This document shows positions 1 to 39,680 of a stretch of 39,680 nucleotides of DNA, one piece after another. The position numbers and the translations under genes are program-made. The notes under the pieces are model-generated. The model searched no databases, was not told where the DNA came from, and saw only the letters and a list, made by a program, of their open reading frames with translations. Source of the stretch: Patescibacteria group bacterium (GTDB lineage: Bacteria > Patescibacteriota > Minisyncoccia > Phycocordibacterales > UBA9973); contig JAGWLB010000001.1 in assembly GCA_028865035.1 (NCBI GenBank), positions 163,668-203,347 on the forward strand, written 5' to 3'. How positions within the stretch are numbered: position 1 is the stretch's first letter; each line of letters starts with the position of its first letter.

Positions 1-315
1 AAATTCAAACTCACCACCAAGTATCTCAGCTACCTTTAAAGCCAAGTACCCATTTACAGGCCCGGCAATAGCAACAATTTCTTTACCTTTTTGGCCTTCT
101 TTGATTTTGGCATTATGGTTCTGTATTTTATGCGATACATAGATCGCTAAATCATACAGGGTACGCGGTTGCCAGAGTTTGTCATAGTTGATCGTCAATG
201 GCGTTGCTGTCCTTGTGTTCTCTATGAAAAAAATAGGTTTTTCGTGAATATCCACGATTTTGTTCACTACTAGAAGACTAGCAATATTGATTGCTTCAAG
301 AGGGTGTTCGTACAT
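1..315 (-). CDS. Partial protein (C-terminus outside window), phosphoribosyltransferase-like; starts MYEHPLEAINIASLLVVNKIVDIHEKPIFF
   Basis: Open minus-strand frame from ATG at 315 to the window edge; GPVNGYLALKVAEILGGEF resembles a PRTase-type segment. Confidence 0.5.
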   Translation of the reverse strand, partial: MYEHPLEAINIASLLVVNKIVDIHEKPIFFIENTRTATPLTINYDKLWQPRTLYDLAIYVSHKIQNHNAKIKEGQKGKEIVAIAGPVNGYLALKVAEILGGEFEF

Positions 316-436
316 AATTTAAGTTTTAAATTGTTTAGGAAAATTGTTTAAAATACATTTTGGGGTTATTCTATAACTTTATTTCTCTTTTGTCAATGTT
401 GGTGAATAAGATTATTTATATGTTATAATTGAAACT

Positions 437-1228
437 ATGGAAACACTTTTAAACAATAAAAATTTTATTAAAATATCCGTCGTATTTGTCGGATTATTAT
501 CATTATTCGTTTTAGTAAAGCTAGTGAATGAAGTTAAATCAGGTGGAGATTATAATAGAGGTAATCGTCCTCCCGATGTTATTACTGTTACTGGTAAAGG
601 GGAAGTGACCGCTGTCTCAGATATCGCTACTTTGGATTTAACTCTTAGTAAAGATGGTTCTACCACCAAGATAGCTCAAAGTGACCTTAATGACCAAGTC
701 ACTAAGACTCTTGCATACTTAAAGACAAAGAATATTGCTGATAAAGATATTAAGTCCGAGTACGGAGGTATAAGTCCGAAGTATGCTCCAGTCGCTCCTG
801 TGAATTGCTTTAGTTATCCTTGTCCTCCACAGCCAGAGTCAAAGATTATTGGCTACACTGCTACTCAGTCTATTTCTGTGAAGGTTCGTGCTGTAGATAG
901 TGCCAACGATATCCGTACTGGCTTAGCAGATCTTGGTATTACGAATATTTCTGGTCCTACTTTTAGTATCGATAACCAAGACTCATATATGGATCAAGCT
1001 CGTACTATCGCTATAGATAACGCACGCACGAAAGCACAGAAGTTAGCTAAAGAGCTTCAAGTCCGTCTAGGTAAAGTTACTAGCTTCTCTGAGAATAATT
1101 ATCCTATTATGTATGCCGCAAAAGCTATGAGTGCAGACACCGTTTCATCTTCTGTCCCTGCTCCAGAGCTACCAAAAGGCGAGAATAAGATAACTTCCAA
1201 TGTCACTGTCACTTACGAGATAAAGTAG
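437..1228 (+). CDS. SIMPL (DUF541) domain membrane-anchored protein
   Basis: N-terminal TM; VTGKGEVTAVSDIATLDLTLS...ARTKAQKLAKELQVRLGKV typical of the SIMPL family. Confidence 0.8.
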   Translation: METLLNNKNFIKISVVFVGLLSLFVLVKLVNEVKSGGDYNRGNRPPDVITVTGKGEVTAVSDIATLDLTLSKDGSTTKIAQSDLNDQVTKTLAYLKTKNIADKDIKSEYGGISPKYAPVAPVNCFSYPCPPQPESKIIGYTATQSISVKVRAVDSANDIRTGLADLGITNISGPTFSIDNQDSYMDQARTIAIDNARTKAQKLAKELQVRLGKVTSFSENNYPIMYAAKAMSADTVSSSVPAPELPKGENKITSNVTVTYEIK

Positions 1229-1250
1229 ATAAAATTACATATTCTTATTA

Positions 1251-1275
1251 AAAAGGCCTTTCAAGGCCTTTTTAT
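1251..1275 (+). terminator. Rho-independent terminator
   Basis: AAAAGGCCTTTCAAGGCCTTTTTAT hairpin plus T-run. Confidence 0.8.
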
Positions 1276-1374
1276 ATGGGTATATTACCGACCTTGCAAC
1301 TTTCGGTTCAATATTGTACTATATACAGATAAGCCCTTCGGGGTGGTTTTTAATAAGAGAGGATTAATACATAT

Positions 1375-1560
1375 ATGAATAAAACTAAAGAATATATCAA
1401 AGAAGTAATACTTGAAATGAAGCACGTCACTTGGCCTACTCGCAGTCAGACTATGTATTTCACAATAGCTGTTCTTATCGTATCTGCTTTTATCGCATAC
1501 TATCTAGGATTTTTCGACAAAGTATTTTCTATGGGGTTAGAACGCTTTTTAGCAAAATAA
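1375..1560 (+). CDS. secE: Preprotein translocase subunit SecE
   Basis: 61 aa single-TM protein, EVILEMKHVTWPTRSQT motif, directly upstream of nusG. Confidence 0.92.
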   Translation: MNKTKEYIKEVILEMKHVTWPTRSQTMYFTIAVLIVSAFIAYYLGFFDKVFSMGLERFLAK

Positions 1561-1575
1561 TTTTCAATATTACAT

Positions 1576-2127
1576 ATGGCAAAACAAGAATTAAGAGGAG
1601 AAAGGAATTGGTACGCAATTCACACATATGCAGGTTACGAGAATGCAGTTATGCGTAATCTAAAGCAACGTATCGATTCACTTGGTATGAACGATAAGAT
1701 TTTCGATGTCGTTGTCCCAACCGAGAAGAAAATAAAGATCAAGAGTGGTAAGCGCGTAGAAGTTGAAGAGAAAGTTTATCCAGGATATGTCCTTGTTGAT
1801 ATGATTGTGGATGATAACTCTTGGTACGTTGTCCGTAATACTCCTCGTGTGACTGGATTCGTCGGAGCTGGAGTTAACCCTGTCCCGCTCAACAAAGAAG
1901 AAGTCGATGACCTCTTTGGCCGTATGGAGAAAGCAAATACTAAGAATAAGCACCAGATCGATGTCGAGATCGATGAGATAGTGCGTATTGCTGATGGTCC
2001 ATTCAAAGAGTTAGAAGGAAAGGTGAACGACATAGATCAAGAGCGTGGTAAAGTGAAAGTATTAGTATCAATGTTCGGCCGTGAGACACCAGTAGAGCTA
2101 GACTTCTTGCAGATTAAAAAACTTTAA
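1576..2127 (+). CDS. nusG: Transcription termination/antitermination factor NusG
   Basis: WYAIHTYAGYENAV...YPGYVLVDM...GFVGAG...DGPFKELEGKV...VSMFGRETPVELDF. Confidence 0.96.
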   Translation: MAKQELRGERNWYAIHTYAGYENAVMRNLKQRIDSLGMNDKIFDVVVPTEKKIKIKSGKRVEVEEKVYPGYVLVDMIVDDNSWYVVRNTPRVTGFVGAGVNPVPLNKEEVDDLFGRMEKANTKNKHQIDVEIDEIVRIADGPFKELEGKVNDIDQERGKVKVLVSMFGRETPVELDFLQIKKL

Positions 2128-2214
2128 TTTTTATCAATTTGATTAAAATAGACCTTTGTGTTAAATTAAACCTGTTACGCTAAAGCTTCAAATTTATCCG
2201 TAAAAACATATTAT

Positions 2215-2643
2215 ATGGCAACTAAGAAAATAACAAAAAAAGTAAAATTACAAATTCCTGCAGCCAAAGCAACACCTGCGCCACCACTTGGTCCTGCTTT
2301 AGGTCAAGCTGGAGTCAACATTGCTGAATTCTGTCAGAAGTTCAATGCACTGACTGCATCTATGGCAGGTGAGATAGTCGGCTGTGTTATCTTTGTTTAC
2401 GAAGATCGCACTTACGACATCCAGATCAAGACTCCTCCTGTTTCTGGCCTTATCTTTAAAGCCGCAGGTATAGAGAAGGGTTCAGGTAAGCCAAACACTT
2501 CTAAAGCTGGCAAGATTACGAAAGCTCAAGTCAAAGAAATAGCCGAGAAGAAAATGCCAGACTTAAATGCGAAGAATATAGAAGGGGCTATGAAGATAGT
2601 AGAAGGTTCAGCTCGTTCAGCAGGTATTACCATAGTAGACTAA
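2215..2643 (+). CDS. rplK: 50S ribosomal protein L11
   Basis: [28 protein letters not shown]...[21 protein letters not shown]. Confidence 0.96.
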
Positions 2644-2654
2644 ATATTTATACT

Positions 2655-2687
2655 AAATAGCTCTCACATCGTATGTGAGAGCTATTT
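2655..2687 (+). terminator. Hairpin after rplK (weak T-tract)
   Basis: AAATAGCTCTCACAT-CGT-ATGTGAGAGCTATTT. Confidence 0.55.
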
Positions 2688-2737
2688 ACATTTATATATA
2701 TTTATGTTATTTTGTCCTCAAACAAAATTATTTTTCT

Positions 2738-3190
2738 ATGAAAAAGATAAAAGTTTATATAAGTACTTGTTTTAAAAATGCCGGTAGTAATTATTGCCAG
2801 GCAATGATGAGTTTGCAAGATAAATTAAAGGGGGTTATGCACGGAGTCGAATTTATAGAGCAGAAGATACCCAAAGGCGTTCAAAATATTTTTGAATATA
2901 AAAAAAGAATAAATAGATCGGTATATATTGCTGATTTAATTATCTTGGAAGCCTCTATGTGTTCTACTGAACTTAAGAACGAGATCTACATTGCCGTAGA
3001 GAAGTATGGTAGAAAAGTACTCGTTCTTTGCAAATCCAACGAAGCTCAAGCTCTTAGGTTTAGGATATGGACCGATTTGAATAACAACCCAAAATACACA
3101 TTCAAAACTTACTCTACAAACACAGAGCTTATCGATATTTGTGAAAGAGCTATAGCCGAAGCTCAGCAAACACACAACGAATTAAATTAA
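2738..3190 (+). CDS. Nucleoside 2-deoxyribosyltransferase/TIR-like fold protein (hypothetical)
   Basis: MKKIKVYISTCFKNAG...YIADLIILEASMCSTELKNEIYIAVEKYGRKVLVLCK; ATG at 2738 preferred over the upstream in-frame start of the supplied ORF. Confidence 0.5.
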   Translation: MKKIKVYISTCFKNAGSNYCQAMMSLQDKLKGVMHGVEFIEQKIPKGVQNIFEYKKRINRSVYIADLIILEASMCSTELKNEIYIAVEKYGRKVLVLCKSNEAQALRFRIWTDLNNNPKYTFKTYSTNTELIDICERAIAEAQQTHNELN

Positions 3191-3193
3191 ACC

Positions 3194-3227
3194 AAAAAGC
3201 CGATGTATAACTACATCGGCTTTTTTA
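3194..3227 (+). terminator. Rho-independent terminator between convergent genes
   Basis: AAAAAGCCGATGTATAACTACATCGGCTTTTTTA. Confidence 0.85.
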
Positions 3228-3237
3228 ATACAAATTT

Positions 3238-3816
3238 TTAATTTTGAACTCGCTCTACATACTCACCAGTCTCAGTATTTACTCGGATTATATCTCCAGC
3301 TTCAAGGAAGAAGGGGACACTTAGCTTAACTCCGTTCTCAAGAGTGACGATTTTTCCTCCACCGTTAGCAGTGTTACCTTTAATAGAAGGTGGAGCATCT
3401 TTAATTTTGAATTCCATTTTTACAGGTAGATTTATATTTATTATTTTTTCTTCACCATCATTGTCCCAGACGAGAGCAGTGACTAGCTCATTGGGTTTTA
3501 GGAATTTTGCACTATCTCCAATTACTTTCGCATCAAGCTGGAATCTATCCTTCGGATCCTCTGGGTCACAGAACCAGTATTCACCTTTATTCTCATATAG
3601 GAACTTTACATCTTTTTTATTTACATCAGCTTCTTCTGCCTTGTCTGATGCGTGGAATACAGTATTCCACGTGCGCCCTGAAAGTAAACTCTTTAGTTTT
3701 ACTTGGTTTTGAGGTTTCCTTTGTTGTGTGCGAGCCACGTGATTATCTAATACTTCACATGGTTCATTTTCAAAAATTATTATTTTTTTTGTTCTTATTT
3801 CACTATATTCAAGCAT
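3238..3816 (-). CDS. efp: Elongation factor P with non-canonical domain I loop
   Basis: EF-P-like over full length (LLSGRTWNTVFHASDKAEEADVNKKDVKFLYENKGEYWFCDPED...), but the tip is VARTQQRKPQNQVKL instead of the PGKG type. Confidence 0.9.
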   Translation of the reverse strand: MLEYSEIRTKKIIIFENEPCEVLDNHVARTQQRKPQNQVKLKSLLSGRTWNTVFHASDKAEEADVNKKDVKFLYENKGEYWFCDPEDPKDRFQLDAKVIGDSAKFLKPNELVTALVWDNDGEEKIININLPVKMEFKIKDAPPSIKGNTANGGGKIVTLENGVKLSVPFFLEAGDIIRVNTETGEYVERVQN

Positions 3817-3928
3817 AAACCCATTCTAGCTTATATCTTAAGCATTTTCAAGTCGTTGACTATATTTTGAATAAGTTTTACAATTTCAGAAAACATCGAC
3901 ATTTCATCACCTTATAAAAATTTTAATT

Positions 3929-4336
3929 ATGAAAAAAAGATTATTTTTAGTACTGCTAATCATTTTGGCAATGCTACCTTGCTCATTTTCAATCTCTGAG
4001 TATTTTAATCTCAATATTTTAGGGTTAACCTATCCTAAAATAAAAGAGATAGCCAATATTTCTTCAATTGTGCTTGCTGCTGCTTTTTTCATTATTTTTT
4101 TCTATTTTATAAAAAATAATGACAGCGATAAATATGTTATCTCAATCATGTCAATTATCTACGTTGTAGGTGTGCTTGGTTGGTTACACGTTATAGGAAG
4201 TATCTTAAACTATGATAAAGATATCATTATGGAGTTTGTGGCGAGTATGGCTGTAAGTTTGGTCTCTATGATTCTGTTAGCTATTTTAGCTTTATCTGTT
4301 ATATGGCCTAAGGATGGTAAAATTTCCATTTTTTAA
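3929..4336 (+). CDS. Hypothetical multi-TM membrane protein
   Basis: 135 aa, about four hydrophobic helices. Confidence 0.6.
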   Translation: MKKRLFLVLLIILAMLPCSFSISEYFNLNILGLTYPKIKEIANISSIVLAAAFFIIFFYFIKNNDSDKYVISIMSIIYVVGVLGWLHVIGSILNYDKDIIMEFVASMAVSLVSMILLAILALSVIWPKDGKISIF

Positions 4337-4372
4337 GAAAAGTAATTATATGGAAGACCAAAAGTATAAATC

Positions 4373-4403
4373 AAAATGCGCTGATCCCTCAGCGCATTTT
4401 TTT
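4373..4403. terminator. Bidirectional-type terminator before recA
   Basis: AAAATGCGCTGATCCCTCAGCGCATTTTTTT. Confidence 0.8.
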
Positions 4404-4418
4404 ATGCTATTTATTTTA

Positions 4419-5489
4419 TTATTCTGCACTGCTAGATATTTGTATTTCTCCAAAGCGTGAGCGTACTTCCTTCAGTATTTCATCAGAAAGTTTCTTGTTC
4501 TCTCTTAAGTATGTACGAGCTGCATCATATCCGCGACCGAGTTTGATTTCTTCTACGGGTCCTTTTTCTCTTTGCTTGGCAGTACCTAGATAGGTGAATA
4601 TAGCTCCACTAGATTTATTTATTATGCCGATCTTCTCACCGAGAGCCATTATCTCACCCTCGCGAGATATACCTTCGCCATATAGTATGTCGAATTCTGT
4701 CTGTTTGAATGGGGCAGCCACTTTGTTCTTCACGACTTTCACTCGAGTACGTGAGCCTACTACTTCTTCACCTTTTTTTATCTGAGCGATACGACGTATA
4801 TCAAGCCTGATAGATGTATAGAATTTAAGCGCTTTACCTCCAGGTGTAGTCTCAGGGTTGCCGAACATTATACCTATCTGCATACGTATCTGATTGATGA
4901 AGATCACTACAGTTTTTGATCGAGCAATAATGGCTGTGAGTTTTCTAAGTGCTTGGGACATCAGTCGAGCTTGCTTGCCGACGTGCGACTGGCCCATATC
5001 GCCTTCTATCTCATCGCGTGGGGTCAGAGCTGCTACTGAGTCTATAACTATCACATCTATTTTCCCTGATCGTATCAGACTTTCAGTTATCTCTAGCGCT
5101 TGTTCTCCATTGTCTGGCTGTGAGATGAGAAGGTCTTTAATATTTACTCCAAGCTTCTTTGTATATTCAGGATCCATAGCGTGCTCGGCATCTATGTAGG
5201 CACAGACTCCACCTTTCTTTTGAGCTTCAGCGACTATATGTAGCGCTAGGGTTGTCTTACCAGAGGATTCTGGTCCAAATATTTCAATCATTCTTCCTCG
5301 TGGTACACCTCCGACACCGAGAGCCATATCAAGCCCTATTGATCCAGTAGGGATGACATCGATATCCACTTTCGGTGAGTCACCGAACTTCATAATCGCT
5401 CCTTCACCGAATTTGGTTTGGATAGATCGGATAGTGTCTTCTATAGCACCTCCCATTTCTTTTGCTGCTTTCTTTGCTTTTTTTTGCAT
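4419..5489 (-). CDS. recA: Recombinase RecA
   Basis: [23 protein letters not shown]...[10 protein letters not shown]...[28 protein letters not shown]. Confidence 0.98.
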
Positions 5490-5511
5490 ATATATAATTA
5501 GGGTTTACTAA

Positions 5512-5919
5512 TTAATTAGTATTAATAATTTTATTTGCTACAGCTACACCTTTGTTCTCTTTGTATACGACTTCGAATTTTTTCTCAGAAGTTTTTCCGA
5601 ATTTATCTTGTGCATTTAAAGTCACTACAGAAAGACCTGGTAGGAGAGCCACTGGCTCAGCGAAAGATCCATCTCTATCTATATATATTTCTCGTCCGTC
5701 TAGGCTCAGATAGATTGCATTTTTTGCATTACCTTTTACTTCTACGATAGGTGAAGATGCATCATTCTGATTTATGGTCGCACTAATCTTGACTCCTTTG
5801 ATAAGAAAAGCTGTTTTCGAATAAGCAAAGACTCCTATGAACCCGAACAACATAAAACATGCCATTGTTCCAACCCACCATTTTATACTTTTGTTTTTTA
5901 TGATGTTTATACTTTTCAT
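5512..5919 (-). CDS. TM-anchored extracytoplasmic protein with Big/glucodextranase-B-like domain
   Basis: N-terminal TM, then PIVEVKGNAKNAIYLSLDGREIYIDRDGSFAEPVALLPGLSVVTLNAQDKFGKTSEKKFEVVY. Confidence 0.6.
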   Translation of the reverse strand: MKSINIIKNKSIKWWVGTMACFMLFGFIGVFAYSKTAFLIKGVKISATINQNDASSPIVEVKGNAKNAIYLSLDGREIYIDRDGSFAEPVALLPGLSVVTLNAQDKFGKTSEKKFEVVYKENKGVAVANKIINTN

Positions 5920-5922
5920 ATT

Positions 5923-8145
5923 TTACATACCTTCTGTGTGATCTACAGGTTTCTCTAATACATCTCTAGGCTTTGCCCCATTACCTGGACCTACTACACC
6001 GCGTTCTTCTAGCATATCTATAAGTTTTGCTGCGCGCGCATAGCCGATACCAAGCTTACGTTGTAAATACGATGTCGATGCTTTGCCTGCTTCCATTACT
6101 GTGGCTCTAGCATCTTCGTATAGATCGTCATCTCCATTATCCATACCACTCTCGAAAAGATTATTACCTTTTTCTATCGAGCCAGAAAGTTCTATCGTAT
6201 CAGGCAGTTCGTCGATGTAGGCGTTCTTTAGATATTCTACCACTTTTTTCACTTCTTCCTCAGAGATAAAGGCACTCTGTAGTCTTTCTGGTTGGGACAT
6301 TTCACCTGAAGCGTAGAGCATATCTCCAGCTCCCAGGAGCTTCTCGGCACCACCTTGGTCAAGTATTGTTCGTGAATCTATCTGTGAAGATACTTGTAGA
6401 GCTACACGAGTAGGGACATTGGCTTTAATCAGACCTGTGATGACGTTCACCGATGGACGCTGAGTAGAAAGTATCAGGTGTATACCGACAGCACGAGACA
6501 TCTGAGCCAGTCTGACTATCGAGCTTTCAAGTTCACGTGGGTAAGTCTGCATAATATCTGCTAGCTCGTCTATGATAATGACAATGTAAGGCATACGCTC
6601 AGCCCCACCTTCGTCGTCTTTTGAATTTTTATTTTTAGATTTATTACCATAGACATTACTATGGTAAGACTCTATATCGCGAACTGATTCTGTCTCTAGT
6701 ATATCATATCGGCGATCCATTTCTCTAGCTGCCCACTTGAGGGCAAGTATTGTCTTCTTCGAGTCAGTTATGACTGGGGTTAGCAGGTGAGGGATTTTGT
6801 TATAAAGGGTAAGTTCTACTCTTTTTGGGTCCACCATTATAAGACGTAAATCTTCTGGTCCATTGCGGTACAAGAGAGAAGTGATGACTGAGTGTATGGT
6901 TACAGACTTACCAGAGCCAGTCGTTCCTGCTATCAGTACGTGTGGCATCTTGGCTAGGTTGCCGAATATTGCTTTGCCAGAGAGTCCACGACCGAGAGCC
7001 ACAGTTAGAGGCTTCGGTGAGTTCTGGAATTTCTCATCAGAGAGTAGGGTAGCTAGTCCGACTGTTGACTTCACTTTGTTCGGGATTTCGATACCTACAA
7101 GTGACTTGCCAGGGATAGGGGCTTCGATACGTATCGGGTGAGCAGCTAGTGCAAGAGCTAGGTCATTCTGAAGTCCGACTATCTTCGAGAGCTTCACTCC
7201 TTGAGCAGGTTTCAGTGCGTAGCGAGTGACTGTCGGACCGATGGTCACTTCATCCATCTCTACTGAGATACCGAAGTTCATCAGAGTTCTTTGGATAATG
7301 TTCATATTACCTTTCAAGTCACCGACGTTTGGTTTACCGCGATCTTTCTCGAGTAGCGATAGTGGGGGAGGTACGTAGCTTGTGCGGAACTTTTTCTTTG
7401 CGGAGAATATCTCTTCATCCTCATCTTCTTCTAATTTTTTAATTTTAGGTACACTCTCTTCGTATGCTATAGGTTGACCTTCAGTTATCGTCTCTTCTGG
7501 TTCACTTTCTTCCATCTCATCTAGGGATTCATCGTAGTGATACTTTTTCCCAAATCCGAGTTTTGGTAAGCCGATATCTTTCTTGAATATTGATAGTATC
7601 TTTTGCCATAGCTCCATCAAGTTCGGACGCTCGTCCATCATCAGTATGAGTGAGACGATAAGCAGTGTCCCGAGTATCAGAATACTTGCATATACTCCGA
7701 AAAGTTTTAAGAAAGGCCAAGACACCATACTCCCCAAGTATCCACCCAAAGCTATCTGGCTCGATGGGCCTGTGCCATTGACGGCAAGATCTAGTATGCC
7801 GAGAGTTGATAGTAGGGCTATCGTAGAAGTCAGAGCGTGAAGCTTGGCGACTTGTGGTGTACTTCCACGCATAAAAGATACCCCCACGACGATAAGTAAG
7901 ACAGGTAGTATGTAGTATCCGACACCTAGAAACACACTAAATAAATCATATAAAAAGTTACCGACTGGTCCAGCTAGTTGGAACATTGATAGTATTAGAA
8001 TTAATCCAAGAACAAGAAGACTGACGCCCCACACAGTGTGTCTTGTATCATCGTTTATTGCAGGCTCGGACTTTTTATTCTTTGCAGATTTTTTGCTTCT
8101 ACGAGTAGGGGATTCTTCTTCGTCGTCATTGTTTCTTTTTGCCAT
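5923..8145 (-). CDS. ftsK: DNA translocase FtsK/SpoIIIE
   Basis: 4-TM N-terminus; PHVLIAGTTGSGKSVTIHSVITSLLYR; IIIDELADIM; C-terminal gamma winged helix (STSYLQRKLGIGYARAAKLIDMLEERGVVGP). Confidence 0.97.
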   Translation of the reverse strand: MAKRNNDDEEESPTRRSKKSAKNKKSEPAINDDTRHTVWGVSLLVLGLILILSMFQLAGPVGNFLYDLFSVFLGVGYYILPVLLIVVGVSFMRGSTPQVAKLHALTSTIALLSTLGILDLAVNGTGPSSQIALGGYLGSMVSWPFLKLFGVYASILILGTLLIVSLILMMDERPNLMELWQKILSIFKKDIGLPKLGFGKKYHYDESLDEMEESEPEETITEGQPIAYEESVPKIKKLEEDEDEEIFSAKKKFRTSYVPPPLSLLEKDRGKPNVGDLKGNMNIIQRTLMNFGISVEMDEVTIGPTVTRYALKPAQGVKLSKIVGLQNDLALALAAHPIRIEAPIPGKSLVGIEIPNKVKSTVGLATLLSDEKFQNSPKPLTVALGRGLSGKAIFGNLAKMPHVLIAGTTGSGKSVTIHSVITSLLYRNGPEDLRLIMVDPKRVELTLYNKIPHLLTPVITDSKKTILALKWAAREMDRRYDILETESVRDIESYHSNVYGNKSKNKNSKDDEGGAERMPYIVIIIDELADIMQTYPRELESSIVRLAQMSRAVGIHLILSTQRPSVNVITGLIKANVPTRVALQVSSQIDSRTILDQGGAEKLLGAGDMLYASGEMSQPERLQSAFISEEEVKKVVEYLKNAYIDELPDTIELSGSIEKGNNLFESGMDNGDDDLYEDARATVMEAGKASTSYLQRKLGIGYARAAKLIDMLEERGVVGPGNGAKPRDVLEKPVDHTEGM

Positions 8146-8322
8146 ATTATCCGTTAATTATATCATAATTTTTATCTTAATTCTCTCTAGAATATTACCG
8201 ATATAATTTATATTTTTATATCTATACTCACACATTTATTTTACATTTGCATTACATTTATTTGAGTATATAATGGACACATTAAAGACATAAATATTCA
8301 CTCGAATATTCGAAAAAGACAT

Positions 8323-9198
8323 ATGGACTATCAAAAAGACACAAAAAATACTGATACCAATTCTTACGGACAATCAAATGTCTCTGGTAATAAACTATTA
8401 GTAAATAAAGATATTTACGAGTATTCCTACAAAAAGACAGAAAAGCTTATCACCGCGCTGTATATGGTGACAGACTGTATGGAGACTGATGATGCCCTCA
8501 AAGGAAAAGTCCGCTCACTTGGTATAAATCTTCTGTCTTATATCCACAAGCTCTCTTTCACATATTCATCTCCTGTGGATAATCGCACCGCTATATCCGA
8601 CTCACTTATGTACATCGGCGAGATACTTTCTCTTATAGGTATCGCAAACAATATCGGCTTTATATCTGATATGAATTACACTATCTTAAGCAAAGAGTTA
8701 ATATCTCTGGCAGGCGAGCTGAAGTCGAATCAATCCAAAGAGAATCACTTCACATTCACACTCAATGATAAGATGTTCGATATTCCTCGACCTTCTACAG
8801 ATCTACCAGAGAATAAGTCTTTTACTGGTATAAAGGACAATTCTGCTATTACGGACAAAAGGACACAGTACAACAATATGTCCTTTACAAATAAAAATGA
8901 TTACAAACCATTGTCTCTGACAAAAAAGACTGAGAACTCGCACTCGCATTTAGTCAGTAAAAAAGATAGAACAGATAAGATTTTAAATATTATAAAGGAC
9001 TTAACTATCAAGCAGACAAGCAAGAAAAGTGCACTCAACAACACACCCGCAGGCATTTCCATAAAGGACATTTCTATCAGCTTTCCAGACTATTCAGAGA
9101 AGACTATTCAGCGCGAGCTCAACACTCTCGTCGCCAAGAATCAAATCAAGAAAATAGGCGCAAAACGTTGGAGCAGATACTTAGCGATAACGCGTTAG
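8323..9198 (+). CDS. Four-helix-bundle (Avd/IVP-like) domain fused to C-terminal HTH; putative DNA-binding protein
   Basis: N-term YSYKKTEKLITALYMVTDCM...; C-term ISIKDISISFPDYSEKTIQRELNTLVAKNQIKKIGAKRWSRY winged-helix pattern. Confidence 0.6.
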   Translation: MDYQKDTKNTDTNSYGQSNVSGNKLLVNKDIYEYSYKKTEKLITALYMVTDCMETDDALKGKVRSLGINLLSYIHKLSFTYSSPVDNRTAISDSLMYIGEILSLIGIANNIGFISDMNYTILSKELISLAGELKSNQSKENHFTFTLNDKMFDIPRPSTDLPENKSFTGIKDNSAITDKRTQYNNMSFTNKNDYKPLSLTKKTENSHSHLVSKKDRTDKILNIIKDLTIKQTSKKSALNNTPAGISIKDISISFPDYSEKTIQRELNTLVAKNQIKKIGAKRWSRYLAITR

Positions 9199-9913
9199 TT
9201 ATCCACATTATCCTCTATATCTACTATACAGACCACTGGCCTTTAATATATAATATCTAAGCATATTAGCACTGGTATATTTTTATCCTATATGCTAATA
9301 TTGTATTATCTTTTATGTGTGGAGAAATCTTTACATAAGAGGTTTGCTTCTACACTCGAAAAAGTGCAGAAGGCGATCATTGAAAACAGAATACTTTTCT
9401 TTCTCTAATACCAAGAGTTAGATTAGCCCTAGTTATGTATTACGGATTTTGTTTGTATTTATTTACATTCAAGATTGTATTTCATAGCTCGTAATTTTGT
9501 TTCAATTTGGTCGCATCCACTAGTATTTATTTTATTATTTCGCCGTTGCTTTTGATAGAGAAGCGGAGGAAAATAATACGAGACTATACTTGTGGTCATC
9601 GGCCCTGTCGACAAGGCAGATAGCTTGTCCACTTCATTTATGAGGTGAGCAAGTATTCATTTAGTTTAGTTAGTTCATAAATTTTTGTTCGCGCAGATAG
9701 AGGCGAGTTCAATTATTTAAAATATTTATAGATAGCCCGTTCGTTGATACCGTGTCCGTCCGTAGCTTGATAGAGAGTTATGATGCGAAGGCGGGAAGAC
9801 GAACCAAAGTTATTTATAAATAAAAAAAGATATGCACCCAATATTAGTTTCACTTTTATACATTATTAAAATACAAGATTTAAAAGTGAGTCGAAGCTAA
9901 TCTAATCGTGCAT

Positions 9914-12900
9914 ATGATTAAAAAAATTATGTTAAAAATCAAATCAAAAATTTTCACAGGTTTGATGGTAGCGTTGTTCGCTCTTACTGCAGCATCTTTT
10001 GCTTCAGCAGCTTGGGCACCTACATCAGCGAAGTACATCACAAAAAGTTCTTCATCTGTGAACGTTAAGTGGCTTCAGTCAACTTTGAACGATGTTCAAA
10101 ACGCTATGCTTGTCGTAGACGGTTTGTACGGTCCAAAGACTACAGCTGCTATCGTCACTTTCCAAAAGGCTCATCCTGCAGCAGGTGCTGCTGATGGTAT
10201 CGCTGGTCCTATGACTATCGCTGCATTAAATGCGGCTGGTGCAAATGGATCAATGAGTACATCAACTGTCCCTGGTTGTACATCAACAACAGGATTTAGT
10301 CCTACAACAGGTCAGCCATGTAATAGTGCGGTAAGTAACCCTACTACTACTCTACCTGCTGGTTGTACTTCAACTACAGGCTTCAGTCCTTTGACTGGTG
10401 TATCTTGCGCAACTGGCGTAAGTACTTCAACTCAGACTGGTCCTCTAGCAGTTCAACTTTCACAAGACAATCCTGCAGCTGGTAATATCATCTCAGGTCA
10501 AGCTTTAGCTGACCTAGCTCATTTTACTTTCACAGGTAACGGTACACTTTCACAAGTTACTCTAAAGCGTACTGGTCTTTCAGTAAGTGCAGATATTTCA
10601 AATGTCTACTTGTACGATGGCAACCATCGTCTTACTGATGGTGCAAGTGTGAATACCGCTGGTGATGTTGTTTTCAATAATGTAAACATCCCTATCAACG
10701 GTTCACGTAATCTTTCAGTCCGTGTAGATATGAATACTGGAACTTCATCTGTCAACCTCGGTATGACTCTTACAAGTTACATGGCTTCAGGTTCTACAAC
10801 TCCAACAACAGTTAATGTTGCTGGTAACATATTCGTAGTTAGCTCAGCTCCAGCTGGTGTCACTACTGCTACATTGCAGGCAACAACAGTTTCATCTGGT
10901 GCTGTTAATGCTGGTACTATGAATTACACAGTTTGGTCAAACGGTCTTCAAGTAAACGGCCGTGCAGCTATGTTCAAAGGTCTAAACTTACACTACGTAG
11001 GTTCAGCTCCTTATGATTCAGTTCAAAACCTTAAACTTTACGTTGACGGTTCACAAGTTGGTACATCATCAGGTGTAGATGCTAACGGTTATGCATTCTT
11101 CGATCTTGGTGCAGGTGTTAACCTTTCTGTCAGTACTCACACTATCGAAGTTCGTGGTGACATTATGAAAGGTTCAAACCGTAACTTACAATTCTCACTT
11201 CAGAACGCATCAGACTTGATGCTTACTGACTCACAGATTGGTATTAGTATTAACGCTACTAACGCTGTCAGCAACGGTGCTGCTGGTACAATAGCAGTTA
11301 ATGCTGGTTCAGTTACTGTTACTGTTGACCCTTCATTCAACACAACTGGTACTATCACAGGTGGTGCTACAAATGTACCAATCGCTCAGTACAAGTTCGC
11401 TGCATACGGTGAAGATATGAAAATCAGTTCTCTTACTGTTACTCCTACAGTAGCTACTGGTATCGTTGCTTCAGGAAGTGCTACTAATTTGAATAACGTT
11501 GCATTATATGCAAACGGTGGTCAGATTGGTTCAAGTGCTAACTACACAGGTACAGCTCTAGTATTTACTCTTGGTTCATCATTGATTATCCCAGCTGGTA
11601 CAACAACAGTTGTTACTGTCAAAGCTGATACAATCAACGATACAAACGTAAATTACACTGGTGGTACAATTACTACTAAGATTGCTGGTTCTACAAACAA
11701 TGCGCAAGGTCAATCTTCACAGAGTTTGTCTACAGCACCTTCAACTGCAGGTGTAACTAGTGGTGCTCTTACTATCGGTTCTGCTTCAGCAACCGTTGCT
11801 GTAAGTACTTCACTAAACGCCCAAAATATTATCGCAAACACTGCTAAAACTAAGATTGGATCATTCGTTATCCAAGCTGGTGCTACAGAAGGTGTTCGTG
11901 TAAGTAACCTAAACATTGGTTTGGCATTCGGTAGTGCAACAAATGCTACTTATGCTAGTGGTACTGTTACAACTGGTTCACACCAGATTACTGTTACTGG
12001 TTCTACTGTTAACATTGGTGTTGGTGATGTAATCACTATCCCAGGTGCAACAGCTGCAGTCGGTACTGTTACATCTGTTGATTCAGCTACAACATTCACT
12101 GCTAACTTTACAACAGCTGGTGCTACACCAGCAGGTGTTATTACTGGTACTTCTGGTCCTATGACAATTACAAATATTTCTAATTTGTACACGTCAGATG
12201 ACACAAACAATGTTATCGGTAACCCAGCTGCTTCAAACAATAACTTCTCAGTTAACTACACTATCCCTGCAAGTACTTCAAGAACTATCGATGTCTACGC
12301 AGACCTTGGTGGATTGAAAGCAGGAACAGTTCAAGCTACTTTGAAAGTTACTGCAGTTGGTGCTTCAACAAATGTTGCTCTAACAACAGGTACTGGTATA
12401 GCTACAGCTCTTTCAGGTCAAGTTATGACTGTTGCTGCTGGTAGTCTTGCTACACCTACAGTTACAACAAATTCATTGGTTTCTCAATTCGTTCTTGGTG
12501 GTACTTCACCTGCACTTGCTACATATAACTTTGTCGCAACAAACGGTGATGCTACTATCACACAGTTGATCTTTACAATCGCTACTACTCCTGCTGCTAT
12601 CAGTCAAGTATGTATTGGTACAGTATGTGCACCAGTAGTTAGTGGTACTGCAACTGTTGCTGGATTAAACATAACAATCCCTGCTGGCTACGCTGGCGCG
12701 AATGTTACTGTTACTCCAACATTCAACAAAGTTGGTATTGGCCAACAGGCTTCCAACTCAATTGTTCAAATGAATCTTACTTCTATGAAGTACACGATTG
12801 GTAACACAGTAACAACAACAGCTGTTACAGTCACTGGTGAAAAGAATATGTCTCTAGTAGCTACAAAGCCTACTGTGACTATCGCTGCACCAACAGGAGC

Positions 12901-13363
12901 AATCCTTACAACTGGTTCAGTTGAGACTGCAGATGTAACTGTTACTGCAGATGCTGCAGGTTCAATTACTCTAAACAGTATTCCTGTAGTTGCTACAATC
13001 TCTTCAAGTGGTGCTGCTGCATACTTTACAAATGCAGGTGCGGTTACTATGAAAGATTCAAACAATGTTAATGTTCCTCTTACTGCTGCAGCTTGTCCTG
13101 CAACAGCAACTAACCTTACATGTTCTCAAACTCTTACAATTACTAATGGTTACACAATAGCCGCTGGTACTTCACAGACGTTTAAGATATTCTTCCCTAT
13201 TGCAAATCTAAGTACAGGTACATTACCTAATACGTATGTATACACTTCACTTGCAACAGGTACAGGATTTAGTTGGGGTGATGTGTCAGGAAACAATCCT
13301 ACTATCACAGACACAACTTACATGAACACATATCCTACAAACACAGCAAGTATTCATAACTAA
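9914..13363 (+). CDS. Large secreted Thr/Ala-rich surface (S-layer-like) protein with N-terminal peptidoglycan-binding domain
   Basis: Signal peptide; PG_binding_1-like VKWLQSTLNDVQNAMLVVDGLYGPKTTAAIVTFQKAHPAAGAADGIAGPMTIAALN; long beta-rich low-complexity body. ATG at 9914; the supplied frame starts at GTG 9908. Confidence 0.8.
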   Translation: MIKKIMLKIKSKIFTGLMVALFALTAASFASAAWAPTSAKYITKSSSSVNVKWLQSTLNDVQNAMLVVDGLYGPKTTAAIVTFQKAHPAAGAADGIAGPMTIAALNAAGANGSMSTSTVPGCTSTTGFSPTTGQPCNSAVSNPTTTLPAGCTSTTGFSPLTGVSCATGVSTSTQTGPLAVQLSQDNPAAGNIISGQALADLAHFTFTGNGTLSQVTLKRTGLSVSADISNVYLYDGNHRLTDGASVNTAGDVVFNNVNIPINGSRNLSVRVDMNTGTSSVNLGMTLTSYMASGSTTPTTVNVAGNIFVVSSAPAGVTTATLQATTVSSGAVNAGTMNYTVWSNGLQVNGRAAMFKGLNLHYVGSAPYDSVQNLKLYVDGSQVGTSSGVDANGYAFFDLGAGVNLSVSTHTIEVRGDIMKGSNRNLQFSLQNASDLMLTDSQIGISINATNAVSNGAAGTIAVNAGSVTVTVDPSFNTTGTITGGATNVPIAQYKFAAYGEDMKISSLTVTPTVATGIVASGSATNLNNVALYANGGQIGSSANYTGTALVFTLGSSLIIPAGTTTVVTVKADTINDTNVNYTGGTITTKIAGSTNNAQGQSSQSLSTAPSTAGVTSGALTIGSASATVAVSTSLNAQNIIANTAKTKIGSFVIQAGATEGVRVSNLNIGLAFGSATNATYASGTVTTGSHQITVTGSTVNIGVGDVITIPGATAAVGTVTSVDSATTFTANFTTAGATPAGVITGTSGPMTITNISNLYTSDDTNNVIGNPAASNNNFSVNYTIPASTSRTIDVYADLGGLKAGTVQATLKVTAVGASTNVALTTGTGIATALSGQVMTVAAGSLATPTVTTNSLVSQFVLGGTSPALATYNFVATNGDATITQLIFTIATTPAAISQVCIGTVCAPVVSGTATVAGLNITIPAGYAGANVTVTPTFNKVGIGQQASNSIVQMNLTSMKYTIGNTVTTTAVTVTGEKNMSLVATKPTVTIAAPTGAILTTGSVETADVTVTADAAGSITLNSIPVVATISSSGAAAYFTNAGAVTMKDSNNVNVPLTAAACPATATNLTCSQTLTITNGYTIAAGTSQTFKIFFPIANLSTGTLPNTYVYTSLATGTGFSWGDVSGNNPTITDTTYMNTYPTNTASIHN
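10274..10324 (+). repeat. Copy 1 of intragenic GCTSTTGFSPxTGxxC coding repeat
   Basis: Encodes GCTSTTGFSPTTGQPCN. Confidence 0.7.
10361..10411 (+). repeat. Copy 2 of intragenic GCTSTTGFSPxTGxxC coding repeat
   Basis: Encodes GCTSTTGFSPLTGVSCA. Confidence 0.7.
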
Positions 13364-13424
13364 TACTTAATGTATAGTAGGTAAGTGCTCAGTGAGTAAG
13401 TTTCTCGAAACTTTAAATCGAACC

Positions 13425-13450
13425 AAAAAATCCCCGAAAGGGGATTTTTT
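13425..13450 (+). terminator. Rho-independent terminator
   Basis: AAAAAATCCCCGAAAGGGGATTTTTT. Confidence 0.85.
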
Positions 13451-13493
13451 GTTGTCTGAATCTGATCTTTTCCTAAGTAGCTCCTCATCAACA

Positions 13494-13530
13494 CTTGCTT
13501 GTAATTTGTGCATATGCTCAAAAAGCAAGC
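13494..13530. repeat. Palindromic repeat family copy 1 (degenerate right arm)
   Basis: CTTGCTTGTAATTTGTGCATATGCTCAAAAAGCAAGC. Confidence 0.85.
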
Positions 13531-13590
13531 AACCATTCAACCCTCCCACAATCCACTTCAAACCATCCGCATTCAACTCTCCATATGCTT

Positions 13591-13632
13591 ACTTGCTTGT
13601 AATTTGTGCATATGCACAAATTCCAAGCAAGT
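13591..13632. repeat. Palindromic repeat family copy 2
   Basis: ACTTGCTTGTAATTTGTGCATATGCACAAATTCCAAGCAAGT; one mismatched pair. Confidence 0.95.
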
Positions 13633-13720
13633 ACTTTCTCAGCTCTCAAAACTATGTAAATATATTGTAAATATATTTATCCACAAAATAGTAAAACGAA
13701 AAATACTTTGCTATAATACG

Positions 13721-14077
13721 ATGAATATGGAAAAAATATTAATTTATTTTATGACAGGAGGGGTGTTCACAGCTTTAATTGTTGTTCTTGAAGAGAGCGG
13801 TTTTCGTGAGTTGTCAGGTTTTATGACTCTTCTTCCGGTGTTCACTCTTGTCTCATATATTTTTATTGGTCAGTCGCAAGGTGGGCTCGCTGTCAGTCAG
13901 CATGCGAAGTTCGTCCTCTGGGGGACTATCGTATCTTGGGTACCGTATATGATTGCGATCACTTACTTTTCTCCAAAAGTTGGTCCGACCAAAGCCATAG
14001 TTATAGCTATGTCCATCTTCTCAGTCTTAGCTATTCTTTTTATCGTAGTTTCAAATCATTACGGTTTATTCCGTTAA
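13721..14077 (+). CDS. Small multi-TM membrane protein (GlpM/DUF3147-like, tentative)
   Basis: MNMEKILIYFMTGGVFTALIVVLEESGFRELSGFMTLLP...; the upstream extension of the supplied ORF runs through repeat copies and is unlikely to be coding. Confidence 0.6.
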   Translation: MNMEKILIYFMTGGVFTALIVVLEESGFRELSGFMTLLPVFTLVSYIFIGQSQGGLAVSQHAKFVLWGTIVSWVPYMIAITYFSPKVGPTKAIVIAMSIFSVLAILFIVVSNHYGLFR

Positions 14078-14167
14078 TCGCATTGTGCTTCACTGTATCG
14101 AAAGTATGACAGTGTTTATTTGTCACACTGTACTCTTACTATTTATTAAAGAAAATATAATTACCAT

Positions 14168-14656
14168 ATGAAGTCAAAAAAAGGATTAAACAAAAAGATT
14201 CAATCTGGTTTCGCTTGGTTTGTTATCTTCGTCGCCGTTTTTATGTTTATGTATTCTACGAACTCTGCCAAGAAGAAAATGCAGAGTGTTATAGATAGTA
14301 TTCCTAGCATACTGAGTGTCAAGAAGACCGAAGCAAGTATTCCTGCAGATGTTTTGGCTTCATCCACACCGATTACACCTCGATACAGGAGAGCTCTGAC
14401 TAGATACGCCAATGCTCGTCTTGAAGTGAGCGACACTTGCCATATCACTCCCGACAAAGCTACCTTCAAAGACGGTACGAATATTATGCTAGACAATATC
14501 TCCACCAAGGATCACACCCTACTGCTAGACGAGCCAGCCTATATCCTTGCTCATAAGTACAAAATCGTAAATATGTTCGGAGTTGTCTTCCCGAAGACTA
14601 TCAATGTCGGCTGTGATAATATCCAAAATGCCGCCACGATAACTATAGTGAAATAG
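14168..14656 (+). CDS. TM-anchored extracytoplasmic beta-domain protein, paralogue A
   Basis: N-terminal TM; CHITPDKATFKDGTNIMLDN...INVGCDNIQNAATITIVK. Confidence 0.65.
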   Translation: MKSKKGLNKKIQSGFAWFVIFVAVFMFMYSTNSAKKKMQSVIDSIPSILSVKKTEASIPADVLASSTPITPRYRRALTRYANARLEVSDTCHITPDKATFKDGTNIMLDNISTKDHTLLLDEPAYILAHKYKIVNMFGVVFPKTINVGCDNIQNAATITIVK

Positions 14657-14704
14657 CCCTCAAAGCATTGCCAAAATCTCTAAAAATGCTAATATATCTT
14701 CATT

Positions 14705-15226
14705 ATGAAATACAACAGAAACGCTGTTATTGGTGCCATTATATTAGCCGTAGCCATTATCATCGCCTTTATTTTCGCTGTTAAGAACAAGAAAGTAGAA
14801 GCTCCCGTAGATCAGTCATCTGGCTTATCTAAGCTCGATATATCGAAAGATTTACTGAATAATCATTCTATATACACAAGTAGCAACTTGGGCAAAGCTA
14901 CAGACACTACAGTGAGCACAAACCCTGATTTATCTACTGCTACTCTTACTTACACCAATGCTTTTATGAAGTTCCGTGGTAGTAATATTATCCAGCTAGG
15001 GGATGGTTGCCAAGCACATCCTACATCTATCGTTGTTCCCAACAATTCTCAAATGTTACTCGATAATCGTGCCGATAACTCTGAAGTTATCACTATCGGT
15101 AATACAAAGTACGATCTAGCTCCATATGGTTACAAAGTTATCACACTAGATATTCCGAAAGTTCCAGCTACTTACACTGTGGACTGCAAGGTCGCTCAGA
15201 ATGTCACTACTCTTACTGTCGAGTAA
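14705..15226 (+). CDS. TM-anchored extracytoplasmic beta-domain protein, paralogue B
   Basis: N-terminal TM; CQAHPTSIVVPNNSQMLLDN...YTVDCKVAQNVTTLTVE, same motif order as the upstream gene. Confidence 0.65.
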   Translation: MKYNRNAVIGAIILAVAIIIAFIFAVKNKKVEAPVDQSSGLSKLDISKDLLNNHSIYTSSNLGKATDTTVSTNPDLSTATLTYTNAFMKFRGSNIIQLGDGCQAHPTSIVVPNNSQMLLDNRADNSEVITIGNTKYDLAPYGYKVITLDIPKVPATYTVDCKVAQNVTTLTVE

Positions 15227-15241
15227 TAAATTCTTTATCTG

Positions 15242-15263
15242 AAATCCCCGAAAGGGGATTTTA
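15242..15263 (+). terminator. Rho-independent terminator
   Basis: AAATCCCCGAAAGGGGATTTTA. Confidence 0.75.
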
Positions 15264-15278
15264 TGATATAATATCCGT

Positions 15279-15479
15279 ATGTTTAACAAGCATTTATTCA
15301 AAGTAGTCATAGGATTCTGCGGTATGATAATTATCGGTCTGGTGGTGCTCGTCGTTATCGATTCATTCAAACAGGAAGATAATCCTGTAAATGTATCGAC
15401 TCAAGTCCAAGCAGATACTGCTTCTAAAACAGCTACTTCTACAAATGCTCCTCTCCCTGTCAAAAAGTCTTTGAATTAG
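15279..15479 (+). CDS. Small single-TM hypothetical protein
   Basis: MFNKHLFKVVIGFCGMIIIGLVVLVVIDSF... Confidence 0.5.
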   Translation: MFNKHLFKVVIGFCGMIIIGLVVLVVIDSFKQEDNPVNVSTQVQADTASKTATSTNAPLPVKKSLN

Positions 15480-15544
15480 TATATTCGTATTATCAATTAA
15501 TCCAAGCAAGACAGTAAATCAATAAATACTGCATTATTGTATTT

Positions 15545-15588
15545 TCTCTGCTTGAGATTTGTGCATATGCACAAATCTCAAGCAGAGA
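15545..15588. repeat. Palindromic repeat family copy 3 (44-bp perfect palindrome, compensatory variant)
   Basis: TCTCTGCTTGAGATTTGTGCATATGCACAAATCTCAAGCAGAGA. Confidence 0.97.
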
Positions 15589-15682
15589 GACGAATCAAAC
15601 CAAACCATTTACATCATTGACATATTGTCATCTCCTATGTTAATATCGTACTTAAACATTCCTCAAGCTTAAATTTTAAAAA

Positions 15683-16054
15683 ATGAAAAACGTATTGCCA
15701 GTCATCATATTGATTGGCATTATGTTGCCAATCATTTTTTCAAACAGCCACTCTGTAAAAATCACTGTAGATGATAATCGGATAGATTCCACCAATAATA
15801 ATACTTTGTTGGTTAATAAGAAAGTCTTGATAGTAATGCCTAAAGCAAGGTATATCGTTAGGATTTTTATTGTTATACCAAAAGACACAAACCTATCTCC
15901 GTTGCGTCTAATCTACATTGAAAAATTTTACAAAAGAGAAAACGAAGTTATCGAGGAAAAAGAATTAATCGTCATACCCTACAAAGGGCATAGTCAAAGA
16001 ACCAGAGATGGCCCCATTAAATTAGCCGTTAATAATGAGCTAAGGTCTATATAA
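15683..16054 (+). CDS. Small secreted or membrane-anchored hypothetical protein
   Basis: Hydrophobic N-terminus MKNVLPVIILIGIMLPIIF. Confidence 0.5.
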   Translation: MKNVLPVIILIGIMLPIIFSNSHSVKITVDDNRIDSTNNNTLLVNKKVLIVMPKARYIVRIFIVIPKDTNLSPLRLIYIEKFYKRENEVIEEKELIVIPYKGHSQRTRDGPIKLAVNNELRSI

Positions 16055-16065
16055 GAAACAAATAT

Positions 16066-16098
16066 TACCCGTACTGTCATACAGTGCGGGTATTTTTT
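16066..16098 (+). terminator. Rho-independent terminator
   Basis: TACCCGTACTGTCATACAGTGCGGGTATTTTTT. Confidence 0.8.
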
Positions 16099-16100
16099 AT

Positions 16101-16140
16101 TTTGCTTGTAATTTGTGCATATGCACAAATTACAAGCAAA
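16101..16140. repeat. Palindromic repeat family copy 4 (40-bp perfect palindrome)
   Basis: TTTGCTTGTAATTTGTGCATATGCACAAATTACAAGCAAA. Confidence 0.97.
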
Positions 16141-16225
16141 GAATATAAGTTTGACATTTATGTGTTTTATATGTTAATTTGAATTTAAATTGATAAATAT
16201 TTTCAAAATCTAAAATTATCCAACG

Positions 16226-16693
16226 ATGAAAAAATTATTAGCATTTATACTCATCGGCAGTATCTTACCGATGGTATCTGTTGCACAATCAGGCGCTGGT
16301 TGTAATTGTAACCTCCCAGATGTTCGTATAAATATACATGGAATACTCTGGTTGAACGATCATGTATTTACTGGTTCGAAAGATGATCTATTGTCTTTGT
16401 ATGATACGACGCTCATAAAAGAGCCAAATAGCCCTGACTCTCTGAGCTTAATAGCAATAGAGGTAAATCCTAGAGGAGCTTATTTTATAAAACCAAATGG
16501 CACTCTAGAAAAGGATTCTCACGGCGACTGCATTATCAAAGGAATTGTTAGAGTACACACCTTCCATCGTATAAAAAAAAGAAGGAAGAGAGGTGAATGG
16601 AAAATCACACCACATACAACTCGCAAGGAGAATATTAGATTTCCAATTATAAAGAAAAAGAATGAACAAGAATCAATCGTAAAAATAATTTGA
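16226..16693 (+). CDS. Secreted hypothetical protein
   Basis: Signal peptide MKKLLAFILIGSILPMVSVAQSGAGCNC. Confidence 0.55.
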   Translation: MKKLLAFILIGSILPMVSVAQSGAGCNCNLPDVRINIHGILWLNDHVFTGSKDDLLSLYDTTLIKEPNSPDSLSLIAIEVNPRGAYFIKPNGTLEKDSHGDCIIKGIVRVHTFHRIKKRRKRGEWKITPHTTRKENIRFPIIKKKNEQESIVKII

Positions 16694-16717
16694 AATGATC
16701 TCCGTGAACAACACCTG

Positions 16718-16750
16718 AGCCCAACCATTATTATGGTGGGTTCTTTTTTA
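16718..16750 (+). terminator. Rho-independent terminator
   Basis: CCCAACCATTATTATGGTGGGTTCTTTTTTA. Confidence 0.7.
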
Positions 16751-16758
16751 TTATTTAT

Positions 16759-16794
16759 TGCTTGTAATTTGTGCATATGCTAAAATTACAAGCA
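16759..16794. repeat. Palindromic repeat family copy 5, ends 1 nt before the PaaX/Cas2-like start codon
   Basis: TGCTTGTAATTTGTGCATATGCTAAAATTACAAGCA. Confidence 0.95.
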
Positions 16795-16795
16795 G

Positions 16796-17392
16796 ATGAT
16801 TAATAAAAATGATATTGAAACTTTCAAGAAATTTTTAGAATCAGATTCTCAAAAAGCAAAAATTACAAAAGTGGTTTTGATAGCTGTTGCTCTCGGAACT
16901 CTTCCTTTTATAGCTGCTGGTGGAGTGGCGATGGGTAATGCTGTGCAAATCTTTAAAAAGAATAAAAGATATACTAAAAGGCAATTAAGCAACGCAGTTA
17001 CTGGATTGAAGAAGCAAAGATTGATCGAGTTTGTGTCTGAGAATAATGGAGTTACAACTTTGCGTATTACTAAGAAAGGGGAGTCTAAAGTTAAATCATT
17101 TTCGATTGATATGTTATCTATAAAAAAACCACTCAAATGGGATGGTAAGTGGCGTGCTTTTATGTTTGACTTACCTATACGATACAAGCAAGCAAGAAAT
17201 TCTTTGCGTATCAAATTAAAGCAAATTGGTTTTATACAATTGCAGAAAAGTGTGTGGATCTATCCTTATCCCTGTGAAGATGAGTTGCTTTATATTACAG
17301 ATTATTACAAAATTCGAAATTTTATAGAAATACTTACAATTGAAAATATTATTAATGACAAAAAATTAAAACAGCATTTCAGATTGGCCTAA
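16796..17392 (+). CDS. PaaX-like protein: TM/HTH N-terminal part plus Cas2-like C-terminal domain
   Basis: HTH-like RQLSNAVTGLKKQRLIEFVSENNGVTTLRITKKGESKV, then KKPLKWDGKWRAFMFDLPIRYKQARNSLRIKLKQIGFIQLQKSVWIYPYPCEDEL, matching the PaaX C-terminal/Cas2-like pattern. Confidence 0.75.
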   Translation: MINKNDIETFKKFLESDSQKAKITKVVLIAVALGTLPFIAAGGVAMGNAVQIFKKNKRYTKRQLSNAVTGLKKQRLIEFVSENNGVTTLRITKKGESKVKSFSIDMLSIKKPLKWDGKWRAFMFDLPIRYKQARNSLRIKLKQIGFIQLQKSVWIYPYPCEDELLYITDYYKIRNFIEILTIENIINDKKLKQHFRLA

Positions 17393-17440
17393 TTATTTTA
17401 TTTTATTGATTCTTTAACTTGTTATACTTTCTTTCCTCTT

Positions 17441-17488
17441 TTCCTTTGCTTGTAATTTGTGCATATGCACAAATTACAAGCAGAGGAA
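17441..17488. repeat. Palindromic repeat family copy 6 (48 bp, one mismatched pair), downstream of the PaaX/Cas2-like gene
   Basis: TTCCTTTGCTTGTAATTTGTGCATATGCACAAATTACAAGCAGAGGAA. Confidence 0.97.
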
Positions 17489-17593
17489 CGCTGTCATATC
17501 TATTTCCAAAACTGTTGATAACTTAGAGTTGTTTTATGAGCTGAATGCTATACTTAATACAGTATTTACTAGGGGCTCTAATTCTTATAACTT

Positions 17594-17941
17594 ATGACCC
17601 AAAAACAAAAGATTTGGTTGTGGATATCTCTAGCGATGTTTATAGTGCCAGAAGTGCTATTTTCTTTTTTATTATCTTCATTTTTATTCTTCTTTGGTGT
17701 AAGTGGACCTTATTTAATAGGATTTTTAATTAACCCACAGTTCTTTGTAGATAATAAAGATATTAATCTTTTACTAATATTAATTGAATTATTCGGTATT
17801 TTAGGCTTATTAATATTTAATATAAGATTTAATAAAAACAACTCAAAATCAATTTTGAGTTTAATTTTGTCTATTTTATTATTATTTACCATATTTATCT
17901 TTTATGTAGGTTTCTCAATGCGCCATGGCATAGGTTTCTAA
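17594..17941 (+). CDS. Multi-TM hypothetical membrane protein
   Basis: 115 aa with three to four hydrophobic helices; preferred over the overlapping 17545-17733 frame. Confidence 0.6.
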   Translation: MTQKQKIWLWISLAMFIVPEVLFSFLLSSFLFFFGVSGPYLIGFLINPQFFVDNKDINLLLILIELFGILGLLIFNIRFNKNNSKSILSLILSILLLFTIFIFYVGFSMRHGIGF

Positions 17942-17964
17942 AATTATTAAACTAATTTAAAATA

Positions 17965-20376
17965 ATGAATAAAAAAATATTACTCCTTGTTTCAATTTTG
18001 AGTATTTTAATTTTTACCAATAAAGCTCAGGCACAAATAGCTTTTCCGTTTTTTAACATAAATATCACTGAGCATACTGTGGGAGGGGATGGCACATTTA
18101 ATTTTCATATTTCATATAGCAATCCACCCGATGGGACATCATATCCTCTGGATGATTTCTCTATCGATACTCTAAATGGTAACGGTACATATAGTGTAGG
18201 TGATGCCAGCTTTGGTCCTACTACTTTTTATGTCACTCAAGATCAGGTAGCTGGTTGGCAAAGCCCTGATGTTGTTTGTTCTAGTAGTAATCCGTTGGTA
18301 ACTAGTACTCCGACAGCAAATGGTGTCAATATAAATGCCCAAGGCTTCAGCTCTATAGACTGTGATATTACTAATAAAAAAGTCTCTGCTAAAACACCAG
18401 TACTTATAATACCAGGCGTGATGGGGACAGATTTGTGGCAAGGTAGTCAGAAATTATGGTTAGACATAGGTCATAATATCAGTGACGTAGGAGATCAATT
18501 TATGGACCCGTTAAAGTTCAATAGTGATTTAACTCCAAGTAATATAAATATAAGCTTAGGAAATGTTTTAAGTAAGGTTGTTGCTTTGGTATTTACTTCT
18601 GATTATTCCGACGGTCTTATTCAAGAATTTAAAAATCAAGGTTACACTCAAGGAGCAACTTCGAATGATAATTTGTTTTTATTTCCTTACGACTGGCGTT
18701 ATGGAGTAAGCGATTCCACTGTTACTCTTCTTGAAGCAAAGATAGATGACATAAGACATCAGACTGGCAGTGATAAAGTGGATATTGTAGCGCATAGTAC
18801 AGGAGGTCTTCTAGTAAAGAAGTATGTTATGGATCATCCTACTGATAATCATATAGGCAAAGCTGTATTCGTAGGTGTTCCAAATACTGGGGCGCCGAAA
18901 GCCATAAAAGTACTTTTGCAAGGTGATAATTTTGGTAATCCATTTTTGGCAGATAGTGAAATGAAAAAACTAGCAGAGAATTTCCCAGTAGTATATGATC
19001 TATCTCCAAGTCAAGAATATTTTAATAACAAAGGTAGCTATATAGAAACTATAGATTCTGGTTACTTTACTCAGACGAAAAATAATTTAGATTTCAACCA
19101 ATCTAACAACTTTTTAACTAGTAATCATTCTTTAAATTCTCAAGCACTGACTAATGCGCACAACTTACATACTGCAAGCTTTGATAACTTTGATATGCGT
19201 ACAGCCGGCGTGGATTTATATGCTATCGATGGATGTAAAGCTGGTACTTTGAGTAAAGTCATTGAACGTCGTCAGAAAGATATTCTTGGGAATATTTCTG
19301 TTTCTTACGATCAACCCACAGAAACACCTGGCGATGGCACAGTCCCACTTGAAAGCGCCACGAATTTACCCATTAATAATGCCAATAAATATTTTGCGCT
19401 CAAAGCGTCTCATGGCGAAATGCTTAGCCAAGAAGGTATCAAGCAAGAGATTGTGAATCTAATTTCTGGAAGCAACTTAGATGTTGGCACAAACAGAATT
19501 ACGCAAGATATATCACAATGTAAATTAAATGGTAAGGCAATCTCTATATACAGTCCCTTATCTATAGAAGTTACAGATCAAGATGGTCGGCAGTCTGGTT
19601 TGTCGAGCGATGGAGTTATGCATAACGATATACCCAACGCTGATTTTCAATTGATGGGTGACCATAAATTTATCTATCTTCCTACAGATGAAGGGCAAGT
19701 TTATAGCATAAAAGTTACAGGAACTGGAGATGGAGATTTTACTTTAAAGAATGCAAATATAAATAATAATCTTGTTACGGGTAGTGAGATCTTTAGCAAT
19801 ATTCCAGTCACTACAAATCTAACAGGTACTCTTAATCTTGGTGCTGCTACTACGATGTCTTTAGATACAAATGGTGATGGGTCTATAGATAGTAATATTA
19901 ATCCATCTTCGACTCTAGACGCAAATCAATCTGAGGATCTTGTCCCACCAATTACAACTTCAAATATCCATGGTCGTTTGAATAAGAAAAATGGATATTA
20001 TAAAGATGATGTCTCTATTACCTTGGCAGCTATTGACCCAGTTGTAGATGGGCAACCAGAGCAAACCTCAGGTTTATTAAATATAAATTATAATTTAGAT
20101 AATACAGGATATAAGATATACAGTAGGTCATTTCATATTGATAAAAAAGGTTTACATACTCTGAAATTCTTCTCGACGGACAGAGCTGGCAATAATGAAG
20201 GTGAACAATCGATTAACTTTACAATAGGGAAGAATAAAGACGATAGAAATATAGGAGATAAAGATGAAAATAAAGAAAATGAAGTGTCTAAAAAGAAATT
20301 AAAAGACAGCAAAGATGTTAGTATAAGAGATGAAGATTCGAAAGATTTTTCTAAAATATCAGGCAGTAAGGGATAA
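17965..20376 (+). CDS. Secreted alpha/beta-hydrolase of LCAT/lipase type with C-terminal beta domains
   Basis: Signal peptide; TPVLIIPGVMGTDLW; FPYDWRYGV; GxSxG-like nucleophile VDIVAHSTGGLLVKKYV; VGVPNTGAPKAIKVLLQGDNFG; candidate His in ALKASHGEML; C-terminal DRAGNNEGEQSINFTI chitobiase-type beta domain. Confidence 0.85.
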   Translation: MNKKILLLVSILSILIFTNKAQAQIAFPFFNINITEHTVGGDGTFNFHISYSNPPDGTSYPLDDFSIDTLNGNGTYSVGDASFGPTTFYVTQDQVAGWQSPDVVCSSSNPLVTSTPTANGVNINAQGFSSIDCDITNKKVSAKTPVLIIPGVMGTDLWQGSQKLWLDIGHNISDVGDQFMDPLKFNSDLTPSNINISLGNVLSKVVALVFTSDYSDGLIQEFKNQGYTQGATSNDNLFLFPYDWRYGVSDSTVTLLEAKIDDIRHQTGSDKVDIVAHSTGGLLVKKYVMDHPTDNHIGKAVFVGVPNTGAPKAIKVLLQGDNFGNPFLADSEMKKLAENFPVVYDLSPSQEYFNNKGSYIETIDSGYFTQTKNNLDFNQSNNFLTSNHSLNSQALTNAHNLHTASFDNFDMRTAGVDLYAIDGCKAGTLSKVIERRQKDILGNISVSYDQPTETPGDGTVPLESATNLPINNANKYFALKASHGEMLSQEGIKQEIVNLISGSNLDVGTNRITQDISQCKLNGKAISIYSPLSIEVTDQDGRQSGLSSDGVMHNDIPNADFQLMGDHKFIYLPTDEGQVYSIKVTGTGDGDFTLKNANINNNLVTGSEIFSNIPVTTNLTGTLNLGAATTMSLDTNGDGSIDSNINPSSTLDANQSEDLVPPITTSNIHGRLNKKNGYYKDDVSITLAAIDPVVDGQPEQTSGLLNINYNLDNTGYKIYSRSFHIDKKGLHTLKFFSTDRAGNNEGEQSINFTIGKNKDDRNIGDKDENKENEVSKKKLKDSKDVSIRDEDSKDFSKISGSKG

Positions 20377-20416
20377 TCGGTGTATTTGACAAATGCTGAT
20401 TATTTGCTATTCTGGT

Positions 20417-20521
20417 TTAGTAGCCGTAGAAAGTAGGCATTTATAAGTCCTGCTGAGGTCGAACTTTGTTCTACTATTTATTAGTAGGATAGACTACACA
20501 ACGGCCCTAACGGGCCTTTTT
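20417..20521 (+). promoter_or_regulatory. L10-type ribosomal protein leader with terminal attenuator hairpin
   Basis: TAGCCGTAGAAAGTAGGCATTTATAAGTCCTGCTGAGGTCGAAC followed by ACGGCCCTAACGGGCCTTTTT, immediately upstream of rplJ. Confidence 0.85.
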
Positions 20522-20540
20522 AATTTAAACAAAATCAATC

Positions 20541-21026
20541 ATGCCTAATACATTAGACAAAAAGAAAGAACTTGTGGCTGGCTTGGAGAAGTCACTCAAG
20601 GGTGCAAAATCAGTTGTCTTTGTGAAGTTTGATAAGTTAAAAGTTACAGATGTGAACACACTACGCCGAAGCTTACAAAGTGAAGATGTCGGATATGTAG
20701 TTACAAAGAAGACCTTACTTAAGCGTGCGCTTGATACGCATAAATTCACAGGTGATATACCTGAGATGCCTGGACAGATCGCTGTCGCTTATGGTTCTGA
20801 TTTGTTAGCACCTGCACGTGAGATATATAACTTTGCAAAAGGTCACAAAGAAAATGTTGAAATTGTCGGGGGAGTATTCGAAGATAAATATATGAGTGCT
20901 TCTGAGATGATGTCCATTGCAACTATCCCTCCACTCCAGACACTTCGTGGTATGTTCGTAAATCTTATCAACTCACCTATACAGCGCATAACTGTAGTGC
21001 TTGATCAGATAGCATTAACAAAATAA
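20541..21026 (+). CDS. rplJ: 50S ribosomal protein L10
   Basis: KKELVAGLEKSLKGAKSVVFVKFDKLKVTDVNTLRRSL... Confidence 0.95.
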   Translation: MPNTLDKKKELVAGLEKSLKGAKSVVFVKFDKLKVTDVNTLRRSLQSEDVGYVVTKKTLLKRALDTHKFTGDIPEMPGQIAVAYGSDLLAPAREIYNFAKGHKENVEIVGGVFEDKYMSASEMMSIATIPPLQTLRGMFVNLINSPIQRITVVLDQIALTK

Positions 21027-21049
21027 TTATTATTTAATTTAAAATCATT

Positions 21050-21442
21050 ATGGAAGAAACAAAAGTAACAGTCCCTGCAAAATTCAAAGACATCGTTTCA
21101 AAAATTGAAGAAATGTCTGTTATTGATTTGCACGAACTCGTAAAAGTATTAGAAGAAAAGTTCGGCGTATCTGCTGCTGCTGTAGCCTCAGCTGGTCCAG
21201 CTGCTGCTGGTGGCGAAGCTGCTGAAGCAAAAGATGCATTCACAGTAGAACTTACTGCTGCAGGTGAACAAAAGATTGCAGTTATGAAAGTTGTCAAAGA
21301 AGCTCTTGCTCTAGGTTTGAAAGAAGCAAAAGATTTAGTTGACGGTGCTCCTTCAGTACTTAAAGAGGGTATGAAGAAAGCTGAAGCTGACGAACTAAAG
21401 AAAAAGATTGAAGAGGCTGGAGGTAAAGTTACTCTTAAGTAA
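21050..21442 (+). CDS. rplL: 50S ribosomal protein L7/L12
   Basis: [21 protein letters not shown]...[57 protein letters not shown]-type sequence. Confidence 0.97.
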
Positions 21443-21538
21443 AGTGACTTTACGGCCGGAAGCGCGACGGCGCTGAGGTGGGGTCTGCAGAATTTTTCTA
21501 GCAAGAAAAATATCTGTGACAAAGTTACTCTTAAGTAA
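21425..21538 (+). repeat. 18-bp direct duplication of the rplL 3' end (21425-21442 and 21521-21538) flanking a GC-rich 78-bp spacer
   Basis: AAAGTTACTCTTAAGTAA occurs at both positions. Confidence 0.85.
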
Positions 21539-21552
21539 TATTTACTATCAAG

Positions 21553-21582
21553 AAAAAAAGCGCTCTGTAAAGAGCGCTTTTT
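21553..21582. terminator. Rho-independent terminator
   Basis: AAAAAAAGCGCTCTGTAAAGAGCGCTTTTT. Confidence 0.85.
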
Positions 21583-21586
21583 GTTT

Positions 21587-22213
21587 TTATTGTGTTGGAG
21601 TTGAAGGTATTGATTCCTCAATATTTATCAATGCATTTATTATCATATTTTTTTGGTGTTCCCAACTAAAGAAATCTTCTCGCCAATCATATAGATAATA
21701 TTCTACATAATAATTACCTTTAGTGTCATAAGATAGTTCTTCGCTTTGCTCAAAATTATTTATGTTAAATGAAAAAGCAAAATCATAATAACAAAAAATT
21801 GTAGCATCCTTTACCAGAAATTGAGGTGTTTGACCAGGAAAAGCAGAATTATAAATAACAATGAATGCAATTTGTTTTTCAGATGGCCAATCAATGAGTT
21901 TTATGTCATCCACATCATCTGAATATCCTAAGTTTAACTTGCATTTATTTTCGTACTCTTTTAGATCAAAACCCTCGTCACTAGGATCAATTACTTTTAT
22001 CCTAAAGGACATATTTCTGAAATACATTTTCCAACCAACTAATTTCTGTTCGAGTTCTTCCGAAAGCACCAGGGGATCTGGTACGTCCGGTATTAATTTT
22101 TTTCTTTTCACTATTTGTAGATTTTTCTTAAAATTAACACATATATTGCTTGTTGACAAGTTATTGATAATGGGGTTGATAGGATAAGGAACTTGGCGTA
22201 TACTAATACTCAT
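21587..22213 (-). CDS. Hypothetical protein (start uncertain)
   Basis: 208 aa open frame; no recognised family. Confidence 0.55.
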   Translation of the reverse strand: MSISIRQVPYPINPIINNLSTSNICVNFKKNLQIVKRKKLIPDVPDPLVLSEELEQKLVGWKMYFRNMSFRIKVIDPSDEGFDLKEYENKCKLNLGYSDDVDDIKLIDWPSEKQIAFIVIYNSAFPGQTPQFLVKDATIFCYYDFAFSFNINNFEQSEELSYDTKGNYYVEYYLYDWREDFFSWEHQKNMIINALINIEESIPSTPTQ

Positions 22214-22834
22214 ATGGAAATACTAGCTAAATTGTTCGGTGGGCAAGCACGAGTGAAAATCATGCGCCTTTTTTTATTAAATAAAAACACTTTTTTCCAA
22301 ATAGAAGAGATATCCAGCAGAAGTCGAGTAACCAAGTCAAATGTACGCAAAGAGATTAATACACTTTTAGCTATGACTTTTATTAAACATAAAATCATAT
22401 CTGTGGATAATTCACGCGGTACTGGCAAAAAGAAAGTCTCTGCATATTATTTAAACCAATCATTCAAACACCTTGAGCCAGTCCGAGATATTCTTATTGA
22501 CCCAAATCTTTTAGCAGGTGATGGATTGATTGAACGTTTCAAACCAATCGGTAAGATAAAGCTAATGGTGACTTCAGGAGTCTTTATAGGTGATAGCGAC
22601 AGTAGGGTAGATATCCTTATCGTCGGTGATAGATTAAAAAAGAATGTCATCCAACAAGTTATAAAAGGACTCGAAGCTGAGATTGGTAAAGAGCTCGATT
22701 ACGTAGTTTTTGATACAAATGAATTTAAATATAGATTAGATATGTACGATAAGCTAGTTTGCGATGTGATAGATTTACCGCATTTGAAGCTTATAGATAA
22801 TGGTCAGTTATCCACATATATTTCTAAAAAATAG
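22214..22834 (+). CDS. HTH transcriptional regulator fused to a nucleotidyltransferase-like domain
   Basis: MEILAKLFGGQARVKIMRLFLLNKNTFFQIEEISSRSRVTKSNVRKEINTL then GVFIGDSDSRVDILIVGD; internal ATG 22214 preferred. Confidence 0.65.
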   Translation: MEILAKLFGGQARVKIMRLFLLNKNTFFQIEEISSRSRVTKSNVRKEINTLLAMTFIKHKIISVDNSRGTGKKKVSAYYLNQSFKHLEPVRDILIDPNLLAGDGLIERFKPIGKIKLMVTSGVFIGDSDSRVDILIVGDRLKKNVIQQVIKGLEAEIGKELDYVVFDTNEFKYRLDMYDKLVCDVIDLPHLKLIDNGQLSTYISKK

Positions 22835-22919
22835 CAAAATCTGTTATAATTAAGCCAGTACTGAAAAGGTCGAAGCTTTGTAAGTACCTTTATTATTTTT
22901 TACAAAACATCTATTAATT

Positions 22920-23609
22920 ATGATTTTTTTACAAAATTGGGGAGTAGCATTCAATGAGTCATTAATCGGTCTTTGGTATGGATTCATGAGCTTCGTACCT
23001 AGTCTACTTGGCGCGATAATTTTATTTATTATAGGTTGGATCGTCGGCTCAGTTATAGGTAAAGCGATTGCTCAACTTATTAGTGCACTTAAAATTGATA
23101 AACTTTTCGACAGTGCTGGTGCATCAGATTTTATGAATCGCACTGGTCTTAAATTAAATGTCGGAGGATTTATCGGCGGCATTGTAAAGTGGTTTATCAT
23201 AGTTGTTTTCTTGATGGCTTCACTACAAATCATGGGCCTTACTCAGGTTAATGATTTCCTTAGTCAGACAGTCTTGTACTATTTGCCTAAAGTTATTATC
23301 GCAACATTCGTATTAGTTATAGCAACTGTTATATCTGACACAATGAAAAAGCTTGTTGAAGCTTCAGCAAAAGCAGCAAACATCCGCTCAGCAAATATGC
23401 TAGGCTCAATTACTCGCTATGCTATCTGGACATTTGCATTTATCATCGCTCTTTCTGAGCTTGGTATCGCAACTGCATTTATGCAAATTCTATTCACAGG
23501 ACTTGTTGCAGGTCTAGCTATCGCTTTCGGCCTTTCCTTTGGTCTTGGCGGTAAAGACGCAGCATCTCGCGCAATAGAGAATATCTCAAAAGATATTTCT
23601 TCTCGTTAA
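22920..23609 (+). CDS. Mechanosensitive-channel-like (MscS/CmpX type) conserved-TM-helix membrane protein
   Basis: LLGAIILFIIGWIVGSVIGKAIAQLISALKIDKLFDSAGASDFM...GLAIAFGLSFGLGGKDAASRAIENI. Confidence 0.75.
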   Translation: MIFLQNWGVAFNESLIGLWYGFMSFVPSLLGAIILFIIGWIVGSVIGKAIAQLISALKIDKLFDSAGASDFMNRTGLKLNVGGFIGGIVKWFIIVVFLMASLQIMGLTQVNDFLSQTVLYYLPKVIIATFVLVIATVISDTMKKLVEASAKAANIRSANMLGSITRYAIWTFAFIIALSELGIATAFMQILFTGLVAGLAIAFGLSFGLGGKDAASRAIENISKDISSR

Positions 23610-23640
23610 TTTAGTTAATATCTAATTTATATTAGCTAAT

Positions 23641-23686
23641 ACACTACATAAAAACCCCCTAGATCTAGGGGGTTTTTATGTAGTGT
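23641..23686. terminator. 46-bp perfect palindrome, strong bidirectional terminator-like hairpin
   Basis: ACACTACATAAAAACCCCCTAGATCTAGGGGGTTTTTATGTAGTGT. Confidence 0.85.
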
Positions 23687-23716
23687 ATATAAGCATATTT
23701 AGTATATATAAAATAC

Positions 23717-23745
23717 TTGACTTACTTTTTATCTTAGTATAGAAT
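23717..23745 (+). promoter_or_regulatory. Sigma70-type promoter for the 23S transcription unit
   Basis: TTGACT - 17 nt - TAGAAT. Confidence 0.7.
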
Positions 23746-23818
23746 GGTCACACGATGTTAATGAATAAAAATCACCAAGAAAAGCGGTTCAAGTAAAACC
23801 AATTGGTTTCGCTTTGTC

Positions 23819-23842
23819 CGCCGAAAAGGCGGTTTTTCTTTT
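23819..23842 (+). terminator. Terminator-like hairpin between the promoter and 23S (possible attenuator)
   Basis: CCGCCGAAAAGGCGGTTTTTCTTTT. Confidence 0.65.
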
Positions 23843-23857
23843 GAAGGCATCGATATG

Positions 23858-23879
23858 ATATTTGAAAACTGAATGCTGT
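23858..23879 (+). other. 5' half of the 23S precursor processing stem (pairs with 27679-27700)
   Basis: ATATTTGAAAACTGAATGCTGT vs ACAGCATTCAGTTTTCAGATAT; one mismatched pair. Confidence 0.8.
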
Positions 23880-24587
23880 TCTCGCTCACTGTTATCCTTT
23901 ATTTTAAGGGTCTTTTGAATCGAGCGAGAAACAGAACGCAATAATAATAAAGTGTACAAGTATTAGAGGAAGCGGTTCCCGAGAATACTTGCACTGTCTG
24001 ATTCTTTCGAAAAGAAAGATGAAGATGGTTTTCAGATTTCCTAATAGGAAATTAAGAGTATATGGTGGATGCCTAGACTAAAAAAGGCGATGAAAGACGT
24101 GGCATGGCAGCGATATTTTTCGGGGAGGTGCCTAGCAACCTGTGATCCGGAAGTTTCTGAATGGGGAAACCCACTTGCGTAAACCGCAAGTACTTTCATA
24201 CTTGATATGAAAGAGCATACCCAGGGAAGTAAAACATTTCAGTACCTGGAGGAAAAGAGAAAAATATTTATTTTCTGAGTAGCGGCGAGCGAAAAGGAAA
24301 AAGCCCAAACCGAGGAATCACACAGTGCGGAAAATAATTACGAATTGGTAATTATTTTATTCGTTGTGTGATACCTCGGGGTTGTAAGATAACAATGTAG
24401 ATTTATCTAGAGGAGTTAAAAAATATATTATTAGATCAAACTTCTGGAAAGGAGTGCCATAGATGGTGATAGCCCAGTGGTCGAAAATAATATGTCTCTT
24501 TGATTGTTATTCTTGAGTAACTCAAGACACGAATAGCTTGAGCGAATCCGCCAGAACTAACTGGCAAGGCTAAATACTTTTTTAGAT

Positions 24588-24630
<43 letters not shown>

Positions 24631-25211
24631 GATAAGGGGAGTGAAATAGACCTGAAACCATATACTTACAAGGAGTCGGAGCGGACGTATTTATACGATC
24701 CGTCACGGCGTGCCTATTGAAGAATGAGCCAACGAGTTTATCTATGCTGCAGGCTAAGCTGTTAGAACAGTGGAGCCTTAGGGAAACCGAGTGTTAATAG
24801 CGCGAAATTTATGTAGTTTAGATAAGACCCGAAGCCAGGTGAGCTTGCCATGAGCAGGATGAACCCTGTCGAAAGATGGGGGGAGGTCCGAACCGGTGAC
24901 CCGTGCAATAGTCTCGGATGACTTGTGGTAAGGAGTGAAAAGCTAATCGAACCTGGTAATAGCTGGTTCTCTCCGAAATAGCTTTAGGGCTAGCGTTACG
25001 TGTTCCTCTTGGGGGTAGAGCACTGGAAGGTTTCGACAGGGAGCAATCTCGCGACACCTATCAAACTCCGAATACCAAGAGTTAGAACGTAGCAGTTAGG
25101 CTATGGGGGCGAAGCTCCATCAGCCAAAAGGGAAACAGCCCAGATCTCTAATTAAGGTCCCTAAATTTACGCTAAGTGCAAACCAAGGAGGTGAAATTTC
25201 TCTGACAATGA

Positions 25212-25243
<32 letters not shown>

Positions 25244-26060
25244 GAAAGCGTAACAGCTCACTCATCAAGAGATCTCGCACCGAAAATAATCGGGGCTAAG
25301 CGTAATACCGAAATTGAGGGCTTTGCTTTTCTTCGGAAAAGCGGAGCGGTAGGAGAGTATTCTATACAGCGTCGAAGCTAAAGGGGTGACCCATAGTGGA
25401 GCGTATAGAAGTAAGAATGTTGGCACAAGTAACCGCAAGGAAGGTGAGATCCCTTCCCGCCGAAAGATTCAGGTTTCCTTGGCAATGGTGATCATCCAAG
25501 GGTTAGTCGGTCCTAAGGGAATGGCGAAAGCCGCACTCGATGGGCACATGGTTAATATTCCATGACTTCTGTTGTATTCGAAGATAGGACGGAGTGTAGT
25601 ATATAAAGCTCATTATTGGATTTGAGTTTGTGAGTGAAGATGGTTTCTAGGAAAATCCGGAAACTGACGTTAAAGTAACATCTAAGCAAAGCATAAATAT
25701 GTGGGTTCGCCCATGTAAATTTTATAAAGCACGCTTCCAAGAAAAGTATCTAAGGTTAATACAATAGAATCCGTACCGTAAACCGACACAGGTAATCTGG
25801 TCGAGCAGACTAAGGCGAACGAGTGAGAGGTCTTCAAGGAACTCGGCAAAAAAGCAGCCGTAACTTTGGAATAAGGCTTGCCGTTCTTAATTTATTAAGA
25901 TCGGCCGCAGCGAAAGTATCTCTGGCAACTGTTTATCAAAAACACAGCTCCCTGCGAACTCGCAAGAGGATGTATAGGGGGTGACGCCTGACCAATGCCA
26001 GAAGGTCAACTATCGGTGGTGATATGACTTCGGTTGTATTGCTGGCTGATATAAGCCCTG

Positions 26061-26095
<35 letters not shown>

Positions 26096-26306
26096 TTTGC
26101 ATTCGAGCGAAAGCTGGAATGTAAAACGGACTAGGACGGTTATAGAAAACGATAAACAATTTATAAAAATTTCATGAACCATTTTAGCTACCTATTGATG
26201 TAGTAATATATCTTTAGTCCAAACTTGATGAATGAGAGACCAACGTCAAGCATCCGAACTCTGCAAAGAGAGGATGAAGATAGAGTCCTTCTTAGGGGTA
26301 CAGAAG
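26096..26306 (+). ncRNA. Intron 1 in 23S rRNA after E. coli-equivalent U1931 (group I-like, ORF-less, 211 nt)
   Basis: Interrupts AAGGT|AGCGAAGTACCTTGTCGGG; 5' exon ends U, intron ends G; S-like GAAGATAGAGTCC at 26276; P8-like ATCC..CTCT-GCAA-AGAG..GGAT; exon/intron P1-like pairing 26078-26090 with 26133-26145. Confidence 0.8.
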
Positions 26307-26615
26307 AGCGAAGTACCTTGTCGGGTAAGTTCCGACGCGCACGAATGGCGTAATGACTGGAGAACTGTCTCGAAGACCTGCTCGGTGAAAATACAATACC
26401 GGTGAAGATGCCGGTTACCTGCAGATAGACGAAAAGACCCTAGAAGCTTTACTGCAGCTTGATATTGAGTATGTGATTATACTGCGTAGCATAGATGGGA
26501 GAGGTTTGATGGTTCCGATTTCGGTTGGGATCTACTCGTCAGTGAAATACCATTCTTTGTGACTGCATATTCTAATTTCTAAGGCAAAAACTTAGAGAGA
26601 CAGTATCTGGTGGGT

Positions 26616-26656
<41 letters not shown>

Positions 26657-26971
26657 GTTTATTAAGGTTAGCTAGGCGCGAATGGAAACCGTGCCGATAG
26701 TGTAATGGCACAAGCTGGCTTAACTGTAAGACGTACTTGTCGAGCAGATACGAAAGTAGAACATAGTGAACCGACATTTCGCATTAGATGCGGATGAAGA
26801 TTAACGGATAAAAGCTACTCTAGGGATAACAGGCTAGTTCCGCCTAAGAGTTCATATCGACGGCGGAGTTCGGCACCTCGATGTCGGCTCACCTTATCCT
26901 GGTGGTGGAGAAGCTGCCAAGGGTTTAGCTGTTCGCTAATTAAAAAGGTACGCGAGCTGGGTTCAAACCGT

Positions 26972-27322
26972 TCAGAGATTAATCATGTAACAATGATTGA
27001 GAATTGGACAGTTTGAACCAATCGAGGAAGAAGAGAAAAGAAATTTTCTCAGAAATGTTTTAATCTGAGATTAAGACCGTGTGTACTGTGGTACACTCAC
27101 GGCGGCATACATTAAATTGTATGAGAAGTTCACTTATATCGGTGAAATCCTACTTGTAAAAGAGGATAATACCGAGGGAAAGTATTCATACTACCCGTAG
27201 AGACTAAATGTGAAATAGTTCATAACTTTGTTATGGATGAAAGTTATAGTCCAATCCCTTTAGTAATAAAGGTTCGATCATTATTATTGAAACGCGATAA
27301 TGAGAGAAGTAAAATATAGATG
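26972..27322 (+). ncRNA. Group I intron 2 in 23S rRNA after E. coli-equivalent U2593 (ORF-less, 351 nt)
   Basis: Interrupts GGGTTCAAACCGT|CGTGAGACAG; R-like GTAGAGACTAAATG and S-like AAGTTATAGTCC; P8-like CATAACTTTGTTATG; 5' exon ends U, intron ends G. Confidence 0.88.
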
Positions 27323-27374
27323 CGTGAGACAGGTTGGTCTCCTATCTACTGCAGGCGTTGATTCTTGAGAAGAT

Positions 27375-27405
<31 letters not shown>

Positions 27406-27678
27406 TGACCTCTGGTGTGTCGGCTCTAGCGCCCGCTGGACTGCCGAGTAGCTATGTCGGGAATGGATAACCTCTGAAAGCATCTAAGAGGGAAGCCAGC
27501 TTCAAGATGAGGAATCGTTTGAGAAACCTAAGAGATGATTAGGTTGATAGGCACTAGGTGTACGCACAGTAATGTGTTCAGCCAAGGTGTACTAATCGTT
27601 CGATTCCTATTAGGAAATGTGGAAATCACTCCAAAGGAACGAGTGTTTCCTGCGGGGCAAGTTATTATTGCGTTTTGT

Positions 27679-27700
27679 ACAGCATTCAGTTTTCAGATAT
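27679..27700 (+). other. 3' half of the 23S precursor processing stem
   Basis: Complementary to 23858-23879. Confidence 0.8.
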
Positions 27701-27790
27701 TATATATATCTGTTTTTTCAAAATTATTGAGCATTCTATACTGAGAAATTATTTTTTAATAAAAACTCTCAGTATTAGTACTTTTAAAAA

Positions 27791-27865
27791 CGTGGTGTAG
27801 CGTGAAGTGGTTTACGCAGCTTGATTTGATTCAAGAGAAGCTGGTTCGAATCCTAGCCACCACGA
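27791..27865 (+). tRNA. tRNA-Gln(UUG)-like element with aberrant anticodon loop and T-arm
   Basis: Acceptor CGTGGTG/CACCACG, U8, D-stem GCGT/ACGC, CTTGA-TTTGAT-TCAAG (6-nt loop), GCTGG-TTCGAAT-CC(T)AGC. Confidence 0.6.
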
Positions 27866-27871
27866 CAAAAG

Positions 27872-27897
27872 AAGCATTGCGAAAAGCAATGCTTCTC
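27872..27897 (+). terminator. Hairpin after the tRNA-like element (processing or terminator-like)
   Basis: GAAGCATTGCGAAAAGCAATGCTTC. Confidence 0.55.
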
Positions 27898-27942
27898 AGT
27901 ACAGAGTGCTTAATAGCAAATATAAATATGTTGAATTTTTTG

Positions 27943-28052
27943 TTCTGGTGATTTGGCAATGGGGTCACACCCGATTACATTCCGAACTCGGAAGTTAAGT
28001 CCATCTGCGCCGATGATACTCTATAAACGGGGAAAGTAGGTTGTCGCCAGAA
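27943..28052 (+). rRNA. rrf: 5S ribosomal RNA
   Basis: TTCTGGTG...CACACCCGATTACATTCCGAACTCGGAAGTTAAGTCC...CGCCAGAA. Confidence 0.95.
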
Positions 28053-28065
28053 CAAAGAATTTAAC

Positions 28066-28100
28066 TAATAAAAACTCTTAGAAATAAGAGTTTTTATTAT
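28066..28100 (+). terminator. Terminator after 5S rRNA
   Basis: AATAAAAACTCTTAGAAATAAGAGTTTTTATTAT. Confidence 0.85.
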
Positions 28101-28144
28101 ATTTATTTATTGACAGTTTTATATACCTAAAGTAATATGTGCAT

Positions 28145-28306
28145 ATGGATATTCAAAATATGACTAAAGAGGAAATTAAGAGTATTACAGAAAAAATTAC
28201 TAATAATACATCTACCCAAGAGGAAGAGTTAGCGCTTTTAAAGTTTTTAAATAAAGAGGTTAATGAAATTAGTACATTTATCAGAGAAGTTGCAAATAAA
28301 GAGTAA
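28145..28306 (+). CDS. 53-aa hypothetical protein (not in the supplied ORF list)
   Basis: MDIQNMTKEEIKSITEKITNNTSTQEEELALLKFLNKEVNEISTFIREVANKE; ends just before the next start. Confidence 0.5.
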   Translation: MDIQNMTKEEIKSITEKITNNTSTQEEELALLKFLNKEVNEISTFIREVANKE

Positions 28307-28309
28307 TAT

Positions 28310-28822
28310 ATGAAATTTAATTTTGAAAAAAATATACCAGTGTCAAAACAAGAAGATATAAATTTATCAGAACAAACCTCAGAACAGTTTGATGCTGATA
28401 TTTTACAAGAATCTAAAAAGCTTGAAATAAATTTACAAAAACTTAATGAAGAAATAAATGTTTTTGGTGGAAAAGAAAAATTTCAAAAAGAATTTTCTAG
28501 TGATAGTGGCACAAGTGGTATGACAAAAGGTGGTGAAGAAATACATGAAGAGAATTCTCTATCTTATTATCAGAAAGAATTAGCAAAAGCATTAGCGGTA
28601 TTTTCTGGAGGGTCAGCAGTTGGTGCTACATCTTTGTATTATTTAACAGAGGCATTTAATTTACATAGTGATCCAACAATACTGGGTTTAGCTGGCTCAG
28701 CTACTGTACTTGGCTCAGCAATAATGTCTATTAATCTTTTAATTAAATCAAAAGTACATGCCAGAGAAGCAAAAAGAATGGAGTTAAAAATGAAGATGAC
28801 AGATACTCCGTTGAATTATTAG
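28310..28822 (+). CDS. Hypothetical protein with two C-terminal TM helices
   Basis: Charged N-terminal half, hydrophobic ALAVFSGGSAVGATSLYYL and AGSATVLGSAIMSINLLI. Confidence 0.55.
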   Translation: MKFNFEKNIPVSKQEDINLSEQTSEQFDADILQESKKLEINLQKLNEEINVFGGKEKFQKEFSSDSGTSGMTKGGEEIHEENSLSYYQKELAKALAVFSGGSAVGATSLYYLTEAFNLHSDPTILGLAGSATVLGSAIMSINLLIKSKVHAREAKRMELKMKMTDTPLNY

Positions 28823-28840
28823 TTAGTTCTATGCTGATTT

Positions 28841-28866
28841 CCGCTCCACATTGGAGCGGATTTTTG
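28841..28866 (+). terminator. Rho-independent terminator
   Basis: CCGCTCCACATTGGAGCGGATTTTTG. Confidence 0.8.
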
Positions 28867-28882
28867 CTATAGTAGTGTATAT

Positions 28883-29659
28883 ATGTCATGGGCATCGCAT
28901 CGACAAACTCAATATCTTTCGGGCTTGCTTATCTTTATCGGACTAGTAGTTTTTATTATTGCCTGGCCTTCTATTTCAAGAAAGCCAACATGTTCAGATG
29001 GTAAACAGAATGGTACAGAGACAGGTATAGACTGTGGTGGCTCTTGTCAGAGAATTTGTAATGCTGATGCTTCTGAACCTATCGTACTGTGGCAAAGAGC
29101 ATTTCCTGTCACTGGTAGTGATTATAATCTAGTTGCTTTAGTTGAGAATAGAAATAAGCAAGCTGCAGTTGCTCAAGCTTCATACGAATTTCGTATTTAT
29201 AATTCTTCTAATATCCTTATTGGACGCAGGTTGGGTACTACATTTATTCCACCTGATCAACAATTCGCAATTTTTGAACCCAGATTTGATAGCGGAGCAA
29301 GTGATATAAAAAGTGTTACTTTTGATTTTACTTCACCATTTATTTGGTTAAAAAAGAATCCTACTTTCCAAACTTTGCCAGTAACGATAGATAATGTATT
29401 AATGGGTTCTGATAAAAGTAATCCTTCTATTACAGCTCGCATAAATAATAATTCTATTTACGATTTACCAGCATTTAATGTTGTCACTATTCTTTATGAT
29501 GCAGATCATAATGCTATTAATGCTTCGGAAACACATAAAGATGGTTTAGCAAGTAATGCTAGTTCATCCCTGATATTTACTTGGCCACAACCTTTTAGTG
29601 ATAATCCTGTAACGAAAGATATGATAATTATGCTAAATCCATTCACTACTTCCTTTTGA
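28883..29659 (+). CDS. TM-anchored hypothetical protein with Cys-rich SDGxxNGxExGIDCGGxC motif
   Basis: CSDGKQNGTETGIDCGGSCQRIC after an N-terminal TM. Confidence 0.65.
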   Translation: MSWASHRQTQYLSGLLIFIGLVVFIIAWPSISRKPTCSDGKQNGTETGIDCGGSCQRICNADASEPIVLWQRAFPVTGSDYNLVALVENRNKQAAVAQASYEFRIYNSSNILIGRRLGTTFIPPDQQFAIFEPRFDSGASDIKSVTFDFTSPFIWLKKNPTFQTLPVTIDNVLMGSDKSNPSITARINNNSIYDLPAFNVVTILYDADHNAINASETHKDGLASNASSSLIFTWPQPFSDNPVTKDMIIMLNPFTTSF

Positions 29660-29664
29660 TCGTC

Positions 29665-30783
29665 ATGAAATTAAAATTCTTACAGATCGATTGGCTTTTA
29701 TTCTTGTTCGTACTTCCAGTACTAGGAGCAAGTCTTTTAACGATGAAATCTTTCACCGAAAAAACTCCATATTTTTCTCACCAACTTGTATGGATTATAG
29801 TTTCATTTATTATATTTTTTCTACTTTCAATGGTAGATTTTAGATTTCTGAAACGTACTGATGTCTTGGTTATACTTTTTTCTGTTTTTTCTGCATTATT
29901 GTTATCTTTGTTTATAGTCGGGCACGTGGCTAAAGGAGCAAAAAGTTGGTTCTCTTTCGGATCTTTTTCTTTTCAACCTTCAGATATGATGAATCTTGTA
30001 GTTATTCTGATGCTAGCGAAATATTTTTCACGTCGTCATGTAGAGATAGATAATTTTAAGCATATCTTTATTTCTGGAATTTATGCCTTGATACCATTCC
30101 TTCTTGTATTTTTTCAGCCAGATTTTGGTGTAGCTATAATTATATTTTTCATATGGCTAGGAATGATTCTTATTTCTGGAATTTCAAAAAAGCACTTGCT
30201 CATAGTATTAAGTGGTGGACTGATTGCTTTTTTGCTTCTTTGGGGGTTTGTTTTAAAGCCGTATCAGAAGTCGCGTGTCGTGAACTTTGTCCAACCACTC
30301 TCAAATATTCATGGCTCAGGTTATAATGTATACCAGTCTATAATTGCCGTCGGTAGTGGTCAGATTTATGGTAAAGGAGTTGGCTTCGGTACTCAATCAC
30401 GTTTAAAGTTTTTGCCTGAGTATCAGACTGATTTTATTTTTGCTGCATTTAGTGAGGAGTGGGGATTTGTCGGAGCAATAATACTATTCTTGCTTTTTGG
30501 TTTAATTATTTGGCGCATTCTACATATTGCTCTACTCGGAGCTACAAATTTTGAAATGCTATACGGAGTAGGTCTGGCAATTTACTTTATGAGTCACTTT
30601 ATTATTAACATAGGTATGAATATAGGAATTATGCCTGTGACTGGTATTACTTTACCGTTTATGAGTTACGGTGGATCTCATTTATTAACTGAGTTTATAG
30701 GTCTGGGTATACTTATGGGTATGAATCGTTATAGACGTGTGGCTCATCGTGATGATATGAGGAATGAATTTTTAGGAATATAA
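29665..30783 (+). CDS. rodA: Rod shape/cell division SEDS protein (RodA/FtsW)
   Basis: GAKSWFSFGSFSFQPSDMMNLVVILMLAKYFS...FQPDFGVA...SGYNVYQSIIAVGSGQIYGKG...TDFIFAAFSEEWGFVG. Confidence 0.92.
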   Translation: MKLKFLQIDWLLFLFVLPVLGASLLTMKSFTEKTPYFSHQLVWIIVSFIIFFLLSMVDFRFLKRTDVLVILFSVFSALLLSLFIVGHVAKGAKSWFSFGSFSFQPSDMMNLVVILMLAKYFSRRHVEIDNFKHIFISGIYALIPFLLVFFQPDFGVAIIIFFIWLGMILISGISKKHLLIVLSGGLIAFLLLWGFVLKPYQKSRVVNFVQPLSNIHGSGYNVYQSIIAVGSGQIYGKGVGFGTQSRLKFLPEYQTDFIFAAFSEEWGFVGAIILFLLFGLIIWRILHIALLGATNFEMLYGVGLAIYFMSHFIINIGMNIGIMPVTGITLPFMSYGGSHLLTEFIGLGILMGMNRYRRVAHRDDMRNEFLGI

Positions 30784-30786
30784 AAT

Positions 30787-31617
30787 ATGATTATTATAGA
30801 TGGAAAAAAAATAAAAGATGAAATTTTAGCAGAAGTAAAAGAAAGAGTATTGAAGTTGCCATTCACTCCGGTCTTCTGTGATATTTTGGTAGGAGATAAT
30901 CCTGTCTCAGCTTCATATGTAAGAATTAAATCAAGATTAGCTGAGCAAGTAGGAATTAAGTTTCGTACTGTTAACTTTACCGATAAGATAACGACCGATG
31001 AACTGATAGCAGAAATAGAAAACTTAAATCGAGTACCACATATGCGTGGAATTATTATTCAATTACCACTACCAGATCATATCAATAAAAACCAGGTTCT
31101 AGATGCGATTCGGCCAGAATTAGACGTAGATTGTCTAGGATCAAAAGCGAGTGAAGATTTTTATAATAATGTTCCGAATTCACTTTGCTACCCCACAGGG
31201 CTTGCTTGTTTAGAATTACTTAATTCTCTTCATATAGATTTATCAGATAAGAATATAGTTGTCTCTGGGCAGGGGACTTTGGTGGGTAAGCCAGTCACAC
31301 ATTTACTGCGCTCTCGTGGTCTTACTGTTGCCACTATAGATAGTCAGACTGAGAATAAAAATGAGATTTTAAAAAATGCAGATGTTATTATTTCTGCCAT
31401 TGGAAAAGGGAAGTACCTTACAGGTGAAATGATAAAGAAAGATGTCATTATTATCGATGCTGGAACATCTGAATCTACTTCTGGTATTGTTGGCGATGTT
31501 GATTTAGAGTCAGTCAAAGATATCGCTAGCTATGTGTCGCCTGTACCTGGTGGAGTGGGGCCTGTGACTGTCGCTATGCTTCTTAACAATGTTCTAAAAG
31601 TATCAGAAATGTTATAA
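30787..31617 (+). CDS. folD: Methylenetetrahydrofolate dehydrogenase/cyclohydrolase
   Basis: SYVRIKSRLAEQVGI...GIIIQLPLPDHI...CYPTGLACLELL...VVSGQGTLVGKPVTHLL...YVSPVPGGVGPVTVAML. Confidence 0.93.
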   Translation: MIIIDGKKIKDEILAEVKERVLKLPFTPVFCDILVGDNPVSASYVRIKSRLAEQVGIKFRTVNFTDKITTDELIAEIENLNRVPHMRGIIIQLPLPDHINKNQVLDAIRPELDVDCLGSKASEDFYNNVPNSLCYPTGLACLELLNSLHIDLSDKNIVVSGQGTLVGKPVTHLLRSRGLTVATIDSQTENKNEILKNADVIISAIGKGKYLTGEMIKKDVIIIDAGTSESTSGIVGDVDLESVKDIASYVSPVPGGVGPVTVAMLLNNVLKVSEML

Positions 31618-31625
31618 TCACACCT

Positions 31626-32150
31626 ATGAATATTTCATTATTTTATTTTTTATATGGTTTCGCATTTAAGTATCAATGGTTAGATAGTCTTATACGTTTT
31701 ACGGCAGTGGATTTGATCTACATAGTTTTAGTGTTAGTAGTTATTTATATTATTTATAAATATAAGATGTATGATTTGAAAAATATCAGTACTATCTTAC
31801 GTTCAAATATTAAAGGGATTTTACTAATACCTTTTACTGCTGCTCTAGCTTTAGGTATAGCAAAAATTGTAAAACTTTTGGTTCATACAGATCGTCCAAT
31901 GATTGCGTTGTCGAATATACATACTCTTTTTACAGAAAATGGTTATGCTTTTCCCTCGGGACACTCGACGGTGATATCTGCTATCGCTTTTTCATTATTT
32001 TTTCAAAATAAAAAGCTTGGTTATATAGGTTTCGTTGTTGCTTTGTTTATAGGTGCAGCTAGAGTTATGGGCGGAGTACATTTCCCGATAGATATTTTAG
32101 GGGGGTACATTATAGGTTTCTTGGTTGCTTTTTTTGTTAAAACCATATAA
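31626..32150 (+). CDS. PAP2-family (undecaprenyl-diphosphatase type) phosphatase
   Basis: KLLVHTDRP, YAFPSGHSTVISAIAFS, GAARVMGGVHFPIDILGG. Confidence 0.9.
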   Translation: MNISLFYFLYGFAFKYQWLDSLIRFTAVDLIYIVLVLVVIYIIYKYKMYDLKNISTILRSNIKGILLIPFTAALALGIAKIVKLLVHTDRPMIALSNIHTLFTENGYAFPSGHSTVISAIAFSLFFQNKKLGYIGFVVALFIGAARVMGGVHFPIDILGGYIIGFLVAFFVKTI

Positions 32151-32162
32151 AATAGCCTTATT

Positions 32163-33569
32163 ATGTGGAAAACCAGAATTACAGCATTACTTATACTCTT
32201 ATTGGGCGTTGGAGTAGGTTTTTTTGTTTATAAATCAGAATTAGCTAGTCGAAGTCTCCCTGCAAATAAAGTCGCTACGGGGCTTGCTCGTTTCCCGTTT
32301 CGTTTAGGGCTTGATTTATCAGGCGGTACACACTTGGTATATCATGCGGATGTATCAAAGCTTGCACCTAGTCAGGTGAAGGATTCTATGGCTGCACTTC
32401 GCGATGTTATAGAGAGACGTGTAAATATTTTCGGTATATCAGAGCCCGTTGTCCAAGTACAAGACGGCGGTTTCTCTAATGCAGGTGAAGAGCGTTTGAT
32501 TGTAGATTTACCTGGAGTTACTGAGATATCAAAAGCAGTGGCAATGATTGGTCAGACACCATTACTAGAGTTTAAGGTTCAAAATCCTAACAAAGACGCT
32601 CCACAAAAAGTAACAGTAGGTAAAGATGGTAAAGTTTCTCCTATTACTATTCCAGATCCGTATATTTCCACCGATCTTACTGGGCGCTATTTAAGTAAAG
32701 CAACATTAGAGTTTAATCAAACTACTGGCGAACCTGTTGTATCATTGCAATTTGATAATACTGGAGCTGCTTTATTTGAGAAGATCACTAGAGAGAATAT
32801 TGGTAAACCGGTAGCAATCTTCCTAGATGGACAACCAATATCCATTCCTACTGTTAATGAAGTTATTACAGGTGGTAAGGCTCAGATTACTGGTAGCTTT
32901 ACTCCCGAAGAAGCAAAGACTCTTGTCGGCCGTTTGAATTCAGGAGCATTACCAGTGCCTATTAGTCTTATATCTACTCAAACTATCGGTCCATCTCTTG
33001 GAGCTCAAGCTACAAACGCTGGAGTCAAAGCAGCAATTATTGGATTTTTAGCGATCGCACTCTTCTTAATTATTTGGTACAGATTACCAGGTATCATTGC
33101 TGTTGTTTCACTTTCTATCTATGTAGCCTTAATGCTTGCATTGTTTAAGTTAATTCCTGTGACTCTTACTGCTGCTGGTATTGCTGGGTTTATTATATCT
33201 ATAGGTATTGCTGTCGATGCCAATGTGCTGATTTTCGAACGTATCAAGGAAGAGTTACGTTCTGGACGTACAGTTTTCGAATCAATGAAGAATGGTTTTT
33301 CTAGAGCATGGTTTTCAATACGTGATTCAAATGTCTCAAGTATGATTACTGCTCTTATATTGTTCTGGTTCGGAACTCCATTGATCCAAGGTTTTGCTCT
33401 TACTTTCTTAATCGGTGTATTAGTTTCTATGATTTCTGCTATATCTATTACACGATTATTCCTTTATACACTTAACATCAAGAAAACAACCAGGTTAACG
33501 AACTTTTTATTCGGGTCGGGATTTAGTAGTGCTAAAGCAATGCCTGTACACGCAGAGCAACAAAAATAA
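32163..33569 (+). CDS. secD: Protein translocase subunit SecD
   Basis: FRLGLDLSGGTHLVY...RRVNIFGISEPVVQ...IGIAVDANVLIFERIKEELRSG. Confidence 0.96.
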   Translation: MWKTRITALLILLLGVGVGFFVYKSELASRSLPANKVATGLARFPFRLGLDLSGGTHLVYHADVSKLAPSQVKDSMAALRDVIERRVNIFGISEPVVQVQDGGFSNAGEERLIVDLPGVTEISKAVAMIGQTPLLEFKVQNPNKDAPQKVTVGKDGKVSPITIPDPYISTDLTGRYLSKATLEFNQTTGEPVVSLQFDNTGAALFEKITRENIGKPVAIFLDGQPISIPTVNEVITGGKAQITGSFTPEEAKTLVGRLNSGALPVPISLISTQTIGPSLGAQATNAGVKAAIIGFLAIALFLIIWYRLPGIIAVVSLSIYVALMLALFKLIPVTLTAAGIAGFIISIGIAVDANVLIFERIKEELRSGRTVFESMKNGFSRAWFSIRDSNVSSMITALILFWFGTPLIQGFALTFLIGVLVSMISAISITRLFLYTLNIKKTTRLTNFLFGSGFSSAKAMPVHAEQQK

Positions 33570-33572
33570 TAT

Positions 33573-34457
33573 ATGTTCGTAATTAAACACAAAAAAACAT
33601 TCGTTATCATTTCAATTATCCTTGTCATTTTTGCCATAGGTTCTATAAGTTATTTCGGGTTGAAGTTAGGAATTGATTTTAAAGGTGGTTCACTTTCTGA
33701 AGTTGAGTATAAAACTTCTCGCCCAGATCAAGCTACAATAACCAAAGAGTTAGCTCCACTTTCTTTAGGTGAAGTTATTATACAGCCTACTGGCACTATG
33801 GGTTATAGTATTAAAACTAGAGCCGTCAGTGAAACAGAGCGTGCTGGTATACTAACAGCTCTTGGGTCTGATGCTACCGAGAAGAGTTTTACATCTATTG
33901 GTCCATCTGTCGGAGCAGAGCTTGTACGTAAATCCATAATTTCTTTTATTCTTGTAGTGCTTGGAATTATTTTCTTCATTGCTTATACTTTCCGTAAAGT
34001 TTCAAAACCTGTTTCTTCTTGGAAATATGGTTTGATAGCAATTGTCACTTTGATACACGATATGATGATTCCAGTTGGTGCCTTCGCTATGCTTAGTCAT
34101 ACTTATGGTACTGAAGTAGATACTCTCTTTGTGGTGGCAGTTCTTACTATCTTAGGTTTGTCTGTTTCTGATACTATCGTTGTTTTCGATCGTATTCGTG
34201 AGAATATCCGCGTAGGACATTTTAAAACTTTCGAAGAAACTGTTGGTAAAAGTTTAGAGCAAGTATACACACGATCCATAGCCACTTCGTCCACTGTTAT
34301 TATAGTACTTCTTGCTTTGGTCTTCTTTGGTCCAGCAAGTACAAAAGTGTTCGCAATGATGCTCACAGCAGGAATGTTCTTTGGAACATACTCATCTATA
34401 TTCCTAGCTTCACCACTTCTAGTTATAGTCAACAACTGGCAGAAGGGTAAGAAATAA
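33573..34457 (+). CDS. secF: Protein translocase subunit SecF
   Basis: GLKLGIDFKGGSLSEV...GLSVSDTIVVFDRIREN. Confidence 0.95.
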   Translation: MFVIKHKKTFVIISIILVIFAIGSISYFGLKLGIDFKGGSLSEVEYKTSRPDQATITKELAPLSLGEVIIQPTGTMGYSIKTRAVSETERAGILTALGSDATEKSFTSIGPSVGAELVRKSIISFILVVLGIIFFIAYTFRKVSKPVSSWKYGLIAIVTLIHDMMIPVGAFAMLSHTYGTEVDTLFVVAVLTILGLSVSDTIVVFDRIRENIRVGHFKTFEETVGKSLEQVYTRSIATSSTVIIVLLALVFFGPASTKVFAMMLTAGMFFGTYSSIFLASPLLVIVNNWQKGKK

Positions 34458-34472
34458 ACCTTATTGTATTTT

Positions 34473-34501
34473 AAATGCCCTAGATGTCCTAGGGCATTTT
34501 T
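34473..34501 (+). terminator. Rho-independent terminator after secF
   Basis: AAATGCCCTAGATGTCCTAGGGCATTTTT. Confidence 0.85.
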
Positions 34502-34544
34502 GGTATAATATAAGTACCTATTAATTAATTATCTTATAAATTAT

Positions 34545-35093
34545 ATGTATATAATATTTGGAATTATTGTCGCAGTGGTGCTTTATTTCGTTGTTAAATA
34601 TAACGGTTTTATTACTTTACGTACTCGAGCAAAAGAAGCTTGGGCTGACATCGATGTCCAGCTCAAACGTCGTTACGATTTGATCCCGAACTTAGTAGAG
34701 ACAGTCAAAGGTTATGCCTCTCACGAAGCGGGGACATTTGAAAAAGTTACTGAAGCTAGAGCGCAAGCTATGCAAGCAGGTACTCCAGCAGAAAAAGGAG
34801 CAGCTGAGAATATGCTCTCTGGTACTTTAAAGTCACTTTTTGCTGTTTCTGAATCTTACCCAGAGTTAAAAGCAAATACTAACTTTCTTCAATTGCAAAG
34901 TGAACTATCAGATACTGAGAATAAGATCCAAGCAGCTCGCAGATTCTATAATGGTAATGTTCGCGATTTCAATACAGGAATTCAAATGTTCCCTGGAAAT
35001 GTTATAGCTGGAATTTTTCATTTTAATCAAATGGACTTCTTCCAGTTAGAAGAGGGTAGTGAAGCAAAAGAGCCTGTTGCAGTTAAATTCTAA
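34545..35093 (+). CDS. lemA: LemA family protein
   Basis: AKEAWADIDVQLKRRYDLIPNLVETVKGYASHE...RRFYNGNVRDFNTGIQMFPGN. Confidence 0.93.
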   Translation: MYIIFGIIVAVVLYFVVKYNGFITLRTRAKEAWADIDVQLKRRYDLIPNLVETVKGYASHEAGTFEKVTEARAQAMQAGTPAEKGAAENMLSGTLKSLFAVSESYPELKANTNFLQLQSELSDTENKIQAARRFYNGNVRDFNTGIQMFPGNVIAGIFHFNQMDFFQLEEGSEAKEPVAVKF

Positions 35094-35099
35094 AACAAT

Positions 35100-35858
35100 A
35101 TGTTGTTATACACCATCATCATAATTATCGTTGCTGTCATCTTTGCTTCTCTTCGTGTCGTTAAAGAATACGAACGAGGAGTAATATTTTTCTTGGGTAA
35201 GGCTACAGCTGTACGAGGCCCAGGGCTTATATTTGTTATTCCTATATTTGAAAATATGGTAAAGGTAACTCTTCGGACAGTGACAATGGATATCCCATCT
35301 CAAAAAATAATTACCAAAGACAATGTATCCATCGACATAGCTGCTGTGGCTTACTATCATATAGTTGATCCTATGAAAAGTGTCGTTGCTATTGAGAATG
35401 TTTATAAAGCAGTTAATCAGATTAGTCAGACAACAGTGCGTAATATTGTCGGACAATTTATGCTTGATCAGGTTCTATCCCAAACAACAGATATCAATGC
35501 TCAGATTAAAGACGTTATAGATGCTCATACTGAGCCATGGGGAGCAGAAGTTACAGCGGTAGAGATTAAAGATATTGCACTTCCAGAGAATATGCAGCGT
35601 GCTATGGCTAAAGAAGCTGAAGCAGAAAGAGAAAGACGTGCGAAAATTGTTGCAGCTGAAGGAGAAATGCAAGCGTCTACTAAACTAGCCGAGGCCGCTG
35701 ATATTATGGCAGCGCATCCAGTAGCACTTCAACTTCGTACACTTCAAACTATGGCAGAAATAAGTGTTGAAAAAAATTCAACCATTATTTTCCCTGCACA
35801 ATTCATGACGACAGTACATGAAGCAATAAACATGATAAAGGCAGACAATACAAAATAA
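35100..35858 (+). CDS. SPFH/Band 7 (stomatin/slipin-like) protein
   Basis: VKEYERGVIFFLGKATAVRGPGLIFVIPIFE...AMAKEAEAERERRAKIVAAEGEMQAS. Confidence 0.92.
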   Translation: MLLYTIIIIIVAVIFASLRVVKEYERGVIFFLGKATAVRGPGLIFVIPIFENMVKVTLRTVTMDIPSQKIITKDNVSIDIAAVAYYHIVDPMKSVVAIENVYKAVNQISQTTVRNIVGQFMLDQVLSQTTDINAQIKDVIDAHTEPWGAEVTAVEIKDIALPENMQRAMAKEAEAERERRAKIVAAEGEMQASTKLAEAADIMAAHPVALQLRTLQTMAEISVEKNSTIIFPAQFMTTVHEAINMIKADNTK

Positions 35859-35861
35859 ACT

Positions 35862-36305
35862 ATGAAAAAGAAAATCTTTCTGATTATAATAATTTTAATT
35901 ATTATTGGGGTTTTAGTACCTATTATATTTAGACAAAGATTTGTTGTTTCTCCAAAGAAAGAAGAACCTAAAATTGAAGACAGTAGAGGTGATTTGGTTT
36001 CATTTTCAATTTCTCCTAATGAAGAAGTGCATGGTATTGTTCCTTATGAAGGTGTGATTAAAGGTGGCTATTTCTTTGAAGCAAATATTTTAATTAATAT
36101 TTTAGATGCAGATAAAAAATTATTAAAGTCAGATCATAGCACTGCGACAACTGATTGGATGACTTCAGGTCCAGTGTCTTTTGCTGGCAATCTAGACTTT
36201 ACTGGTCTTTCGAAAGGTCCTGCATATATCCAGATCCATAACGACAATGCTTCTGGACTTCCAGAGCACGATAAGTATATACTAATACCTATTGTGATAA
36301 AATAA
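35862..36305 (+). CDS. Gmad2 immunoglobulin-like domain protein, TM anchored
   Basis: GVIKGGYFFEANILINILDADKKLL...TTDWMTSGPVSFAGNLDF...GPAYIQIHNDNASGLPEHDKYILIPIVI. Confidence 0.8.
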   Translation: MKKKIFLIIIILIIIGVLVPIIFRQRFVVSPKKEEPKIEDSRGDLVSFSISPNEEVHGIVPYEGVIKGGYFFEANILINILDADKKLLKSDHSTATTDWMTSGPVSFAGNLDFTGLSKGPAYIQIHNDNASGLPEHDKYILIPIVIK

Positions 36306-36308
36306 ATT

Positions 36309-37196
36309 ATGGCTACACTATACACACAGCAATCAAAGAACGTTGAGAAAACTTGGCTCCTAATGAGTGGCTTCTTAATCATTGTTATAGGCCTTGGTTT
36401 TGTCTTTGCAAGATTATATAACAATCCGACAATACTATATGTATTCGTTATTTTCTCTGTTGTTATGAATATTGTTGGTTATTGGTATTCTGATAAAATT
36501 GCTTTATCTATCGCAGGTGCACACCCAGCCACACGTGAAGAATATTTTGATTTATATACAACTGTCGAAAATCTTTCTATTACTGCAGGTCTGCCTATGC
36601 CAAAAATTTACGTTATAGATGATCCAGCTCCTAATGCTTTTGCTACTGGTCGTGATAAGAATCACGCTGTTGTGGCTGCTACAACTGGATTACTTTCTAT
36701 GATGAACAAGACTGAGCTTGAAGGTGTTATAGCTCACGAACTATCACATATTGGTAATCGTGATATGCTAGTCTCGACAGTAGCAGTAGTTCTTGTGGGT
36801 TTTATCGCTATTGCTTCAGATATGCTAATGCGAATGACAATTTTTGGTGGTCAACGCGATGATCGAGATGGGAATGGTCTAGTTATGATTATCGGTATTT
36901 TACTTTCGATTCTAGCACCAATACTAGCGACTATTATTCAACTTGCTATATCACGTAAACGTGAATATCTAGCAGATGCTTCTGGAGCATTACTCACACG
37001 TTATCCAGAAGGTCTAGCTTCGGCTTTGGAGAAAATAGGTCAATACAATAAACCAATGATCAATCATTCTACAGCTATAGCTCACTTGTATATAGCTAAC
37101 CCTTTTGGTTCAGGCTCATTTGGTAAAAAGCTTGGAGGACTTTTCTCTACTCATCCACCAATAGAAGAGCGTATTAAAATCCTTCGTGCTATGTAG
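36309..37196 (+). CDS. htpX: HtpX-family M48 zinc metalloprotease
   Basis: GVIAHELSHIGNRDMLVSTVA (HExxH), SRKREYLADASGA, FSTHPPIEERIKIL. Confidence 0.95.
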   Translation: MATLYTQQSKNVEKTWLLMSGFLIIVIGLGFVFARLYNNPTILYVFVIFSVVMNIVGYWYSDKIALSIAGAHPATREEYFDLYTTVENLSITAGLPMPKIYVIDDPAPNAFATGRDKNHAVVAATTGLLSMMNKTELEGVIAHELSHIGNRDMLVSTVAVVLVGFIAIASDMLMRMTIFGGQRDDRDGNGLVMIIGILLSILAPILATIIQLAISRKREYLADASGALLTRYPEGLASALEKIGQYNKPMINHSTAIAHLYIANPFGSGSFGKKLGGLFSTHPPIEERIKILRAM

Positions 37197-37202
37197 TTTG
37201 TA

Positions 37203-37811
37203 ATGACTAAGAAGATAATAATTAAAAAAAATAAGCTTAGAAAACTCGAACCATCCAATAATTTTTTCGCATCACTTGTTCGTTCAATTATTTACCAACA
37301 ACTCTCAGGTAAGGCAGCAGCTTCAATAGAAAAGAAATTTTTTGGATTATTTTACCCAGAAGTTTTTAATCTTACTAACAAGCGAGGTACTCTTCTTGGT
37401 AATAAATTTCCAAAACCAAAAGATGTATTAGAACTTTCTGATTCCAAATTTAAAAGTGCTGGGGTCTCAACACAGAAGATGAATTATCTTCGTGACTTAT
37501 CCGCTAAATTTCTTGATGGTACAATCAACCCAAAGAATTTTCATAAGATGACTGATAGTGAGATAGAGGAGCATTTGGTAAAAGTTAAAGGTATCGGTAT
37601 TTGGACAGCGCATATGTTCCTAATATTTGCACTAAATCGCCCCGATATATTGCCGACAGGGGATTTAGCTATTCGGAAAGGATTTATGAAAGCGTTTAAT
37701 TTACGTAATGTACCAAGTCATGATAAGATGGTGGCACTTGCCAAACCATACGCAGGTAGGCGCACATATTTATCCCTTTATTTATGGGGTATTATGGATG
37801 ATGAAAAATAA
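37203..37811 (+). CDS. DNA-3-methyladenine glycosylase (AlkA-like, HhH-GPD)
   Basis: SIIYQQLSGKAAASI...KVKGIGIWTAHMFLIFALNRPDILPTGDLAIRKGF. Confidence 0.9.
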   Translation: MTKKIIIKKNKLRKLEPSNNFFASLVRSIIYQQLSGKAAASIEKKFFGLFYPEVFNLTNKRGTLLGNKFPKPKDVLELSDSKFKSAGVSTQKMNYLRDLSAKFLDGTINPKNFHKMTDSEIEEHLVKVKGIGIWTAHMFLIFALNRPDILPTGDLAIRKGFMKAFNLRNVPSHDKMVALAKPYAGRRTYLSLYLWGIMDDEK

Positions 37812-37813
37812 AT

Positions 37814-37900
37814 GGAGAGGTCGCATAGTGGTCTAGTGCACTGCCTTGGAAAGGCAGCAAGGTGTTACAGCCTTCGGAGGTTCGAATCCTCTCCTCTCCG
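37814..37900 (+). tRNA. tRNA-Ser(GGA)
   Basis: Acceptor GGAGAGG/CCTCTCC, anticodon arm CTGCC-TTGGAAA-GGCAG, long variable arm, GGTTCGAATCC. Confidence 0.93.
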
Positions 37901-39397
37901 CAATAAAACGAAATCAGGCTCCCCGCGAAAAAATACGGCGTCGCGAAGCGACGACGACTGGGCAGAATTCCCGCCAAACCCTGCACTCGCAAGGATTTCC
38001 CAAGGGGCGGAGCGCTCAAAAAGGAGTGTTCGATCCATAATTTTAAAGTTCGAACCGACTTTTTTGAACAAATGAATATTTTCTTCATTTGTTCTATCGT
38101 TTACCAATTCCATATTGAATTTCAAAAACTTTTCGGTAAGTTCGAACCGATTATTTTCTTTTTGTTCTAAATCCGACAATTTCTCTTTGAGAAGCTGTTT
38201 TTCGTTCATTAGTTTATTTTTCATATCGCGATATTCGTCGAGTGTTAGAGCGTTTTCTAGATACATCGTCATCAGCTTCTCAATTTTAGATTCCAAAAGA
38301 GAAATGTCGGATTTTATATTATCTACAAAAAGCTCGCTCGATTGTATTTCGGATGATTGATCTTTTTTGTTTTCTTCAATCATCCACTCTAACCAATAAA
38401 GTGGCAAAGAAACTTTTTTGATTTCATTTTCTATTTGAGAAGTGATGAGTTCTTCGCGAACGTAAGGTTGAGTGCAAGGATTTTTCCGTTTCGTACATCG
38501 TAAATAATTATGACCTTTTTGTGTTTCGGTCGTGATAAAACAGCCACATTCGCCACAACGGAAAAATCCGCGATAAATATATGGTTTCAGTCCTTTGCTG
38601 TGCGGTTTAGATTTACGGCTCATCACTTCGGCAACGGAATCAAAAAGTTTCTTTGAAATAATCGGTTCGTGTTTACCCTCGTATATCTCGCCGTTATACC
38701 TCATCATGCCCGTGAAAATCGGATTTCTCAAAAGTTTTTGATAATTAGACACCGGAAGGTCTCCATCGCTTTTCCCAGTTAAGCCAAGAGCGTTAAATTT
38801 GTCGCGGACTTGTCGCAAAGTAAAGTTACCAGTCGCATAGGCCTCAAATGCTTTTTTGATAAGGGGAGCAAGAATAATATTTGGCTCAATTCCACCACCT
38901 TCTTTATTTACATAACCAAGAGGAGCATTTTGAGGCCATATTCCTTCCTTCACTTTGTTTCTTTGTCCGCGCTTAATATTTTCTGATAAATTATCAACAT
39001 AATACTTGGATTGAGAAAAAGCGATTGAGAGCATGAATTTGCCTTGAGGTGTCGGATCAAACCAAAAAGTCGAAAATTTTAAATCTTTAATTACTTCAGT
39101 ATCAACGAGGTAGATGACTTTTCCACCATCTACCGAGTTTCTCGCAAGTCGGTCTGGGTGCCACGCCAAAATACCAGAAGCTTCGCCGTGCTCCATTTTC
39201 TCTAGCATTTCGTTAAAAATAGGACGGCCTGGTATTTTGGCAGACTGCTTCTCGACAAAGACATCAACTATTTCTAATCGTTCTTTCATCGCTAATTCTT
39301 TCAACTCTGCAAGCTGATCAGAAATACTACGAACTTGATGGTCTTTGTCGTCCGTAGACTTGCGAGTATAAATAAAAAATTTTTTGGTTTGATTCAT
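37865..39397 (-). CDS. Large serine recombinase (resolvase + recombinase + zinc ribbon); start MNQTKKFFIYTRKSTDDKD at 39397
   Basis: FIYTRKSTDDKDHQVRSISDQLAELKELA...LAWHPDRLARNSVDGGKVIYLVD...GECGCFITTETQKGHNYLRCTKRKNPCTQPYVRE; C-terminal end uncertain. Confidence 0.93.
   Translation of the reverse strand: MNQTKKFFIYTRKSTDDKDHQVRSISDQLAELKELAMKERLEIVDVFVEKQSAKIPGRPIFNEMLEKMEHGEASGILAWHPDRLARNSVDGGKVIYLVDTEVIKDLKFSTFWFDPTPQGKFMLSIAFSQSKYYVDNLSENIKRGQRNKVKEGIWPQNAPLGYVNKEGGGIEPNIILAPLIKKAFEAYATGNFTLRQVRDKFNALGLTGKSDGDLPVSNYQKLLRNPIFTGMMRYNGEIYEGKHEPIISKKLFDSVAEVMSRKSKPHSKGLKPYIYRGFFRCGECGCFITTETQKGHNYLRCTKRKNPCTQPYVREELITSQIENEIKKVSLPLYWLEWMIEENKKDQSSEIQSSELFVDNIKSDISLLESKIEKLMTMYLENALTLDEYRDMKNKLMNEKQLLKEKLSDLEQKENNRFELTEKFLKFNMELVNDRTNEENIHLFKKVGSNFKIMDRTLLFERSAPWEILASAGFGGNSAQSSSLRDAVFFRGEPDFVLLRRGEDSNLRRL
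37898..38017 (+). repeat. 120-bp inverted repeat, left copy
   Basis: CCGCAATAAAACGAAATCAGGCTCCCCGCG...GGGGCGGAGCGCTC; reverse complement of 39418-39537 with 2 mismatches. Confidence 0.97.
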
Positions 39398-39417
39398 ATT
39401 TTTGTATTGGTAACGAA

Positions 39418-39537
39418 GAGCGCTCCACCCCTTGGGAAATCCTTGCGGGTGCAGGGTTTGGCGGGAATTCTGCCCAGTCGTCGTCGCTTCGCGACGCCGT
39501 ATTTTTTCGCGGGGAGCCTGATTTCGTTTTATTGCGG
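39418..39537 (-). repeat. 120-bp inverted repeat, right copy
   Basis: GAGCGCTCCACCCC...GAGCCTGATTTCGTTTTATTGCGG. Confidence 0.97.
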
Positions 39538-39680
39538 TCTGTATTAGACAAAGTTCGAATTTATTTCGAACAAAACCCAAATGAATTCTAATCTTACGCT
39601 CGACTTTTATAATTCTCTCCTATCTATCTACTACGCTCTACTAATGTGCTAATTCAAACAAATGACTAGTTTTGCGAAGC

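Follow-up and report, generated by a model that had tools for sequence, protein, structure and literature searches.

The window, i.e. the whole stretch of 39,680 nucleotides that was analysed, comes from a genome of 735 kb in 21 contigs whose nearest named relatives are Patescibacteria. Near its right end lie a tRNA-Ser(GGA) gene and, on the opposite strand, the gene of a large serine integrase, which is flanked by the two 120-bp arms of an inverted repeat (IR1). The window ends where the contig ends, 143 bp past the right arm, and the element continues elsewhere. The features used below are listed here; X denotes an arm of IR1, and P the half-site on the other side of the crossover core.

37814..37901, plus strand: tRNA-Ser(GGA) gene found by ARAGORN (Rfam gives 37814-37900), the integration target
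3' part of tRNA-Ser(GGA): attB half-site, TTCGAA, 11 nt, CCGC (spacing from sequence)
37865..39397, minus strand: large serine integrase gene, ATG at 39397 (ORF and Pfam)
37898..37901, plus strand: crossover core CCGC at the tRNA junction (attL); the IR1/IR2 overlap in complete relatives and the four bases repeated in the empty-site comparison
37898..38017, plus strand: X arm (IR1), tRNA-side copy; its minus strand also codes the integrase end
39418..39537, minus strand: X arm (IR1), upstream copy, part of the intact attP
39534..39537, minus strand: core CCGC of the intact internal attP
39538..39559, minus strand: P half-site, TTCGAA 16 nt from the core vs 11 nt in the tRNA; TCTAAT box beside the core
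39538..39591, plus strand: duplicate of the stretch that, in the predicted circle, encodes the conserved C-terminus of the integrase, SVLDKVRIYFEQNPNEF, with its stop codon at 39589-39591
39534..39680, no strand assigned: first part of IR2, comprising P and a noncoding region and truncated where the contig ends; identical inverted copy at G000:C21:1-147

Elsewhere in the window (24042-27614), the match to the 23S rRNA spans 3573 bp as compared with the 2925 positions of the model, thus the gene probably carries one or more insertions. It is followed by a 5S gene, and no 16S gene was found within the window with Rfam.

The inverted repeat described in the original prediction was borne out: 37898-38017 and 39418-39537 are complementary at 98% over 120 nt, with two mismatches (at 37987 and 38008) and 1400 nt between the arms. 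A match of this length and identity is in practice impossible by chance. The arms are GC-rich (0.59 vs 0.37 in the window), and the left arm begins in the final four tRNA bases, CCGC, in agreement with the predicted location at the tRNA-Ser 3' end. A genome-wide search for further copies returned these two arms only. The internal hairpin noted earlier is present in the arm, but the whole arm does not fold better than shuffled sequences (z 0.04). The Rfam search of the arm revealed nothing except the tRNA, and a role of the arm as structured RNA or DNA was rejected on these two grounds.

The integrase contains Resolvase, Recombinase and zinc beta ribbon domains, all exceeding the Pfam cut-offs. 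Its best NCBIfam match is CcrB, with 101 bits vs a cut-off of 900, and the scores with the other Ccr models were CcrA 51 (cut-off 700) and CcrC 32 (cut-off 900). In the integrated state the protein ends in RGEDSNLRRL, the final codons being the antisense of tRNA-Ser. The integrase ORFs of integrated relatives likewise terminate in antisense tRNA codons, with RDSNPR-like tails.

Relatives of the recombinase were gathered from the family and the phylum, and were present in 109 of the 380 genomes that were sampled from the phylum. Among the loci analysed, almost all of those whose flanks are intact have the gene between inverted arms of about 75-170 bp, which are mostly 97-100% identical, and have the gene 3' end at a tRNA. 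The targets include the tRNAs for Ser, Asp, Gln, Asn, Gly, Leu, Ala, Val, Thr, Arg, Trp, Ile, Phe and Glu. The predicted linkage between repeat and recombinase thus held in the relatives, whose recombinase genes are surrounded by the same layout. At two loci (L026 and L032) the repeat is present and no tRNA was detected at the integrase 3' end, which makes non-tRNA or altered targets possible. Short matches to the arm start, of 34 and 64 bp, were seen at L063 (G011:C6:60072-60106) and L004 (G018:C1:24346-24409), respectively; the match in G011 directly follows a tRNA-Ser and looks like the remnant of a decayed element.

The original prediction had named a fold-back artefact of assembly as a possible source of the repeat. 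The contig end within the window and the breaks that many relatives show in the first few hundred bases upstream of the integrase would fit a fold-back or a collapsed repeat, yet contig breaks are expected inside a perfect repeat. The outer neighbours of the two arms differ, the DNA between the arms is unique, and the layout recurs, with differing arm sequences, in dozens of independent assemblies, including unrelated ones with contigs of 672-867 kb. We give practically no credence to an artefact.

A tree of 93 recombinases was built with a quick method, and contains some long branches, making the deep placements provisional. In this tree 72 recombinases form a supported Patescibacteria clade, of which 64 have the repeat, six have diverged arms and two are cut by a contig end. 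A small sister group of seven is mixed for the repeat, and the repeat is lacking in the remaining nine Patescibacteria rows and in the five relatives from phages or plasmids in the tree. Most of the Patescibacteria relatives without the repeat are still located next to the 3' end of a tRNA, towards which the gene points, so targeting of tRNAs looks older than the doubled attachment site described below. A phage origin was considered and rejected: no relative was confirmed in IMG/VR, the phage and plasmid relatives among the matches listed showed about 28% identity or less, and the seven that were examined do not have the repeat.

In complete relatives a second inverted pair (IR2) adjoins IR1 and brackets the cargo. 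It measures up to ~350 bp, and its copies are 97-100% identical in the clearest cases. IR1 and IR2 have only the crossover core in common, which is CCGC here; the overlap is 4 bp (CCGC) in L009, L014, L075, L081 and L185, with small variations elsewhere. About two dozen loci with sufficient flanking sequence showed IR2, and in each of them it lies 5' of the integrase gene. Some others with sufficient flank (e.g. L168, L170 and L178) showed no IR2, perhaps because the element there is longer than the stretch fetched. The DNA outside the far IR1 arm is conserved between elements, and past this conserved flank many elements carry a divergent small HTH gene and cargo. The far IR2 copy stops at the core, after which host DNA begins. 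Since IR2 begins at the core that closes IR1 and its far copy ends at a core, the integrated layout reads tRNA(B)-core-[X int X]-core-[P cargo P]-core-host, in which the X arms and the P arms are separate inverted repeats. Only the tRNA-side arm of IR1 is an end of the element, the other arm being internal. The repeats do flank the gene, but to describe it as bracketed is misleading: complete relatives extend for kilobases past the far arm and end in the second inverted pair.

The extent of the mobile unit can be read from an empty site. In G010 the sequence C25:2314-2562 is uninterrupted where G021, of the same genus, has 4.1 kb inserted; a 255-bp query made by joining the G021 flanks matched G010 at 87%. 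In G021 itself the query was matched in two pieces, 1-88 and 85-255, lying 4.1 kb apart. The two pieces repeat four bases, and these four are the core. Elements with both ends located span about 2.6-8 kb. In the genome of the window, contig C21 opens with the same 147 bp that close the window's contig, followed after the core by host DNA, thus C21 holds the right end (attR) of the window's element. A search by way of the HTH regulator recovered neither the cargo of this element nor the sequence that joins C12 to C21, and the element's own empty site was not among the loci already fetched, leaving the attL and attR junctions. At the empty tRNA-Ser loci L055, L056, L057, L059, L065 and L067, and in the far flanks of L007 and L075, a terminator-like hairpin is followed by an inverted copy of the tRNA 3' end, CTCTCCGC ... 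GCGGAGAGG. The integration point thus lies within an extended palindrome.

These comparisons bear on the idea that the 120-bp arms are the ends of a self-contained 1.6-kb cassette that flips or moves alone. Perfect inverted arms around a recombinase gene are what such a cassette would look like, and at one locus (L084, at a tRNA-Gln) the arrangement is the opposite of that at L085, the integrases of the two being nearly identical. However, the conserved flank beyond the far arm forms part of a second inverted pair that spans kilobases, the whole 4.1 kb and not 1.6 kb is gone from the empty site, and one orientation, with the gene 3' end at the tRNA, was found in 56 of the 57 elements that could be scored across the assemblies. 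An autonomous cassette is thus very unlikely, and frequent inversion is not supported by the 56:1 ratio. The invertible recombinase cassette suggested in the original prediction is still conceivable in view of L084, the other orientation being real but rare in assemblies. A MITE or a transposon with terminal inverted repeats was rejected on two grounds: conservation between elements continues beyond the far arm and, judging by the empty site, the unit that moved was larger. The suggested composite of two MITE-like repeats was not supported either: the arms are one half of a duplicated attP region, and further copies are missing from the genome.

The assignment of the half-sites rests on the spacing of a motif. 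The T-arm motif is located 16-18 nt from the core in the tRNA half. For P, 42 elements were compared: relative to the tRNA, a T-arm-like motif (TTCG) is displaced away from the core by 5 bp in 28 of them and by 4 or 6 bp in another 13. Most elements offered one candidate and, if there were several, the one nearest to a 5-bp shift was chosen. For serine integrases, a 5-bp difference in motif position between the two types of site, attP and attB, has been described as the rule (PMC3783163). Because the shift in P fits this rule, P is taken to be a half-site of attP and the tRNA to supply the half of attB, and it follows that the P-core-X sequence upstream of the integrase is an intact attP within the integrated element. 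A P-type motif was not seen in X at the mirrored distance, and the X half-site is defined by its position only.

The reading frame of the integrase runs across the core of attP, so that insertion swaps a conserved C-terminus for antisense tRNA codons. When the ORF was joined as in the predicted circle, it acquired a conserved tail, e.g. LLDKVRNYFEQNPND, and the differences between such tails are biased to third codon positions (573 vs 459 and 391 at the other two). The circular-form tail can be seen directly in L076, where the P region follows the gene. This locus (G033:C6), in which P-type sequence and not a tRNA comes after the integrase, is probably the outer member of a tandem pair. It is one of several elements with diverged arms (L052, L076, L078, L093, L180 and L183). 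The arms of L078 (G162:C22) are 74% alike, and L076 and L078 are probable tandem arrays or hybrids that arose by exchange between different elements. In the closest group the median identity of the arms is 100% within an element and ~71% between elements, thus the arms appear to be homogenised inside each element.

Taken together, the architecture is best described as a tRNA-targeted serine-integrase element with a doubled inverted attP, to which we assign a probability of about 0.9 on the evidence of sequence comparisons. The features in the window very probably represent the tRNA-proximal end of such an element, inserted by the large serine integrase at the discriminator end of the tRNA. We infer that the excised form is a circle in which two inverted ~350-bp copies of attP (P-core-X) separate an integrase unit from a cargo unit. 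One copy would overlap the integrase 3' end, and the other would lie upstream, with its P perhaps supplying the promoter. Integration would normally proceed by the 3' copy, joining X to the tRNA and P to the downstream host DNA; the integrase C-terminus would thereby be replaced by antisense tRNA codons, and the upstream attP would be left intact. The rare opposite orientation could arise by use of the other copy or by inversion between the copies, and recombination between the copies would keep the arms nearly identical.

The role of the upstream copy was considered separately. A -10-like box beside the core in P was found in 18 of 41 elements, vs a mean of 3.9 and a maximum of 10 in shuffled sequences, in a scan whose distance range was adjusted after a first look. 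In the window the TCTAAT box next to the core is a possible integrase promoter, and with such boxes beside the core the upstream attP may hold the promoter of the integrase. This could be its whole function, with the 3' copy as the only attachment site, the upstream copy as promoter or operator of the integrase, the identity of the arms due to gene conversion, and neither inversion nor alternative integration taking place. The box in P points at the integrase, the orientation bias is strong, and tRNA targeting occurs without the repeat in the small sister group and in further relatives. Against this, the entire 350-bp region, with the full core and both halves, has been kept, which exceeds the needs of a promoter, and L084 is oriented oppositely. 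We regard a promoter-only role as possible, if somewhat doubtful. That the second attP serves as promoter or operator and, in addition, as an alternative crossover site could equally well be true or false. Inversion or amplification are further conceivable functions of the doubling.

Among the cargo genes of the elements are those for an HpaII-type restriction system plus methylases, a C5 methylase, a D12 methylase that has a PD-Lambda-5-like partner, and Shedu SduA, as well as those for a helicase-nuclease, an ArsP permease, a cytochrome D1-like protein and an aminotransferase, among others. Restriction-modification cargo has been noted in genomic islands of Patescibacteria, in a report in which recombinases and tRNAs are unmentioned (PMC12455944).

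Gene exchange in Patescibacteria, which have very small genomes, is poorly understood. The elements studied here constitute a recognisable family: their ends are exact, they target tRNAs and they carry defence genes. They also supply many integrases whose tRNA attachment sites are already mapped. The doubled inverted attP and the change of the integrase tail on insertion raise testable questions on the control of direction in serine integrases. The layout was not found described in the open-licence literature searched, and an earlier description elsewhere is possible. Perfect repeats break many assemblies, which may explain why the layout was overlooked.

The closest known systems are the tRNA islands and prophages of phiC31/A118-type large serine recombinases. 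They are similar in the integrase domains, in the short core common to attP and attB, in the exact ends with an empty site, and in a ZD-like motif whose position differs by ~5 bp between attP and attB. They differ in that here a full, inverted second attP lies beside the integrase, so that the predicted circle has two attP copies and the integrated form keeps one; the doubled repeat was also absent around the seven phage or plasmid relatives examined (see above). Among known elements of this kind, none was found with a doubled inverted attP, and the architecture is as unusual for a serine integrase as the original prediction had held. In place of the new element type that it also proposed, the element is better called a variant of the tRNA-targeted serine-integrase elements.

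SCCmec-type elements are also moved, with variable cargo, by large serine recombinases (Ccr), and CcrB was the best NCBIfam match of the integrase. The target of SCC elements is rlmH, whereas the targets here are tRNA 3' ends, and the integrase scores are below the Ccr cut-offs. The yeast 2-micron plasmid (Flp/FRT) is a circle that carries its recombinase gene and is split by two inverted copies of the target region. Two inverted recombinase sites would split the circle in a similar manner here, where the circle is deduced from the integrated layout. In contrast to the 2-micron plasmid, the recombinase is of the serine and not of the tyrosine type, the element is a bacterial one that integrates, and no replication gene was recognised. 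It is an improbable idea that the circle is a bacterial counterpart of the 2-micron plasmid, in which the integrase, acting on two inverted attP copies, would flip the integrase unit relative to the cargo unit, and the exchange of the tail on insertion would switch the direction of the reaction without a separate directionality factor. In integration-dependent immunity phages attP lies inside a coding gene, and integration alters the C-terminus of the protein encoded across attP. The change of a protein C-terminus by integration is shared with these phages; here, unlike in the phages, it is the integrase itself that is altered, and its new tail comes from antisense tRNA.
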